A stretch of DNA of 64,000 nucleotides, taken from contig JAHEDK010000001.1 in NCBI GenBank assembly GCA_024641245.1, forward strand, positions 62,001-126,000, read 5' to 3'. This document shows positions 1 through 64,000 of the stretch, one piece after another (positions within the stretch are counted from its first letter, which is position 1; each line of letters opens with the position of its first letter). The stretch comes from Actinomycetes bacterium (GTDB lineage Bacteria > Actinomycetota > Acidimicrobiia > Spongiisociales > JAHEDJ01). The position numbers and the translations under genes are program-made. Under the pieces are notes generated by a model, which made no database searches, was not told the DNA's origin, and saw only the letters and a program-made list of their open reading frames with translations.

Positions 1-417
1 GAACCGGCTTACATCCTCTTCGACCTCCCTCGTAATCAGGTCGATTGCCACAAAGAACGCCATCTGTCCATCGCGCAACGCGTCGAGCAGTTCACCGTCA
101 TCTGAGGTGATCTTGAAAATCGACGTACCGTCCGTGACGAGCTTGACCTCGGCGAGATGGGTTTCCATATCCGCATTGCGCCGCAGGTAATCCCAGGCAC
201 GTCGGACCCGTTGCACAGACATCCCATTGTCGAGCAGGCTCCGCACGACGCGCAACGCGACCAGATCGCGAAACGAATAGAGCCGTCGCACACCAGGCCG
301 CCCGCCGGTCGCCTGGATTGAAGGCCGCACCAGATTGACGCGGTCCCAGTAACGCAGTTGATGGGGCGTGCAGCCTGTCAGTTTCGAGGCCTGCTGCGCC
401 GTATATCCGTCGTTCAA
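1..417 (-). CDS. MerR-family HTH regulator (3' end outside window)
   Basis: The minus strand reads an open frame of 139 codons that runs off the left edge. It is absent from the ORF track because it begins with TTG. Residues 4-70 form a MerR-type winged helix: YTAQQASKLTGCTPHQLRYW, then a wing with GGRPGVRRLYSFRD and an arginine-rich helix ending VQRVRRAWDYL. MerR proteins bind operator DNA as dimers; the effector domain here (FKITSDDGELLDALRDGQ) is not one I recognise, and it shows no metal-binding cysteines. The TTG at 417 is chosen because an in-frame TGA lies three bases upstream and a GGGGAGTGAGGA Shine-Dalgarno precedes it. A GTG in another frame gives only a shadow ORF. The family call is strong; the regulated genes are unknown. 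Confidence 0.82.
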   Translation of the reverse strand, partial: MNDGYTAQQASKLTGCTPHQLRYWDRVNLVRPSIQATGGRPGVRRLYSFRDLVALRVVRSLLDNGMSVQRVRRAWDYLRRNADMETHLAEVKLVTDGTSIFKITSDDGELLDALRDGQMAFFVAIDLITREVEEDVSRF

Positions 418-420
418 TCC

Positions 421-465
421 TCACTCCCCGAAAGCCCGTTGGCGGACAATGCCGCCGCGATTCAA
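421..465 (-). other. Possible 14-codon upstream ORF before the MerR gene
   Basis: The 11-mer TGAGGATTGAA, which carries an SD and a TTG start, occurs twice on the minus strand 48 bp apart. The upstream copy opens a 14-codon frame that ends in TGA three bases before the MerR TTG. Both starts have the same SD context, so a translated leader is plausible. It may equally be a chance duplication. Confidence 0.25.
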
Positions 466-538
466 TCCTCAAACCGACGCTGATGCGCTCCCTCGACGGC
501 CCACGCTCCCGGTGCGCCGGGGGCGTCACTCTAGCGAC

Positions 539-898
539 TCAAGACGGAGGTCGGAACCGTCCGTTGTTCCGGAATTTCGCAGTCCAGGAGTTCCACCGCC
601 CGGGTCCGTCCGATACGCCGCCGGCATCGAGGTCGCGACGCCGATAACCCCGCAGCACGGCTGTGGTCGAAATCACGATCAGCAGGAATCCGAACAGAGC
701 GATGAACGTGTTGTAGCGGAAGGTGGCCAGCAAGACGACAACACCGAAAACAACTCCGGCGATGGCCAGTCGGGACGACCAGCGGTTCAAGCCGCGACCT
801 GAGATGTTCCGGACCGCGTGCGCGAGGTCTGGATCTTCCTCATAGAACTGGCGTTCAATCTCCGCCAGAATCTGCTGCTCTCGATCGTCTAATGGCAT
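539..898 (-). CDS. DUF3040 small membrane protein
   Basis: This 119-aa protein begins MPLDDREQQILAEIERQF, the typical opening of actinobacterial DUF3040 proteins (LSExE...L..iE..L). Two hydrophobic helices follow at about residues 43-60 and 65-83, and then a basic tail, so it should be a small two-pass inner-membrane protein. Its function is unknown; family members often sit near division and cell-wall genes. An ATG preceded by GGAAG gives the start. A perfect TATAAT hexamer lies upstream (see the promoter entry). It follows dinB on the same strand with a 63-bp gap. Confidence 0.8.
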   Translation of the reverse strand: MPLDDREQQILAEIERQFYEEDPDLAHAVRNISGRGLNRWSSRLAIAGVVFGVVVLLATFRYNTFIALFGFLLIVISTTAVLRGYRRRDLDAGGVSDGPGRWNSWTAKFRNNGRFRPPS

Positions 899-914
899 AT
901 GGCTTCCGTTGGGT

Positions 915-939
915 TCACACCCGTCGTGTGATCATTATA
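915..939 (-). promoter_or_regulatory. Promoter -10 and dyad upstream of the DUF3040 gene
   Basis: On the minus strand a perfect TATAAT (939-934) lies about 35 nt before the ATG. A 6-bp dyad, TCACAC-n5-GTGTGA (915-931), follows where transcription should start. The -35 region is poor. The dyad could be an operator, but no regulator can be named. Confidence 0.45.
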
Positions 940-961
940 CGTTGGAGCGTACCTAAGAGTC

Positions 962-2182
962 TCACCCTTCGTCGTGATCAGGGCGGGTCAATCTGGCAGG
1001 CTTCAGCGCTTCCGCACCGAATCGGTCGCGCACCTCGGAAACGGCCCCGGCCAGGTCGTCCCATTCCCCCGGCCGGTCGGTGGCGAGTTGATGCGGAGCA
1101 CTACCCTCCTCGAGCATGGAAAGCCCGATGCCGATCAGCCGGACGGGACGCTCTCCGATATCCGACCGTTCGAGAAGGTCCCCCGCCATCCGGTAGATGT
1201 CGCGCCCGACATTCGTCGGCCACGGAAGCGTGCGGCTCCGTGTAATCGTCGAGAAATCCGAGAAGCGCACCTTCAAGGTCACCGTTCGTCCGGCGAGCCC
1301 GGCGCGCCGCAACCGCTCTGCAACCCGTTCAGCCTGTCTCAGCAACTCGGCCCCGATCAGCTCCCGGCCCGCGATATCCGTGTCGTAAGTCTCCTCGACC
1401 GAAACCGACTTCGCTTCACCTCCGCCGGCAACCGGTCGAGCATCGATTCCATGGGCGAGTTGGTGCAGGTGACGGCCGAGAGTTGCACCGATTCTGCGTT
1501 CGAGCGTGCCCACCGGGATTCCTGCCAGATCGCCGATCGTCTTCACCCCGAGACGCTCGAGCTGCGCATACGTGGCTTCCCCCACTCCCCACAGGCGCCT
1601 TACCGGTAGCGGGTGAAGGAACTCGTCGATCGCATCGGTGGGCACCAGCCGCATACCATCCGGCTTGGCGTCTTGAGACGCCAGCTTGGCCAGCAGTTTA
1701 TTCGCAGCGATACCGGCCGATGATGGGAGGTTCAGCTCGTTACGAATGGCGCAGCGAATCGTCCCGGCGACGGACGCTGCATCGTCGAAGTGGCGTCGCA
1801 GTCCAGAGACGTCGAGAAAGGCTTCGTCAATCGAGATACCCTCGACTTCCGGGGTAAAGCGGCGAAGGATCTCGAAGACGAGTTCGCTCTGTTTGCGATA
1901 CTCGGCGTGATCTGGAGGAACGATGATGAGCCCCGAACACATCCGCTTGGCTCTGGCGACGGGCATCGCCGACCGCACGGAGAAGGCTCGTGCCTCGTAT
2001 GAAGCTGAGGCAACAACGCCTCTCGGGCCGGTTCCGCCCACGACCACCGGCGCACTCCGCAGAGATGGATCGCGCAGGCGCTCGACCTCGACAAAGAAGG
2101 CATCCATATCGAGGTGGATGATCGGCTCGGAGAAACGGTCGTCGGAGGCCACACCGTGACGATAGAGAAGGCGGTCCGCCAT
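962..2182 (-). CDS. dinB: DNA polymerase IV (Y-family)
   Basis: This 406-aa Y-family translesion polymerase copies past damaged template bases. The palm and finger motifs are in order: HLDMDAFFVEVERLRDPSL with the first catalytic Asp (about residue 25), YRKQSELVFEIL, SIDEAFLDVSG with the second metal ligands, and GIAANKLLAKLAS. The helix-hairpin-helix and little-finger region follows (RRLWGVGEATYAQLERLGV). The length suits DinB with a short extension before the catalytic core. The ATG at 2182 has GAGGG about 10 nt upstream. No LexA box was seen in the short upstream gap. It is divergent from the histidine phosphatase gene. Confidence 0.95.
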   Translation of the reverse strand: MADRLLYRHGVASDDRFSEPIIHLDMDAFFVEVERLRDPSLRSAPVVVGGTGPRGVVASASYEARAFSVRSAMPVARAKRMCSGLIIVPPDHAEYRKQSELVFEILRRFTPEVEGISIDEAFLDVSGLRRHFDDAASVAGTIRCAIRNELNLPSSAGIAANKLLAKLASQDAKPDGMRLVPTDAIDEFLHPLPVRRLWGVGEATYAQLERLGVKTIGDLAGIPVGTLERRIGATLGRHLHQLAHGIDARPVAGGGEAKSVSVEETYDTDIAGRELIGAELLRQAERVAERLRRAGLAGRTVTLKVRFSDFSTITRSRTLPWPTNVGRDIYRMAGDLLERSDIGERPVRLIGIGLSMLEEGSAPHQLATDRPGEWDDLAGAVSEVRDRFGAEALKPARLTRPDHDEG

Positions 2183-2224
2183 GACGAGCCACCCTCGATT
2201 CCCCTGGCATTTACACTCGTCGCC

Positions 2225-2857
2225 ATGGCATCAATGGTCCACCTGACACGCCACGGCGAAGTCGAGAACCCGAAGCATCTGGTATACGCGGATTTGCCGG
2301 GATTTGGTCTGAGCGACCTCGGCAGACTGCAAGCAAAGCAGGCAGCCCGCTACCTATCGTCCCGCCCGATCGTGGCCGTGTGGTCATCACCGCTTGAGCG
2401 CGCAATCGAAACTGCCCAGTACATCGCGGCTCGCCACCAACTCCCGGTTCGTGTCGACGAGCAGTTGACCGAGTGGCATCTGTCATCACGGTGGTCGGGC
2501 ATCCGATGGGAGGACCTCCCGACGAGGCTTCCGGGGGAACTCGAGGCATACCTCAACCATCCGTGGGACCTGGACTTCACACCAGAGACTCTGGTGGACT
2601 TGGCAGAACGGATGGCTGAGGTGGCTCTTCGCCTCGCAGAACGTCACCGGGAGGGTGATGTGGTCGTAGTCGCCCATCAGGACCCGATCCAGGCCGCCCG
2701 CCTTCGCCTAACCGGGGCGGATCATCGCAGGCAGCAAGACGCCAAACCCGGCCACGCATCGGTCGTTTCCCTCCGGCCGGGAACTCCCTGGACCGAGCTC
2801 AGCGCTTGGGAACCCGAGGCAGCCTCATCCTGGCCGCCGACCACTGATCGAACCTAG
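2225..2857 (+). CDS. Histidine phosphatase family protein (phosphoglycerate-mutase fold)
   Basis: This 210-aa protein opens with the phosphohistidine motif LTRHGE (His at about residue 8). It carries the second arginine block SSPLERAIETAQ and the distal histidine in VVVAHQDPIQA. These make up a histidine-phosphatase active site, which hydrolyses or transfers phosphate through a phosphohistidine. The substrate cannot be told from sequence. The ATG at 2225 places RHGE where the family has it; the longer ORF reaches back into dinB on the other strand. No SD is visible, and a TACACT hexamer ends 7 nt upstream of the ATG, so the mRNA may be leaderless. Confidence 0.85.
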   Translation: MASMVHLTRHGEVENPKHLVYADLPGFGLSDLGRLQAKQAARYLSSRPIVAVWSSPLERAIETAQYIAARHQLPVRVDEQLTEWHLSSRWSGIRWEDLPTRLPGELEAYLNHPWDLDFTPETLVDLAERMAEVALRLAERHREGDVVVVAHQDPIQAARLRLTGADHRRQQDAKPGHASVVSLRPGTPWTELSAWEPEAASSWPPTTDRT

Positions 2858-2861
2858 GTCG

Positions 2862-3377
2862 CTAGATGCGGCCGCCGAGCGATGCGAGAAGGGCCTCGTC
2901 GGTCTCGAACGCCAGAGGTGGAAGATCGTCCATCGCGAAGTAGCCAACCTCGTCGGCGTCATCGCCTGCCTGGAGTCGACCACCCGTGATCGTTCCGGCA
3001 AACCATATGCCGACGGTTAGCTTGGCCGGATCGTGGAAGTTCGATGCCACGAAGACCGGTTCACCGACGTCGACCAAGAGTCCGGTTTCCTCTTCCATTT
3101 CGCGTCGTGCCGCCTCGCGGATGTCTTCGCCGTAGTCGACATATCCTGCAGGAATCGCCCAGAACCCGGCTCGCGTTGAGCCGGATGCTCGCCGGATCAG
3201 GAGGACCCGGCCCGCTCCGTCACGAACCAGGACCGCGGCGCCGACGCCGGGGTTTCGCCAGTGGACAAATCCACAATCGGGACAGACGCGGCGGTCGCCT
3301 CCCCCGAGGCTACGAACGGTCAGCCGGGAGGCGCACATCGGGCAGAACGTGAACTCACCGGGCCAGTGGGTTGCCAT
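2862..3377 (-). CDS. NUDIX hydrolase with N-terminal zinc ribbon
   Basis: This is a 171-aa protein. Residues 8-36 form a zinc ribbon (CPMC...CPDC) and residues 40-150 a NUDIX domain with the signature GYVDYGEDIREAARREMEEETG. The layout resembles NudC-type or ADP-ribose/NADH pyrophosphatases, which cleave nucleoside diphosphate derivatives, but it lacks the long N-terminal NudC domain. The ATG at 3377 follows GAGG and puts the ribbon at the N-terminus. The ORF track extends to 3419, which I think is too long. The stop lies 4 bp from the convergent histidine phosphatase stop. Confidence 0.85.
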   Translation of the reverse strand: MATHWPGEFTFCPMCASRLTVRSLGGGDRRVCPDCGFVHWRNPGVGAAVLVRDGAGRVLLIRRASGSTRAGFWAIPAGYVDYGEDIREAARREMEEETGLLVDVGEPVFVASNFHDPAKLTVGIWFAGTITGGRLQAGDDADEVGYFAMDDLPPLAFETDEALLASLGGRI

Positions 3378-3428
3378 GGGCCTCGATGGTAGGCGTGGCA
3401 ATCGACAAGGACGCGTCATAATGGACTG

Positions 3429-4223
3429 GTGGATAGGCCCCCGATATTCGCACCCGTCGCATTGCTGGCTGCCGCAGCAGCCTGGACATTGACGCTCGCC
3501 TTCGGGGAGCCGACGATCGGGACCAGCGCGGCGGCGGTAGCGGCCATCGATCTGTTGTTGGTGACGGTGACGGCCATTGTCGGCATCGTCGTCGCCAGGG
3601 CCCGGTGGGCACGCCGGTTTGCCCTCGTCATCATCGGTTTCATGGGCGCGATGGCATTGACCATGCAGATCTCGAACAACTGGATCTTTGCCCTTGCACT
3701 GACCGGCGTGGCGATCGTCGCCGTGACCGGCCCCTCACTCGACCGGTACCTACCACCGCGCCCCGCCTCCGGCCCACCGCGCAAGGCCGTTGTGCTTCCC
3801 CTCCTGCTCCTTCTGTTCCCGGGGATAGCCGCGTTTGCCTCCGGCTCGCCTGTGTCGGTCGCCGCCTGGTTCGTGATCGGCGGGACCCCCGTCGTCGCCT
3901 GGGGGTACGGAAAGGCGCGAGCTGCGGGATTGTGGGCGGCGCGAATCGCTGTTCCTATCGCGGCCATGGCGATGATGTGGTCGCTCGACCCCTGGTCGAT
4001 GTTGCTTCTGGGCGCCGCCGTATTGGGCGAGTTTTGGCTGGCTTGGAGTGGCGACGCGGCTCTGGCGATCGAGGGTTCCGGCCAGAACCGTTTGGCGCGC
4101 TCGATCGCGATTCCACCGGAACTGACTCCGCCGGAGATCCTGGCGGCGGCCGGCGTGGACGACCGTGGGATGCGGCTGCGGGATCAGGCATCAGAATCAG
4201 GCGAGGAAGAGGGCGGCGAGTAG
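3429..4223 (+). CDS. Multi-pass membrane protein of unknown function
   Basis: This 264-aa protein has about seven hydrophobic helices within residues 1-180. They alternate with short charged loops, and an acidic, hydrophilic C-terminal tail (about 190-264) contains the run TPPEILAAAGVDDRGMRLRD. There is no enzymatic motif or recognisable family. The start is GTG, with AAGGACG about 13 nt upstream. Its stop TAG abuts the ATG of the next small membrane-protein gene, so the two are co-transcribed and probably work together. It is divergent from the NUDIX gene. Confidence 0.7.
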   Translation: MDRPPIFAPVALLAAAAAWTLTLAFGEPTIGTSAAAVAAIDLLLVTVTAIVGIVVARARWARRFALVIIGFMGAMALTMQISNNWIFALALTGVAIVAVTGPSLDRYLPPRPASGPPRKAVVLPLLLLLFPGIAAFASGSPVSVAAWFVIGGTPVVAWGYGKARAAGLWAARIAVPIAAMAMMWSLDPWSMLLLGAAVLGEFWLAWSGDAALAIEGSGQNRLARSIAIPPELTPPEILAAAGVDDRGMRLRDQASESGEEEGGE

Positions 4224-4490
4224 ATGCGTCGGTATCCCAATCCGTGGGTGTTTGGACCTGCGACGGTCGGATTGATCATCGCCACCTGGCTCGGCTACTT
4301 CATCGCCAAATTGAGTGGCAGCGGCCCCGGCGCGGCATTCGCCTTCGCAGTCGTCGCCGGATTGGTCGCAGCCATCGGTGTGGCCGTTGTCGCGGTACTG
4401 GCCATCCGATCATTCGATGAGTGGAAGACGGCCCAGGAACAAGGACTGCCGGCACCCGAAGCGGGTTGCGAGGTCCCACCTACCGACTGA
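4224..4490 (+). CDS. Small membrane protein, partner of the preceding gene
   Basis: This 88-aa protein has two helices: residues 9-28 (VFGPATVGLIIATWLGYFIA) and residues 35-62, rich in Ala and Val. A short charged tail with one cysteine follows. I recognise no family. Its ATG directly follows the stop of the upstream multi-pass protein, which suggests translational coupling. Its own stop is followed one base later by a palindromic repeat copy. Confidence 0.62.
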   Translation: MRRYPNPWVFGPATVGLIIATWLGYFIAKLSGSGPGAAFAFAVVAGLVAAIGVAVVAVLAIRSFDEWKTAQEQGLPAPEAGCEVPPTD

Positions 4491-4491
4491 G

Positions 4492-4542
4492 TTTTCTGCG
4501 CAATGCTGTGGACCACCACACACCATTGCATTGCGGAGAAAA
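4492..4542. repeat. Palindromic repeat family, copy A
   Basis: Arms TTTTCTGCGCAATGC and GCATTGCGGAGAAAA pair with one mismatch across a 21-nt spacer. The element fills the gap between the convergent ends of the small membrane-protein gene and fabF. Copy B at 36436 has identical 14-nt core arms and the same spacer length. No U-tract follows on either strand, so it is not a standard terminator. Confidence 0.85.
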
Positions 4543-4546
4543 GCCG

Positions 4547-5815
4547 TCAGTGGGGTCGGTCTCCGGGAGCCGAGAAGATGAGCGCCACGTTGTGACCTCC
4601 GAAACCAAAGGAGTTGCTCATCGCGTGGCGAATCGTCATCGATCGTTCAACGTTCGGCACATAGTCCAGATCGCATTCGGGGTCCGGGTCATCGTGGTTG
4701 ATCGTCGGTGGGGCTATACCGTCGCGGATGGCCAGGACGCTCATCATGGCTTCGAGAGCGCCGGCACCTCCCAGCAGGTGTCCGGTCATAGATTTGGTCG
4801 ATGAGATGGCCACGCCGGCGGCCGCCTGCTCGCCGAGGGCAATCTTGATGGCGCTGGTTTCGGTGCGATCGTTGGCGGCCGTCGAAGTGCCGTGAGCGTT
4901 GATGTAGTCGATATCCGATCCCTGCAGCCCGGCATCCTTGAGCGCCATCTCCATCGCCCTAGCTTGTCCGGCGCCGCCTGGTCGAGGTAGCGTCACGTGA
5001 TAGGCATCCGACGACATTCCATATCCGCTCACCTCAGCGTAGATTCTGGCTCGGCGGGCGACGGCGTGCTCTCGTTCCTCGAGGATGAGGGTTGCCGCTC
5101 CCTCTCCCATCACGAAACCATCCCGTCCTGCGTCGAACGGTCGGCTGGCCCGGGTAGGTTCGTCGTTTCGAGTCGACAGGGCCTTCGAGGAATTGAAGGC
5201 GGCCACTGCAAATTCGACGATCACTGCTTCAGAACCGCCTGCCACCATCACATCGACGATGCCTCTCCGGATCATCTCGGCTGCATCGCCGATCGCATTA
5301 GCCGAGGCCGCACAGGCGGTGACGGTGCAGTTGGTCGGCCCCTGGAGATTGAAAGCGATCGAGGCGTACCCCGCCGCCATGTTGGGGATCAGCTTCGTGA
5401 TCGTGAGCGGATTGACCCTCGCCGCGCCCCGTTCGCGCAGCGTGTCGAGCCCCTCAATGAAGGAGTGCATCCCTCCGAGTCCGGCACCCACAACGGCCCC
5501 CACCCCAGCGGCGGCCCGGTCGTCTCCCCGGTAGTCGAGGCCGGCGTCATCGAGAGCCTGCGATGTCGCCGCCACGAAGAATTGCGTGTAGCGATCCAGC
5601 CGACGCGCTTCCTTGTGCTCGAGGTACTCGAGCGGGTCGAAGTCTCCGACCTCAGCCGCGATCTTGGTGGCCGTGTTCGAGGGATCGAAGGCAGTGATCC
5701 GATCCACTCCCGAGACTCCGGCGCGGGCGGCCGCCCACGACGACTCCACATCGAGGCCGAGCGGATTGACCGTACCGAGCCCCGTCACGACGACCCTGCG
5801 ATCGTGCTGTCTCAC
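4547..5815 (-). CDS. fabF: Beta-ketoacyl-ACP synthase II
   Basis: This 422-aa condensing enzyme elongates acyl-ACP with malonyl-ACP. It begins RRVVVTGLGTVNPLG. The KAS II triad is complete: Cys in TVTACAASANAIG (about residue 169), His in NAHGTST and His in KSMTGHLLGGAG. The C-terminal NSFGFGGHN is also present. The start is GTG with GAGGGCGG eight bases upstream, nine bases after the acpP stop. It is the last gene of the fabD-H-G-acpP-F operon. Length and motifs match FabF; the Cys/His/His triad rules out the chain-length-factor type. Confidence 0.96.
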   Translation of the reverse strand: MRQHDRRVVVTGLGTVNPLGLDVESSWAAARAGVSGVDRITAFDPSNTATKIAAEVGDFDPLEYLEHKEARRLDRYTQFFVAATSQALDDAGLDYRGDDRAAAGVGAVVGAGLGGMHSFIEGLDTLRERGAARVNPLTITKLIPNMAAGYASIAFNLQGPTNCTVTACAASANAIGDAAEMIRRGIVDVMVAGGSEAVIVEFAVAAFNSSKALSTRNDEPTRASRPFDAGRDGFVMGEGAATLILEEREHAVARRARIYAEVSGYGMSSDAYHVTLPRPGGAGQARAMEMALKDAGLQGSDIDYINAHGTSTAANDRTETSAIKIALGEQAAAGVAISSTKSMTGHLLGGAGALEAMMSVLAIRDGIAPPTINHDDPDPECDLDYVPNVERSMTIRHAMSNSFGFGGHNVALIFSAPGDRPH

Positions 5816-5824
5816 GATCCGCCC

Positions 5825-6070
5825 TCAGCCGGCAAGCTTGGCCACCACGAGTTCAACAGCCTGGCGCACCGTAGCGAGGTTTTCCGCCTCTTCGTCGGGA
5901 ATCGTGACGTCGAACTCGTCCTCCAGCGCCATGAGCAGCTCAACGACCCCGAGCGAATCGACCTCGAGGTCTTCTTCGAATCTGGCCTCCGGGTTGATTT
6001 TTGCCTCGTCAAGTCCCAACTCACTCACCAGCAACTGCGTGAACTTCGCCTCTATCTCTGCTCTTTCCAT
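5825..6070 (-). CDS. acpP: Acyl carrier protein
   Basis: This is an 81-aa acidic four-helix carrier protein. The phosphopantetheine serine lies in EVDSLGVVELLMALEDEF (about residue 39), and the surrounding acidic helix II is typical. It carries growing acyl chains between the Fab enzymes encoded on either side. A strong SD, GAGGAGG, precedes the ATG and overlaps the end of fabG, which suits the high expression usual for ACP. One would expect a 4'-phosphopantetheinyl transferase elsewhere in the genome. Confidence 0.96.
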   Translation of the reverse strand: MERAEIEAKFTQLLVSELGLDEAKINPEARFEEDLEVDSLGVVELLMALEDEFDVTIPDEEAENLATVRQAVELVVAKLAG

Positions 6071-6080
6071 GGTTCCTCCT

Positions 6081-6815
6081 CTAGATCGTCAGGCCACCGT
6101 CGACGACGATGACTTGTCCTGTTATGAACCCCGCTTGTTCTCCGGCCAGGTACCCGACCGCGGCTGCAACGTCCTCAGGTCGCCCGAGCCTACCGACTGA
6201 AGCAGCCGATGCGGCGGCTTCCAGAGCAGCCTCTCCGAGTGACGCCGTCATGTCGGACTCAATGAAGCCGGGAGCGACGACGTTGGCGGTAATGCCACGC
6301 CCGCCCACCTCTTTGGCGACCGACTTGGTGAACCCGATGATCGCAGCCTTGCTCGCTGCGTAGTTGGCCTGGCCCGGGTTGCCTGCCAATCCGGAAACCG
6401 ACCCGATGGAAATGATCCGGCCCCATCGATTCTTGAGCATCCCGCGCATCACGGCCTTCGTGCACAGGAACACCGACCGGAGGTTGACCTCCATAACCCG
6501 ATCCCAGTCGTCGGATCTCATCCTGGCCAACAGACCGTCGCGAGTGACCCCCGCGTTGTTGACGAGAACCTCAACGGGGCCCATGGCTGCATCGATCTTT
6601 CCGATGAGATCGGAAACGGCTCCCTCATTCGAGACATCTGCCTGAATCGCAATCGCGTCTCCCCCTCCGGATCGGATCTCCTCTGCTACCGCCGCCGCCG
6701 CGTCCTCACTCGTCGCATAATTGACAACCACCCGACAGCCGTCGGCGGCCAGCCCGAGAGCAATGGCCCTACCGATTCCACGCGACCCTCCGGTGACGAG
6801 CGCAATCCTGTTCAC
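6081..6815 (-). CDS. fabG: 3-oxoacyl-ACP reductase
   Basis: This 244-aa short-chain dehydrogenase performs the first reduction of the fatty-acid cycle with NADPH. The cofactor motif TGGSRGIGRAIA lies at residues 8-19, NNAG at about 87-90, and the catalytic Ser and Tyr/Lys in IISIGSVSGLAG and YAASKAA. The ending GQVIVVDGGL is typical of FabG. The start is GTG, overlapping the fabH stop by four bases (GTGA), so translation is coupled. SDR enzymes can have other substrates, but this fab operon setting makes FabG secure. Confidence 0.95.
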   Translation of the reverse strand: MNRIALVTGGSRGIGRAIALGLAADGCRVVVNYATSEDAAAAVAEEIRSGGGDAIAIQADVSNEGAVSDLIGKIDAAMGPVEVLVNNAGVTRDGLLARMRSDDWDRVMEVNLRSVFLCTKAVMRGMLKNRWGRIISIGSVSGLAGNPGQANYAASKAAIIGFTKSVAKEVGGRGITANVVAPGFIESDMTASLGEAALEAAASAASVGRLGRPEDVAAAVGYLAGEQAGFITGQVIVVDGGLTI

Positions 6816-7891
6816 TGCGGCTCCAACCCGAAGAAGTCGAAATTGGGCTGCAAGAGCTCCAGTGTGGTCCGATCGGCAGGCGGGAAGTCGACGTCACTGG
6901 TGCCGAGAGGTTCGGTGCGCTGTCCCCACCGCAGCACAGCGGCCGCCCAACTCAATCCGCCCCCGAATGCTGCGAAGACGATATTCGCTCCTGGACGAAT
7001 CCTGCCCTGCTCGAGCGCTTCAGTCAGCGCGATCGGAATCGTGGCTGCCGACGTATTCCCGTAGTCGCCGATGTTCATGAACACTCGCTCCGAAGGGAGT
7101 TTGAGTTTGCGGGCGGTGGCATCGATGATCCGCTGGTTTGCCTGATGCGGGATAAGGATGTCGACGGCCTCGAATGCGATTCCCGCTTTCTCAACAACCC
7201 GCACCGAAGCGCCCCCCATCATCGTGACCGCCCGCCTGAAGACTTCCGGCCCATCCATGCGCACTCCGACCTCGGAAGGCGCGTCGGCCACCCGATCACC
7301 CCTTGTTCCGTAGCCGGGTATGCAGAGCGACTCGGAGGCGTCCCCATCCATGCCGAGCTCAGACGACAGCAGTCCTTCGTCACCGTCGGTCGGCTCGAGC
7401 ACCACCGCGCCGGCACCATCGCCGAAGAGCACCGACGTAGTCCGATCTGTGAAATCCATGTAGTAGTGGAGCTTCTCGGCCCCAATCACAAGTACCCGCT
7501 TGTGTGTCCCTCCGCGGATCATGTTGGCTCCGAAGACGAGCGAGTAGATGAAGCCGGAGCAGGCGGCGTTGAGATCTACGGCTCCTGCGTTCTTGGCGCC
7601 GAGCTTTGCCTGGACATACGCAGCCGCGCTGGGAATGAGCGTATCGGGGCTGCACGTGGCCACGATGATGAGGTCGACATCGTGCGGCTCGAGCCCTGCC
7701 GCCGCCAGCGCACGGTGAGCGGCGATTGTCGCCATGTCCGAAGTCTCCACATGACTGATACGACGTTCCTTGATCCCGGTGCGTGAAGTGATCCACTCAT
7801 CTGATGTATCCATGAAGGATTCGAGGTCTTCGTTGGAAAGAACGGACGGGGGCAAAGCCTTGCCCCATCCGGTAATTGCGGCGTTGGTCAT
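6812..7891 (-). CDS. fabH: Beta-ketoacyl-ACP synthase III
   Basis: This 359-aa enzyme starts chains by condensing acyl-CoA with malonyl-ACP. Its active-site Cys is in LNAACSGFIYSL (about residue 113), His in PHQANQRI and Asn in NIGDYGNTSAA. The tail of about 20 residues after AAVLRWGQ is slightly longer than in typical FabH. The ATG overlaps the fabD stop (ATGA), and its own stop overlaps fabG. A branched-chain or straight-chain primer preference cannot be read from the sequence. Confidence 0.95.
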   Translation of the reverse strand: MTNAAITGWGKALPPSVLSNEDLESFMDTSDEWITSRTGIKERRISHVETSDMATIAAHRALAAAGLEPHDVDLIIVATCSPDTLIPSAAAYVQAKLGAKNAGAVDLNAACSGFIYSLVFGANMIRGGTHKRVLVIGAEKLHYYMDFTDRTTSVLFGDGAGAVVLEPTDGDEGLLSSELGMDGDASESLCIPGYGTRGDRVADAPSEVGVRMDGPEVFRRAVTMMGGASVRVVEKAGIAFEAVDILIPHQANQRIIDATARKLKLPSERVFMNIGDYGNTSAATIPIALTEALEQGRIRPGANIVFAAFGGGLSWAAAVLRWGQRTEPLGTSDVDFPPADRTTLELLQPNFDFFGLEPQ

Positions 7892-8835
7892 GGGCCTTCC
7901 TCCTCGTCCCCCTCGAGCTTCCTGATCGCTTCATCGATGCTGATCAGATCGTTGACAACCAGGGCGTCGGCGCCGGGAACCGTGCGCCGGGCCATGCCGG
8001 CGGTCACATCACCGGGTCCAACGTGTACGAACGTCCGGATCCCCTGTTCGGCCATCCCGTCGAGCGTATCCGAGAACCGTACAGGAGCAACTACTTGACG
8101 GGCGAGTAGCTCCGGGATTTCAGCGACGGCTACCGGAGCAGCGCTGACGTTCGACCAGACGGGGAACTCCGGCGGTCCCGGCACTACAGTCGCAAGTCCG
8201 GCAGCGAGTTCAGCTTGTGCTGAGGCCATGAACGGCGAGTGAAACGCTCCGGCCACCTTGAGTGGCACTACCCGACGCAGTCCCAATGTCCGGCCCTCTC
8301 TCTGAAGCCATTCGATGTCGGCGGCGCCGCCGGCGACTACCACCTGGCCCGGAGCGTTGAGATTGGCCACCCACAATCGCCCCCCGGCTTGCCTCCTGGA
8401 GGATGCGACTTCCCCGGCCGTCTCGACTGTAGCCCCGATGAGGGCTGCCATGGAGGACGGTTCAGCATCGGCCGCGGACGCCATCGCCGTTCCGCGCAGT
8501 GCGACAACCCGCAGGGCGGTGGCGAAGTCGAAGGCCCCGGCTGCGGTGAGGGCCGTGTATTCGCCAAGCGAGTGCCCGGCGGCCCCTGCAGGCCGGGTTC
8601 TGAGCCGGCGGGCCAACTCGTCCCACAGAGCGAAGGCAATGGCGAAGAGGGCAGGCTGGGCGCGTTCGGTACGGGTCAGTTCCTCCTCCGGGCCATCGAG
8701 ACATATGTCGCGAAGACTCCACCCGAGAGCCTCATCGGCTTGCTCGATGAGAAGATCGGGTCGGGCATCGAACAGATCGGCACCCATTCCGACATACTGA
8801 CTCCCCTGCCCGGGGAAAAGAACCGCGTACGACAT
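7888..8835 (-). CDS. fabD: Malonyl-CoA:ACP transacylase
   Basis: This 315-aa protein loads malonate onto ACP. It starts MSYAVLFPGQGSQYVGMG and has the nucleophile serine in GHSLGEYTAL (about residue 90) and the arginine and histidine regions of the MCAT fold (AGAFHSPFM). The ATG at 8835 fits the family start; the longer ORF begins with TTG in a poor context. No strong SD is visible, only GAAAG. It is the first gene of the fab operon, 65 bp after ltaE. Confidence 0.94.
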   Translation of the reverse strand: MSYAVLFPGQGSQYVGMGADLFDARPDLLIEQADEALGWSLRDICLDGPEEELTRTERAQPALFAIAFALWDELARRLRTRPAGAAGHSLGEYTALTAAGAFDFATALRVVALRGTAMASAADAEPSSMAALIGATVETAGEVASSRRQAGGRLWVANLNAPGQVVVAGGAADIEWLQREGRTLGLRRVVPLKVAGAFHSPFMASAQAELAAGLATVVPGPPEFPVWSNVSAAPVAVAEIPELLARQVVAPVRFSDTLDGMAEQGIRTFVHVGPGDVTAGMARRTVPGADALVVNDLISIDEAIRKLEGDEEEGP

Positions 8836-8900
8836 TGCGGCTTTCGACTGTAGGCGGGCCGGGAACGTTACGAAGGGCACCAACGGGCAAATTCTATTCC

Positions 8901-9938
8901 CTAGAGGGTTCCCAACACATCCAGCACCCGCCCGACGTCTCGCTGATCCACGTCCCGGTGCGTCACGAATCGGAGCGAGTGTCTCGAAATCGAACCGACC
9001 AAGACTCCGGCGTCTGCAAGACGCGCCTGGAGTTCGCCCGTGCCGACCGGCAGGCCCTCGCCGTGGACCACCACCATGTTCGTTTGAACCTGCCCGAGCG
9101 AAACCGCCTCCGGGAAACGGGCGACGATCCCCTCCCCCAGCTTCCGCGCCAGAAAATGATCGTCACCGAGCCGATCGCGCGATTCGAGAGCCAGCGCGGC
9201 CGCGGCTGCGATCACGCCGACCTGTCGCATGCCGCCACCAAGGCGCTTGCGGAGGAAGCGGGCTTCGAGGATCACATCGGCGGGGCCGCACAGGATGGAG
9301 CCGATCGGCGCCCCCAGTCCCTTGCTGAAACAGAACTGGACGGTATCGGCGTGGGCGGCATACTCATGAGCACCAATTCCGGTCGCCGCCACCGCATTCC
9401 AGAGACGTGCCCCATCGAGATGTATCCGCAAACCGGCGGAACGTGCCACAGCAGAGGTTTCTCTCATCAGTTCGAACGGAACCACCGTTCCGCCCGACCA
9501 GTTGTGGGTGTTCTCCCACTCCAGCATCGCGATCCGGGGGAAGTGGTAGCCACTCTGTTCGATGGCGGCCGCAACATCCGAAGGCCGGATTTCACCGGAG
9601 CCGCTTGCCACCGTCCGGAATTGCAGGCCGCCGATGGCGGGCGCCGCCCCCATTTCGTAGTTGCGTACGTGGGCGGTCTCCACGCAGAGCACCTCATCGC
9701 CGGGACGGGCTTGTGTCACCAGGCCGAGCAGGTTCCCCATCGACCCGGAAGGTACGAACAACGCGGCTTCCTTCCCGACGAGTGCGGCAGCCTCCTCCTC
9801 CAGCGAGTTGACCGTCGGATCCTCACCGTACACATCATCACCGACGTCGGCCGCCGCCATCGCTTGCCGCATCGTGGCGGTCGGACGCGTCACCGTGTCC
9901 GACCGAAAATCGGCAACGCCGTCGGGAAATGCCACCAT
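8901..9938 (-). CDS. ltaE: Low-specificity L-threonine aldolase
   Basis: This is a 345-aa fold-type I PLP enzyme. It opens [18 protein letters not shown] and has [13 protein letters not shown], the aspartate strand [10 protein letters not shown] and the PLP lysine in [13 protein letters not shown]. These are the standard blocks of threonine/allo-threonine aldolase, which cleaves Thr to Gly and acetaldehyde. The ATG at 9938 has GAAGGAG seven bases upstream; the 495-aa ORF in the track runs far into the divergent gene and is wrong. It is followed on the same strand by the fab operon, with no functional link evident. Confidence 0.93.
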
Positions 9939-10008
9939 CGCTCCTTCATCTGGTTTCCTCACAGCGTAGATCCTTGGGGCTGGACCGCGAACGGTCCACA
10001 ATGGCGAC

Positions 10009-11058
10009 GTGCGCCGCCGTCTCCTCTTCGCTTTCAGCATTCTCATTGCTGCCCTGGGTCCGGCCGCCCTCGGATCGACCGCAGTTGATCGAGCGTTTGA
10101 CCTCGCCGAACTGCGTCTCGAGCGCCCGGCGCTCGAAGCGCTGGTAGGGAGTGCCCGAGCCGATTTCGAGATAGTCGGCGCCAGCCTCGAGTTGAGTCGT
10201 ATGGGACTCGACGCCGTTCTCGCCGAACAGATCGTCGCACTCGACCGGCTCGAGGAGGTGGAAGGTGATCTGCGAGCCGCTCGCGCCAGGTTCGATGACG
10301 GCATCGAGCAGTTGTACATCCGCGGCGGGACGGCGGCATTGACGGTCGTGATGTTCTTCGATGATCCCACTGATGCCGGTATCGCCACTCACTACCTCGA
10401 AGCTCTCAACGACTCCGAAACGGATTCATTGGGCGACATCGAGGAACTGCTCCCCGTCATGGATGAGCTCAAGTACACCGCCTTCGATGCAGTCGAGCTG
10501 GCCGAAGCCGACTATGCCGAGCGGGAGAGGGCGTTCCTGCTGGCCGCCGGCCACCTGTCGGAACTCGAGTCGGAGCTGGCACGGCTCAACGTGCGTATTG
10601 ACCGCCTGACGACAGAGTGGCGCGAATATCGTTTGGGACTCGTCGAAGACGTACTCCAGGCCACCGGCGCCACCGGCGTTCTGGCGGAGGTCACGGTTGA
10701 GCAGGGCGCACTGCGGGCTTCGTTGCCGCTCGGACCGACGATCGGCATCCCGCCGGGTCTCGAATCCACCGGGCGGGTCCTGTCTGGAGTTGCCTCGTGG
10801 TACGGGCCGGGATTCCATGGACGGCGGGCCTCGAGCGGCGCAATCTTCGATGAACGCGACTTCACAGTCGCCCACAAGACGCTCGCGCACGGGACGTTGC
10901 TCCTCGTCACATTCGGGGACAAGCAGGCCGTCGTGATGGTCAACGATCGGGGACCGTTCATCGAAGGCCGGTCGTTCGACCTATCGAAGGCCGCCGCCCA
11001 ATACCTAGGTGTTGGACTCAACCGGATCAGGGCGGAGGTCCTCGTAGCTGCTCCCTGA
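10009..11058 (+). CDS. Secreted coiled-coil protein with RlpA-like double-psi beta-barrel
   Basis: This 349-aa protein has a signal peptide ([22 protein letters not shown]). A long helical, Glu/Arg/Leu-rich region at about residues 25-225 is probably a coiled coil. A C-terminal RlpA-like domain at about 262-347 carries [33 protein letters not shown] and [10 protein letters not shown]. RlpA-type barrels bind or cleave peptidoglycan; the Asp of the catalytic group is present in NDRGPF. Coiled coils fused to a wall domain are common in division or wall-remodelling proteins. The GTG start at 10009 directly gives the signal peptide. It is divergent from ltaE. Confidence 0.82.
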
Positions 11059-11122
11059 TCGAGCAGCATCCGTGCGACGCTATCCTGCGCACGCTTCCTT
11101 TTCCCTACCCGTGAGATTCTCC

Positions 11123-13252
11123 ATGATCAAAATCCCTGTTCTCACGTCAGACGAACTCCGCATCCCCGAGCGATATTCGCTGCTCTACGAACTCGCCTAC
11201 AACCTCTGGTGGACGTGGGACCCGGTGGGTCAGGATCTCTGGCGAACCGTTGCTCCCGGTTTGTGGACCGAGTACCACAACCCGATCGACTTGCTACGGG
11301 CTCTCGACCCCGACACATGGGTGGCGCTCGACGAATCTGAGACATTCCACGACCTGTATACCGAGGCGACGCGCCGCTTCGAGGAGTACATGAACGACAC
11401 GGACACCTGGTGGACGAGGGAGCACGGCAAGGCGCTGCCGTCGGGCCCCATCGCCTATCTCTGCGCCGAATACGGAATCCACCAGGCGCTTCCGATCTAT
11501 TCCGGCGGTCTCGGCGTCCTGGCGGGCGACCACACAAAGGCGGCATCAGATCTGGGTCTCCCGTTCGTCGGCACGGGTTTGCTGTATCGCCGCGGGTATT
11601 TCCGCCAGGAGATCGATGCCACGGGAGATCAGCAGCACATGCATCCACACCTCGACGTCCGCCAATTGCCGGTTCGCCAGGTGGCGGGGCCGACCGGTGG
11701 TCAGCTCAAAGTCGCGGTCGATTTCCCCGGGCGCAAAGTCCAGGCCGTCGTCTGGTTGCTGCAGGTCGGGGTGGTACCGATCTTGCTGCTCGACACCGAC
11801 ATTCCCGAGAACGACCCGGCGGACCGGCCGATCACCCACACCCTCTACGTGCGTGGTCGGGAAATGCGCTTCTGCCAGGAGATGCTCCTCGGCATAGGGT
11901 CGGTCAAGGCTCTGACCTCGCTCGGCATCGAACCGTCGGTCTGGCACGTCAACGAGGGCCACGCGGCCATGTCGATACTCGAGCGGCTCAAAGACACCGT
12001 TGCGGAGGGTCACAGCCTCGCGGAAGCCGAGGAACTCGTGCGCTCTAACACGGCTTTCACGCTGCACACTCCGGTTCCGGCCGGCAACGAAGTCTTCGAT
12101 TTCTCACTTGTCGAGAGGTACTTCGGATACTGGCCCGGTCTGGTGGGTTGCGACCTCGGCTACCTGGCCAGGCTCGGTGCTTCTCATGACGCGGAGGATG
12201 GACGGTTCGACCTCGGTGCCATGGCCATCAAGATGGCCTCGACGGTGAACGGTGTCAGCCAGCGCCACGCGGGCATCGTCAACGACGGGTGGGGCCACCT
12301 GTTGCGTTCTCCTGCCATCGGCGTAACCAACGGCGTGCATACCCCGGGCTGGATCAGCCGTGACCTCGATCGGCTCCTCACCCGCCACATCAGCGTCAAC
12401 TGGCGGCACAAGCTGGTCGACGACCCGGGGGCGTTCGACGCTATTCGCAAGATTGACGACGCGGAACTCTGGGCAGCTCACCTCAGCCAGAAACGGTTGT
12501 TGACCCGTTTTGCTCGCGGTCGGATTCGCGGGCAATTCGCCCGACATGGAGCATCTCCCAACGAACTGCGTTCGGTCGAAACCATGTTTCCCAGCGATCG
12601 GCTCACGATCGGCTTTGCCCGCCGCTTCGCCGGTTACAAACGTTCCACCCTCATGTTCCACAACAAGCCGTGGCTTCAGGCCATCCTGACCAATCCGGAC
12701 CGCCCGGTGCAGATCGTGTTTGCCGGCAAGGCTCATCCTGCGGACCAATGGGGTAGCGGACTTCTTCAGGAAGTCCATGAGCTGGCCAACTCCCCCGAGT
12801 TCAAGGGCCACCTCTACGTCCTCGAGGACTACAGCCTCCGGATGGCCCAGTTCCTCGTCCAGGGTGTCGACGTGTGGTTGAACAACCCGCGCCCGCCTGA
12901 GGAGGCGAGCGGGACCTCCGGAATGAAGGCCGCCCTCAACGGTGCCCTCAACGTGTCAACACCGGATGGCTGGTGGATCGAAGGTCACAACGGCTCGAAC
13001 GGCTGGGTCTTCGGCAGCGAGCACGGAAACGGTGACCACGCCGCCCAGGACGGTGAAGACGCCGTAGCTCTCTATCACACTCTCCAGGATCAGGTGATTC
13101 CCGCCTTCTTCGACCGTGATGACAAGGGCGTTCCCCACGCCTGGGTGGCGATGATGAAGGAATCGATCATTTCGGTGGTCAATGACTTCTCCACGGCCCG
13201 CATGGTTTCCGAGTATGCAGAGAAGGTGTACCTGCCGCTCGCGGGTCGCTAG
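11123..13252 (+). CDS. glgP: Alpha-glucan (glycogen/maltodextrin) phosphorylase
   Basis: This 709-aa phosphorylase releases glucose-1-phosphate from alpha-1,4-glucans using PLP. It belongs to the shorter bacterial alpha-glucan phosphorylase family: the N-terminal YNLWWTWDP, VWHVNEGHAA, ARRFAGYKR and the PLP lysine block EASGTSGMKAALNGALN. The ATG at 11123 starts MIKIPVLTSDEL, which matches the family; the ORF track adds 17 residues. No other glycogen gene lies nearby, so it is probably controlled on its own. Its end is 11 bp from the convergent aminotransferase. Confidence 0.94.
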   Translation: MIKIPVLTSDELRIPERYSLLYELAYNLWWTWDPVGQDLWRTVAPGLWTEYHNPIDLLRALDPDTWVALDESETFHDLYTEATRRFEEYMNDTDTWWTREHGKALPSGPIAYLCAEYGIHQALPIYSGGLGVLAGDHTKAASDLGLPFVGTGLLYRRGYFRQEIDATGDQQHMHPHLDVRQLPVRQVAGPTGGQLKVAVDFPGRKVQAVVWLLQVGVVPILLLDTDIPENDPADRPITHTLYVRGREMRFCQEMLLGIGSVKALTSLGIEPSVWHVNEGHAAMSILERLKDTVAEGHSLAEAEELVRSNTAFTLHTPVPAGNEVFDFSLVERYFGYWPGLVGCDLGYLARLGASHDAEDGRFDLGAMAIKMASTVNGVSQRHAGIVNDGWGHLLRSPAIGVTNGVHTPGWISRDLDRLLTRHISVNWRHKLVDDPGAFDAIRKIDDAELWAAHLSQKRLLTRFARGRIRGQFARHGASPNELRSVETMFPSDRLTIGFARRFAGYKRSTLMFHNKPWLQAILTNPDRPVQIVFAGKAHPADQWGSGLLQEVHELANSPEFKGHLYVLEDYSLRMAQFLVQGVDVWLNNPRPPEEASGTSGMKAALNGALNVSTPDGWWIEGHNGSNGWVFGSEHGNGDHAAQDGEDAVALYHTLQDQVIPAFFDRDDKGVPHAWVAMMKESIISVVNDFSTARMVSEYAEKVYLPLAGR

Positions 13253-13263
13253 TCGCTACCTGC

Positions 13264-14436
13264 CTAGAGGCGGTCGAGCGCCTTCCGCAACCCGCGCACT
13301 GCCTGAGCGATCCGGTGTTCGTTCTCCACGAGGGCGAACCGGACGTAGCCCTCCCCGGAGACCCCGAACCCGACGCCGGGGCTAACCGCCACCTTGGCCC
13401 GTTGCAGAAGGTCGATGGCGAAGTCGACTGAGCCCAGCTCACGATACGGATCGGGAATCGGGGCCCAAACGAACATCGTTCCCTTCGGTGCTTCCACTTT
13501 CCAGCCGGCGCGGTTGAGGCCGTCGATGAGTACATCGCGTCTGCGCGTGTAGGTCGCGTTCACCTCGGAGACAAACCCGTCACCCTCATTGAGAGCGATG
13601 ATCGAGGCAATCTGGATGGGCTGGAAGGTACCGTAATCTAGGTAGGACTTGAGTTTGGCCAGAGCCGCCACCATCTCGGCGTTCCCAACTACGAAACCGA
13701 CCCGCCAGCCCGCCATCGAGTGACCTTTGGTCATCGTATATAGCTCGACGCCGACGTCCTTGCCGCCCGGGACCTGGAGCAGACTAGGCGGTGAGTAACC
13801 GTCGAAGGACACGTCGGCGTATGCGAAGTCGTTGATGACGAACACGCCGTACTCCTTGGCAAGGGCGACGAGTCTGACGAAGAAGTCCTCTTCGACGCAC
13901 ATCGTGGTGGGGTTGTGGGGGAACGACACAAGGATCACCCTTGGTCGCGGCCAGGAGTCGTGGAAGGTCCTCTCCATCCGCTCGAAGAAGTCCTCGTCGG
14001 CGGACACGCGGACTTTGCGCACTTCTGCTCCGGCGAGGAGCGGCGCGTAGATGTGGATCGGATAGCTCGGCTCGGGAACGAGTGCGACATCACCGGGTTG
14101 CACGAGGGCCCACATCAGGTGCGATAGGCCCTCTTTGGCACCGATCGTGTTGATGATTTCCGTCTCGTGATCGAGTTCGATACCGAACCGTCGCTGGTAG
14201 CGGTCTGCAACGGCTTTCCGGAGATTTGGTATGCCCCGCGACTGCGAGTAGCGATGATTACGGGGATTCCGGGCGGCCTCGGTCAGCTTCTCGACAACCA
14301 CCGGATTGGTCGGAATGTCCGGATTACCGAACCCGAGATCGATGATGTCCTCACCCGCTTGCCGGGCTTCCCGCTTCAGCGCGTCGACCTTGGCAAAGAC
14401 GTACGGCGGCAGGCTGTGTATACGGCGAAATTCCAC
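13264..14436 (-). CDS. Class I/II aminotransferase (AlaC / LL-DAP aminotransferase-like)
   Basis: This is a 390-aa PLP aminotransferase. It has [24 protein letters not shown], the PLP-contact [22 protein letters not shown] and the lysine in [15 protein letters not shown]. It resembles the group holding AlaC-type alanine aminotransferases and LL-diaminopimelate aminotransferases, so the product may be alanine or a related amino acid. Substrate is not fixed by sequence. The GTG at 14436 (protein [14 protein letters not shown]) has AGGGAGA at the right spacing and is preferred to the longer ORF. Confidence 0.87.
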
Positions 14437-14536
14437 GGATTCTCCCTCCTCGCCGCAGCGTACCCGTTCTTGCGTAGATGGCTTCCTTCTCAGAGGAAGC
14501 GAAGTACGCATGAACGATGATCATGTTGAGTGGGAT

Positions 14537-17500
14537 CTATGTCGCGCGGCCGACCGCAACGTCGATCGGCGCGGTTGTCATGCCGATGCTGTTGGCCATC
14601 TGCCGGGCCTCTTCGAAGAGCGACTCGCGCTCCGGATGGTCTCCCGGCAGCAGGAAGGCGCCTGCCACAAGCAGGACGATGGCGGCCGGTGGCGAGGCCC
14701 AATACTCAGCCCACTGCCGAACCTTGTCTTTCAGAGCGCCGGTATCACCCGCCTCGGATCGATCGAGCGCCTCGAGTTCACCACGGAACGCCTTTACCCA
14801 CGCGTCGGAGGGTACCTCCGCCAACCGGTTTCGATACTCGGCGATCAGCTCGGGATCGCCTGACATCAGCGCCGACATACGCGCGAAAAACATGATGATT
14901 CCCTGTGAGAAGGTGAACCGCCGCGACAGATCCAGCGCCTCATCGAGACCATCACGAAACCGGCCCTCGGCCCAGGCGATGGTCATGGACGCCCTCTGAA
15001 TGGCCTGGAGAAGCTGAGGATCGTCCAGGTCGCCGATCAGTTCCCTTGCCTTGGCCAACTCTTCCTTCGCGAGAGCAACGTCGCCTTTGTTGGCCGAGGA
15101 CGATGACCGATACACATAGTGCTGGGACCACCAGTCCGCCGGGGCATCTGCGAAGACGGGGTCGTCGGTGATGGTCGCCGGAGCATCGAAGTCGCCCATG
15201 TAGATCCGGTAGGACGCCCAGTTGCCTGCGAAAAACTGGAGGTGGGACTTGTCCCCGAGTCGCCTCGACTCCCGGTAGCCGGCCTCAGTGGCCGCAATGC
15301 TCTCTTGAGGGTCAGGCGATCCGTAGCCGATATTGGCGAGTGCTCGGAGTTTGGTGCCGACCAGACCGTTCTCCTCGGCGATCTTGAGTGCCTCGCGGAG
15401 TAGCGCCATGGACTCGCGCGGTCGTCCCCGAGCCGATAGAGCGGTTCCCCGTGTGATCATCGATTGGGCGGCGACCTCGTCGAGATCGAGTAGATCGGCA
15501 GCCCGCATAGCCACCAGAGCCGTCGCCGCTGAGTCTCCTTCGCCTGCCAGCATCTCTGCCCGAGCTAGGGCCGTGTATGCCATGGTGAGTCCCACGTCTC
15601 CTTCAGGGTCCGGGTAATCGGCCAGATAGGGCGTGAGGACTTCAACAGCGCGTTTTGCGCGGTTGCTCACGTTGTAGGCCGTACCGAGCAAGCTCATCGC
15701 CCGAGCCTCCGTGCTCTGGTCGCCGAGTTCGTGGGCGACCTCGATAGAGCGCCGCGCATAGGCCTCGCACTCCTCATATCGAGCGAGATGCTCGGCGGCG
15801 GCGGCGGCGCGCTCGAGGAACGGCAGCAGATCGCCCGGTTCGACAAAGAACTCCTCCGCCTGCTTGGCCAGACCGAGGCATTGGTCCCAGGCGTTTAGGT
15901 CGTCAGCCCGGTCGATGGCGCCGAGCATGGCGGCCTTCGCTCGATCGCGAAGCCGCTCGGCGTCCTGTGGGTCGGGCATGGCCCTCAGCGTCTCGACGAG
16001 GTGGAAAGCCACCAACCCGGCCAGCTCGTCGTCTTCGAGGGAGGCGAAGAAGTCGGCGACCTTGAGGTGACGAACGCGACGAACCTCACGTGAGATGCGG
16101 GCGTGCGCGACCTCCCGTATCAGGCCCTGCACGAACCGATACTGACCACGCTCAGGTGAACGGGGGTCGCGGACGACTTCCAGCAACTCGTGCCGGACCA
16201 GAGGTTCCAGCCCGGACTCGAGATTCGCGATGGTCTGATCGGTCAGATACGCCAGGCCGTCCATGCTGAATGAATGACCCATGACTGCCGCGTCTTGCAG
16301 CAGGAGCCGATCCGCTTCGGCGAGTCGATCGAGGCGAGCACCGATTACAGCACTGACCGACTCGGGCACAGCTAGATCCTCGAGATCGCCGGTGATCTCA
16401 AACGCCCCGTCGCTCTGCTGGGCGATAACGCCCTGTCCGAGCAGCATGCGCACGAATTCGACTGCGTACATGGGAACGCCGCCCGACCGTTCGACCACAC
16501 CTCCGAGAGTCTCGTCGGGAATCCCCGGTACCAGCCCGGATACGAGGGCACTCATATCGTCATCGGCCAGGGGGCTGAGGTTGAGAGAGATAAACCCGCG
16601 CTTGCCAGCACCCCAGGCAGGTCGCCGATCGAGGAGGTCGGCGCGAGCCAGCGTGATGACCAGCATCGGATGATCTCGAGACCAGTCGGTTAGCTCTTCG
16701 ACGAAGTCCAGCAGGGCAGGGTCGGCCCAGTGGAGGTCTTCGAAAACGAGAACCGTGGTTCCCTTGGCGGCTATCCGCTCGAAGAAGAGCCGGTACGCCG
16801 CGGCTTGCTCGCTGCCTTCACCGACGTGGCCATCGCGTAGCCCGAGCAAACCTTCGAGGTGGGGTTCGACCCACCGCTGTTCGTCCGGGTCGGGGATGTA
16901 TGTGTCGATCATCTCCCGGAGTCGGGCTCGTGAGGTGGCGGAATCGTCGGTTGTGGCGATGCGGGCACGGTGGCGAACCATCTCACCGACCGCCCAGAAG
17001 GCGAGGTTGTCGCCGTAGGCGGGCGACCGACCCTGGTGCCAGTAAATGTCGTTTATGACACCATCGATGTACTTCTGGAACTCCCAGACGAGGCGGCTCT
17101 TGCCGATGCCGGCCTGCCCGATCACCGAAATGAGCCGTGCCCGTTGCTCGCGCTCGGCGGCGTGGAGCTGATCCTTGAGCATGCGCAGTTCGGGTTCGCG
17201 GCCGGTGAACGGTGGCTCGAGACCGTCGTTGCGGAGCGCACCGCCGATCTGGGCAACGATACGGAGGGCCTTCCACGCCGCGACCGGTAGCTCTTTGCCC
17301 TTCATATCGAGCGAACCGACCTCTTCGAACTGGATCGAATCGCCAGAGGCCCGGTAGGTGCTCTCCCCCACGTATACCGAGCCGGGTTCAGCCGAGCTTT
17401 GGAGCCGGGCGGCTGTGTTGACCAGGTCGCCGATCACCATGCCTTCAGAGTTGGTATCCGACCGGACCGATGCTTCACCCGTCAGCACCCCTGCCCTGGC

Positions 17501-18001
17501 TGCCATCTCGGGAACACCGACATCGGCTCCGAGCTTGGCCACCATGTCCACCAGTTCCATGCCTGCTCGAACGGCTCGTTCTGCATCGTCCTCGTTGGTA
17601 GCCACGGCGCCCCAGGCAGCCATGACGGCATCGCCGATGAACTTCTCGACGACGCCGCCGAAACGTTCGATGATCTCCCTGCTCCGGTCGAAGTAGTCGG
17701 AGAGGAACGAGCGGACGTCCTCGGCGTCACGACCTTCAGAGAACGACGTGTAGTTGACGAGGTCGACGAAGAGTACCGAGACGATCCGTCGCTCGAGGTC
17801 GGTGGTCGGCTCTGCCGCGACGGCTGCCGAAGGCGCTACTCCCCCGCCGGCCCCAAGATCCGTGCCGCATTCGCCGCAGAACCTATTGCCAGGTGGGTTT
17901 GCCGTGCCACAAGTCGGGCACGCGGCTGCCAGCTTGGTGCCGCAGTTTCCACAGTACTTCTGGCCGGCTTCGTTCTCCTGTCCACAGTTGGGGCAGGTCA
18001 T
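14537..18001 (-). CDS. Zinc-ribbon / class III nucleotidyl cyclase / AAA ATPase / TPR signalling protein
   Basis: This 1154-aa multidomain protein starts with two zinc ribbons (CPNCGQ...CGNCG and CPTCG...CGECG, residues 1-52). A class III cyclase domain at about 70-250 has SVLFVDLVNYTSFS with the first metal Asp, FIGDAVMAAWG with the second, and NTAARLQ with the transition-state Asn and Arg. An AAA/NB-ARC-like ATPase at about 270-560 has Walker A GQAGIGKSRL and Walker B VLVFEDLHWAD. Helical TPR repeats fill about 650-1150. Known relatives are bacterial adenylate cyclase/AAA/TPR sensors. The metal ligands are present, so cyclase activity is possible but not proven. The ATG is followed at once by the first ribbon. 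Confidence 0.88.
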   Translation of the reverse strand: MTCPNCGQENEAGQKYCGNCGTKLAAACPTCGTANPPGNRFCGECGTDLGAGGGVAPSAAVAAEPTTDLERRIVSVLFVDLVNYTSFSEGRDAEDVRSFLSDYFDRSREIIERFGGVVEKFIGDAVMAAWGAVATNEDDAERAVRAGMELVDMVAKLGADVGVPEMAARAGVLTGEASVRSDTNSEGMVIGDLVNTAARLQSSAEPGSVYVGESTYRASGDSIQFEEVGSLDMKGKELPVAAWKALRIVAQIGGALRNDGLEPPFTGREPELRMLKDQLHAAEREQRARLISVIGQAGIGKSRLVWEFQKYIDGVINDIYWHQGRSPAYGDNLAFWAVGEMVRHRARIATTDDSATSRARLREMIDTYIPDPDEQRWVEPHLEGLLGLRDGHVGEGSEQAAAYRLFFERIAAKGTTVLVFEDLHWADPALLDFVEELTDWSRDHPMLVITLARADLLDRRPAWGAGKRGFISLNLSPLADDDMSALVSGLVPGIPDETLGGVVERSGGVPMYAVEFVRMLLGQGVIAQQSDGAFEITGDLEDLAVPESVSAVIGARLDRLAEADRLLLQDAAVMGHSFSMDGLAYLTDQTIANLESGLEPLVRHELLEVVRDPRSPERGQYRFVQGLIREVAHARISREVRRVRHLKVADFFASLEDDELAGLVAFHLVETLRAMPDPQDAERLRDRAKAAMLGAIDRADDLNAWDQCLGLAKQAEEFFVEPGDLLPFLERAAAAAEHLARYEECEAYARRSIEVAHELGDQSTEARAMSLLGTAYNVSNRAKRAVEVLTPYLADYPDPEGDVGLTMAYTALARAEMLAGEGDSAATALVAMRAADLLDLDEVAAQSMITRGTALSARGRPRESMALLREALKIAEENGLVGTKLRALANIGYGSPDPQESIAATEAGYRESRRLGDKSHLQFFAGNWASYRIYMGDFDAPATITDDPVFADAPADWWSQHYVYRSSSSANKGDVALAKEELAKARELIGDLDDPQLLQAIQRASMTIAWAEGRFRDGLDEALDLSRRFTFSQGIIMFFARMSALMSGDPELIAEYRNRLAEVPSDAWVKAFRGELEALDRSEAGDTGALKDKVRQWAEYWASPPAAIVLLVAGAFLLPGDHPERESLFEEARQMANSIGMTTAPIDVAVGRAT

Positions 18002-18107
18002 GTCAGTCCCCCGCTATCTCCTCAGCCATGCGGCGTTTCCGTCGAGTAACCAACAAGATACGGTACGCGAGGCGGTTTTGCACCAAGGCAGGTCGATCGG
18101 TGCTCGA

Positions 18108-18908
18108 TCAACAGGGCTGGCAGGTCGGGCACCACCAGATAAGACGGTTGGCCATTTCCGTCCTCAACACCATGTCTCCGCAGCGGCGGCAAGGCCGTCC
18201 GTCTCTCTTGTAGACGTAGAGTCGCTCTTGGGGCGGTATGTCCTTTCGGGCACGGACGCCGACGTCGTTGGGACCAACGGTCACGATCCGGCCGGCCGTT
18301 TCACCGGCCCGAAGCTCTGATTTGATGATCGACCACAGGGCGGAGGCGTCGGAACCGTCGAGTTGATCTGCCGGCCGTTGTGGAGCAATCCCACATTTGA
18401 ATAACACTTCGGCCCGATAGACGTTTCCAACCCCGGCCACGATCTGTTGGTCGAGAAGCGCGGCTCCGATTGGGATACGGCGACGGGAGAGATTGCCGGC
18501 GAAGCGACGGCCGGCGCGCGGTTCCGCCAGAGGGTCGGGTCCGATTCGGGTCCGCAATCCATCTTCATCTTCGGGAGTAATGAGTTCACAGATCGTCGGT
18601 CCTGCCAGGTAGACCACCGCTCTGTGGTTGGCCATCGCCAGGCGGGTCATTTCGGTAGGCGGAGGCGGATCCGACTTGAACGTCTTGAACTTACCGAACA
18701 GTCCCAGGTGGACGTGCAGAGTGTCGCCGGAGTCCCACCGGTAGAGAAGGTGTTTTCCCAATGCCTCGATGTCGTCGAGTTCTCGACCGTCGAGCCGCGC
18801 CGCTCCAGCTGCAAACCTCCCCTGCGGCGACCAGATTCGAAGCCGTTCGCCGGCGAGGGCGGCTCGCTGGAGCCGTGCCTGTCGATGGATCGTATGTCCC
18901 TCGGGCAT
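18108..18908 (-). CDS. Fpg/Nei-family DNA glycosylase (Nei2-like)
   Basis: This 266-aa base-excision repair glycosylase/AP lyase begins MPEGHTIHR. The catalytic Pro2 and Glu3 are intact, and the PEGHTIH form marks the Nei (endonuclease VIII) side of the family. It has LLDQQIVAGVGNVYRAE of the helix-two-turn-helix and a C-terminal zinc finger (CRRCG...CPTCQ). The QRTxFxCPxCQ sequence of Fpg is replaced by RLIWWCPTCQ. It should remove oxidised bases. It ends with the finger, and the next gene starts 3 bp away, so it is co-transcribed with the DUF2071 gene. Confidence 0.9.
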   Translation of the reverse strand: MPEGHTIHRQARLQRAALAGERLRIWSPQGRFAAGAARLDGRELDDIEALGKHLLYRWDSGDTLHVHLGLFGKFKTFKSDPPPPTEMTRLAMANHRAVVYLAGPTICELITPEDEDGLRTRIGPDPLAEPRAGRRFAGNLSRRRIPIGAALLDQQIVAGVGNVYRAEVLFKCGIAPQRPADQLDGSDASALWSIIKSELRAGETAGRIVTVGPNDVGVRARKDIPPQERLYVYKRDGRPCRRCGDMVLRTEMANRLIWWCPTCQPC

Positions 18909-18911
18909 CGT

Positions 18912-19649
18912 TCAGAACTTGATCCTGCGAGGCAACCCGACCCGTACGGGCACCCCTGCCGCGTAGTGCACCACCGGTATGCCATCCGGAGCCGGGTAGC
19001 CTGCGGCTGCTACAAGGTGATCGTCGATGTCGACGAGTTCGGCCAGCCTGAGGGACCACTCGGGATGATCGACCGGCGCGTAGCCGATCCCGCTCCCGAA
19101 TCTGCTGTAGAGGCCCCAGCGGGCGGTCAGAAAGCGCTCCAAGTCCCCTACGGTGCCAATCGGCGCACCGGGTTGTAGAGCTATCCGGCTGGCCGTGCCG
19201 GCCGGTCCGGGCCAGCGCGTGCGGGCCGTGTAGGTGATCTCATCGCCCGTTCGATCGATGCTCATTTCCGACCAACGATAGGGAAGCCGGTAGCTCCCTT
19301 GGGCGACGAGTACCGGAATCAGACGGGTTATGTCGAGCGATTCGAACCAAACGCCCGGATTGCCATCAGGACCGCGCACGTAGGTGCGAACGTTGGTCTC
19401 GGGAAACGACCCCAGATACGGAACCGCCGGCAAGAATGGCAGCCGTATACCTCGCATCTGGAAGGCTACGAGCCCCACCCAGGCGCGGTCTTCGAAGGTG
19501 TCTACCTGAAGTCCTGAGGGAAGCCGCGACTGCACAATCTCAGGATCAATCGGCCAGTGCAGAAACGTGACATCGTCCCACCGCTGCAACATGACGGCCC
19601 GTCGAACGGGACTAGGGGTGGTGAGGGGATAGTCGTTGGCCGTGATCAT
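18912..19649 (-). CDS. DUF2071 (YqjF-like) protein
   Basis: This 245-aa protein has the DUF2071 pattern. It opens MLQRWDDVTFLHWPIDPEIVQSRLP, then WVGLVAFQMRGIRLP and FPETNVRTYVRGPDGNPGVWF, and the later GLYSRFGSGIGYAPVDHPEWSL. The fold is acetoacetate-decarboxylase-like, but no catalytic lysine can be assigned here and the function is unknown. It lies between the Nei-like glycosylase (3 bp) and the M50 protease gene (about 30 bp), all on the minus strand, so it is probably part of one transcript. Confidence 0.85.
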   Translation of the reverse strand: MITANDYPLTTPSPVRRAVMLQRWDDVTFLHWPIDPEIVQSRLPSGLQVDTFEDRAWVGLVAFQMRGIRLPFLPAVPYLGSFPETNVRTYVRGPDGNPGVWFESLDITRLIPVLVAQGSYRLPYRWSEMSIDRTGDEITYTARTRWPGPAGTASRIALQPGAPIGTVGDLERFLTARWGLYSRFGSGIGYAPVDHPEWSLRLAELVDIDDHLVAAAGYPAPDGIPVVHYAAGVPVRVGLPRRIKF

Positions 19650-19679
19650 GACATTCGGAACCGTGACCGCAGCTTCGGT

Positions 19680-20810
19680 TCAGGCGGCCTCAGGCCGCAC
19701 GTTGTGCAACGATGCCAGCGTCCGGGCGGTTTCGGCCACGGTGGCGAACTGAGCCTGAGTTATCGTGCCAACTGGAGTTGACCCTTCCCAGACCACGGCA
19801 AGCGGCGCAGTCGATATCTTGCGCAGCAGTCCCGCAGCCGGTTCATCGGCCCGAACTGCCGGGTACTCGTCGACCGGTCGTGCAACCGTGCGTACGGACG
19901 TTGTCCACCGATCACCGGCCTCCACTGCAGCCAGAGCTTCGACCGTCACCACCCCGCCGACCGATCCGCCCGGTTCGCCGACCAGATAAAAAGGGCGGAT
20001 CTGCCGGGTCGCATGTCCGTCAATGAACGCAGCGACCGAGAGCCAATCTCCGGCGACCGGTTCGACCGCCGTCATGATGTCACGTGCGGTTACGGCTCCC
20101 AGATCCTTGTTCAGCGACGCGAACTGGATTTCGGCCGTCGCCGCGTTTCTCAGGAACCAGCCGATGAACACAGTCCACAACCCGCCGAATCCGCCGAATA
20201 CGAGTTGCACCAGGCCCAGTGCCATTAGCGCGGATCCGAAGGTGCGACCCACCTTGCCGGCGGTTTGCGTTGCTCGTTCCCTATCCCCGTGGCGCTTCCA
20301 CAGCCCGGCGTGCAGGAGACGACCCCCGTCGAGAGGAGCGCCGGGAATCAAGTTGAAGACCGCCAATACGATATTGATGAGACCCGCCCAGCCAACGATG
20401 GCCGCGGGAAGTCCGGTCAGTACGGTCGCGATGCCGTAAAGCCCGGCGCCGAGCAGCAGACTGATGCCGGGTCCAACCCCGGCGATCTCTGCTTCGGCAC
20501 GGGGGGCTTCAGCCTCGCCCTCGAACTGGGCGACTCCGCCGAAAGCCCATAGCCTGATGCTTTCGACTTCGACTCCGTGACGGCGAGCCACGACCGCGTG
20601 GCCGAGTTCGTGGAGCAAAACGCTGCCGAGCAGAGCAGCGGCCGCGATCAGCCCTCCCACCAGATAGACGGCATCGCTCCGGCCGGGAACTGCGGCGGGT
20701 AAGAAGCCTCCTGAGGCGGAAAGCGTGATGAGGAAGGCGATCACCAGCACGCTCCAGTTGATTTCGATTCTGACACCGGCCAGGGTGCCGAGACTGAGGT
20801 TGTTTCTCAT
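19680..20810 (-). CDS. Site-2-type membrane metalloprotease (M50) with CBS domains
   Basis: This 376-aa protein has six or so membrane helices in residues 10-220. The zinc motif HELGH (about residue 68) lies within LLHELGHAVVARRHGVEVE, and the third ligand Asp in NLIPGAPLDGGRLLHAGLW. Residues 235-370 form a CBS-pair region (TARDIMTAVEPVAGDWLSV, then FYLVGEPGGSVGGVVTVEAL). This is the SpoIVFB-like, CBS-containing M50B layout; such proteases cut membrane-bound substrates and may sense nucleotides through the CBS pair. AAAGGAG precedes the ATG. Confidence 0.92.
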   Translation of the reverse strand: MRNNLSLGTLAGVRIEINWSVLVIAFLITLSASGGFLPAAVPGRSDAVYLVGGLIAAAALLGSVLLHELGHAVVARRHGVEVESIRLWAFGGVAQFEGEAEAPRAEAEIAGVGPGISLLLGAGLYGIATVLTGLPAAIVGWAGLINIVLAVFNLIPGAPLDGGRLLHAGLWKRHGDRERATQTAGKVGRTFGSALMALGLVQLVFGGFGGLWTVFIGWFLRNAATAEIQFASLNKDLGAVTARDIMTAVEPVAGDWLSVAAFIDGHATRQIRPFYLVGEPGGSVGGVVTVEALAAVEAGDRWTTSVRTVARPVDEYPAVRADEPAAGLLRKISTAPLAVVWEGSTPVGTITQAQFATVAETARTLASLHNVRPEAA

Positions 20811-20867
20811 GGGATGACTCCTTTTTGGGGTCGGGCGACCGGGCAGTCGCCGGGAGGTGTTGTGAAA

Positions 20868-21332
20868 TCAGGCGGCAGTAGGACAGGGCTCGAGGAAATC
20901 GGACAAAGCCTCTTCCTTGGCCGGGTCGAGAGATCCGCTCGATCGCCACAGGATGCCGCCAGCTCGATCGATGAGCAGAGTATGGATAGTCGAATCGTCT
21001 TCGATACCAAGTGACGCAAGGAACTCGACCTTGTCGATGTAGAGCGTGATGGTGTGTTCACGGATGGTGCGGTCGGGAATTCCGGAGCGCATTCCGCTGT
21101 CGATGAACCACTGCGAAAGCCGGCCCCTGGATTCGATGACCGGCAACTCGTAGGCCACCAGATCGGAGTGACGGGCCTGGAGCCGTCTTGCCAAAGGCAT
21201 CCAGGTATCGACCAACGTCTGATGGTTTCGCCAGAAAGCCAGTATGACGAGGTTCTTCTCGCCTTCGAGGTCGCCCGGAAGGGTGAAAGACCTGCGTTCG
21301 AGATTCGATCCGGCAACAGTCGGGAAGTGCAT
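20868..21332 (-). CDS. Thioredoxin-fold-like protein without a CxxC motif
   Basis: The 154-aa protein has the strand and helix order of a thioredoxin fold: FTLPGDLEGEKNLVILAFWRNHQ, then DTWMPLARRLQ, TITLYIDKVEFLASLGI and the strand HTLLIDRAGGILWRSSG. The only cysteine is near the C-terminus, so it is not a disulfide oxidoreductase. It recalls prokaryotic proteins related to the ATP10 assembly factor, but that is a tentative resemblance. The ATG at 21332 follows a strong GGAGGAG; the ORF track adds 15 residues. It is encoded just upstream of the M50 protease (57 bp). Confidence 0.6.
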   Translation of the reverse strand: MHFPTVAGSNLERRSFTLPGDLEGEKNLVILAFWRNHQTLVDTWMPLARRLQARHSDLVAYELPVIESRGRLSQWFIDSGMRSGIPDRTIREHTITLYIDKVEFLASLGIEDDSTIHTLLIDRAGGILWRSSGSLDPAKEEALSDFLEPCPTAA

Positions 21333-21407
21333 AACTCCTCCAAAAAAACTCTTCAACCTGTCTACGGAGCCCGCCACCGGTTCGGATGGATGAGTCTCTC
21401 GGCCGAC

Positions 21408-22352
21408 TCAGAAACCGACCGAGCGAACGGTCCGGCGAATGGTGTCTGCACTGGCATTCAACTGCCGTTGCTCTTCACCGGTGAGAGGGATCTCCATCCA
21501 GCGGACGACGCCACCGGCCCCGACGACTACAGGCATCGACAGGCATACGTCGAAGACACCGTGCGTTCCCGGCTGAAGAGTGCTGACCGGGAGGATCCGA
21601 TGCTCGTCGTTCAGAATGGCTTCCAGGATGCTGGTCACTGCCAGTCCTACCGCGTACGTCGTGGCTCCCTTGCCCTGGATGATCTCATAGGCCGCATGCT
21701 TGACCCTTTTAGCGATGTCGGCGCGCTCGTCTTCGTTCAACATCGTTCCGTCGGGCCTCTCCCACCTGTCGAGCGGGACAGTGCCGATCGACGCGCTGCT
21801 CCAGAGTGCAAACTCGGAATCACCGTGCTCACCGGCGATGTTGGCATGGACATTCGCAACAGCCACCCCGCAGTTTTTCGCCAACAGGAAATGGAGGCGA
21901 GATGTATCCAGCACGGTCCCGGATCCGATCACGCGAGTCGGGGGTAGACCGCTCAACTCCAGTGCGACCTGGGTCAGCACATCGACGGGGTTCGTGACCA
22001 CGAGCAGCACGGCGTCGGGGGCCAGTTGGGCTGCGGCCGGGATGAGTTGGCGAAAGATATTGGTGTTGCGGCCCGCCAGATCTAACCGGGTCTCCCCCGG
22101 CCGCTGCTTGGCACCGGCGGTAACGACGACCACGTCGGCATCTCGGCATACGTCCAGATCGTCGCTTCCGATGACCCGGGTGGGCGGGGCGAAGCGCAAC
22201 CCATGGTTGAGATCGAGGACTTCGGCGTGGACCTTGGCTGCGTCGATGTCATACAACGCCACCTCGCGGGCCGTGCCACTGATGAGGGTGGCGTAGGCAA
22301 TGGTGGTACCGACGCCACCGGCCCCGATGATGGCAACCTTGGATTCATTCAT
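21408..22352 (-). CDS. ldh: L-lactate dehydrogenase
   Basis: This 314-aa NAD-dependent enzyme interconverts pyruvate and lactate. It has the Rossmann motif VAIIGAGGVGTTIAY and the substrate loop AGAKQRPGETRLDL. The Gln of that loop favours lactate over malate, where MDH has Arg. It also has the catalytic triad regions NPVDVLT, GSGTVLDTSRL and GEHGDSE with the proton-relay His. The C-terminal helix is typical. The start is ATG at 22352. It is divergent from the truncated FAD oxidoreductase. Confidence 0.93.
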   Translation of the reverse strand: MNESKVAIIGAGGVGTTIAYATLISGTAREVALYDIDAAKVHAEVLDLNHGLRFAPPTRVIGSDDLDVCRDADVVVVTAGAKQRPGETRLDLAGRNTNIFRQLIPAAAQLAPDAVLLVVTNPVDVLTQVALELSGLPPTRVIGSGTVLDTSRLHFLLAKNCGVAVANVHANIAGEHGDSEFALWSSASIGTVPLDRWERPDGTMLNEDERADIAKRVKHAAYEIIQGKGATTYAVGLAVTSILEAILNDEHRILPVSTLQPGTHGVFDVCLSMPVVVGAGGVVRWMEIPLTGEEQRQLNASADTIRRTVRSVGF

Positions 22353-22499
22353 GGCAAGACGTTATGCGAGAAAGCGCGCTAACTGAAACGCAAGCTCGGT
22401 GGGAACCACGAAGACATCCCACCGGTCTTTTGTGTGGCATCCATGGTCGCAGCGTGACGCCGGCTGATGATGTTCCGGGAACGTGCCAAGATTCGAGCA

Positions 22500-22796
22500 G
22501 TGTCTGAACGTATTGTCATCATCGGCGCCGGTATGGCGGGACTCGGCGCCGCGGTCTCTTTGCGTGAGGTCGGATTTCAGCCGGTGCTCGTGGATAAGAG
22601 CCGGGCCGTTGGCGGACGGATGTCAACCAGAACAATCGGGGATGCCAGGTTCGATCAGGGCGCGCAACACTTCGGAATCGAGTCCGATTCGGTGGCGAAA
22701 CTGCTCGAACCTGCAATCGAGGCAGGAGTCGTGCGATCACCACCCGGAGTCACGGCGCTCGGGCGTCGCGCGAGTATCGATGGCCGAGAGGACTAG
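22500..22796 (+). pseudogene. Truncated FAD-dependent oxidoreductase (renalase/amine-oxidase-like N-terminus)
   Basis: Only the N-terminal Rossmann part of an FAD enzyme remains. IVIIGAGMAGLGAA binds the ADP moiety, and DKSRAVGGRMSTRTI, ARFDQGAQHF follows. Family members are over 300 aa, but this frame stops after about 98 residues (109 in the longer ORF). Recognisable similarity ends near EAGVV, around 22740, next to the stop codon of the opposing DUF222/HNH gene, whose last 47 bp overlap its tail. No downstream part of the gene is found beyond the HNH gene. It is very probably a relic cut by insertion or deletion. Confidence 0.7.
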
Positions 22797-24126
22797 TCCA
22801 CTCGTGGCAACCGGCGTCGGTTCGCCGGTAGCTCCAGCCCGCACCGTGTCGTACACGGTGGTCGTGCCGGCAGAGCGGTGCAAGGTTGCACCAGCACGTC
22901 GGTCCGCCGTCAGACCAGGGCGTTATATGGTCGAGGTCGCACCGCGTCGACGGGATACGGCATCCTGGGAATGTACACGTCGGGAATGCCGTTTCGATCG
23001 TGCGCCGATCTGCTGCTGTTGGACGGCGGCGGGTGATCCCGGCACAAATCGGCTGGTGTTCGGCGTCGGTCACAACGAATCGCCACTCGTCGCTGAGCGA
23101 GGTTTCGGCCACCCGGCGGGCGATATCGGAAATCACCGGACCGTACCCACCGAGATCGCCGGAAGATTCGGCCAGACCGGCGAGTGTGGCGAGATCAACC
23201 GTCATCACGAGAGATCCGCTCCTCAACTTGCGCTGAGAGTGTGGAACGCTGGGATCGAGCACATCGAGGGCAAAATCGGCTCGGAGCTGGTCCATCGTCC
23301 GGGTCTCTCCCGAGGTCCGCAGGTCGCGGGCAGCCGAGTCGATGCGATCACGAATCCGGGCGGCTCGATCGGGTGGCAGGTCCATCAGGTACAGATGAGC
23401 TGTGCCGTCTGTGCCAGGCTCGAGAACGACTCGACGCTCATCGACAGCGTTCCCATAGCGGTGTTTGGCATCTTCGGTATCTGCCTCGACGCTCAACTTT
23501 CGCAGCAGCGCGGTCAGCTGCCCGGTCGTGAGCTCGGAAGCCCGCTCCAACGCCAGGTGGGCAACTTTCTGCGCCTGAGCGATCGGGAGATGGTTGGTGC
23601 GATGAAGGATGAGGTTGGCGCGGCGCCTGTCGATTCGCCCGGAAGCGAAGTCCTGCCAGACCGCCGGCAGGCGAGTCTTGAAATCTCGGGCGATCGACAA
23701 CTCGCTGTCGGCTGCCCGCCGGGTTAGTCGCAGTGCCGCCCGGATCTCCGAAGAACAGGCATCGTCCACCAATTCGAGATCGGTTTCCCCGTCGTTCCCG
23801 AGTGCTTCAGCAACGGCGTCGGCCACCGAGGCCATCGACGCGTAGACCTGGGCCTGATAGTAAGAAGCCATCCGCTGGTGGGCGGCCAGAACGACCACCC
23901 GGTCGTGACCTGCGAGAGCGTCGATGTCGATCTTCGACAACGCAGCGCCGAGAACGATCCCCGGTTCGATGTGGGCGACCTCGGGCGGGATAGTCGGCTC
24001 GTGAGGAGCGGAGAGTTCCGCCTCTTCGGTCATCAGCGCCAGCTCGGCATCGCTGAGATCGGCTTCGTCGAGCCTCGCCTGAATCGAGGACCCCTTTGTC
24101 AATGTATCGAACATATGTTCGATCAT
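22750..24126 (-). CDS. DUF222 / HNH endonuclease (13E12-type)
   Basis: This 458-aa protein has an N-terminal DUF222 region (about residues 30-330, helical, with SELSIARDFKTRLPAVWQD). The C-terminal HNH nuclease has CTFPGCRIPSTRCDLDH, SDGGPT, NLAPLCRHDH. This is the two-part layout of actinobacterial 13E12 repeat proteins, which are multicopy, probably selfish genes. The ATG at 24126 or 24114 is possible. A perfect SOS box overlaps both, so the true start may lie further downstream. The 3' end cuts into a truncated oxidoreductase gene, which suggests recent arrival. Some M. tuberculosis 13E12 genes are LexA-controlled. Confidence 0.85.
   Translation of the reverse strand: MIEHMFDTLTKGSSIQARLDEADLSDAELALMTEEAELSAPHEPTIPPEVAHIEPGIVLGAALSKIDIDALAGHDRVVVLAAHQRMASYYQAQVYASMASVADAVAEALGNDGETDLELVDDACSSEIRAALRLTRRAADSELSIARDFKTRLPAVWQDFASGRIDRRRANLILHRTNHLPIAQAQKVAHLALERASELTTGQLTALLRKLSVEADTEDAKHRYGNAVDERRVVLEPGTDGTAHLYLMDLPPDRAARIRDRIDSAARDLRTSGETRTMDQLRADFALDVLDPSVPHSQRKLRSGSLVMTVDLATLAGLAESSGDLGGYGPVISDIARRVAETSLSDEWRFVVTDAEHQPICAGITRRRPTAADRRTIETAFPTCTFPGCRIPSTRCDLDHITPWSDGGPTCWCNLAPLCRHDHRVRHGAGWSYRRTDAGCHEWTSPLGHRYSRDARAP
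24107..24122. promoter_or_regulatory. SOS box (LexA operator)
   Basis: The sequence TCGAACATATGTTCGA is a perfect 16-bp palindrome and matches the actinobacterial LexA consensus TCGAACnnnnGTTCGA at every fixed position. It lies at the 5' end of the DUF222/HNH gene, overlapping two candidate start codons. DNA-damage induction of that gene is the likely role. Confidence 0.8.
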
Positions 24127-24207
24127 ACCGGCTGCCGCCGACAGAAGACACCCCCTTGTCCTCTGGCCCTCGGGCAAGTTCCGGAGACATCGTTCCCGGC
24201 AAGCGCA

Positions 24208-24244
24208 AGAACCCCCGGAACTGAGATGAAGTTCCGGGGGTTCT
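24208..24244 (-). terminator. Terminator after the fasciclin gene
   Basis: A perfect 15-bp inverted repeat (AGAACCCCCGGAACT and its complement) closes a 7-nt loop 27 bp after the fasciclin stop codon. The minus-strand copy is followed by TTCTTG. The stem is very stable, although the U-run is short. Confidence 0.75.
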
Positions 24245-24270
24245 CGTTTGGGTGGCTTGAGCGCCGGTGA

Positions 24271-25263
24271 TCAGGAAGCAGACGGAGGAAGGATCACTGC
24301 ATCGATCACGTGAATAACACCGTTCGAGGTGACGATATCGGTGGTCACGACGTTGGCGGAACCGTTGAGGACGACGCCGCCGTCGACGACGACGATGGAG
24401 ATGTCTTCACCTTGCACGGTGGTGGCAGCCTCGAGGCCGACGACGTCGGCGGCAAGGACTTCACCGCTTACGACGTGGTAGAGCAGGATTTCGGACAGAG
24501 TCTCGGTGTCTTCGAGCAGGCCGTTGATTGTTTCCTCGCCGAGTGCAGCAAACGCCTCGTCGGTCGGGGCGAACACGGTGAACGGACCCTCGCCCTGCAG
24601 GGTTTCCGTCAGACCGGCTGCTTCGACTGCGGCCAGCAGGGTCGTGAACGATCCGGCTTCGATTGCCGTGTCGACGATGTCGGACATCATCGACATCTCT
24701 TCAGAAGCTGCGTCGGCGCCAGAGTGCAGGGACGGCGGAAGGATCACCTGGTTGATGACGTGGATGACACCGTTAGAAGCCTCAACGTCGGTGGTTACGA
24801 CGTTGGACGTCCCGTTGAGGACTACGCCGCCGTCGTCGACGGTGATGGAGATCTCTTCGCCCTGCACCGTGGCAGCTGAGGCGAGACCGACAACATCGGC
24901 TGCGTACACCGCTCCGCTCACAACGTGATAGGTGAGCACATTCGCCAGCGCCTCACTGTCGGCCAGCAATCCGTCGAGGACTCCATCGGGGAGGGCTGCA
25001 AAGGCCTCATCGGTCGGCGCAAAGACTGTGAAAGGGCCCTCACCCTGAAGTGTTTCGACCAACCCCGCCGCCTGAACGGCAGCAACCAGAGTTTCGAACC
25101 CGGCGTCGACGGCTACATCGACGATCGTGTTGTCGGTCATCCCAGCTTCGGTGCTTTCCATCACTGGAGCGGCGGTGGTGGTTGTGGCAGCCTCTTCTTC
25201 CGCGCTGCACGCGGCGACGACGAGAGCGAAGAGGGCAATCAATGCGATCAGTCGCAGTTTCAT
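24271..25263 (-). CDS. Lipoprotein with two fasciclin (FAS1) domains
   Basis: This is a 330-aa exported protein. A signal peptide ends in the lipobox VVAACS (Cys about residue 20). A threonine/alanine linker follows, then two FAS1 domains (about residues 45-178 and 190-325). Both contain [15 protein letters not shown] and end with VIHVI..VILPPS, so they arose by internal duplication. The matching DNA differs at many synonymous sites, so the duplication is not recent. FAS1 domains mediate cell-surface adhesion. The ATG at 25263 has AAGGATTG upstream and a terminator follows. Confidence 0.93.
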
Positions 25264-25744
25264 GGTCAATCCTTTGGTAGCTATCGGCCCCTATGAGGCT
25301 CATTACAAGCTCTCTTCGGATCCGACCATGGTTTTGGATGACGGGAAGTCGATGAGCAACGTCTCGTCGGGGCCGGCTCATCGAGTTTCAACCTTTTCTG
25401 ATGCCACAGCCAAGACAACAGAGAAGACGGTGAGACGGCATCGCATCGATCCGCCGCAGCCTCACCTGCATCGACGAGCGAACAGACCATCCGCGGATCG
25501 ATGGTGTCGATCGACGACTCCGGATCTCATCGAGGGTCGGACAGGGATCGATCCGATAGGTCGAGCACTCCGTATCCGTGAATCCACTGGTCACGCCGTC
25601 CGCAGCCGAGCCGATCAGGTCCTCCGTCCGGAGGGGCACCGTGGCCCAGACACCGTTGGTCGTGCCAAGGTCGGTGAAGACTTATCAATCCTGTGATTCT
25701 GTGCAGTCGCGGATGCCGGGTTCCATGTGAGTCCCTTCGGTCGC
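25264..25744. other. 480-bp region with no convincing gene
   Basis: This gap lies between the fasciclin gene and the DUF1232 gene. The short ORFs in it (69-83 aa) lack family features and good start contexts. One minus-strand frame keeps an FHA-like motif (see the pseudogene entry). No tRNA fold or repeat was found. The fasciclin promoter should lie at its left end, but no clear -35/-10 pair was seen. Confidence 0.6.
25388..25682 (-). pseudogene. Possible remnant of an FHA-domain gene
   Basis: A minus-strand frame reads VFTDLGTTNGVWATVPLRTE. The DLGTTNGVW block is the hallmark turn of forkhead-associated domains, which usually reads DLGSTNGT. The frame is preceded immediately by TGA TAA, and the earlier FHA strands (GR..SRRHA) cannot be found in one frame upstream. 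The 83-aa continuation is unlike known proteins. It is either a decayed gene fragment or a chance match. Confidence 0.3.
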
Positions 25745-26170
25745 TCAGGCAGCAGACAAGCGGCGCAGGAGGCGCAGGATTGGCTTCGGTAACAAGTTGG
25801 ATGCGAAGCCGGTGATTGATTCGACGAGCTCAAGAAGGTCTTGACTGCCGTCCCAGTGCTCCAGAACGATCTCCGTTCCCGCCACCTCGATGATGTGGCG
25901 GATCGCATAGGCCAGCAGCAACACATCGTCGGCCTGGCCGACCATCGGGATGAAGTCGGGGACGAGATCGATCGGCACGACCAGATAACCAAGGATTGCC
26001 CCGAGAACAAGTTTGCTCTTGCGCGAAATGCGCGGATCCCGCATGAGGCGGTAGACCAGCTTGACGAGATTGGGCAGTGCCAGCGCGGCTTCCTTCATCC
26101 ACATCCCGCGCAGCGCGACCGGGTGACCGGTTGGGTCGTAGACGGCATCGGGTCGGAGCGGATCACCCAT
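25745..26170 (-). CDS. DUF1232 membrane protein (YkvA-like)
   Basis: This 141-aa protein carries the DUF1232 core LVYRLMRDPRISRKSKLVLGAILGYLVVPIDLVPDFIPMVGQADD, in which VxPIDLVPDFIP is the signature. A following hydrophobic helix suggests membrane association. The function is unknown. The ATG at 26170 has GGAG upstream and overlaps the end of the ROK kinase gene by 8 bp, so it is the last gene of this cluster. The ORF track start at 26173 is an adjacent TTG. Confidence 0.88.
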   Translation of the reverse strand: MGDPLRPDAVYDPTGHPVALRGMWMKEAALALPNLVKLVYRLMRDPRISRKSKLVLGAILGYLVVPIDLVPDFIPMVGQADDVLLLAYAIRHIIEVAGTEIVLEHWDGSQDLLELVESITGFASNLLPKPILRLLRRLSAA

Positions 26171-27095
26171 CAATCATCTCCAGAGCTTGAAGTCCTGCAC
26201 CGATCACAACTCCATTCTGACCGAACCGAGAGGCAACCATCGAAAAATGCTGCCTGACGTTGTCACCGTAGATACTGTGAGCCAGAGCCGTCCTGGCCGG
26301 ACCGAGGAGGAGATCACCAGCCCGCGATGGCCCTCCTCCGACCACTACAAGGTCTGGGTCGAGGACGGCAGCCAACTGGGCGACGCCGCGCCCGAGCCAT
26401 GTGCCGGCTGCGGACCATGCTTCCATGGCGCCGGGATCCCCTGCCTCAGCAGCCACCATCAGGTGTTGCCCGGTCGGCCGTCGATGGGCTGCAGCCGACG
26501 CTACCGCTCCTTTCGAATCGGTCGCGGCAAGCTGCAGGGCAGCCGCATCGAGCACCGATCCAGATACGAGTGTTTCCCAGCAACCATCTCGACCGCACGC
26601 GCACGGCGGTCCGTCCGGATCAAGGGTGAGATGACCTATCTCCCCTGCGAACCCACTCCCCCGGTAGATCTCGCCATCGATGACGATCCCACCGCCAATC
26701 CCGGTGCCCAGCATCACCATAAGGACATTGTCGAATCCCTTGGCCGCTCCGAGGCGAACTTCCGCAAACGCGGCTGCGTTGGCGTCGTTGTCTAGGATCA
26801 CCGACAACCCTGTCGCGGCCTCTACCGCCGGACCAATCGGTGCAGGACCGGCCACATGCGGGCCCCACATGTGAACCCGGTTCGCGGAGTCAACCAATCC
26901 GGCCGACCCGACTCCAACGCCCACGACGTCATTCGACACGAGTTCCGAAGCCATGTACGCGCAGCGGTCGGCAACTCCTCGCCCCGTTTGAGGCGTCGGG
27001 TGCTGTATGAGTCCTTCAACACTCCCCCGATGATCGACCAGGGCCGCCTTGATCGACGACCCGCCAATATCGATTCCGATCGCCTGAACTGTCAT
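26163..27095 (-). CDS. ROK-family kinase, probable glucokinase
   Basis: This is a 310-aa sugar kinase. AIGIDIGGSSIKAAL binds ATP phosphate, DNDANAAAFAE carries the catalytic Asp, and GTGIGGGIVIDG is also present. The ROK zinc site is complete (GHLTLDP, then CACGRDGCWE). Actinobacterial ROK glucokinases (GlkA) phosphorylate glucose with ATP; polyphosphate use is possible. The ATG at 27095 overlaps the TGA of the ArsA-like gene by one base (TGATG). The neighbourhood of SRPBCC protein, ArsA-like ATPase and ROK kinase resembles the glkA region of other actinobacteria, which supports the glucokinase call. Confidence 0.87.
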   Translation of the reverse strand: MTVQAIGIDIGGSSIKAALVDHRGSVEGLIQHPTPQTGRGVADRCAYMASELVSNDVVGVGVGSAGLVDSANRVHMWGPHVAGPAPIGPAVEAATGLSVILDNDANAAAFAEVRLGAAKGFDNVLMVMLGTGIGGGIVIDGEIYRGSGFAGEIGHLTLDPDGPPCACGRDGCWETLVSGSVLDAAALQLAATDSKGAVASAAAHRRPTGQHLMVAAEAGDPGAMEAWSAAGTWLGRGVAQLAAVLDPDLVVVGGGPSRAGDLLLGPARTALAHSIYGDNVRQHFSMVASRFGQNGVVIGAGLQALEMIDG

Positions 27096-28258
27096 CACCC
27101 GCCGAAGGTCACCCGGAGCACGCCGCCGGCCAGCTTGGCTCCTGCGATGCGACGGCGAAGCAACGAATCCGGAAGCACGAAGGAGCGGCGGTAGGGCCCA
27201 ACCGTGATGTACAGCTCGCCGCCCCGCCTGAGGACATCGAGCTCCTCTTCATCGGCAAAGGGAACGGCGAGCTCGATGACGACCTCTTCTCCGTCCTCGG
27301 TGAGGGTGAACGGTGAAACGCCTTTGAATCCCGTTATCGGATCGGTATCTCCGTAGAGCTCGGCCGCCAACTCTCTCAGCCGGTCGACACCAACCATTTC
27401 CTGCCCGAACAGGCGCAACGGCAAGATCGAGACCTCACGGAACGATTCCTCGATCTCTGCGAGGTGTCTGGCCTGCACTTCGCGCCACGCATCGAAATAG
27501 CTGTCGGAGACGCTGGCCGGCAGCACCCGATTGACAACAACCGCGTCGACGCCGTACCCGAACAAACCCAGGTAGGTGTAGGTACGCCGAGCCTCATTGA
27601 CAACCATTTTCTCCGGATTGACTACTAGCCGCGCAGACGTCACCTCCGAATCAGAGAGAAGGGCCTTGACCCCTTCGACGGCTAGGAAGACGCCTTCGGC
27701 GGCATCAAAAACGTCCTCGCCCGGGACCGGCAGATTCGTCATCCGGGTCAATACCGGGCGAGCCGCCTTCATCAGCCGCCGTTCGGTAGGCAGAACCCTG
27801 TCGAAATACCATGAAAGCACCTCCGGTAGGCTGAGCAGGCGAAGCGTCTCGGCGGTAGGCGCGCAGTCGACGATGATCGTATCGTAGCTTCCCGAGTCGG
27901 CATGATCCTTGACTTGCAGAAGCGAAAACAGCTCATCCATCCCGGGAAACACGAGGAACTCCTCGGCTTCGATGCCCTTCACGCCACCCCAATCGAATAC
28001 CCGCTTGAGCTGCTGATGGAGCTCCCCCCAGTGTTTCGCGAGCTGCAACTGGGCGTCGATCTGCTGGACGTCGAGGTTCTCAAACAGTGTGCTGGGAACG
28101 TCTCCCAACGGCACATCGAATGCATCGGCGAGGCTATGAGCCGGATCGGTCGAGGTGACAAGCGTTCGGTGACCCAGCTCCGCCGCTCGGAGGCCCGTGG
28201 CGGCGGCGACGGTTGTCTTGCCGACTCCCCCTTTGCCGGTCACCAGGACGACGCGCAT
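27095..28258 (-). CDS. ArsA-like anion-transporting/Get3-type ATPase
   Basis: This 387-aa P-loop protein has a deviant Walker A motif, TGKGGVGKTTVAAATGL, at the N-terminus. It also has the switch STDPAHSLADAFDVPLGDVP, and the second switch DTIIVDCAPTAETLRLLSLP. These are typical of ArsA/Get3 ATPases. The C-terminal part (about residues 310-387) resembles the ArsA-associated HSP20-like domain. No arsenic genes are near, so detoxification is unlikely. The role in this actinobacterial cluster is unknown. The ATG at 28258 overlaps the SRPBCC stop (TGATG); the ORF track adds 71 residues. Confidence 0.9.
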   Translation of the reverse strand: MRVVLVTGKGGVGKTTVAAATGLRAAELGHRTLVTSTDPAHSLADAFDVPLGDVPSTLFENLDVQQIDAQLQLAKHWGELHQQLKRVFDWGGVKGIEAEEFLVFPGMDELFSLLQVKDHADSGSYDTIIVDCAPTAETLRLLSLPEVLSWYFDRVLPTERRLMKAARPVLTRMTNLPVPGEDVFDAAEGVFLAVEGVKALLSDSEVTSARLVVNPEKMVVNEARRTYTYLGLFGYGVDAVVVNRVLPASVSDSYFDAWREVQARHLAEIEESFREVSILPLRLFGQEMVGVDRLRELAAELYGDTDPITGFKGVSPFTLTEDGEEVVIELAVPFADEEELDVLRRGGELYITVGPYRRSFVLPDSLLRRRIAGAKLAGGVLRVTFGG

Positions 28259-28704
28259 CAGGCGGTTTGAACTTCCTCGACGCGCTTCTTGAGGCCCCGC
28301 AGTGCCGTCCCGACCAGTTGCTTTTCGGCCTGACGGCGCAGGAATCCGGGAAGTGGAAACGAGTAGTCGACTTTGAGGGCGTAGACGACCTCTGTGCCAC
28401 CGTCTTCGAGTTCCGTCAGGTCGTAGGAACCCTCCATCTCGGTGATGTCGTTGCCCGGGAGGGCCGTCCACGTAATGCGGTGAGGAACCTCGTATTCGTA
28501 CTCGAGTTCGTACGAGATCACCTTGACCATGGCGTCAACCTCAAACAGGGCCCGCTCCGCCAGTCCGTCATCCCGTTCAGCGGTGACGGTGACAGACCGC
28601 ATGGCGGTGATCCACTCGGGGTAGGTTGGGAGATCGGCGAGAACCGAAAATACGTCCGCGGGAGCAGCAGATATCTCGATGCTTTGAACGGCGCCTTCAG
28701 CCAT
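28258..28704 (-). CDS. SRPBCC (START/polyketide cyclase-like) protein
   Basis: This 148-aa protein has the SRPBCC opening SIEISAAPADVFSVLADLPTYPEWI and the beta-strand pattern and C-terminal helix (FLRRQAEKQLVGTALRGLKKRVE) of a hydrophobic-ligand-binding helix-grip fold. The ligand is unknown. The ATG at 28704 has AAGGG upstream. Its stop overlaps the start of the ArsA-like ATPase gene, so the two are made together and possibly act together. Confidence 0.87.
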   Translation of the reverse strand: MAEGAVQSIEISAAPADVFSVLADLPTYPEWITAMRSVTVTAERDDGLAERALFEVDAMVKVISYELEYEYEVPHRITWTALPGNDITEMEGSYDLTELEDGGTEVVYALKVDYSFPLPGFLRRQAEKQLVGTALRGLKKRVEEVQTA

Positions 28705-28747
28705 GACCCTTCTTTCTCGAACTGACAACAGGGTAGTCGGGCGGTGA

Positions 28748-29479
28748 CTAGCCGGTCACCCAACCCGAGATCGACACGAACTCGAGGTCTGCGGCAACCG
28801 GCTCTGCTCCCTGCGGATACACCGAACGGAAGACCTTGATCCCCTCCTCGAGCTCACCGTCCTCGACGAGTTGGAGCGTGCTCACGAATCGGGCTCTGAA
28901 CGCCTCCTCCCATTCAGCAACGGTCCGCTCAACTCGTTCGACGATCCCTCCTAGCGCCACCCGCTCCATTCCCGAGGAGGCGAACAGGTCGGCCACTGCG
29001 GCCACGTCGGGAAAACGGCGAAGATCGTTTCCACGAACCGAGGGAAACCACCTCCCGGTGAAAGAGGTTTCGAGGTAGTTCCTGGAGAATGTCCAGATCC
29101 ACACCTTCCCGCCGGGCCGGGTGACCCTGGTGGCTTCGGTCACTGCGTCGAGCCAGTCGCCGTAATGCAGAGAGAGATGGAAATAGGCCATATCGAATGA
29201 TCGATCGGCGAATGGCAATCGCTGGGAGACTCCCCCGACAACCTGCAGGTCGCGGCCGTGCGCCTTTGCTCGCTGGGCTGCCGATGGATCAATGAGCACC
29301 GGCGTACAACCCTCGGTCCTCATTACCTCCGAATGAGCTCCCGTTCCGCCGCCGATGTCCAGCACCCGGGCTCCAGGGTCCAGCCCGGCAAGCGCCATGC
29401 GGACTCGGTCCTCTCCTTCGGTTCGCAACGGGCGGAACCGGTACGTCTCGGAAAGGTGGTCTAGATCAACGTCAGGCAT
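28748..29479 (-). CDS. Class I SAM-dependent methyltransferase
   Basis: This 243-aa protein has the SAM motif ARVLDIGGGTGAHSEVM (about residues 35-50), PVLIDPS for the ribose contact, QRLPFADRSFDMAYFHLSLHY and VTRPGGKVWIWTF. This is the Methyltransf_11/25 fold. The substrate is unknown. The ATG at 29479 overlaps the end of the metallophosphoesterase gene by 8 bp; the ORF track adds 47 residues that belong to that gene's other frame. Confidence 0.85.
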   Translation of the reverse strand: MPDVDLDHLSETYRFRPLRTEGEDRVRMALAGLDPGARVLDIGGGTGAHSEVMRTEGCTPVLIDPSAAQRAKAHGRDLQVVGGVSQRLPFADRSFDMAYFHLSLHYGDWLDAVTEATRVTRPGGKVWIWTFSRNYLETSFTGRWFPSVRGNDLRRFPDVAAVADLFASSGMERVALGGIVERVERTVAEWEEAFRARFVSTLQLVEDGELEEGIKVFRSVYPQGAEPVAADLEFVSISGWVTG

Positions 29480-30230
29480 GGCGCACCGCCCGCGCCGTGG
29501 CCCTGAAGTAGCCGACGTTGACGCACAGCGTGCGCCCGACCCGCCATCGGGATGCTTGTGGCTGGTGGATGTCTCCAAAATAGTGCACGAGGGGTTGGTG
29601 GCGATGGAGGTATTCGGCAACCGCTTCCGAACCCCCCTCGAGCCGGCCCGTGATCACATCGAACCGCAGTGGATCGATAGAAGGGGCAACATGTGTCCCG
29701 AGCACGTCAACCGGACCCATGTATTCGAGCAACCGCGCCATCTCCTCCTCGCTGATCTCCCCGGCTGCGTTGAGGCCGGTCTTGGAGCCACCACCGACGA
29801 TGCCCATCCGTACCCCTTCGAAATCCACTACTTCGCCGTTCACGTACCGAAAGCCGTCCGGTAGGTGGGATTTGAGTAGAGACGGAACGTCTACGTTGCC
29901 GTGGGTGATGTAACCGGAACCTCCGTCCAAGGCAGACCGCATCGCCGCGTACTGAGCTGCGATAGCGCCGCCTACCTGGGCGCGAACCTCCTCCTCGCGA
30001 CCGGCCGACCGCTCCCGCCACAGGCGGCGCGAGGCGGCGAAGTCGCCCTGTCTCCGGTACCGGGCGGCGGCCTGTGCGAACTCCACCCCGAAGACCTCCG
30101 CGGCGATACCCTCACCTGTTCGGTAGTCCACGAAGTTGATGAGATCGCCGAGGATGACCACCGGTTCACCGGTCGCGATCACCCGGGCGAGATCGTCGAA
30201 CGCCCCGTGGACATCTGCCACGAGCAGCAT
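29472..30230 (-). CDS. Calcineurin-like metallophosphoesterase
   Basis: This 252-aa protein has the metal-binding blocks of the family: VADVHG at residues 4-9, VVILGDLINF, HGNVDVP in place of GNHD, and LGTHVAP and YFGDIHQPQAS (GHxH-like). It should hydrolyse a phosphodiester or phosphomonoester with two metals. GNVD instead of GNHD means the usual His of the active site is replaced by Val, with the nearby His in a shifted position. The next gene overlaps its end. Confidence 0.83.
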   Translation of the reverse strand: MLLVADVHGAFDDLARVIATGEPVVILGDLINFVDYRTGEGIAAEVFGVEFAQAAARYRRQGDFAASRRLWRERSAGREEEVRAQVGGAIAAQYAAMRSALDGGSGYITHGNVDVPSLLKSHLPDGFRYVNGEVVDFEGVRMGIVGGGSKTGLNAAGEISEEEMARLLEYMGPVDVLGTHVAPSIDPLRFDVITGRLEGGSEAVAEYLHRHQPLVHYFGDIHQPQASRWRVGRTLCVNVGYFRATARAVRHA

Positions 30231-30527
30231 TCAGTCTGCATCCGGTTCGGAGCCCGGATCGTACCGGTACGCGTAGGCGGCGAATACCAACGCGGCGAAG
30301 AGCGCCGCCGTTATCGCAGCTGCCGTCGGCCACCCCCCGTAGGATGCCGACAGTCCCCCGATTCCGAACGCGGTCAAACCTGCGACGACGCCCCGTCCGG
30401 TTGCTCCAAATCGCTCATCGGGATGCGAAGGTCGGCCGCTGTTCGACTCTGAGAGTCCGCCCAAGAGGATCCAGGCGACCAGGGCTATGAGGCCGACCAC
30501 GAGGCTCAGGCCGTACACCCCGTTCAC
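30231..30527 (-). CDS. Small membrane protein
   Basis: This 98-aa protein has three hydrophobic stretches (about residues 5-24, 45-62 and 67-86) and an acidic C-terminus. I recognise no family. It sits between the zinc-ribbon membrane protein (4-bp overlap) and the metallophosphoesterase gene (0 bp), so it is a member of the same operon. Confidence 0.62.
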   Translation of the reverse strand: MNGVYGLSLVVGLIALVAWILLGGLSESNSGRPSHPDERFGATGRGVVAGLTAFGIGGLSASYGGWPTAAAITAALFAALVFAAYAYRYDPGSEPDAD

Positions 30528-31264
30528 GGTGTCGTCCCTTCGCCGGTAATGGAGACGGCCGCCACGATTACCAGCATGAATACCAATCCCATGGCCGAGG
30601 TCACCACCCGGGGTCGCAGCAGGACGGCATCCTCGTTGCCCGCCGCCAGGCGGGTGGCGTCGTAGATGGAGATCCCCCAGGCGATGAAGGTGAACACCAC
30701 CAGGATGATTCCGACGGGGCGTCGATTCCCTCCGATCATGAGGACGCCAAACGCCAGGCTGGCGAGGAGCAGCCCAGCTACTGCCAGCCCCAGTGCAGAC
30801 TCACCGACCTTGAAGTGCCCACCGCCGGGCAACAAGCCCCACAGGGCAGCCCTGGAGGGTTCGACCTCGGGACGATCTTCCTCACCCGCCCCGAACGCCT
30901 CATAGATGGAGGTCTGGCAAGATCGACAGCTGTCGACGGACACCGGATTGACCGTACCGCATACCTTGCAGGTCCAGCCATCGGTGACGATGCCGGCGGT
31001 CGTGCCGGGCGGTGGCAGGGGCACGCTTGGCGGCCGATCATGGCGGGCCGGTGGGGCCGGTGGGCCGAGTGGTCCCCTCGGCCCACCTTCCGGCGGGGCC
31101 GGGCTTGCCCGACCTGGCTGAGGTCGTGCCGGTTGGGCGGAACGAGAAGTGTCGGACACCGCCGGAGAGGATTCCGCTGTGAAGCTCGCATAACACTGTC
31201 CGCACCACTCGGATCCGGCTGGGTTGGCAGCCCCACAGGCGGGACACGTGATGATGTCTGGCAT
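30524..31264 (-). CDS. Zinc-ribbon membrane protein
   Basis: This is a 246-aa protein. The first zinc ribbon (CPACG...CGQC) is at residues 7-25, then a proline/glycine-rich disordered linker (about 30-90). The second ribbon (CKVCG...CRSC) is at about 99-117, and four membrane helices fill about 135-240 with the sequence GLLPGGGHFKVG at the border. The layout suggests a membrane protein with cytoplasmic zinc ribbons. The function is unknown. It is the first gene of the minus-strand cluster. Confidence 0.75.
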   Translation of the reverse strand: MPDIITCPACGAANPAGSEWCGQCYASFTAESSPAVSDTSRSAQPARPQPGRASPAPPEGGPRGPLGPPAPPARHDRPPSVPLPPPGTTAGIVTDGWTCKVCGTVNPVSVDSCRSCQTSIYEAFGAGEEDRPEVEPSRAALWGLLPGGGHFKVGESALGLAVAGLLLASLAFGVLMIGGNRRPVGIILVVFTFIAWGISIYDATRLAAGNEDAVLLRPRVVTSAMGLVFMLVIVAAVSITGEGTTP

Positions 31265-31306
31265 GACGCTGCCAGGGTACCGCGCTCAGCACAGACGGCC
31301 AGATCA

Positions 31307-32974
31307 TCAAGCCGTGACGGCACCGCCCTCTGCAGAGCCGACCAGGCGTGCGTACTTGGCGAGAGCGCCCGTCGTATACCGGGGTTCCGGAGGCTTCCAT
31401 CCCGCCCGGCGGGTGGCCAGGGTCGCCTCGTCGACGAGAAGGTCCAACCGTCGAGCCGGGAGGTCAACCCGAATCGGGTCTCCCTCTTCAACGAGGGCAA
31501 GGGCTCCACCGTTTGCTGCTTCCGGGGCCACGTGCCCGATGCACAGACCCGTCGTGCCGCCGGAAAAACGTCCGTCGGTGATCAGCAATAATTCCTTGCC
31601 GAGGCCGGCTCCCTTGATGGCCGCCGTGATCTGCAACATCTCCCGCATACCGGGCCCACCCTTCGGACCCTCATAGCGGATGACGACGACGTCACCCGCC
31701 GCCAGATCGTGCCTGAACAGGGCCTCCAGCGCCCCTTGTTCGTCGTCAAAGACCCGGGCAGAGCCTTCGAAGGTGTCCAGTTCAATTCCGGCGATCTTCA
31801 CGACGGCTCCCTCGAGCGCGAGGGATCCTCGCAAAACGGCGATGCCTCCCTCGGGCGCCAGCGGATCGTCACTAGATCGGATCACATCCTGATCGCCGGG
31901 AAAGGTGACACCTGTGAGATTCTCGGCGACCGTTTTGCCGGTGACGGTCGGGATGTCGCCGTGGATGAGGCCCTCGTCGAGCAGCGCCCGCATCACGACC
32001 GGCACTCCCCCGATGTGATCGAGGTCGACCATGTGATAGGAGCCGAACGGCTTGAGGTCGCCGATGTGCGGCGTACGGCGGCTGATGATGTCGAAATCCT
32101 CCAGGGTCAATTCCACCCCTGCCTCATGGGCGATCGCCAAGAGATGCAGGACCGCGTTCGTCGACCCTCCCAAAGCCATGACCGTCGTGATGGCGTTCTC
32201 GAAAGCGGGACGGGTCATGATCTGCCGCGGCCGGAGGTTCGCATCGAGAAGTCGCATCACGGCTGCTCCCGACTGGACGGCATACTCCTCGAGGCGCGGG
32301 TCGGGGGCCGGGACGGTCGCGCTTCCGGGCAACGACATCCCGATCGCCTCCCCGACGGATGCCATCGTGTTGGCCGTGAACATTCCGGCGCACGAACCCT
32401 CACCCGGGCAGGCGGACTGCTCGATCCCGAGTAGCTCTTCTTTGGTGATCGTGCCTTCACTGAAAGCCCCGATCCCTTCGAACACGTCGACGATCGATAT
32501 GTCCTTTCCGCGCCAGCGGCCGGGCAGACTCGACCCCCCGTACAGGAACACACTCGGGAGATTGGTGCGGGCTGCTGCCATCAGCATGCCGGGTAGCGAC
32601 TTGTCGCAGCCGGCAATCGTGACCATGGCGTCGAATCGTTCGGCATGCATCACCAGTTCGACAGAGTCGGCGATAACCTCTCTGCTGACCAACGACGCTC
32701 GCATTCCTTCGTGACCCATTGAGATCCCGTCGGACACGGCGATGGTGGCGAATGTGAGCCCGATGCCGCCTTCCGCGCGCACCCCCTCTTTGGCCCGCGC
32801 CGCTAGTCGAGGACCGGAGAGGTTGCAGGGAGTGACCTCGTTGCCTGCCGAGACGAGGCCGACTTGCGACTTGGCAAAGTCCTCCTCCTCGAGGCCCACG
32901 GCCCGGAGCATTGCTCGTGCTCCTGCCTTGGCCGGTCCTTCCGTCACATCCTGGGAGTGGATCTTGCGAGTCAT
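31307..32974 (-). CDS. ilvD: Dihydroxy-acid dehydratase
   Basis: This 555-aa Fe-S enzyme carries out the third step of isoleucine and valine synthesis. The three cluster cysteines are visible in [18 protein letters not shown] and [16 protein letters not shown]. The C-terminal blocks ([34 protein letters not shown]) are complete. The length is that of IlvD rather than Edd. It lies apart from the ilvBNC-leuAB operon about 6 kb away and on the other strand, so it needs separate control. The ATG at 32974 has no SD; TACCAT lies 6 nt upstream, which suggests a leaderless start. Confidence 0.96.
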
Positions 32975-33011
32975 AAGAGCATGGTACGCACAGCGGTTGA
33001 GTCAGGAGGCA

Positions 33012-34106
33012 TCAATCAAGATTGCCGATCGCTGCGTCGATCTCTTCCAGTACGGCCGGATCGTGCTCCACCGTTCTACGTTCGGCCAGGGCGGGCCGGG
33101 CCCCTTCGCCCATCTCACCGAGGGCCCAGGCCGCATGGCACCGAAGCGTTGCGCGGCGATGGTGGAGATATCGTGCCAGGATCGGGAGGTGTTCTGATCG
33201 ACCCGAGTTACCAAGCGCGATGAGGGCATTCCGCCTGATGTAGTCCGGGTCGCGTTTGGGGATGAACCAATGTCCGGCGAAATCGAGTAACGCCTCGTCA
33301 TCGGCCGACAGAAGCCCGGTGAGATCGATCCGCTCGCTCTCCGCTGTCTGTTCCAGAGAGGCGTGCCCGGGCGGACAGGCATCGAGGCAGTCATCGCAGC
33401 CATAGATGCGATCTCCCCATGGTCTGCGCAACGAACGCGGAACAACACCAGCAGTCTGAGCCCAGTAGGCAATACATCGCGTGGCATCGAGGACACCGGG
33501 TGCGATCAGGGCTCCCGTGGGACACGCCGGAATACAGACGTCGCACTTGCCGCAGTCGCGTCGCATAGCTTTGCTCAAGGGGAGGTCGGCGTCGGTGACG
33601 ATCGAACCCAAAAGCAACCACGGTCCGTGCTTCGGCGATATCACCATCGTGCTCTTGCCCCACCAGGCGACCCCGGCCCGGACCGCGGCGGCACGGTCGA
33701 CCAACCGGCCATCATCGACCAACAATTCCGCCCGGAAACCCGACGTCGTGAGCAGCTCTGCCAGCACTCCGAGACCGGCCCGGAGCGGGGCGTAGTGATC
33801 TCGGGTCGCGAACCGGGCTACCCGCCCACCGGTGCCGTCCGGCGGACCGGGCGAACCGGACCGGGGAACATACGCGCTCGCCGCCACCACGAGTGACTTC
33901 GCCCAACCGAACGAACGGCGGACATCTGCGGCGAGATCGGGATCGCGATAGGTGAACCCGAGCCGACCCGACAGACCGGCGTTCTTTCGCTCGCGCAGCG
34001 TGCGCCCCACCGCCTCAAACGGCTCGGCAGAGGCGATACCGAAGGCGTCGAGTCCGGCTAGATCAGCGGCAGCACGCATGCGCATAAGGAGTTGCTTCAC
34101 CCGCAC
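33012..34106 (-). CDS. queG: Epoxyqueuosine reductase
   Basis: This 364-aa enzyme carries out the last step of queuosine synthesis on tRNA using cobalamin and 4Fe-4S clusters. The N-terminal DUF1730 region is followed by the ferredoxin-like cysteine sets CGKCDVCIPACPTGAL and CDDCLDACPPG (about residues 193-245). HEAT-like repeats follow (YIRRNALIALGNSG, LRCHAAWALGEMG), as QueG has. The start is GTG at 34106 with a weak SD; an internal ATG seven codons on is an alternative. No other que gene is in the window. Confidence 0.93.
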   Translation of the reverse strand: MRVKQLLMRMRAAADLAGLDAFGIASAEPFEAVGRTLRERKNAGLSGRLGFTYRDPDLAADVRRSFGWAKSLVVAASAYVPRSGSPGPPDGTGGRVARFATRDHYAPLRAGLGVLAELLTTSGFRAELLVDDGRLVDRAAAVRAGVAWWGKSTMVISPKHGPWLLLGSIVTDADLPLSKAMRRDCGKCDVCIPACPTGALIAPGVLDATRCIAYWAQTAGVVPRSLRRPWGDRIYGCDDCLDACPPGHASLEQTAESERIDLTGLLSADDEALLDFAGHWFIPKRDPDYIRRNALIALGNSGRSEHLPILARYLHHRRATLRCHAAWALGEMGEGARPALAERRTVEHDPAVLEEIDAAIGNLD

Positions 34107-34123
34107 AGGCTACGGCGTCTGGG

Positions 34124-34324
34124 TCATCCATTTGCAGCTGTGGGCTCTTCCCTGCGCGGAATCAGCCGGAGCCGGGGAACAAGCCCCACTTCGGCCAGGT
34201 TTCCCAACGCCTCAGTCTCCGTGTCGTTGAGTTCCACCGGCCCGGCCGCGAGCAAGTAGGTGACCACGCAATCCGTGCAGGCATCCGTGTTGCGCATTGC
34301 GCAGACGTCACAATCGATTCGCAT
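34124..34324 (-). CDS. Small CxxC protein
   Basis: This 66-aa protein begins MRIDCDVCAMRNTDACTDCVVTYLL, with Cys5-x2-Cys8 and Cys16-x2-Cys19, probably one zinc site. A Leu/Glu-rich helix and basic tail follow. Similar small proteins are seen in actinobacteria, but I know no function. The ATG is upstream of queG on the same strand with a 17-bp gap, so co-transcription with queG is likely. Confidence 0.68.
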   Translation of the reverse strand: MRIDCDVCAMRNTDACTDCVVTYLLAAGPVELNDTETEALGNLAEVGLVPRLRLIPRREEPTAANG

Positions 34325-34384
34325 GGCTTCCTTCCTGTTCGTGATTCCTCTCTCACCGTATCGTGAGGGTGGGACAGAAAAGGA

Positions 34385-34405
34385 GTCGCGGGTCGCGGGT
34401 CGCGG
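34385..34405 (+). repeat. Three tandem copies of GTCGCGG
   Basis: GTCGCGG is repeated three times without error in the gap between the small CxxC gene and hisN. No gene overlaps it. Its role is unknown; replication slippage would make it length-variable. Confidence 0.7.
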
Positions 34406-34416
34406 GTTCTGAGGTT

Positions 34417-35193
34417 TTACGTTGTGGGTTCTGGTCCGAGCAGACCCAGTACCTCATCGTGGACGAGGCCGTTGCTCGATATCGCCGTGCCTCCCTCGTA
34501 GGTTGTCCGACCACGGAAATCGGTGAAGCGCCCGCCGGCTTCCTCAACGATGATCTGGAGGGCGGCGAGATCCCACGGGTTGACGATCGGCTCTGCGGCT
34601 ATGTCCACTGCGCCTTCCGCCACGAGCATATGCGACCAGAAATCCCCGAATCCCCTGGTACGCCAGCAGCGCTCTGAGAGCGACCGGCCCTCTTCGCCGA
34701 GACCATGGTCATCGAAGTCGAGGAGACTGCTGATCGACAGCTGTGCGTCTCCCAGAGCGGCAATCCGGGAAACACTGATCGGTTCGCCGTTCAGAAAAGC
34801 ACCGAGGCCCTTAGCCGCCCACCATCGGCGGCCAAGCGCCGGAGCGGTGACGACGCCGACCTCTGCATGCCCGGCTCGAGTCAGAGCGATAAGGGTGGCG
34901 AACACCGGTATACCGCGCACGTAGTTCATCGTGGCGTCGATCGGATCGATGATCCAGGTCCACTCGCCCGCCCCAGATGTGCCGTACTCCTCCCCCAGGA
35001 CCGCGTGGTTCCCTCGCTGCCCGGCAATCCGCTCACGAAGGAGCTGTTCAACTCGCCGGTCCGCTTCTGAAACGGGTGTCATGTCCGGTTTCGTGTCTAC
35101 AACCAGATCCAGTGCTTTGAACCTGGCCAGGGTTACGCGATCGGCGATGTCTGCCAGACCGAGGGCAAACTCGAGTTCGACGAGGAGGTCCAT
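34417..35193 (-). CDS. hisN: Histidinol-phosphatase, inositol-monophosphatase family
   Basis: This 258-aa Mg2+-dependent phosphatase has VLGEEYGTSGAGEWTWIIDPIDATMNYVRGIP, with metal ligands Glu and Asp in the order of the IMPase family. The C-terminal VNPWDLAALQIIVEEAGG carries the last Asp. The mid-part and length resemble actinobacterial HisN, which makes histidinol; an inositol phosphatase remains possible. The ATG at 35193 overlaps the stop of the NYN-domain gene (TGATG); the ORF track start at 35232 is too long. Confidence 0.82.
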   Translation of the reverse strand: MDLLVELEFALGLADIADRVTLARFKALDLVVDTKPDMTPVSEADRRVEQLLRERIAGQRGNHAVLGEEYGTSGAGEWTWIIDPIDATMNYVRGIPVFATLIALTRAGHAEVGVVTAPALGRRWWAAKGLGAFLNGEPISVSRIAALGDAQLSISSLLDFDDHGLGEEGRSLSERCWRTRGFGDFWSHMLVAEGAVDIAAEPIVNPWDLAALQIIVEEAGGRFTDFRGRTTYEGGTAISSNGLVHDEVLGLLGPEPTT

Positions 35194-36407
35194 CACCTGC
35201 CTCGCATCCAACCAACGAACGACTCGCTCCACAGGGCGATAGCGCCGTTGTACTCGGCCCGCTCTCGCACTTCTCGATCCGTGGACACCACGATCACGTC
35301 GCCGGGGAGAACTGCGGCCAATCGAACGACCTCATCGTCGGCGCTCCGGACGAACCGTGTTTCGATAGGACCGGGGATCGTTGCTTCCTCCGCGGTCGAG
35401 TCGAACACGAGGACGATCGGCAACGGACCCTTCGCCAAACGTCGGAGGCGAATCAGGCCCTCCCTGACCTGTTCGCGCAACTCCGGAGTGGAAAACCTGC
35501 TCTCGTCGAGCTGGAACGAAACGTTGTATCCGTCCACAACAAGAGTGACCGGTCGCTCCTGCTGCAGCATCCAACGGATTGCATCGACCTGATCCGGCCG
35601 GATACCGTCGGGAACGACGAGCGGAAGAGGCTTGTCGCCCCTGACATCGGCATCGGTGGAGCGCGGGCGCATCGCCACCATGACCTCATCTAGCGTCTTG
35701 GCCATCTCAAGGGGATCACCCGTCCGCCAGATCCGCGGGCTGCCGTCGTCGTCGCCCGTACGCTCGGCCCGCCGTTCTTTGAGCAACATGTGCTTCAGCG
35801 ACTCGATCCGGCCATCGGCCTCGATTAGGTCTGTCCGCAACCGATCGACCTCGGCACGTGCCTGCAGCACTTCCTTCTCGAGATCTACCGAAGGTGAGGC
35901 TGCCGCCGTCCGGGCGGCCTCGGCGGCGATCCTCGCTTCCTTGACCTTCTTCTCCGCCGTCCGCCGGGCTTCCGCAAGTGCGGCCCGAGCTGAGCGCTCC
36001 TTCTCTTTGGACGCCTCGAGGGCCGACTTCATCCGCTCCAACGCCTGTTCGAGCGCAGCTACTTCTGTGCCCATCTGCGATTGCTCACGATCAGCATTCA
36101 ACGCTGCGAGGCGTTGCTCCCAATCCTCCGGCCGGTGCAGAAAGAGACCCGCAGCTGCCAGACGAGGCTCGCCCGAGTTCGGGTCTGCCTCCACCAGAGC
36201 ATCGGTGACCTTGTCGCGTAGCCACGCGTTCTCATCGATTTCGTAGAACAGGCTCCGGGCGTAGGGTGGGGTGAGCCGCCGGCCGGAGTCTTTCGCAACT
36301 TTCCGCACAGAGGCCGGGATCTCTTCGGGTTCCAGGTCCCGCAAGACACCGCGGGCAGCTTCGAGGACCGGGTCGAGCAGCTTCAAGAGGGTGTTGGAAC
36401 ACTTCAC
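35193..36407 (-). CDS. NYN-domain (YacP-like) protein with central coiled coil
   Basis: This is a 404-aa protein. Residues 1-110 form a helical region. Residues 125-225 form a long heptad-rich coiled coil of Glu, Ala, Arg and Leu. The C-terminal YacP-like NYN domain (about 285-404) has VTLVVDGYNVSFQLDESRF, LPIVLVFDSTAEEATIPG and GDVIVVSTDREVRERAEYNGA, with the acidic residues of a PIN/NYN ribonuclease site. It probably acts on RNA. The start is taken as GTG at 36407, with a weak SD; the 13 residues upstream in the track read through repeat copy B. Confidence 0.83.
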   Translation of the reverse strand: MKCSNTLLKLLDPVLEAARGVLRDLEPEEIPASVRKVAKDSGRRLTPPYARSLFYEIDENAWLRDKVTDALVEADPNSGEPRLAAAGLFLHRPEDWEQRLAALNADREQSQMGTEVAALEQALERMKSALEASKEKERSARAALAEARRTAEKKVKEARIAAEAARTAAASPSVDLEKEVLQARAEVDRLRTDLIEADGRIESLKHMLLKERRAERTGDDDGSPRIWRTGDPLEMAKTLDEVMVAMRPRSTDADVRGDKPLPLVVPDGIRPDQVDAIRWMLQQERPVTLVVDGYNVSFQLDESRFSTPELREQVREGLIRLRRLAKGPLPIVLVFDSTAEEATIPGPIETRFVRSADDEVVRLAAVLPGDVIVVSTDREVRERAEYNGAIALWSESFVGWMRGR

Positions 36408-36435
36408 GCCGGCCAGGGTACAAACCTCATGGACA

Positions 36436-36484
36436 TTTCTGCGCAATGCAATGGACCGTCACACGTCAATGCATTGCGGAGAAA
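36436..36484. repeat. Palindromic repeat family, copy B
   Basis: Arms TTTCTGCGCAATGC and GCATTGCGGAGAAA flank a 21-nt spacer. The arms are identical to those of copy A 32 kb away, and the spacers share the motif TGGACC and CACAC. It lies between the start of the NYN gene and the stop of the DksA-like gene. There is no U-tract. Confidence 0.85.
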
Positions 36485-36485
36485 C

Positions 36486-36827
36486 TCAGGGTCGGGCGGC
36501 GCCGGCGCTGCAGACGACACACCGGGCGGTGGATGGGATCGCCTCGAGGCGCTCGAGCGGGATTCGTTGGCCGCAGCCGTCGCATATGCCGTAGGTTCCC
36601 TGTTCGAGCTTGCTGAGAGCTCGATCGATGTCGGAAATAGAGCGAGAAATCGACCGGGCCGTTGCAGTGGTACTGATCCGCTCGACGGCTTCAGTGGTTC
36701 CGTCGCCAACGCGTTTGCCAAAAGAAACATTGGCACCAGCCTCCGGAGGGGCCGTCAATGAATCGAGCTCCATGGCCAGTTCGGCTCTTCTCGTTCGCAA
36801 CCCATCGGCCGTGTTTCCGTGACGCAC
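36486..36827 (-). CDS. DksA/TraR-family zinc-finger protein
   Basis: This 113-aa protein has a helical N-terminal region. A DksA-type C4 zinc finger closes it: YGICDGCGQRIPLERLEAIPSTARCVVC, followed by a short tail. Such proteins bind the RNA polymerase secondary channel and adjust transcription. The acidic coiled-coil tip seen in true DksA is not obvious here. The GTG at 36827 has GGAG 11 nt upstream; the ORF track adds 72 residues. Repeat copy B starts two bases beyond its stop codon. Confidence 0.82.
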   Translation of the reverse strand: MRHGNTADGLRTRRAELAMELDSLTAPPEAGANVSFGKRVGDGTTEAVERISTTATARSISRSISDIDRALSKLEQGTYGICDGCGQRIPLERLEAIPSTARCVVCSAGAARP

Positions 36828-36920
36828 TCGAGACTCTCCAGGCTCCCCGAGAAGGAGGTCGACAAGTCCCGACCTTCTCAACGGTATTCGTAGATCCACC
36901 ACTACAGTGACGGGCCCATT

Positions 36921-38888
36921 ATGGACAACCCGACGACAACCATCCCAAGCGGCACCGTGACCTTTCTCTTCACGGACGTCGAAGGAAGCACTCGTCGTTG
37001 GGAGGCGCACCGCGAGGCCATGACAGAGGCAATGGCCCGTCACGATTCGATCGTGCGGACGTCGATCGAATCCAATGGTGGCACCGTATTCACGACGGCG
37101 GGCGATGAGTTCTGCTCGGCCTTCTCATCACCGCAAAACGCGATTCGGGCCGCAATTGATGTCCAGATCAAGCTGGCTGCTGAGGATTGGGGTGACGTAG
37201 CACCCTTTCTCGTCCGCATGGCACTTCATACCGGAAACGCAGACGAGCGGGACGGAGATTACTTCGGACCGCCCCTCAATCGATGTGCCCGTCTGCTGTC
37301 GATAGGACACGGTGGTCAGATCCTCCTTTCGGCGGTCACTGCGCAACTGGTGGTCGGCGACCGGCTGGCAGGTGTGAGCCTCATCGACCTGGGTGGACAT
37401 GCGCTCAAAGACCTGGATCAACCTGAGCATGTTTTCCAGGTCATCCACCCGGAACTCAAGCCTGGGTTCCCAACACTGCGATCGAGCAGCCCGGTGCGGG
37501 ATGCGGCCGATCTTCTGGCTGAAGGACGACAGGCCTATTCGTCGCAGAAATGGGAGGCCGCCTATCAGGCGCTCAGTGCGGCAGGCGAATCTATCGAACT
37601 GGATTCTGAAGACCTGCAACGGCTTGGAGAGACTGCATATTGGACCGGCCGCACCGACGAGGCCGTGACCGTAAAGGAAAGGACCTACGGGAACCTCGTG
37701 CGAGAAGGCAAGACGCAGGCTGCCGCCCTCACCGCGCTCGACCTCGCTTTCCTCTACAAGTACCGACTTGCGACCGCCGTTTCCAAGGCCTGGGCCGTCC
37801 GGGCCGCGACCCTCGTTCGTGATGCCCCAGGAACCGAAGCTCACGGATATCTATTGCGCTGGCAGAGCGTAAATGCGTACGAAAGCGAAGGGGAACCCGA
37901 TAGAGCTCTCTCCCTGGCAGACCAAACGATCGCAGTAGGCATCGAACTGGGGAACAGGAGTATTGAAGCTCTCGGGCTCATGGACAAGGGCCGGTTCCTC
38001 GTTGCAATGGGCCGGGTCGACGAGGGTATGGCACTCGTTGACGAGTCGATGGTTGCGGCAGTTTCGGGTGAGCTGGACCCCGACGCCACAGGTCGAAACT
38101 ACTGCAACATGCTTTCGGTCTGCGATCAAGTAGCCGACTACCAGCGGGCGGCCGAGTGGAGCGACGCCGCCGAAGCATGGTGCAGCCAACACTCCGATTC
38201 AGCCTATCCCGGCATATGCAGAGTCTTCCGCGCAGAGTTGAAGTGGTTACGTGGCGACTGGGAAGCGGCCACAACCGACCTCAACCGCGCCGTGGATGAA
38301 CTCACCGGCTACACGCCGATCATCGGTGCAGCCCTCTATCAGATTGGCGAGGTCGAGTTACGAGCGGGCAAACTCGACGAGGCCGAGGCTCACTTCCGGT
38401 TGGCCCATGAGCATGGATTCGCTCCTCTCCCGGGACTGGCGCAGCTCCGGTTGGTCGAAGGCAATGCGGCAGCTGCAGAACGGCTACTGCTCGACGCACT
38501 GGAGGACCATCCCCAACCCCTCGATCGCGCCAAGTATCTCCCGTCACTGATCGACACAGCGTTGGCACTCGGCAACCTCGAACAGGCACGCCCGTTCCTG
38601 GCGGAATTCGAGAAGACTTCCGAACTGTGCCATTCCGATGCAATGAGTGCAACGGCAGCCGACAGACGGGCGGCGATCGCCGTCGCCGAGGGACGCCCGC
38701 TGGATGCGATCCGAGACCTGCAGTCGGCTATCAAGAAGTGGATGGGACTCCAGATGCCCTACGAGGCAGCCCAATCGCGCCTCCACCTGGGTGACATCCA
38801 TCGCGCCGTCGGTAACGAGGCCGCCGCGTTGATGGAGATTGAGTCGGCGGCCGCCACGCTTGAACGGCTTGGCGTAATTCGTGCCTGA
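36921..38888 (+). CDS. Class III adenylate/guanylate cyclase with TPR domain
   Basis: This is a 655-aa signalling protein. Residues 10-180 form a class III cyclase: TVTFLFTDVEGSTRRWE with the first metal Asp, TTAGDEFCSAF with the second, and PLNRCARLLSIGHGGQILLS with the transition-state Asn and Arg. Residues 195-650 are helical repeats of TPR type. GDEF replaces the usual GDG turn, but both Asp ligands are kept, so activity is plausible. It is unlike the other cyclase at 14537 in lacking a zinc ribbon and ATPase domain. The ATG at 36921 gives the conserved N-terminus. Confidence 0.87.
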   Translation: MDNPTTTIPSGTVTFLFTDVEGSTRRWEAHREAMTEAMARHDSIVRTSIESNGGTVFTTAGDEFCSAFSSPQNAIRAAIDVQIKLAAEDWGDVAPFLVRMALHTGNADERDGDYFGPPLNRCARLLSIGHGGQILLSAVTAQLVVGDRLAGVSLIDLGGHALKDLDQPEHVFQVIHPELKPGFPTLRSSSPVRDAADLLAEGRQAYSSQKWEAAYQALSAAGESIELDSEDLQRLGETAYWTGRTDEAVTVKERTYGNLVREGKTQAAALTALDLAFLYKYRLATAVSKAWAVRAATLVRDAPGTEAHGYLLRWQSVNAYESEGEPDRALSLADQTIAVGIELGNRSIEALGLMDKGRFLVAMGRVDEGMALVDESMVAAVSGELDPDATGRNYCNMLSVCDQVADYQRAAEWSDAAEAWCSQHSDSAYPGICRVFRAELKWLRGDWEAATTDLNRAVDELTGYTPIIGAALYQIGEVELRAGKLDEAEAHFRLAHEHGFAPLPGLAQLRLVEGNAAAAERLLLDALEDHPQPLDRAKYLPSLIDTALALGNLEQARPFLAEFEKTSELCHSDAMSATAADRRAAIAVAEGRPLDAIRDLQSAIKKWMGLQMPYEAAQSRLHLGDIHRAVGNEAAALMEIESAAATLERLGVIRA

Positions 38889-38897
38889 CCCCCAATA

Positions 38898-38926
38898 TTG
38901 ACATCGCCCGGGCTTTGGCCCATACT
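38898..38926 (+). promoter_or_regulatory. ilv operon promoter
   Basis: TTGACA (38898-38903), a 17-bp spacer and CATACT (38921-38926) form a near-consensus housekeeping promoter. Transcription would start about 38933, just before the ATG of the leader peptide at 38937. Confidence 0.72.
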
Positions 38927-38936
38927 GCCGCTCCAC

Positions 38937-38969
38937 ATGTTCGCAACAGAGATCCTCGTACTTCAATAG
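38937..38969 (+). CDS. ilv leader peptide (attenuator)
   Basis: Ten codons read MFATEILVLQ and end in TAG. Four of the ten, in a row, are Ile, Leu, Val, Leu, the end products of the operon downstream. That is the expected make-up of a branched-chain attenuator peptide. No SD is visible, and the predicted transcript start is only a few bases away, so it is probably translated from a nearly leaderless mRNA. Confidence 0.7.
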   Translation: MFATEILVLQ

Positions 38970-39000
38970 GCACATACGTCACAACCAGGACGTGTGTGCC
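38969..39000 (+). promoter_or_regulatory. Hairpin in the ilv leader RNA
   Basis: GGCACATACGTC and GACGTGTGTGCC pair (11 of 12 Watson-Crick plus one wobble) around an 8-nt loop. The left arm begins at the last base of the leader-peptide stop codon, so a ribosome finishing the peptide would open it. It lies 8 nt before the terminator stem. Confidence 0.7.
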
Positions 39001-39008
39001 CTCCGATG

Positions 39009-39031
39009 CCCTCCCCGCCGGAGGGTTTTTT
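39009..39031 (+). terminator. Attenuator terminator before ilvB
   Basis: CCCTCC and GGAGGG form a GC-rich stem with a 5-nt loop, followed by TTTTTT. It is a textbook intrinsic terminator placed between the leader peptide and ilvB. A second CCCTCC at 38999-39004 could compete for the same right arm. Confidence 0.8.
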
Positions 39032-39053
39032 GTATCCCGACCGAAGGAACACG

Positions 39054-40757
39054 ATGAACACAATCAGCGGAGCCCAGGCAGTCATCAAGGCACTGGAACG
39101 CGAGGGCGTCGACATCGTATTCGGCGTGCCGGGAGGAGCGATCCTCCCGGCCTACGACCCGCTGTACGACTCCCCGATTCGACACGTCCTGGCTCGCCAT
39201 GAGCAAGGCGCCGGTCACATGGCAGAGGGATACGCCTGGGCGACGGGCAAGGTGGGGGTCTGCATCGTCACCTCCGGGCCGGCTGCCACCAACCTGGTAA
39301 CACCGCTGGCGAACGCCCTCATGGATTCCATTCCGATCGTCGCCATCACCGGGCAGGTAGCAACCACCTCGGTCGGCAACGATGCATTCCAGGAGGCCTA
39401 CACCACCGGGATCACGATGAATGCCACGAAGCACAACTACTTCGTTACCAATCCCGACGACATCCCCGATGTCATTCACGAGGCGTTTCACATTGCCGCG
39501 ACGGGACGGCCGGGGCCGGTGTTGGTCGATCTCCCCAAAGACATCCTCAACGCGCACCTCAAATGGCACAAACCACCGAAGCTGGACCTGCCCGGATACA
39601 AACCGACGGTCGAAGGCCACCCGCGCCGGATACTGGAAGCAATAAAACTGATCGAGTCTGCCCACCGACCCGTCATCTACGCGGGTGGTGGGATCATCAA
39701 GGCGAACGCGTCGGATCACCTTCGGAGGTTCGCCGAGCAAACGAACGCCCCCGTCGTAACGACCCTCATGGGTCTCGGTGGGTTCCCCGGTACCCACGAC
39801 CTCTTCCTCGGGATGCCTGGCATGCACGGGACGTACGCAGCCACAACGGCGATTCAGAAGGCCGACCTTCTCATTGCGCTCGGAGTCCGCTTCGACGACC
39901 GGGTCACCGGCAACCCGGACTTCTTCGCCCCGCACGCCAGCGTGATCCACGTCGACGTCGACCCAGCAGAAATCGGCAAAGTCCGTCAGGCAGAAATCCC
40001 GATCGTCGGGGATGTCGGCCGGGTTCTGGAACAGATGCTCGAAGCCTGGGCGAACAGGCCGGCCCCCGATCACAAGGAATGGTTGGATAGGGTGAAGAGC
40101 TGGCGCGCCGACAACCCGGTTCGCTTCGACCAGAACCCCAACGGACCGCTGAAACCGCAGTTCGTGATCGAGGAGCTCTACAGGCGGACGGGTGGCGACG
40201 CCATCGTCGTGTCGGGAGTCGGCCAGCACCAGATGTGGACCGCACTGCACTGGAAGTTCTCCAGACCGCGCGAATGGATCAACTCCGGCGGGCTCGGCAC
40301 TATGGGCTTCGGCGTTCCCGCCGCCATCGGCGCCAAAGCCGGAGCGCCCGAGCGAACGGTCTATCTGATCGACGGCGACGGATCGTTCCAAATGACGCAT
40401 CAAGAACTGGCGACCGCCTCGGCGGAAGGTTTCCCGATCAAGATCGCCCTCATCAACAACGGTGTACACGGCATGGTCCGCCAGTGGCAGACCCTCTTCT
40501 ACGGAAGCCGCTATTCGGGGAGTGAGCTGGGCCGGGACACAGTCAACTTCCCAATGCTCGCCGAAGCGATGGGCTGCATCGGTATGCGGGTCGAAACACC
40601 GGGAGAGGTCGGCCCGGCAATAGAGAAATCGCTCTCGATCAACGACCGGCCGGTCCTGATCGAGTTCGTCGTCGATCCGGACGAGATGGTATTCCCGATG
40701 GTTCCGGCAGGCGGCTCGAATGACCAAATCATCCTTGGACCGGAGGACCTGGAATGA
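39054..40757 (+). CDS. ilvB: Acetolactate synthase, large catalytic subunit
   Basis: This 567-aa ThDP enzyme makes acetolactate and acetohydroxybutyrate, the first common step of Val, Leu and Ile synthesis. Motifs: VFGVPGGAILPAYDPL, the ThDP glutamate in LARHEQGAGHMAEGYA, and the cofactor-binding GDGSFQMTHQELATASAEGFPIKIALINN. FAD-region residues are also present. The ATG at 39054 follows AAGGA. It is the first gene after the leader peptide and terminator. The stop is 58 bp before ilvN. Confidence 0.97.
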   Translation: MNTISGAQAVIKALEREGVDIVFGVPGGAILPAYDPLYDSPIRHVLARHEQGAGHMAEGYAWATGKVGVCIVTSGPAATNLVTPLANALMDSIPIVAITGQVATTSVGNDAFQEAYTTGITMNATKHNYFVTNPDDIPDVIHEAFHIAATGRPGPVLVDLPKDILNAHLKWHKPPKLDLPGYKPTVEGHPRRILEAIKLIESAHRPVIYAGGGIIKANASDHLRRFAEQTNAPVVTTLMGLGGFPGTHDLFLGMPGMHGTYAATTAIQKADLLIALGVRFDDRVTGNPDFFAPHASVIHVDVDPAEIGKVRQAEIPIVGDVGRVLEQMLEAWANRPAPDHKEWLDRVKSWRADNPVRFDQNPNGPLKPQFVIEELYRRTGGDAIVVSGVGQHQMWTALHWKFSRPREWINSGGLGTMGFGVPAAIGAKAGAPERTVYLIDGDGSFQMTHQELATASAEGFPIKIALINNGVHGMVRQWQTLFYGSRYSGSELGRDTVNFPMLAEAMGCIGMRVETPGEVGPAIEKSLSINDRPVLIEFVVDPDEMVFPMVPAGGSNDQIILGPEDLE

Positions 40758-40815
40758 GCGAGTCTGTGAACCCCCGGCCACCAACTGAGGTCCGCCTGCG
40801 ACCCTGGAGTGCTTC

Positions 40816-41313
40816 ATGAACCAGCACACACTCTCCGTTCTCGTCGAGAACAAGGCCGGCGTCCTGGCCCGGGTTTCCTCGCTCCTGGCCCGGCGTGGGT
40901 TCAACATCCATTCCCTGGCAGTGGGACCGACTGCCGACGAGGGGATCTCCCGGATGACGATCGTGGTGGATGCGCCCGAACTCGAGCAGGTGAAGAAGCA
41001 ACTCCACAAGCTGATCAACGTCGTCAAGATCACAGAGTTGGATAGGGCGACCGCAGTCGAGCGTGAGATCTCCCTCGTGCGAGTCTCCACCGACGGTCAG
41101 AAACGAAGCGACGTGCTCGAGGTGGCCACCTTGTTTGACGCCGTCGCCGTTGACGTTGGGGTCTCGACCATCATGTTCCTGGTGACCGGGTCACCAGACA
41201 AGGTCAACGATTTCGTAGAATTGGTGCGGCCGTATGGTATCGCCGACCTCGTCAAGTCAGGGCGCGTCGCTTTGGCACGGGACCAGAAGAGCCGTAAGTT
41301 GCGAGCGATCTAG
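40816..41313 (+). CDS. ilvN: Acetolactate synthase, small regulatory subunit
   Basis: This 165-aa protein has an N-terminal ACT domain (HTLSVLVENKAGVLARVSSLLARRGFNIHSLAVG) and a C-terminal ALS-type ACT domain. It confers valine feedback on the large subunit. The ATG is preceded by GGAG. It lies between ilvB and ilvC, 12 bp before ilvC, in the usual actinobacterial ilvBNC order. Confidence 0.96.
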   Translation: MNQHTLSVLVENKAGVLARVSSLLARRGFNIHSLAVGPTADEGISRMTIVVDAPELEQVKKQLHKLINVVKITELDRATAVEREISLVRVSTDGQKRSDVLEVATLFDAVAVDVGVSTIMFLVTGSPDKVNDFVELVRPYGIADLVKSGRVALARDQKSRKLRAI

Positions 41314-41325
41314 AAGCGAGGATTC

Positions 41326-42336
41326 ATGGCAACGATCTACTACAACGATGACGCCGACCCGTCGATCATCAAGGGCCGCAAGGTCGCGATCATCGGATAC
41401 GGCAGTCAGGGACACGCCCACGCCCTCAACCTGAAGGATTCCGGCGTCGATGTCGTCGTTGGATTGCGTGAACGTTCTGCCCGCCGTGCAGAAGCGGAAG
41501 CGGAGGGTCTGCGGGTGGCGACGCCCGCAGAAGCGGCCGCCGAAGCCGACTTCATCATGATGCTCACACCCGACCAGAACATGGCCGCACTCTACGAGCA
41601 CGAGATTGAACCCCATCTCGAAGAGGGCGATGCATTGTTCTTCGCCCACGGATTCAATATCCATTTCGGGGCCATCATCCCCCCGGAGCATGTCGACGTC
41701 GCCATGGTGGCGCCTAAAGGCCCCGGCCATCTCGTCCGCCGCACCTACACCGAAGGTTCCGGCGTGCCGTGTTTGCTCGCCGTGCACCAGGACCACACCG
41801 GTGTGGCGCACGACCTCGGACTCTCCTACGCATGGGCCATCGGCGGTGGCAGGGCCGGAGTACTGGAGACGACCTTCAAGGAAGAGACCGAAACGGACCT
41901 CTTCGGTGAGCAGGTCATCCTCTGCGGTGGCGTCTCCTCGCTGATCAAAGCGTCGTTCGAAACCCTCGTTGAGGCCGGATACCAGCCTGAGTCGGCTTAC
42001 TTCGAGACGCTTCACGAACTCAAATTGATCGTGGACCTCCTCTACGAAGGGGGCCTGTCCTACATGCGCTTCTCGGTGTCCGACACCGCCGAGTACGGCG
42101 ATTACACCCGCGGTCAGCGAATCGTCACCGACGAGACGAAAGCCGCCATGAAGGACATACTCACCGAAATCCAATCGGGCGCGTTCGCGCATGAATGGCT
42201 GGCGCAGGCCAAGGAAGGCGCACCTTTCCTCCTCGAGCAGCGCGCCAAGGGACGGGACCATCAGATCGAACAAGTCGGAGCAGATCTGCGACGCTTGATG
42301 CCGTTCCTGGACCAGAAGGTGGCGGACGACGCATGA
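41326..42336 (+). CDS. ilvC: Ketol-acid reductoisomerase (class I)
   Basis: This 336-aa enzyme isomerises and reduces acetolactate. The Rossmann motif [19 protein letters not shown] lies at about residues 22-40, and the cofactor loop [16 protein letters not shown] keeps Arg and Ser that favour NADPH. Metal ligands are in [32 protein letters not shown] and the [14 protein letters not shown] block. The length is typical of the short class I form. GAGG precedes the ATG. Its stop overlaps an ATG of a small open frame before leuA. Confidence 0.97.
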
Positions 42337-42377
42337 GAGATGGGATCGGCTCGAGCGGATGGTGGCTGGCGCTTCGC

Positions 42378-42408
42378 CGGCCGGGCGACCACTAGGTCGG
42401 CCCGGCCG
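42378..42408 (+). other. Strong hairpin between ilvC and leuA
   Basis: CGGCCGGGCGACC and GGTCGGCCCGGCCG pair with one bulged G around a 4-nt loop. The stem is nearly all GC. No U-run follows, so it is not a standard terminator; it may stabilise or process mRNA between the ilv and leu genes. Confidence 0.7.
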
Positions 42409-42514
42409 CAATAGGCACAGGGCCATCGTCGGGTTGCTGTAGGCAATTGCACGCAGCTCAAAGCTCGCATCCGATCGTCCGCATCCACCGTTCACCACAG
42501 GAGATCCTCACACC

Positions 42515-44053
42515 ATGTCTGACAAGCTGATCATTTTCGATACCACCTTGCGCGACGGAGAACAGGCACCCGGTATCGCCCTCAACTCCGATGAGAAACT
42601 GGCCATCGCCTTTCAACTGGCCAAGCTGCGCGTCGATGTAATCGAGGCGGGTTTCGCCGCCTCCTCAGATGGTGATTTCGAAGCGGTGTCTCGCATCGCC
42701 AAGGAAGTGAAGGGGCCGGTCATTGCGAGCCTGGCTCGCTGTGTCCCGAACGATATCGACCGTGCATGGGACGCGGTGCGCCACGCCGACCGGAACCGGA
42801 TTCACGTCTTTCAATCCACTTCGCCGATCCACATGGAACGAATGCTTCGCATGACCCCGGAAGAGGTGATGCAGTCGGTCAAGGAGGGCGTAGCGCGTGC
42901 CCGCAGCTACACCGATAACGTCGAGTTCTCACCCCAGGACGCCACACGCTCCGACCCCGATTTCATGCTGGCCGTCTGCCGGGCAGCCGTTGAGGCCGGG
43001 GCTACCACGCTCAACATCCCGGACACCGTGGGCTATGCCACCCCGAGCGAGTATGTCGAGCTACTGACCCGGGTGTATACGGAAGCGCGCGGCGCCAACG
43101 AGGACGTCATCATCTCGACCCACTGCCACAACGACCTCGGTCTGGCGGTCGCCAACTCGCTCTCGGCGATCGCGGCCGGCGCCCGGCAGATCGAAGGTGC
43201 CATCAACGGCATCGGCGAACGAGCGGGCAACACGTCCACCGAAGAGATCATCATGGCCATCAGGACTCGTGAGGATCAGTTCGGCGTCGAGATCAGCGCA
43301 GATACAACCGAGATCGTCGAGACATCCCGACTCGTGTCCAGACTCACCGGATATCCGGTCCAGTTCAACAAGGCAGTCGTCGGACGCAACGCGTTCGCCC
43401 ACGAGTCCGGCATCCACCAGCACGGCATGCTGCGCGACCGGGAGACGTACGAAATCATGGATCCGGCTGCCGTCGGTCACGTCAGCCAGATCGTTCTCGG
43501 CAAACACTCGGGCAGGGCCGGTTTCGCCGACGCACTCCGCAAGATGGAGATCGTTCTCGAGGATGAGGACTTCGAGCGGGCATTCGAGCGCTTCAAAGAG
43601 CTGGCCGACCGCAAAGGGGAGATCAGCGAGGAAGACCTGCGGGCGATCGTCGACTACACCTCGTCCAAGGATTCTGAGCTGATCCACCTGGTCAGCATGC
43701 ACGTTGCCGGCGGCAACGAGGTCACACCGCAGGCCAGTGTGAAGGTCGAGACGCGCGGCCTCACTCTCGAATACGAAGCGGAGGGCGACGGCATGGTGCA
43801 CGCCACGTTCGCGGCCTTGAAGAAAGCATTCGGAATCGATGCACGGCTGGTCGACTACCGGGTCGTTCCCGTGACCCGAGGTGCCGACGCAATGGCCGAG
43901 ATCAACGTCGTCGTGCAGATGGGGGGTCGTGCCTATGCCGGTCGATCGGTCGACACGGATGTCGTGGGCGGATCGGCGCGTGCCTTCGTCAACGCGCTGA
44001 ACAAGGCGGCCCAGCAAGTCATCGCAGAAACCGTCGGCGAGGTTCAGGCATGA
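42515..44053 (+). CDS. leuA: 2-isopropylmalate synthase
   Basis: This 512-aa enzyme condenses acetyl-CoA with 2-oxoisovalerate, the first committed step to leucine. It opens [20 protein letters not shown], with metal ligands in [14 protein letters not shown] and [14 protein letters not shown], and has [15 protein letters not shown]. The C-terminal LeuA regulatory domain (about 390-500) is complete, with the allosteric leucine-binding fold. GGAGA precedes the ATG. It belongs to the shorter bacterial LeuA type. Confidence 0.96.
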
Positions 44054-45111
44054 GCCGATACCGGCTGGCCGCCATCCCGGGCGACGGCGTCGGGGTTGAG
44101 GTCACCGCCGAGGCGATCAAAGCGGTGAGGGCTGCCGCCGATCGATTCGATTTCTCCGTCGACATCACCAACTACGATCTCGGCGGAGACCGCTACTTAC
44201 GCACCGGTGAGGTGCTTCCGGACACCATCGAAGCTGAACTCGCAGACCAGGACGCCATCTTGCTGGGTGCAGTCGGGACACCCTATGTGCCGTCCGGCGT
44301 GCTCGAGCGAGGATTGTTGCTCCGGCTTCGATTCTCGTTCGATCAGTACGTGAATGTGCGCCCCGTCAAGCTGTACGAGGGCGCTCCCACCCCGATTGCC
44401 GGACTAACCCCCGACCGATGCGACATGGTCATCTTTCGAGAAAACACTGAAGGCCCCTATGTGGGGGCAGGTGGATTCGTCCGCAGGGGCACACCACACG
44501 AGATCGCCACCCAGGAGTCGGTCAACACTCGCTACGGCGTCGAGCGGATCATTCGGCGCGCTTTCGATCGAGCGAGACGCTCTCGCCGCCACCTCACGCT
44601 TGCCCACAAGACCAATGTGCTCAACTACGCCGGCGACCTGTGGCAACGAACGTTCGATGATGTAGCCGACGACTATCCGGAAGTGGCTACCGACTATGTG
44701 CACGTGGACGCCATGTGCCTCTATATGATCACGCATCCAGAACGATTTGATGTGGTCGTCACCGACAACCTGTTCGGCGATATCATCACCGACCTCGGAG
44801 CCGCAGTGCAGGGCGGCATGGGCCTGGCAGCCAGCGGCAACGTCAACCCCGAGCGCGAGTTTCCGTCGATGTTTGAGCCGGTTCACGGATCCGCACCCGA
44901 TATCGCAGGTCGCGGCTGGGCCAATCCGGTGGCAGCAGTCCTCTGTGCTGCCATGTGCCTCGACCACCTCGGAGAAAACGACGCGGCGAGCGCAGTTGAG
45001 CGCGCAGCCGCCTCGGTCCTGCCGGGCCTGCGAACGATGGGCGGACCCGACATGGGATCAACCACCGCGGAGATCGGTGATCGCATCGAAACCGCGATCG
45101 CCGAGAGCTAA
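44050..45111 (+). CDS. leuB: 3-isopropylmalate dehydrogenase
   Basis: This 353-aa enzyme oxidises 3-isopropylmalate. Motifs are [17 protein letters not shown], the loop [28 protein letters not shown], and [23 protein letters not shown] with the metal aspartates. The C-terminal [14 protein letters not shown] is intact. The ATG overlaps the leuA stop (ATGA). leuC and leuD are not in the window. Tartrate dehydrogenase is the nearest alternative, ruled out by operon context. Confidence 0.93.
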
Positions 45112-45123
45112 TTGCACAGACAG

Positions 45124-47724
45124 CTACTCCAGCGGTAGCTCGAGTTGACTGCGGCCCTTCCCCGATTCGGACGATTCGACACCGTCTGGAGTGACCCAGT
45201 CCGGGAGGTCGATCGGCGCCGGAGAGCGGCGCCGGGGCTTCTTGACGGCGACGGGTCCGGGCCGCGGCCGCCCACCCGCCCGGAGGCTCATCCAGCGAGC
45301 CACCCGCCATCCCCCGGCGGCCACCAACGGCTGGCGGATCACTTCTGGAGCGTGGGCGAGAAGTTCGGGAGCCTGACGCATCAGATCGGGGGCAGATTGC
45401 AGCCACCTGGATCCGACCAGGGCCAGGTACATGAGGGTGCCCGTTAGCGACGCAATTCCGATGGCGGCGAACACGACAATGGCACGGGGAAGGTCGAGCC
45501 CGTAGAACTCTCTGAGAGATCCCCACAACAACGTGATGCCGAACAGGCCGGCCATGCTCCAAATCAACCACTTGCGGCTCGTAGTGAGCGGCCTGCACAC
45601 AACGGTCAGAGCAAAGAGACCCACGGCAACGAGCACGAGGGTGGCCATGGTTCGCGACTCCACGAGTCCAACGTCCTCGATCTGGGCCAGACCGTAGGCG
45701 GCGAACGTCGACAGAGCGGCCACCGCACCAACCGGAACCGCAAACCGCATCACGCGACCCACGAACCCTCGTTGAGCCCTGCGGGCAGTGGGTTCGAGGG
45801 CGAGGAAGAAACCGGGTATGCCGATGGTGATCGACCCGACCAGGGTCAGGTGCCGCGGTAGGAAGGGAAACGGCAGCACGGCGATTGCAATAGCCACGGA
45901 GAGCAGCACTGCGTAGATCGTCTTGGTGACGAAGAGGTTGGCGACCCGTTCGATATTGGCGATGACCCGTCTCCCCTCGGCGACGACTTCTGGCAGCGAC
46001 GAGAACGCTGAATCGAGAAGCACGACCTGTGCGACGGCCCGTGAGGCCCCCGACCCGTTGCCCATCGCCACGCCGATATCCGCCACTTTGAGAGCGAGCA
46101 CGTCGTTGACGCCATCGCCCGTCATGGCCACCGTATGGCCCCGACTCTGGAGGGCCTTGATCATTGCGCGTTTCTGGTGGGGATGCACCCGTCCAAATAC
46201 TGTTCCCCGCTCCATGACATCTGCGAGACGATCCGGGTCCTTCGGAAGCTCGCGTCCATCGACGACATTGCCCGGGTTCGGCACGCCGACCCTGGCCGCA
46301 ATCGCAGCAACCGTGGCGGGATGGTCGCCCGAGATCACTTTCACCGCCACGTTCTGCCTGGCGAAGAAGCTGAGCGTGTCGGCAGCATCCGGGCGAATGC
46401 GGTCTCCCAGCACCACGAGCGCAATCGAACGCACGGTCCCCGGCAGCGCATCGCCGGTCAGCGCATCATCTGTGCCGACCAGCGCCAGGACTCTCTTGCC
46501 GTCGGACGCATGGCGGTCGGCCGAACGCAAGATTTCGATATCGCCGGCGGCCACTACCTCCGGTGCACCCAGCACCCAGGTTCCCCGACCGGCGAACGAA
46601 GCAGCACTCCACTTCCGATCCGAGGAGAACGGCACCGTCTGGAGCACCGTCCAATCGGGGAGTTCCGCAAACTGCATGCCGATCGCCTGGAGTGTGGCGT
46701 TCGGAGTGCTGTCCGCTGCTGCCATTGCAGCCAACACCAAGCCGACGTCGACCGCCTCGTCGTACACCTTGACGTCGAGCACCCTCAGATGCCCTTCCGT
46801 CAACGTGCCGGTTTTGTCGAGACACACGACGTCGACCCGGGCGAGGCCCTCGACGGCTGGTAATTCCTGAACGAGGACGTTCCGGCGGCCGAGCCGCACG
46901 ACGGCTACCGCGAATGCCATGGAGGTCAGCAACACGAGGCCCTGCGGAACCATCGCAACGAGTCCGGCGACCGTCCCCTGCGCGGCCCTCCGGAATCCCA
47001 CATCGATCGACATCTGGCTCCAAACCAGCAGCGCCCCGGTGGGGATGAGTGCCCAGCTCACTGCCAGCAGGATCCAATCGATACCAGTCCTCAGCTCGGA
47101 GCTCGTGATGGTGAACAACTTCGCCTCAGAGGCCAATTGCGCCGCGTAGGACTCGCTTCCCACCCTGGTTGCCTGCATCCGACCGGACCCGGCGACGACG
47201 AAGCTGCCCGACCGACAAGAATCGCCCTTGTGCTTGCTCACCGGATCGGACTCGCCGGTCAGGAGCGATTCGTTGATCTCGAGCCCGTGGGACTCGAGGA
47301 CCTCGCCGTCGACCACGACCTGGTCGCCGGGAGCCAACACGAGTACATCATCGAGGACGATCTCCGCAATTCGGATTTCGACCGGACGGCCGTCGCGGAC
47401 TGCAATCGTCTTCGGAGTGCTGAGCAGCGCCAACCGGTCCAGCGTTCGTTTGGCTCGCAGCTCCTGGATAATGCCGATGGCGGCATTGATCACCATGACT
47501 GCTCCGAACAAGGCGTCCTGGATCGGGGCAACGAACAGAATAATGACCAGCAACACGGACAGAATGAGATTGAACCGGGTGAAGATGTTGTCCCGGAAGA
47601 TCGCCTTCGTTGTCCGGCTCGGTCCCTCCGGGATCACGTTGAGCTTGCCGGCCCCGACCCGGTCGGCGACTTCGCGTTCGGTGAGACCGCTCAGCGGATC
47701 GCGCAACGGCGCCTCGACATCCAT
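45124..47724 (-). CDS. P-type ATPase, CtpE-like (probable Ca2+ transporter)
   Basis: This 866-aa transporter opens GLTEREVADRVGAGKLN, then RDNIFTRFNLILSVLLVI. LLTGESDPVSK is the actuator loop, VCLDKTGTLTEG the phosphorylation site and MTGDGVNDVLALKVADIGVAMG the hinge. About ten membrane helices are present. The N-terminal sequence and lack of soft-metal CxxC domains resemble mycobacterial CtpE, a calcium-uptake ATPase; another cation is possible. The basic, Pro-rich C-terminal tail is unusual. It converges on leuB with a 12-bp gap. Confidence 0.87.
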   Translation of the reverse strand: MDVEAPLRDPLSGLTEREVADRVGAGKLNVIPEGPSRTTKAIFRDNIFTRFNLILSVLLVIILFVAPIQDALFGAVMVINAAIGIIQELRAKRTLDRLALLSTPKTIAVRDGRPVEIRIAEIVLDDVLVLAPGDQVVVDGEVLESHGLEINESLLTGESDPVSKHKGDSCRSGSFVVAGSGRMQATRVGSESYAAQLASEAKLFTITSSELRTGIDWILLAVSWALIPTGALLVWSQMSIDVGFRRAAQGTVAGLVAMVPQGLVLLTSMAFAVAVVRLGRRNVLVQELPAVEGLARVDVVCLDKTGTLTEGHLRVLDVKVYDEAVDVGLVLAAMAAADSTPNATLQAIGMQFAELPDWTVLQTVPFSSDRKWSAASFAGRGTWVLGAPEVVAAGDIEILRSADRHASDGKRVLALVGTDDALTGDALPGTVRSIALVVLGDRIRPDAADTLSFFARQNVAVKVISGDHPATVAAIAARVGVPNPGNVVDGRELPKDPDRLADVMERGTVFGRVHPHQKRAMIKALQSRGHTVAMTGDGVNDVLALKVADIGVAMGNGSGASRAVAQVVLLDSAFSSLPEVVAEGRRVIANIERVANLFVTKTIYAVLLSVAIAIAVLPFPFLPRHLTLVGSITIGIPGFFLALEPTARRAQRGFVGRVMRFAVPVGAVAALSTFAAYGLAQIEDVGLVESRTMATLVLVAVGLFALTVVCRPLTTSRKWLIWSMAGLFGITLLWGSLREFYGLDLPRAIVVFAAIGIASLTGTLMYLALVGSRWLQSAPDLMRQAPELLAHAPEVIRQPLVAAGGWRVARWMSLRAGGRPRPGPVAVKKPRRRSPAPIDLPDWVTPDGVESSESGKGRSQLELPLE

Positions 47725-47808
47725 CAGCTGAGGCTACCGGCTTCCCAGGACGGAATCGCGCCGATGGCCGTCGCCGATCGTTGGTGCGCTCGACGAGCTA
47801 CTGGCGAC

Positions 47809-50800
47809 TCACGACAATCTCGGTGGCGTCTTCTTCGGCCGGTCGCCAAATGCGGGCGGGGAAGGGGGGCGCTCGTTCATGATGCGGATCAATTCGGCGA
47901 TGCCGCGCTCGAGTTGAGGGTCTCGCCCGGCGGCGTGATCTTGCGGGGTGATCGCAACCCTGATGTCCGGGTCGGTCCCGTAGTTCTCAACGTCCCACCC
48001 AACATCTTCGAACCAGTTCGAGAACTCAGGCTGGGTCGTGATCGTTCCATCCACGAGCGATTGCTGCGGCCAGATACCGATGACCCCGCCCCAGGTGCGG
48101 GTTCCGATGAGGGGCCCGAGGCCGTGCATCTTGAAGGCATGCGAAAAGATGTCTCCGTCGGACCCGGCGTACTCATTCGTGAGCGCCACCATCGGCCCGG
48201 CCGGAGCATCAGCAGGGATCGCGTACGGCTCGGTCCACCTGGTCACTCGAAAGCCGATACGTCGCCGCAGGAGTTTCTCGAGAAGGATATGCGACACGTT
48301 TCCACCGCGGTTGAACCGGACGTCGATCACCAACCCGTCGTGATCGACCTCGGACAACCACGAGCGGTGGAATTCCGCGAACCCGTTCGGCCCCATGTCC
48401 GGAAGATGGATGTATCCGGCCCGCCCTTCCGATGCCTCGGCGACCCGGCGGCGGTTGTTCTCAACCCAATCCCGATACCGCAGTGGCGTCTCCGACTCGA
48501 GCGCCCGAACGGTGACAGACCGGGGTTGACGACGGCCCCTGCGAACCACGAGGCGAACATCCCTGCCCGCCCGATCGACCAAAGCCTCCTCCGGCGCACG
48601 CGCTTCGCCGAGGTCTTTCCCGTCGATCGAGAGGATTCGATCGCCCACCACCACGTCCACCCCGGGAGCTTGCAACGGCGACCAGGCTCGCTCGTCCCAG
48701 GAGTCTCCGTGCGGGATCGCCTCGATCCGCCAGCCACCCCGGGCGGTTCGGTCGAAATCCGCCCCGAGACTGCCGAGGAGATACTTCGGCTCCGGCCGGT
48801 AGTCACCACCGAGTTCGTAGGCATGTGAGGTGCCCAGTTCTCCCTGCATCTCCCACATGAGATCGGAGAACTCGGCACGGCTGGAAACCCGTTCGACGAG
48901 AGGACGGTACCGGTCGTAGATGTGTTCCCAATCGACCGCCGACATGTCCTGCGTCCAGAAGTGCTCGCGCTGGAGGCGCCATGCTTCCCGGAACATCTGT
49001 GCCCACTCACCGCCCGGATCGACCTCGAGACGGATCCTGTCCAAATCAAGCCAACCCGAGTCTCTGCCCGGTTTGTCGTTTTTGGACGCGTCGTCCTTGA
49101 AGGCGGCCGGAACGACCCTGATCCGGTTGCCGGCCCGGATCGCCATGATCTTCCCGTCCATCGAGATCGAGACACTCGAGACATCTTCTGCGATCACTTC
49201 CACCTTGTGTTGTTGGAAGTCGTAGGCCTCGAGCCGCCCCGCCGGACCAGCCGACACCATCGGTTGGGGCGCCAGCCGGCCGTGGATCGGCGCGGACAGC
49301 AGAAAAGACCGGCCCCTGGCGCCGAAGACCGCCCGGTAGGAGCCTTCCGGGACCGGATACGCCACCACCCGATCCTCGATGCCCTCCAGATCGATTTGCA
49401 CCGGAGCGGGAGCGTCGCTCTCCCTGCCGTCGGCGGCGGGCAGCGGTCCCGGCGGTGTGCCTGGTGGGCGGGGCAATCTCTGAGCGGGACTGAACGGCGA
49501 AGGGGTATCAGTAGCCAGCGGGATGAGGAATGGCCGGGTTCCCTTCGGAAATGAGTAGTCGTGGAAGAAGGCGTCCGGAACCGGGTCGAACACGCGGTGG
49601 CCGATGAAGTGGAGGAACCGGCCCTCCGGATCGAATGAAGGGCGAACGTCGGCGAAGTCGGGTCTCGTGATCCGGTGCGTTTCTAGCGTCTCGGTATCGT
49701 AGAGGTGAAGGGCGATCGTGTTACGGCTGACGGCCGCGGAGAAAGCGATCCACCGTCCGTCCGGGGACCAGTCGGTGCCTTGAATCCAGGAATGTGGGCT
49801 TCTGTGGATCACCGTAGAGGTGCCGGAGCCCAGCTCAACCAGGACGACCTCGAAACGGTGATTCGTCAGCACCACACGGTCGGATCCGGCGGGCGCCGGA
49901 TCCAGCGACCGGGGCCGTCCAATGTCACCACCGACCCGTTGCGCTGCTTGCCCGCCACCGGATTCGAACACGACTAGTTCTTCTTCGCCCGACTCATCGG
50001 TGACGGCGACGATGCGCCGTGCATCCGGCAGCCAGGCGGCCAACCGGTAGCGGGACGATGACACCTCGCCGTGACGGAGTGGCGCTCCCTCCCACAGATC
50101 CATGGTTGCCGCTCCCCCGCGGGCAACGATCGCCACCGCTTGGCCTTTCGGATCGAGGTCGAAAGACTCCACGAAACGGCCGGGACTGATGAAGCGGCGG
50201 TTTCTTTGCGGCCGGGCGCTTGGAACCCTCACATCGATCTTCGCCTGAGTGTCGCCATCGAAGACGTAGAGATCGGCACCGGCGTGGTAAACGATTCGCT
50301 TGCCGTCGGAGGCCGGGAAGCGAGCGTAGAAGTCCTCGTGCTCCGTGTGACGCTGGAGGCCGCGTCCCGTCGGTGTGCACGAGTAGAGGTTGCCGGTGCC
50401 TTCGTGATCGGAGAGGAAGTAGATCCGGCGTCCTAACCACATGGGGTCGGCCATGTTCCCCTCTAGCTCGATGAGGGGAGCAAAATCGCCCCATCCGGCG
50501 CGGTCGATCCAGAGCGTTCCGGTGCGACCGCCCCGGTACCGCTTCCAGCGAGCGGGATCGAAGGAGTTCCGGCCGATAACGACACCCGGCCCGCCGGGTT
50601 GATACGAAACGGCGCGGGCCGGTCCGACCTTGATCGGCCTGGCTGGACTGCCGTCCATCGGCACCGCGTGGAGGGCGAACTGCCCTGCGAACGGTTGCTT
50701 CCAGTCCGTCGCCACGATCACCGCACCGCCTTCGGGAGCCCAACCCACCACATGGGCAAGTCCTCCGAAAAACGTCAACCGGCGGGCCGGACCCCCGGCG

Positions 50801-51021
50801 GACGGCATAACGTGAGCCTCGAGGTGGCCCTCATCGCGGCTCGAGAAGGCGACGTAGGTTCCGTCGGGAGAAAACCTCGGGTAGGCAACCGTGCCGGGAT
50901 TGGCGGTCAAACGGTGGGCCGAACCGCCCGAAGCATCGACCGACCAGAGGTCATCCTCAGCCACGAAGACGACCCGGTCACGGTGGATCGTCGGATGCAG
51001 GTAGTAGCCGAGTTCACCCAT
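47809..51021 (-). CDS. Tricorn-like protease (S41 family)
   Basis: This 1070-aa protein has two beta-propeller regions (about residues 1-620; WSVDASGGSAHRLTANPGT, RFSPDGTYVAFSSRDEGH). A PDZ domain at about 750-830 contains GVDVVVGDRILSIDGKDLGEARAPEEAL. A C-terminal S41 domain has the catalytic Ser in ALTNEYAGSDGDIFSHAFK. The His in LGTSHAYELGGDY matches the tricorn triad. Tricorn degrades oligopeptides left by other proteases. The ATG at 51021 is preferred, though there is no SD. A stable hairpin lies 23 nt upstream. Confidence 0.92.
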   Translation of the reverse strand: MGELGYYLHPTIHRDRVVFVAEDDLWSVDASGGSAHRLTANPGTVAYPRFSPDGTYVAFSSRDEGHLEAHVMPSAGGPARRLTFFGGLAHVVGWAPEGGAVIVATDWKQPFAGQFALHAVPMDGSPARPIKVGPARAVSYQPGGPGVVIGRNSFDPARWKRYRGGRTGTLWIDRAGWGDFAPLIELEGNMADPMWLGRRIYFLSDHEGTGNLYSCTPTGRGLQRHTEHEDFYARFPASDGKRIVYHAGADLYVFDGDTQAKIDVRVPSARPQRNRRFISPGRFVESFDLDPKGQAVAIVARGGAATMDLWEGAPLRHGEVSSSRYRLAAWLPDARRIVAVTDESGEEELVVFESGGGQAAQRVGGDIGRPRSLDPAPAGSDRVVLTNHRFEVVLVELGSGTSTVIHRSPHSWIQGTDWSPDGRWIAFSAAVSRNTIALHLYDTETLETHRITRPDFADVRPSFDPEGRFLHFIGHRVFDPVPDAFFHDYSFPKGTRPFLIPLATDTPSPFSPAQRLPRPPGTPPGPLPAADGRESDAPAPVQIDLEGIEDRVVAYPVPEGSYRAVFGARGRSFLLSAPIHGRLAPQPMVSAGPAGRLEAYDFQQHKVEVIAEDVSSVSISMDGKIMAIRAGNRIRVVPAAFKDDASKNDKPGRDSGWLDLDRIRLEVDPGGEWAQMFREAWRLQREHFWTQDMSAVDWEHIYDRYRPLVERVSSRAEFSDLMWEMQGELGTSHAYELGGDYRPEPKYLLGSLGADFDRTARGGWRIEAIPHGDSWDERAWSPLQAPGVDVVVGDRILSIDGKDLGEARAPEEALVDRAGRDVRLVVRRGRRQPRSVTVRALESETPLRYRDWVENNRRRVAEASEGRAGYIHLPDMGPNGFAEFHRSWLSEVDHDGLVIDVRFNRGGNVSHILLEKLLRRRIGFRVTRWTEPYAIPADAPAGPMVALTNEYAGSDGDIFSHAFKMHGLGPLIGTRTWGGVIGIWPQQSLVDGTITTQPEFSNWFEDVGWDVENYGTDPDIRVAITPQDHAAGRDPQLERGIAELIRIMNERPPSPPAFGDRPKKTPPRLS

Positions 51022-51043
51022 AAGGAGGTAATCGTAGCGACGC

Positions 51044-51075
51044 GTTGGTGCCCGGACCGCAGCCCGGGCACCAAC
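51044..51075. other. Hairpin upstream of the tricorn gene
   Basis: A perfect 12-bp stem (GTTGGTGCCCGG and its complement) closes an 8-nt loop. It lies in the presumed 5' untranslated region of the tricorn mRNA, followed on that strand by ACCTCCTTA just before the ATG. There is no U-tract. Confidence 0.7.
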
Positions 51076-51084
51076 CAAAACCTG

Positions 51085-51132
51085 TTTTCGCGCGGGGATT
51101 CCACCTCATAGGACGCGATCCCCGCGCGAAAA
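51085..51132. terminator. Large inverted repeat after the osmoprotectant-binding gene
   Basis: TTTTCGCGCGGGGAT and ATCCCCGCGCGAAAA form a perfect 15-bp inverted repeat with an 18-nt loop. It lies 6 bp beyond the stop of the substrate-binding protein gene. The stem ends in A/T runs on both strands, so it can act as a terminator in either direction. Confidence 0.65.
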
Positions 51133-51137
51133 CGGAA

Positions 51138-52070
51138 TTATGCGTCGATAAAGCCGTTCTCGACCAGGAAGTCGCGAGCGATGTCTTCGGCGTCCAATTG
51201 CTCAATGTCGAACTTCCGATTCATCTCGGTCAAGTCCGCCGTCGAAATCGCTGCGCTGATACTGTCGACGAAGTCGCGGAAGTCCGACCCGTAGGCGTCG
51301 ACGATCTCATCGCTGGTCACCGGCACCACGTTGTCTGCGGCGAGCAGATTCTTGTCATCCTCCAGGAGCACCCAGCCCCGATCTGCGATGATTCCAGAAG
51401 TCGAGAACAGCAGAGCGATGTCGATCTCATCAGCTTCCAGCGCCTGCACCGTAATCGCCCCGGCATCGAGCGGCGTGAAGCTGCCACTCAGGTCGAGGCC
51501 GTACACACTCTGGAGACCCGGAATGCAAAACGCGTTGGTCTCACAGTCGGGGGGCCCACCCAACTTGAGGTCCGCACCCTTCGAAGCCAGATCACTGAGC
51601 GACGTGATACCAAGCGACTCACTCGTTGCCTGCGTGACTACGAAAGCGTTCGTATCGACGGCAGGCGAAGGATCGAAGGCACTCAGGCCCTTCTCGGTCA
51701 GATATCCGCGCAGGGACTCAGTAGTCCCCTCCGCATCACCGGTCGCCTCACCGGCGAACCCATTCAAGAACTCGAGCATCGACGCTGCGTACTCGGGAGT
51801 GAAGTTGATATCACCACTCTCGAACGAAGCCAGGACTATGTCACGGAAGCCGCCGAGGGGCTGGACGGCAACGTCGTACCCGTCTGCTTCCAGCGCCTGA
51901 GCATAGAGCGAGGCAAGAATCGCCGACTCTCCGAAGTCCTGTGCACCGACCTTGATTTGTGGCCCTTCTTTGGGCTCACCGGCGCCATCACCCGATCCGC
52001 ATGCACTGATAATCAGAATCAGTGTCAGCGTGATCGCCCCGATGGCACCCTTGCGGCGGAATCCCCGCAT
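51138..52070 (-). CDS. Osmoprotectant ABC transporter, substrate-binding lipoprotein
   Basis: This is a 310-aa lipoprotein with signal and lipobox (IISACG, Cys about residue 24). The OpuBC/OsmF-type fold follows: KVGAQDFGESAILASLYAQALEADGYDV, FTPEYAASMLEFLNG, and ALEADEIDIALLFSTSGII. It should bind glycine betaine or a related quaternary amine. The aromatic cage residues cannot be placed with certainty. Last of four transporter genes, it follows the second permease after a 77-bp gap with a small hairpin. GGGAGAG precedes the ATG. Confidence 0.88.
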   Translation of the reverse strand: MRGFRRKGAIGAITLTLILIISACGSGDGAGEPKEGPQIKVGAQDFGESAILASLYAQALEADGYDVAVQPLGGFRDIVLASFESGDINFTPEYAASMLEFLNGFAGEATGDAEGTTESLRGYLTEKGLSAFDPSPAVDTNAFVVTQATSESLGITSLSDLASKGADLKLGGPPDCETNAFCIPGLQSVYGLDLSGSFTPLDAGAITVQALEADEIDIALLFSTSGIIADRGWVLLEDDKNLLAADNVVPVTSDEIVDAYGSDFRDFVDSISAAISTADLTEMNRKFDIEQLDAEDIARDFLVENGFIDA

Positions 52071-52092
52071 GGGTCTCTCCCTTCATTGTGAA

Positions 52093-52109
52093 CCCGCCTC
52101 ACGGGCGGG
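52093..52109 (-). other. Small hairpin between permease and binding-protein genes
   Basis: CCCGCC and GGCGGG pair around a 5-nt loop, with no U-tract. It lies in the gap between the second permease and the binding protein. Such stems often protect the mRNA of the abundant binding protein. Confidence 0.45.
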
Positions 52110-52147
52110 GCTTCCAACCCTAGGGGATCAAGCGAGCTACCAAGACA

Positions 52148-52861
52148 TCATCCGTGCGCCCCAAGTTCGACCTGAGTCAGGTCTTTGGAAGATATCCCTT
52201 GTGGCAACACCCACTTCTCGGCGGCCGCGAACGCCTGATCGGTGACCACGGACAACGTCGCCACGAGGATCGCCCCCACGAACACCAGCACTTCGTTGCC
52301 CTGGGCGAATCCATCGATTACATACCGCCCGAGCCCGCCCCATCCGACAACGGCGCCCAGGGTGGCCGTTGCCACCACCTGCACTGCAGAGACACGGATA
52401 GCGGTCCAGATCACCGGCATGGCAAGCGGGATCTCCGTATGCGTGAGTACCTCCAGGTCGGTCATTCCCATGCCAACCGACGCTTCCACCGCAGCCGGAG
52501 ATACCTCGCGCACCGCCGTATAACCATTCGTGAATATCGGCGGGATCGCCAGCGCGACGAGTGCGACGAAGGTCGGCCAGGAGCTAAACCCAAGGCCCAG
52601 GCGCAGCGCGATGGGAAAGGCAAGTGCAACAATGCCAAACGAGGGAATGGCCCGCCCGATGTTGGCGATAGAGATTGCCAGAAACGCCCCGCGTCGCTGA
52701 TGCCCCAGCCAGACCGCGATGGGAAGGCCCAGGAGCACGGCCACCGCAACCGCGAATACGGAAATGCGAACATGATCGAAGGTCCTGATGAGGATGCCGT
52801 CTGCTCCGCTCCATGACTCCGCCGAGGTGAAGAACGCCACCACATCACTGAAGAAGCTCAT
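52148..52861 (-). CDS. Osmoprotectant ABC transporter permease
   Basis: This 237-aa permease has about six helices and the ABC-permease loop VREVSPAAVEASVGMGMTDLEVLTHTEIPLAMPVI (EAA-like), typical of OpuBB/OpuBD. The ATG at 52861 overlaps the stop of the other permease (ATGA), so the two are coupled. The ORF track extends eight residues too far. With the ATPase and binding protein, it forms one importer. Confidence 0.9.
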   Translation of the reverse strand: MSFFSDVVAFFTSAESWSGADGILIRTFDHVRISVFAVAVAVLLGLPIAVWLGHQRRGAFLAISIANIGRAIPSFGIVALAFPIALRLGLGFSSWPTFVALVALAIPPIFTNGYTAVREVSPAAVEASVGMGMTDLEVLTHTEIPLAMPVIWTAIRVSAVQVVATATLGAVVGWGGLGRYVIDGFAQGNEVLVFVGAILVATLSVVTDQAFAAAEKWVLPQGISSKDLTQVELGAHG

Positions 52862-53517
52862 GGAGTGTCCTTCTTCCGCACCCACGGTGTCGACCGGTTC
52901 TCGATCCGCACGAGCAGATAGTCGAACAAGGTCGCAAGCAGAATCGACATGACTGTGCCGACCAGGATTTCAGTGGCGAAGTTGCGGCCTAGACCCCTGC
53001 GGATGAAGGCTCCGTAGCCCCCCTGGCCGATCAGGCTCGTGACCGTCACCAAACCGACGGTGGTCACGGAAGCGACCCGCAGCCCAGCCACTATCACCGG
53101 CACTGCCAGCGGCACTTGGATCTCCCAGAGAATGCGGCGATCGGTATAACCCATTCCAAGCGCCGCCTCTCGAACCGAATCGGGAGTGCCGTCGATTCCC
53201 GCCACGATGTTGCGAATGAGGATCAACAGCGTGTACGAAACGAGACCGATCTCGGCGGTGAGAATCGAGAGACCGGTGAAGGGCACCAGGAAGGCAAAAA
53301 GGGCGATAGAGGGAATCGTGTAGAACACACCGCTGATCCAAGTGATGGGCGCATAGGAACGCCGGAAGCGGAGGGCCACGATCGACAGGACCAGGGATAG
53401 CCCGAACCCGACCACCACCGCGATACCGGTCAGGGTCAAGTGTTCAACGGTCCGCTGCCAGATCTCGTCGAGATGACTCCAGATCCACGACCAGCGAATG
53501 AACTGCTGCTCGGTCAC
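52858..53517 (-). CDS. Osmoprotectant ABC transporter permease
   Basis: This 219-aa permease has about five or six helices and the coupling loop TPDSVREAALGMGYTDRRILWEIQVPLAVPVI. Its ATG overlaps the ATPase stop (ATGA). It pairs with the 237-aa permease. Two permeases, one ATPase and one lipoprotein match OpuB/OpuC-type systems for betaine or choline, rather than the ProU type with one permease. Confidence 0.9.
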   Translation of the reverse strand: MTEQQFIRWSWIWSHLDEIWQRTVEHLTLTGIAVVVGFGLSLVLSIVALRFRRSYAPITWISGVFYTIPSIALFAFLVPFTGLSILTAEIGLVSYTLLILIRNIVAGIDGTPDSVREAALGMGYTDRRILWEIQVPLAVPVIVAGLRVASVTTVGLVTVTSLIGQGGYGAFIRRGLGRNFATEILVGTVMSILLATLFDYLLVRIENRSTPWVRKKDTP

Positions 53518-54617
53518 CGGCGAATCTCGCGGTTGATCTGGTCGGCAGTGATCATTCCCAAGTAGGAATCTCCGTCAAAGACGGCAGCAACCTGCGTCCG
53601 GGTGGTGATGACCGCGTCGAGAGCCTGTTTGAGAGTTCCACCGGCATCGATCCTCGTTCTGAAAACCCGCAGCGGACCGTCGTCGATCCCTTCCCTACCG
53701 TCGAGATCGTCTGCGGCGACCCAACCGTCGATTCTCCTCCCCTCGCCCACCGCCACCCAATCGGTCGCATAGACCTCCATCACACGCCGCGCCTCGAGGA
53801 CGGTGCTGCCAGGCGCAACGACCGGGCCCCGAGCGAGTTCGACCGAGCTGATCGGAATCAGAGAAAGCCGTTTGATGCCACGATCGCTGCCGAGGAACTG
53901 GGCAACGAATTCGCTGGCCGGCTCCCGTAACAGTTCGTCGGGTGGCCCGTATTGCTCGAGCACGCCTCCGACGTTCAGAAGGGCAACCCGATCCCCGAGT
54001 TGGATTGCTTCGTCGATGTCGTGCGTCACGAATACGATCGTCTTTTGGACCCGCGCCTGCAATCGGAGCAACTCCTCTTGAAGCCGAGCGCGAACGATGG
54101 GATCTACGGCCCCGAACGGCTCATCCATCAGCAAGACCGGCGGATCCGCGGCCAGTGCTCGCGCCACCCCAACCCGCTGCTGCTGGCCCCCTGAAAGCTC
54201 AGACGGGTAGCGGTCTCCCATTTCCTGGCCGAGCCCCACCAGATCGATCAGCTCATCGACTCGCTCGGCGATGCGACCCGCATCCCAGCCGAGCAACCGA
54301 GGCACTGTGGCGATGTTCTGCCCTATCGTCTTGTGTGGGAACAACCCAATCTGCTGAATGACGTAGCCGATCTCGAGCCTCAACTTATGCGGCGCGACGG
54401 TGGCGGCGTCCCGACCACCGATCGAAATGGTCCCCGAGGTGGGTTCGATGACTCGATTGATCATCTTCAGAGTCGTGGTCTTCCCGCACCCGGATGGTCC
54501 GACCAGGACGACTATCTCGCCTTCGTGGATATCCAGCGATAGGTCACCAACGGCCGGCTCGGCCGTGCCCGGGAAGGTCTTGGACACGTGCTCGAGGCGA
54601 ATCATCGGTTCAGACAT
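53514..54617 (-). CDS. Osmoprotectant ABC transporter ATPase with CBS region
   Basis: This 367-aa protein has Walker A GPSGCGKTTTLKMINR, signature LSGGQQQRVGVARAL, Walker B LLMDEPFGAVD and the switch His in VTHDIDEA. A C-terminal CBS-like part (about 285-365, TTRTQVAAVFDGDSYLGMITADQI) is typical of OpuA/OpuCA ATPases, where it senses ionic strength. The ATG at 54617 starts MSEPMIRLEHVSKTF; the ORF track adds 35 residues. It is the first gene of the four-gene transporter operon. Confidence 0.92.
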   Translation of the reverse strand: MSEPMIRLEHVSKTFPGTAEPAVGDLSLDIHEGEIVVLVGPSGCGKTTTLKMINRVIEPTSGTISIGGRDAATVAPHKLRLEIGYVIQQIGLFPHKTIGQNIATVPRLLGWDAGRIAERVDELIDLVGLGQEMGDRYPSELSGGQQQRVGVARALAADPPVLLMDEPFGAVDPIVRARLQEELLRLQARVQKTIVFVTHDIDEAIQLGDRVALLNVGGVLEQYGPPDELLREPASEFVAQFLGSDRGIKRLSLIPISSVELARGPVVAPGSTVLEARRVMEVYATDWVAVGEGRRIDGWVAADDLDGREGIDDGPLRVFRTRIDAGGTLKQALDAVITTRTQVAAVFDGDSYLGMITADQINREIRR

Positions 54618-54728
54618 GGTTTCCGAGGATAGAGCGTTTCCCGTGCCGGCCCGGTCCGAGTAGGTCCACTGGTTGGCCATACTGCGGGCCGTGGATGTCT
54701 TGCTCGATCCGGAGAGGCCCATCGCCGC

Positions 54729-55421
54729 TCATGCCCACCCATCCGCGACCTCCGGCACCTCGGTCAGCGACATCACCTCCGCATCGGGCACGATGTCCGT
54801 GTCGTTCGGTCGGCCGGAACGATTCAGCCAGATACCCCGGATCCCGGTCGCCTGCGCCCCGGCGATATCGTCCGACAGCGAGTCACCAACGTATACGGCT
54901 TCGGCTGCAAGAGCCTCCGAGCGCTCCAGCAAGATCCGAAAGAGGCGGGGATCGGGTTTGGCGGCGCCCTCATCGGACGCGTGCACGATCGGGTCCAGGT
55001 ACCGATCCAATCCGTATCGAGCGGGGTCGGTGTTCCCGTTCGTGAGCAGCGCTGTTCGGTACCGCCCGGACAATGATTCGAGCACGGGCACTGCATCCTG
55101 AAATGGCGCCGAGTGCCGCTCCTTCACGGCGAAGAACATCGCGTTCAGCCGGGCCGCCAGACCGGGATCGTCGATACCTATCTCCTCGAGAGTGCGCTCG
55201 AAGGCGGCGTGCCGAACGACGGCCAGGTCGGTGACCCTCCCCTGCAACTCCTTTGCCACACGATCGCGGATCTCGATCATCCGCTCGACCGACAGTGCTC
55301 CGGTCGACGGCCCCGGCCTAACGGTCCACAACTCCTCGAGCGTCCGCTGTAGGGCGGTTCGCATCGCTGCATCAAAATCCCAAAGGGTGTTGTCACCATC
55401 GAACGCGATGAGACGGATCAT
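54729..55421 (-). CDS. HAD-superfamily hydrolase
   Basis: This 230-aa phosphatase-like protein has motif I IAFDGDNTLWDFD, with both catalytic Asp residues, and motif II LLTNGN. Motif III and IV regions are in AAKPDPRLFRILLER and VYVGDSLSDDIAGAQATGI. The cap is of type C1, and the sequence resembles the YjjG/nucleotidase group. The substrate cannot be fixed. The ATG at 55421 begins MIRLIAF, 26 residues inside the ORF track frame. Confidence 0.87.
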   Translation of the reverse strand: MIRLIAFDGDNTLWDFDAAMRTALQRTLEELWTVRPGPSTGALSVERMIEIRDRVAKELQGRVTDLAVVRHAAFERTLEEIGIDDPGLAARLNAMFFAVKERHSAPFQDAVPVLESLSGRYRTALLTNGNTDPARYGLDRYLDPIVHASDEGAAKPDPRLFRILLERSEALAAEAVYVGDSLSDDIAGAQATGIRGIWLNRSGRPNDTDIVPDAEVMSLTEVPEVADGWA

Positions 55422-55450
55422 GTCGCTGATTCTGCCTGCAGGCAGTCCGG

Positions 55451-56836
55451 TCAGCGAACCGTCGGAGCCGGCGCGAGTTCGCCGAGGCCAACGTTCCATT
55501 GTTCGTCGGCAACGCGAAACCCTTCCACCACGAGCGGAGCTATGGAAAGGCCGACCGGCGTTGCTCGCGCATTTGGCGTGAACCGCACGAATCCGCCCTG
55601 TTCGCCGGGGCCCAAACTCAGCGAAGCGACGGGGTCGTCGTTATCTGACGAGACTGTGAGGTTCCCTGCTTCAGCCCTGGCGAGGAGCACCATGCTCGTG
55701 CTCTCGACTTCGTCTTCAACGACCGTCCATCCTCCGCCGCCGCGCTGCCGATCCGCCGCTTCGACTGTCAACCGTTCGAAACCGTCGGCCATGTATTTCA
55801 ACTGCTCGCCCTCGATCAAGGCCCGATTGATCGAGCCGATGCCGAGACCGGGAAGGCCCGCCAGCAGAGTCCCGACTGCGGCACCCGCCCTGGTATTCAG
55901 TTCGGTGGGCAGGAAACCCTCCTCGGTCATCACTCCATCCACGGTGAACGCGCCGCGATAGTCCACTCGCTGCCGCAAGTGCTCCCCGACCCGGCCGGCA
56001 ACGGAGCGCATGACATCCCGATCGCTCTCTGTCGGGTCCCAGTACGACGCCGCGCCGCAGTACTTGAGTCGATGGCCGGGACGGCGAAGGGTCATCAGCT
56101 CGCACGGCCTCAGCGTTACGACCGTCTCAGGAAACACGAACCCGTGAATCGAACACGGAATGCCTTCCAGGAAAGGCATGATCCGGACACGGTCGCAGTG
56201 GCGGCCGAAGAATTCGAGAGGCTCCTTCAGATCGCCCGGATCGGCAACCCACCTGACGTATTCGGCCCCACCATTGAACCCATCCCTGGCATCACCGGTG
56301 AGGACGATCCCCGCCCCGCGGTCGAGCCCCGGCAACGCTCGCTCAATGGCGCGTCGCTCGACGGGAGTCACCACGGATGGGGCTCTGGCGACGCCGGCCG
56401 AGTCCCAGATCTCATCGACGATGATCTTGTCTTCAAGTGCGAGCCATTCCGGACGCCGCCAGCCATAAACCAATCTGCCCGCCATTGAATCTTGGTAGAA
56501 GAACGGCCCGGCCAGCATCACAGCCCGACGCTCGGGATCCCATCTATTGAGTCGCTCCACCATCTCCTGAGTTGGATCGCGCAAGAGGCGTTCCATGATC
56601 CGAAACGACTCAATCATCGAAGCTGCCCGTGTATCGAGTACCAACCAGTCTGCCGAATCGGCTGCCGGAAGTTCGCCGGTGCCCACCCCTGAGGCGAGCA
56701 AGAAAAGGTCGGTCGCGCCCAACTCTCGAGCCGTCTTGACGAAGGATGTGAACCCTGCAAGCGGCGCACCAGACAAGATGACCTTCCGGCCTTCAAACTG
56801 GTACCGGGTCAGCTCCCGGTAGTACTCGACGTCCAT
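55451..56836 (-). CDS. ATP-grasp-like protein of unknown function
   Basis: This 461-aa protein looks like an ATP-grasp enzyme. An N-terminal Rossmann-like part has KVILSGAPLAGF. The lysine regions include EDKIIVDEIWDSAGVARAP. The C-terminal metal block GAFTVDGVMTEEGFLPTELNTRAGAA matches the Glu-x-Asn pattern that binds Mg-ATP. ATP-grasp proteins ligate a carboxylate to an amine or thiol; the substrate here is unknown, and no clear ligase partner is nearby. A C-terminal region (390-461) has no recognised domain. The HAD gene follows 30 bp downstream. Confidence 0.65.
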   Translation of the reverse strand: MDVEYYRELTRYQFEGRKVILSGAPLAGFTSFVKTARELGATDLFLLASGVGTGELPAADSADWLVLDTRAASMIESFRIMERLLRDPTQEMVERLNRWDPERRAVMLAGPFFYQDSMAGRLVYGWRRPEWLALEDKIIVDEIWDSAGVARAPSVVTPVERRAIERALPGLDRGAGIVLTGDARDGFNGGAEYVRWVADPGDLKEPLEFFGRHCDRVRIMPFLEGIPCSIHGFVFPETVVTLRPCELMTLRRPGHRLKYCGAASYWDPTESDRDVMRSVAGRVGEHLRQRVDYRGAFTVDGVMTEEGFLPTELNTRAGAAVGTLLAGLPGLGIGSINRALIEGEQLKYMADGFERLTVEAADRQRGGGGWTVVEDEVESTSMVLLARAEAGNLTVSSDNDDPVASLSLGPGEQGGFVRFTPNARATPVGLSIAPLVVEGFRVADEQWNVGLGELAPAPTVR

Positions 56837-56927
56837 CGCTCAACAGTATTCGAGCATCGGAGCCTCGGGCGCCGGTTTCGGCAGAACTGTCTAACACCGC
56901 CACCGGAGTCGACCGACGAACTGCGAC

Positions 56928-57836
56928 CTAGGGCCCAACCACTCCCACAAGAAAACCGTCATCGTCGATCACCGGAACGGGAGCGCCTCCAAGCGCCTCT
57001 CCGACCTGGCCGATCTCATCGATCGGAGAATCGACCATCACCGCGACAGGGTCTTCCATCACTTCCCCAACTTGGGTGCCCGCACCGGCCAGCATCAAGG
57101 CCGATCGGCGGACGATACCCACGAGCTTCCCGTTGTCCGCCACCGGCAACACCGGAAAATCAATGAGTGCGAGGGCATCCGCCGTTCCGAGCATCGGACT
57201 GACGTAGGCCTCAGGTTGCCGGAGAAGCTGAAAGGCTCGTTGCGGCGCAGATCGCACGACGACGGTCCCCGATGGAGCACGATTCTGCAAGCGTCGGCCA
57301 GTTCCGAAGAACTGGCGTTGCAGCCAGGATCCGCCGGGGGCTCCAACCACAAGAAGAGAACCTTCATCGAGTTCCGCCGTCAGGTCGGCCGGCTCATCCG
57401 CCTCGATGAGCCTGTAGGGGATATCCTCGACGAGCGCGGCGATCATGGCCAGGCTATCTCGCACCTCCGACCGCTGGTTGTCCCCTCCATACGACGACAC
57501 CAACTCGGCCGAAACGTCGAGGGATTCCGACAGCTGCCTGGCAACGACGGCGGCGAGTTCGGAGTGGGGACCACCCGCAACAGCCGCAGTCACGGATGTG
57601 ACCGACTCGAGGTCGAGTTCGTGCGGAACCGCAACTGAGACCAGATTGAAGTTGGTTAGTCGCCGGGTTACCAGCAGTTCTGCACGGGCGGCCCTGCAGA
57701 TCTCCTCGAGGTCCCCTTCAACCCGAACGGCACCGGGAGAGATCGCGTCGGCGAGCTCACCGCATCCCTCTCCGCGCGTCCACACAACAGACCGCAATGA
57801 GAAATGAGACGACTCCGGCTGTGGGGCAGCGACCAT
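56928..57836 (-). CDS. Universal-stress-protein-like plus CBS-pair protein
   Basis: This is a 302-aa protein. Residues 60-215 resemble UspA folds, with VVGAPGGSWLQRQFFGTGRRLQ and SGTVVVRS, a variant of the nucleotide loop. Residues 220-300 form a CBS pair (FPVLPVADNGKLVGIV, VPVIDDDGFLVGVV). CBS pairs bind adenosine nucleotides, so an energy-sensing role is plausible. The ATG at 57836 is chosen; TGGAG lies upstream. It is divergent from pntAA, which may share the intergenic region. Confidence 0.72.
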   Translation of the reverse strand: MVAAPQPESSHFSLRSVVWTRGEGCGELADAISPGAVRVEGDLEEICRAARAELLVTRRLTNFNLVSVAVPHELDLESVTSVTAAVAGGPHSELAAVVARQLSESLDVSAELVSSYGGDNQRSEVRDSLAMIAALVEDIPYRLIEADEPADLTAELDEGSLLVVGAPGGSWLQRQFFGTGRRLQNRAPSGTVVVRSAPQRAFQLLRQPEAYVSPMLGTADALALIDFPVLPVADNGKLVGIVRRSALMLAGAGTQVGEVMEDPVAVMVDSPIDEIGQVGEALGGAPVPVIDDDGFLVGVVGP

Positions 57837-57945
57837 ACGGGGCTCCAGTGTGGGGCCCTTTGATCTCGAGCGCAAGCTGCCGGAGCCTACCTTCAAGATC
57901 GGTCACCGAAAATCGAGCACCGTCAACCGGTGAACCGCGTTCGAC

Positions 57946-57974
57946 TTGGGAATCGCGGCCGGAGTCCGTACATT
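57946..57974 (+). promoter_or_regulatory. Possible promoter of pntAA
   Basis: TTGGGA, a 17-bp spacer and TACATT end 11 nt before the pntAA ATG. With the usual 6-8 nt to the start point, the mRNA would have almost no untranslated leader. No SD is seen. Confidence 0.42.
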
Positions 57975-57985
57975 CTTCTCTCGCA

Positions 57986-59122
57986 ATGATTATTGGCATA
58001 CCCAAGACCACAGAGGCCGGTGAGCATCGGGTTTCTCTGACTCCCGATGTTGTCGCCCGTCTGACGAAAGAAGGCCACGAGGTCGTCGTGCAATCTGGAG
58101 CCGGAACGGCTGCCGGATTTGTCGACGAAGCGTACGAAGGATCCGGCGCATCGATCGGCGATGCCGCCCGGGCCTGGTCGGCGGATGTTGTGTGTTCCGT
58201 ATCGTTCCCATCCGAAGAAGGTGCTTCGCACCTCAAACGCGGGGCGGTCGTACTGGGCATGCTGCAACCGCTCGATGAACCCGGCCGGTTCCCAGCGCTC
58301 GCCTCGACTGGTGTGACATCGATCGCATTCGAGGCCGTTCCCCGCACGACGCGCGCTCAATCCATGGACGTGCTGTCATCACAAGCGACGGTTGCCGGCT
58401 ACCAGGCGGTCCTAATGGCTGCAGACAGACTCGACAAGTTCTTTCCAATGTTGACCACTGCGGCCGGCACAATCGCCCCATCGAAAGTGCTCGTCCTCGG
58501 TGCAGGTGTGGCGGGCCTCATGGCCATTGCCACGGCTCGCAGGCTCGGGGCGATCGTCTCGGCGTTTGACGTCCGGGCAGAAGCCGCCGAGCAAGTCCAG
58601 TCTCTCGGTGCCCGATTCGTCAGCGTTGAAATGGAACAGCAGGATTCTTCCGCGACCGGGGGATACGCCAAAGAAGTCGCCGAGGAAACCCAGGCGAAGA
58701 TCCTGGCGGGCCTGGCTAAGCCGGTCGCCGAGGCCGACGTCGTCATCTCGACGGCACAGATTCCTGGTCGCCCCGCTCCGCTGTTGATCACACGACAGAT
58801 GGTGGAGTCGATGCGTCCGGGAGCGATCATCATCGACCTGGCCGCTCCCACGGGCGGAAACTGCGAGTTGACCCGGGCAGACGAATCGATAGTCCATTCC
58901 AACGTGACGATCGAAGGCCCGACCAACCTGCCCAGCATGGCTGCCGGAGACGCGTCGCGCATGTTCGGACGAAACGCTCTGGCCCTCATGAAGCTCTTCC
59001 TCACCGAGGAGGGGCTGAATATCGACTTCGATGATGACATCATTGAAGGTTCGGTCATCACTCACGGAGGCGCAGTTGTGCATCCGCGGGTCAAGGCACT
59101 ACTCGACGGAGGAGGTAACTGA
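57986..59122 (+). CDS. pntAA: NAD(P) transhydrogenase subunit alpha, NAD-binding part
   Basis: This 378-aa soluble subunit binds NAD(H) in proton-translocating transhydrogenase. It begins MIIGIPKTTEAGEHRVSLTPD, as in AlaDH/PntAA. The nucleotide site VLVLGAGVAGLMAIATARRLGA is followed by FDVRAEAAEQVQSLGA, and the hinge has TAQIPGRPAPLLIT. The ATG at 57986 gives this N-terminus; the track ORF adds 63 residues. It ends in a TGATG overlap with pntAB. Confidence 0.95.
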   Translation: MIIGIPKTTEAGEHRVSLTPDVVARLTKEGHEVVVQSGAGTAAGFVDEAYEGSGASIGDAARAWSADVVCSVSFPSEEGASHLKRGAVVLGMLQPLDEPGRFPALASTGVTSIAFEAVPRTTRAQSMDVLSSQATVAGYQAVLMAADRLDKFFPMLTTAAGTIAPSKVLVLGAGVAGLMAIATARRLGAIVSAFDVRAEAAEQVQSLGARFVSVEMEQQDSSATGGYAKEVAEETQAKILAGLAKPVAEADVVISTAQIPGRPAPLLITRQMVESMRPGAIIIDLAAPTGGNCELTRADESIVHSNVTIEGPTNLPSMAAGDASRMFGRNALALMKLFLTEEGLNIDFDDDIIEGSVITHGGAVVHPRVKALLDGGGN

Positions 59123-59403
59123 TGGAACTCGTGATCTCCATCACCGTGTTCGTCCTCGCCGCTTTCGTCGGCTTCGAGGTCATCACCAAGGTGCCGCCCA
59201 CGCTGCACACCCCGCTGATGTCTGGGTCGAATGCGATTTCAGGCGTCACGATCATCGGCGCCCTCATCGTCGCCGGAAAAGCCGACAGCACGCTTGGTGA
59301 GGTCCTGGCGTTTGTGGCGGTGACAATGGCAATGATCAATGTCATCGGGGGCTTCCTCGTCACAGATCGCATGCTCGAGATGTTCAAGAAGAAGGAGCGC
59401 TGA
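59122..59403 (+). CDS. pntAB: NAD(P) transhydrogenase subunit alpha, membrane part
   Basis: This 93-aa membrane subunit has three or four helices (SITVFVLAAFVGFEVI; AISGVTIIGALIVAG). The PntAB signature KVPPTLHTPLMSGSNAISG is present. It forms part of the proton channel with PntB. GGAGG lies upstream in the pntAA end, and its stop overlaps the pntB ATG. The split alpha subunit is normal for actinobacteria and alphaproteobacteria. Confidence 0.95.
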   Translation: MELVISITVFVLAAFVGFEVITKVPPTLHTPLMSGSNAISGVTIIGALIVAGKADSTLGEVLAFVAVTMAMINVIGGFLVTDRMLEMFKKKER

Positions 59404-60776
59404 TGAGCCAGGAACTCTCAGCTCTCATCTATCTCGTTGCTGCTGCGCTGTTCATCTTCGGCCTCAAGCGGCTGTCGTCACCGGCCACCGCCCGCTCCGG
59501 AAATCAGCTGGCTGCCGCCGGCATGGCGATCGCGATCATCGTGACCTTGACCAACAGCGGCATCAGCGCCTGGACGATCATCGCCGGCATCATCGTCGGC
59601 AGCGGCGTCGGCGCTTACCTGGCCAGGACGGTCGAGATGACCGGAATGCCCGAGCTGGTCGCGGCCTTCAACGGCTTCGGCGGCGGCGCCTCCGTCATGG
59701 TTGCCTCGGCCGAGTACCTACAGAATCCGGACCCTGCGGTACAGACCATCGTGACGATTGCCCTATCTGTGGTGATCGGTGCAATCACGTTCTCCGGCAG
59801 CTTCATGGCATGGGGAAAACTGAACGGCAAGCTACCCGGGCAACCCTTCGGCTACCCGGCCCAGAAGCTGATCGATCCACTCATCGTGGCGACGATTGTC
59901 TTCCTGGGCGTGATGCTGGTTCTCGATGTCGGAGGATCTTTCGTCTTGTGGACGTTGTTGGTACTGGGCCTCGTGCTCGGTGTCACTCGCGTCATCCCGA
60001 TCGGCGGGGCCGACATGCCGGTCGTCATCTCGCTTCTCAATGCGTTCTCGGGTGTGGCAGCGTCGATGGCCGGGTTCGTCATCAATGAGAACGCCCTGAT
60101 CATCTCGGGCGCCCTTGTTGGAGCCTCCGGCCTGATCCTCACCAACATCATGGTGAAGGCGATGAATCGCTCCATCGCCAATGTTCTGTTCGCCGCCTTC
60201 GGCGGTGCCGACTCGACCGGGCAGGGCGGAACGACCAGCGACAAGCCTGTCAAGGCGGCCTCTGCTGAGGATGTTGCTATCACGATGGGGTATGCCCGGT
60301 CTGTGATCGTGGTTCCTGGCTACGGTCTGGCGGTGGCGCAAGCGCAGCATGTCCTGCGTGAGCTGGCCGATCTTCTCGAAGCGAAGGGCGTCGACGTCCG
60401 GTACGCGATTCATCCGGTGGCGGGGCGCATGCCGGGTCATATGAATGTGCTGCTGGCCGAAGCAGATGTGTCATACGACAAGCTGTTCGCCCTCGAGGAC
60501 ATCAACGGGGACTTCCCCCGAACGGACGTTGCCCTCATCGTCGGAGCAAACGACGTGGTCAACCCGGCCGCTCGAGACGATGAGACGTCGCCGATCTTCG
60601 GAATGCCGATCCTCGACGTCGACTTCGCCACCACCTCAGTTGTGATCAAGCGGAGTCTGTCACCCGGTTTCGCCGGAATCGACAACCCCCTGTTCTACAA
60701 CGAGAACAACCTGATGCTCTTCGGCGACGCCAAGGCCGCCATGCAAGAGCTCGTGAAGGCAGTCGCCGAGCTCTAG
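59403..60776 (+). CDS. pntB: NAD(P) transhydrogenase subunit beta
   Basis: This 457-aa protein has about nine helices (residues 1-255) and a C-terminal NADP(H) domain. That domain has SVIVVPGYGLAVAQAQHVLREL, AIHPVAGRMPGHMNVLLAEA, and GANDVVNPAARDD, with the final VIKRSLSPGFAGIDNPLFY. The enzyme uses the proton gradient to make NADPH from NADH. It is the last gene of the pnt operon and is followed by a terminator. Confidence 0.96.
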   Translation: MSQELSALIYLVAAALFIFGLKRLSSPATARSGNQLAAAGMAIAIIVTLTNSGISAWTIIAGIIVGSGVGAYLARTVEMTGMPELVAAFNGFGGGASVMVASAEYLQNPDPAVQTIVTIALSVVIGAITFSGSFMAWGKLNGKLPGQPFGYPAQKLIDPLIVATIVFLGVMLVLDVGGSFVLWTLLVLGLVLGVTRVIPIGGADMPVVISLLNAFSGVAASMAGFVINENALIISGALVGASGLILTNIMVKAMNRSIANVLFAAFGGADSTGQGGTTSDKPVKAASAEDVAITMGYARSVIVVPGYGLAVAQAQHVLRELADLLEAKGVDVRYAIHPVAGRMPGHMNVLLAEADVSYDKLFALEDINGDFPRTDVALIVGANDVVNPAARDDETSPIFGMPILDVDFATTSVVIKRSLSPGFAGIDNPLFYNENNLMLFGDAKAAMQELVKAVAEL

Positions 60777-60810
60777 GCAGCCGGTTGCGAGCCGCGAGGT
60801 CATTGAAAGG

Positions 60811-60836
60811 GGCGAGCCCGATGGGGCTCGCCTCTT
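60811..60836 (+). terminator. Terminator after pntB
   Basis: GGCGAGCCC, a 4-nt loop and GGGCTCGCC form a perfect 9-bp stem followed by TCTTT. It lies about 35 bp after the pntB stop. Confidence 0.85.
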
Positions 60837-60861
60837 TGTATCGATCGATCTGAGGGAAGAT

Positions 60862-61653
60862 TCAACGGGTTGCGCCAACGGAGAACATCAACGGGATGCG
60901 CGGAATACCGGCCGGCAGTCGCCACCACCCATCACCGTCTTGCTCCATGTGCGGCATGGCTTGCCAGGCGATCTGATCGTATTCGCGAAAACCCGTGATC
61001 GTCAGGCCTGCGAACATGAGCGCACCGAGGACATCTTCGATCGGGTGCAGGCGCTCGAGAGTGTTGGTCGCTGGTCCATCCGGATCCGCATACGAACCGG
61101 TCTCCTCAAAGGCGAGCGCCTCCCGTGAGAAGTAGTCGTAGCGGAGGCGCATCTCGCCGTCGGTGCGCTCATCGTCGAAGATCCAGAGAACGGGGTGGCC
61201 GTCGATGAGGACGAACCTGCCGCCCGGCTTCAGGTGATTGGCGATCGTTTGACCCCAGGATCGAAGCTCCGGCAGCCAGCCGAGTACACCGTGGGAGCTG
61301 AAGACAACGTCGAACTGCTCATTGAGGTCGAGGCCGAGCACATCGCCAACCTTGAACCTCGTGTCGAGGTTGAGACTTGCAGCCAGAGACTTGGCGGCCT
61401 CGATGGCGACCTCCGAGAAGTCGACGCCGGTGGCGACTGCTCCCCGGCGGGTCCAAGACATCGTGTCCATCCCGAAGTGACATTGGAGATGCAACAGGGT
61501 GCGACCGGAGACGTCACCCACCAACTCCGCTTCCACCGGATCGATCGTGTCCCGGCCTTGTTTGAAGGACTCAACGTCGTAGAATTCCGAGGCGACGTGA
61601 CCGGGCGTGACAGCGTCCCAATGCTTGCGGTTGGTTGCGATGAAGTCGGTCAT
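60862..61653 (-). CDS. SAM-dependent methyltransferase
   Basis: This 263-aa protein has the class I SAM motif region RTLLHLQCHFGMDTMSWTRRGAVATGVDFSEVAI. GDVLGLDLNEQFDVVFSSHGVLGWL and LKPGGRFVLIDGHP follow. LHLQCHFGMDT is characteristic of a Methyltransf_25-type small-molecule group. The substrate is unknown. The ATG at 61653 is taken as the start; the ORF track start lies inside the palindromic repeats. It is divergent from the nitroreductase gene, with both repeat copies between them. Confidence 0.83.
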   Translation of the reverse strand: MTDFIATNRKHWDAVTPGHVASEFYDVESFKQGRDTIDPVEAELVGDVSGRTLLHLQCHFGMDTMSWTRRGAVATGVDFSEVAIEAAKSLAASLNLDTRFKVGDVLGLDLNEQFDVVFSSHGVLGWLPELRSWGQTIANHLKPGGRFVLIDGHPVLWIFDDERTDGEMRLRYDYFSREALAFEETGSYADPDGPATNTLERLHPIEDVLGALMFAGLTITGFREYDQIAWQAMPHMEQDGDGWWRLPAGIPRIPLMFSVGATR

Positions 61654-61713
61654 GAGTTGATTTGCCAGCATACCGGCGGCCGGTTCAACAGGTCGCCCGC
61701 TCCATAACCAGTC

Positions 61714-61761
61714 TTCTCGGCAATGCAACGCACGGTTTCGCGTACACAGCATTGCTGAGAA
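61714..61761. repeat. Palindromic repeat family, copy C
   Basis: TTCTCGGCAATGC and GCATTGCTGAGAA pair (one G-U) across a 22-nt spacer. It lies 13 bp before copy D in the same orientation and opposite to copies A and B. In that orientation it shares the internal motif TGnAC with the others. Confidence 0.85.
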
Positions 61762-61774
61762 TCCTTCCGAATTG

Positions 61775-61822
61775 TTCTCGGCAATGCAGTGGTCGGTATT
61801 TCGTGCATAGCATTGCCGAGAA
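61775..61822. repeat. Palindromic repeat family, copy D
   Basis: TTCTCGGCAATGC and GCATTGCCGAGAA are perfectly complementary across a 22-nt spacer. The element ends 13 bp before the nitroreductase ATG and so sits in that gene's leader. Copy C is its tandem partner. Confidence 0.88.
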
Positions 61823-61835
61823 ACAGGGGTACACA

Positions 61836-62441
61836 ATGGAATTCAGCGAGGTTCTCAAGAAGCGCCGAATGGTGCGCAACTACACGGATGAACCGGTCGA
61901 AACCGACGCCATCGAGCGCATCGTCCGGGCCGGTCGCCGCGCACCGAGTGCCGGGTTCACCCAGGGCCAGTCGTTCGTAGTCGTCACCGATCCTGCCATC
62001 CGGGCCCAGATCGCCAAGCTCGCCGACGAACCCAACTACGTCGAGGCCGGATTCGACCCTTGGATTTCGCGGGCGCCGGTCCACCTGATCGTGTGCGTCA
62101 ATGAGCAGGACTACCACCGGCGGTACCGGGAGGACGACAAGGCGCCGGACGGAGACATGGTGTGGCCGGTCCCCTACTGGTGGGTCGATGCCGGTGCGTC
62201 GATGATGCTCGTGCTACTGGCAGCTGTCGAAGAAGGCCTGGCGGCCGGGTTCCTCGGCGTGCACTCGATTCCGGACCTCAAAGAACTCCTGGCCATTCCG
62301 GCTGAGGTTGAGCCGATCGGCGTGATAACCATCGGCCATCCTGCCCCGGACCGGAGATCGAGTTCCCTCAACCGCGGCTGGAGGCGCGACACCGAGATCA
62401 AACACTGGCAGCGCTGGAACTCACCCGGCGAAGGCGAGTAG
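61836..62441 (+). CDS. Nitroreductase-family protein
   Basis: This 201-aa flavoprotein has FSEVLKKRRMVRNYTDEPVE and RRAPSAGFTQGQSFVVV for FMN binding, then AGASMMLVLLAAVEEGLAAGFLGVH and GVITIGHPAPDRRS. It would reduce nitro groups or quinones, or act on a flavin-related substrate, with NAD(P)H. The ATG at 61836 follows AGGGG; the ORF track start reads through the repeats. The 3' end overlaps the convergent DMT gene by 21 bp. Confidence 0.87.
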   Translation: MEFSEVLKKRRMVRNYTDEPVETDAIERIVRAGRRAPSAGFTQGQSFVVVTDPAIRAQIAKLADEPNYVEAGFDPWISRAPVHLIVCVNEQDYHRRYREDDKAPDGDMVWPVPYWWVDAGASMMLVLLAAVEEGLAAGFLGVHSIPDLKELLAIPAEVEPIGVITIGHPAPDRRSSSLNRGWRRDTEIKHWQRWNSPGEGE

Positions 62442-63230
62442 AACCAGGCCGGCCGCGATCATAGCCGCAGCGCGCAAGCGCCGGGCGCCAAGAGGTTCCT
62501 TGAGGATCAACCAGCCCCCGAGCGCTCCGAACACGACAGACGTTTCTCGAACGGCGGCCACCAGCCCGAGCGAGGCAGACCGCGCCGCGATCAGGACGAG
62601 TCCGTAGGCGCCCGCCGAAGCGATACCGGCAAACACATACCGCCATCGCTCTCTTCGCACTGCAGTTCCGAGTCGCGCCCACCCATGCGACCAGACGACG
62701 ATCGGCGTGAACAAGAGCGCACCTGTCACAAACACCGTGATCGTGTATGCGAAGCTCTCCCCAAGCGACCTAACGGCGGCGCCGTCGATACTGGTGTAGG
62801 TGGCGATGAACGCTGCGGTGAGCAAAGCCCACCAGGACCCCCGCTCGCCTCTTCTCAATCCGACGATGAGCACACCCGTCGTAAGGAGCAAGATGGCCCC
62901 CAGGCCGGCCACGCCTGGTCGGTCATCGAGGAACGCAAAGGCGACCGCCGTGATGAATAGGGGCGCCGCCCCCCGGGCGATGGGGTAGACGACCGATAGG
63001 TCCGATCGCTCGTACGCCGTTACCAACGACAAGCTGTAGGCGACATGGATGAACCCGGAAACAACGAAATAGGGCCACGCACTCCACGGAATTCCAACTG
63101 TCAGCAGAAACGGCAAGAACACCAGTGCGCCGAAGAACACCTGCGCCCAGCCGGCCACCAGGCGATCGTTGCTCGCCTTGACCAGCAGATTCCAAGAGGC
63201 ATGCAACAACGCGGCGGCTAGCACCAGCAC
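62421..63230 (-). CDS. DMT-superfamily (EamA) transporter
   Basis: This is a 269-aa protein of about ten helices made of two EamA repeats. It has ALLHASWNLLVKAS near the start and AYERSDLSVVYPIARGAAPLFI in the first half. The second half has VRETSVVFGALGGWLILKEPLGARR, as drug/metabolite exporters do. The substrate is unknown. The GTG at 63230 is the first standard start, but AAAGGAG lies five bases before an in-frame ATC 21 bp further upstream, so translation may begin there (MIIAWTAFVL). The 3' end overlaps the nitroreductase gene. Confidence 0.85.
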   Translation of the reverse strand: MLVLAAALLHASWNLLVKASNDRLVAGWAQVFFGALVFLPFLLTVGIPWSAWPYFVVSGFIHVAYSLSLVTAYERSDLSVVYPIARGAAPLFITAVAFAFLDDRPGVAGLGAILLLTTGVLIVGLRRGERGSWWALLTAAFIATYTSIDGAAVRSLGESFAYTITVFVTGALLFTPIVVWSHGWARLGTAVRRERWRYVFAGIASAGAYGLVLIAARSASLGLVAAVRETSVVFGALGGWLILKEPLGARRLRAAAMIAAGLVLLAFAG

Positions 63231-63374
63231 GAACGCGGTCCAGGCGATGATGGCTCCTTTCCCGGCGGATTGTACGGGCAGCGTCCGCGCCTGACCCTTC
63301 CGCTCACGACGAAAGCCTGCCTACTGCACGAATCTCGCTGGAGCTAGCCTGGACCGTAGTCAGAGAGGAGAGGG

Positions 63375-64000
63375 ATGAGTTCCGAGCAGATCGCGTCAGT
63401 GCGCCTGGCCGTCACGACTTCACTAATCGAAGGCGATGCAGGAAGCGCGTTCCATCTCATTCAGAGTCTCCTCGAACAGGGCATCCCTTTCGATGTGGTC
63501 CTCTTCGACGTCGTCGCCGTCGCCTTTTCCGACTTCGGCAGAAGGTGGCAAGAGGGCGACTATCGGATCGGCGACGAGCACGCCGCAACCGGTACGGTCG
63601 AGAGTCTGCTGGCCCTGCTGGCCGGATCGTTTGACCTGCCGGATGGAGGCGAACCAGTAGTCCTCGCCGCCGCGCAAGGCGACCACCACTCGCTGCCGGT
63701 CAGACTCGCTTCTGCTCATCTGCTATCCCTCGGGTACCGGGTGCGCTATCTGGGATCGAACATGGAAGCCTCCGATCTGGGCGCGTATCTGCTTGAGGAT
63801 CCACCGAAGGCTCTGATCCTCTCCTGCGCGATACCGACACTGCTCCCCGGCGCGAAAGAAAGCATTCGGGCGGCTCATCGCGCTCGTGTACCGGTATTGA
63901 GTGGCGGCTCCGGGTTTGGGCCGAACGGAATTTGGGCCTACGCCGTCGGCGCCGACGCCTGGGTCGCTTCGCCACGCGAGATCGATGGAGTCCTGAGATC
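63375..64000 (+). CDS. Cobalamin-binding-domain protein (3' end outside window)
   Basis: This open frame of 208 codons runs off the right edge and is missing from the ORF track. Residues 10-85 form a helical cap (WQEGDYRIGDEHAATGTVESLL), like the B12-binding-2 region of MetH and CarH. A Rossmann-type domain follows at about 95-205, with VLAAAQGDHHSLPVRLASAHL and LSGGSGFGP. The canonical GDxHxxG has Pro in place of the last Gly, but the Asp and lower-ligand His are kept. Such proteins serve as light- or B12-sensors, or carriers for methyltransferases. The ATG follows GGAGAGGG. Confidence 0.75.
   Translation, partial: MSSEQIASVRLAVTTSLIEGDAGSAFHLIQSLLEQGIPFDVVLFDVVAVAFSDFGRRWQEGDYRIGDEHAATGTVESLLALLAGSFDLPDGGEPVVLAAAQGDHHSLPVRLASAHLLSLGYRVRYLGSNMEASDLGAYLLEDPPKALILSCAIPTLLPGAKESIRAAHRARVPVLSGGSGFGPNGIWAYAVGADAWVASPREIDGVLR

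Follow-up and report, generated by a model that had tools for sequence, protein, structure and literature searches.

A genus-restricted, REP-like palindrome of Acidimicrobiia as a possible host-maintained boundary element at gene ends

The palindromes described here form a family that is restricted to a single genus of Acidimicrobiia. Our reading, which we place slightly short of an even chance and which draws on sequence comparison, is that this genus-specific REP-like palindrome may be a boundary element maintained by the host at gene ends, with its arms read by a putative factor. At matching places in different species the arms are unchanged, a pattern suggesting that the cell may use the elements rather than merely carry them. 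The window, a stretch of 64,000 nucleotides (G000:C50:62001-126000), comes from the source genome G000, an assembly of 2.70 Mb in 71 contigs that is 87.6% complete; G001 to G004 are the other four genomes of the genus. All genomes are draft assemblies, and the copy counts given here are lower bounds.

Four palindromes lie in the window where the original prediction had placed them, starting at 4493 (A), 36436 (B), 61713 (C) and 61774 (D), and, as it had also said, all four are intergenic and the arms of A and B are identical:

4493..4541, no strand assigned: copy A, 49 bp with a 21-nt core
36436..36484, no strand assigned: copy B, 49 bp
61713..61762, no strand assigned: copy C, 50 bp with a 22-nt core, first unit of a head-to-tail doublet with D
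61763..61773, no strand assigned: linker of the C/D doublet, 11 nt, CCTTCCGAATT, conserved in length and not in sequence
61774..61823, no strand assigned: copy D, 50 bp

The exact arms, GCAATGC-N15..27-GCATTGC, have four matches in the window, where dinucleotide-preserving shuffles lead one to expect 0.01, and a covariance model that had all four copies in its training set scores them at 52-65 bits (64.7 for copy A); a search of Rfam gave no match in the window. Copy A fills the 56 bp that separate two convergent genes, lying 2 bp past one stop and 5 bp from the other, and copy B lies 1 bp past the stop of a DksA/TraR zinc-finger gene on the minus strand. A nitroreductase gene has its ATG (61836) 12 nt beyond the end of copy D. 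That C and D are a head-to-tail doublet joined by an 11-nt linker had escaped the original prediction, and the same arrangement recurs across the genus.

Each unit is 49 or 50 bp long, with arms TTTCT-NN-GCAATGC / GCATTGC-NN-AGAAA around a core of 21-22 nt, so that 14-bp terminal inverted repeats, a criterion for MITEs, are present. Within the arms the conserved part is TTCT-N2-GCAAT-N-C, and the core between them is directional, variable and fast-changing. The median margin in aligning oriented copies is 15.7 nats, compared with 5.4 after their halves are re-paired, and the copies therefore descend from one oriented ancestor. A TGnAC motif had been proposed just inside the left arm: it fits the four window copies only if each is oriented freely, and over 62 copies only the TG is general (half-positions 17-18, in 113 and 115 of 124 halves), the next bases being variable. 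The two halves of a G000 copy differ in their first two core bases: 29 of 62 copies have AA in one half and TG in the other, and none has AA in both. Hairpins of the family have a mean minimum free energy of about -21 to -26 kcal/mol, and pairing at their variable arm positions does not exceed that of shuffled ones. The real hairpins are less stable than half-swapped chimeras; we considered selection for asymmetry and set it aside, since common descent from a directional ancestor can explain the difference. Selection for base pairing as such was likewise rejected as a complete account, because the variable arm positions pair as shuffled and change without compensation. Lone arms are essentially absent from 212 kb, where the one found without mismatch is a truncated doublet partner; an uptake signal sequence (DUS/USS) was rejected on this scarcity of unpaired single arms.

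In G000 the exact arms occur 36 times and a reversed control pattern not once. A covariance-model search returned at least 124 strand matches, equivalent to at least 62 copies, and a pattern scan of the fetched stretches of this genome gave 62 copies at up to three mismatches. Nearly all of these copies (at least 62) are intergenic, which confirms the high intergenic copy number that the original prediction had proposed to look for. All four other genomes of the genus are rich in copies. Among 119 genomes drawn from the order, strong matches are confined to the genus, and two genomes of one other family carry 4-6 weak matches each; single matches in other genera of the order were dismissed, as they have no outer arms and look like chance. 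A 23-base pattern run against 84,980 species, the source genome excepted, matched only records of two metagenome-assembled genomes, which correspond to G003 and G004 of the genus. Collections of viral contigs, plasmids and phages yielded no match, and we rejected a phage or plasmid origin on that ground.

Other palindromes are present too. A second palindromic repeat in G000, CCGTTCTCGCGCGGGGAT...ATCCCCGCGCGAAAACGG, has two copies in 212 kb, at 51080-51143 of the window and at L122 from about 208. In another family of the order, the palindrome TTCTTGCGTGAG...CTCACGCAAGAA (G014: L158, L159, L162, L164; G007: L173; 8 copies in the 281 kb sampled) resembles this second repeat of the window. A 49-bp palindrome, GAACCCTGGGCTCGTAG...GAGCCCAGGGTTC, has five copies in the same 281-kb sample (G014: L157, L158, L162; G007: L175), some of them directly past stop codons, and TTCTCGTCAATGC...GCATTGACGAGA, at L162:12426-12471 and L173:2977-3022, likewise outside the family that holds the genus but within the order, may be a distant relative of the window family.

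Using hexamer-based gene predictions, we classified about 43 loci as lying between same-direction (25), convergent (13) or divergent (5) genes, the C/D locus being one of the last group. In 19 of the 21 same-direction gaps with room for other positions, no more than 16 bp lie between the element and the upstream stop codon, a count expected to be 5.7 and reaching at most 14 in 20,000 random placements; convergent copies mostly lie 0-16 bp from the flanking stops. A scan of 30 flanking proteins found no common pathway. The loci are thus not one regulon, and an operator role for a single regulon was rejected. Hairpins sited after stop codons recall ordinary intrinsic terminators, which might share sequence by chance. 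As the original prediction had stated, there is no U-tract: TTTT occurs within 12 nt in 0 of 122 outer flanks of G000 copies, and this by itself largely refutes the terminator reading. Intrinsic termination also has no need of a conserved arm sequence, the variable arm positions do not maintain pairing, and the C/D region of the window holds no terminator-like site. We regard this explanation as highly improbable.

The comparison between species is what leads us to favor a role for the element in the cell. Identity to G000 is about 90% for G002 and 70-80% for G001 and G003, and element placement is conserved even at 70-80% flank identity. Of the fetched G002 element loci, 16 match a G000 element locus at the same place; matched loci number 13 with G001 and G003 together. 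Sites A and C/D, which are among these 13, are occupied in all four species (G000-G003), and the C/D element keeps roughly the same place before the nitroreductase start in G001, G002 and G003. At site B, what G001 and G003 have in the same place is a decayed relic, and single sites can therefore be lost. In orthologous elements of G000 and G002, core arm bases show 0 substitutions in 480, whereas other arm positions changed in 25 of 192 (13%), the interior in 56 of 512 (11%) and the linkers in 35%; the elements compared were those detectable in both genomes (up to four mismatches), which favors conservation somewhat. Against G001 and G003, with three element pairs each, 0 of 120 core arm bases and 47-58% of the interior changed. 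Arm pairs that changed between G000 and G002 number 25, of which none is a compensated double and 17 switch between paired and mismatched. It is thus each arm's sequence that is conserved, and pairing is not kept where the arms vary; since the core arm bases never change, a hairpin read by a protein is still conceivable. Together, the frozen core arms at matched sites and the uncompensated changes elsewhere in the arms speak against recent mobility and in favor of sequence-specific recognition that selection maintains. A binding site for a shared protein, one of the options raised originally, is favored by the absence of substitutions at core arm positions between orthologs, the protein itself being putative.

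Copies are solitary or stand in head-to-tail pairs. Over four species we counted 48 doublets, with a linker of 11 nt in 45 and 10 nt in 3, which fixes the period at 60-61 bp; linker sequences are unrelated between loci. Five of the 16 loci matched between G000 and G002 are single in the former and double in the latter. There are no triplets among the doublet loci of the four species, and a site holds one or two copies, never three, though single and double states interchange between species. Singles have no decayed partner, except at L047. Mean core identity within doublets is 0.79-0.92 in direct and 0.39-0.50 in inverted comparison, with random pairs at 51-55%. Near neighbors, too, show unusual likeness: 8 pairs of copies separated by less than 2 kb reach 0.89, compared with 0.64, although one of the 8, a C11 pair at a distance of 153 bp, bridges an N gap and could be a product of assembly. 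The likeness both of paired cores and of near neighbors would be accounted for by local duplication or by gene conversion. The origin of a doublet has left a clear trace only at L033:1959-2080, where the 11 nt preceding the first copy (CTGATTCGCGT) recur exactly as the doublet linker; tandem duplication explains this exact flank duplication as well as a target-site duplication does. At L046:935-2110, two near-identical doublets 1 kb apart flank a gene for a DUF559 / MTES_1575 nuclease-like protein.

The fixed doublet period is also what might be expected of a chromosome-architecture site, at which a protein involved in nucleoid structure, segregation or supercoiling would bind the paired arms as duplex DNA and whose position after genes comes merely from avoiding promoters and coding regions. 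Such a site would accommodate arms that vary without compensation, the spread of copies over many contigs and the presence of some copies in divergent regions. However, random placement in the longer same-direction gaps fails to explain the closeness to stop codons, and there is no candidate protein; we consider this explanation quite unlikely.

The REP elements provide the closest comparison. REPs of the GTAG and CGTC superfamilies are 20-40 bp long, occur as singles and dimers, and form lineage-specific families (Di Nocera et al. 2013, PMC3733652). Their convergent copies lie no more than 20 bp from either gene end, their same-direction copies adjoin the upstream stop, and their dimers are often oppositely oriented, most spacers being 20-100 bp long (PMC3733652). 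The window family is similar in being made of many short intergenic palindromes, placed at 3' ends, single or dimeric and specific to a lineage. It differs in its length of 49-50 bp, in having no RAYT in the genus, in its head-to-tail pairs with an 11-nt linker, and in lacking the GTAG/CGTC tag (in 122 ends, GTAG 1, CTAC 4, CGTC 2 and GACG 5, against 3.2, 1.9, 9.5 and 8.6 expected). As tag, length, dimer orientation and transposase all fail to match, we describe the family as resembling REPs and do not file it as one. Two inverted conserved arms around a variable spacer, the capacity to form a hairpin, and single and double states with triplets rare are also features of REPINs (Bertels and Rainey 2011, PMC3116915), unlike which the doublets here are direct, have no RAYT and are stably inherited, with core arms undecayed at orthologous loci. 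In E. coli, the AA-GC mismatch bulge of the REP bound by TnpAREP (PMC8266576) finds a parallel in the stem mismatch of G000 and G002, often A/A and A/C at half-positions 15-16, which likewise gives the strands polarity; however, most copies in G001 and G003 have no such mismatch, and TnpAREP is lacking. Repeated intergenic hairpins also make up the stem-loop sequence families of bacterial genomes (PMC2267715), among which the window family would be placed by structure. REP-like placement is thus already known, and the untagged, transposase-free form with fixed spacing is new.

This likeness raises the possibility of a non-autonomous mobile palindrome of the REP/MITE kind, with no host function, for which gene ends are the least harmful places of insertion and whose transposase was lost, is missing from the assemblies or is of a type outside the search. 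The high intergenic copy number, the descent from one directional ancestor and the decay at site B would all suit it, and REP families are likewise found after stop codons (PMC3733652), those of the CGTC type also having no dedicated transposase. However, none of the five genomes of the genus (two of them notably incomplete, at 56% and 88%) contains PF01797 (Y1/RAYT), with control genomes positive, and no empty site was seen between G000 and the 90%-identical G002 at the loci compared, which left out two further unmatched G002 loci, L069 and L153; two unmatched G002 element regions have no counterpart in G000. Core arms that stay unchanged while the interior changes are, moreover, not what a neutral relic would show. 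The RAYT mobile element of the original prediction is accordingly rejected for want of a transposase, and of its REP-like repeat of about 49 bp the copy number and gene-end placement stand while Y1/RAYT-driven mobility does not. A mobile palindrome without host function seems to us unlikely overall.

We favor a boundary role, be it termination, roadblock or 3'-end protection, which we infer from placement and palindromy: even where gaps are long, the element keeps close to the stop codon, and a palindrome makes the site act from both sides. A putative sequence-specific factor would read each arm, either on double-stranded DNA or in a hairpin at the 3' end of the transcript. Bound at a gene end, it may mark or close the transcription unit, by ending or blocking transcription from either side or by protecting the 3' end of the mRNA. 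As the arms are palindromic, such a site would work in either orientation, which suits convergent genes, and paired copies may bind two complexes at the fixed spacing of 60-61 bp. Presumably the family spread by copying in the ancestor of the genus and became, or always was, maintained by the host; change at present would be mostly conversion between single and double states, with short-range homogenization of neighbors. The chief difficulty for a boundary role is the five divergent loci, C/D included, which a pure 3'-end role does not explain. The ordinary hairpin terminator sequence just ahead of the C/D element in G001 counts against it too, as does the decay of site B. We also entertain, as somewhat doubtful, a wider proposal in which a putative genus-specific factor marks gene ends independently of orientation at about 40 or more loci per genome, with pairs needing the 60-61 bp spacing and analogous palindromes serving in related lineages (e.g. 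G014).

REP-like repeats are usually viewed as parasites of RAYT transposases or as relics. Here, a family with neither tag nor transposase has arms frozen at individual orthologous sites, while everything between and around them changes. With such frozen arms, whether a REP-like repeat serves its host can be tested directly, and the fixed spacing of doublets, together with the uncompensated variation of the arms, provides a concrete footprint for finding the factor that would read them.
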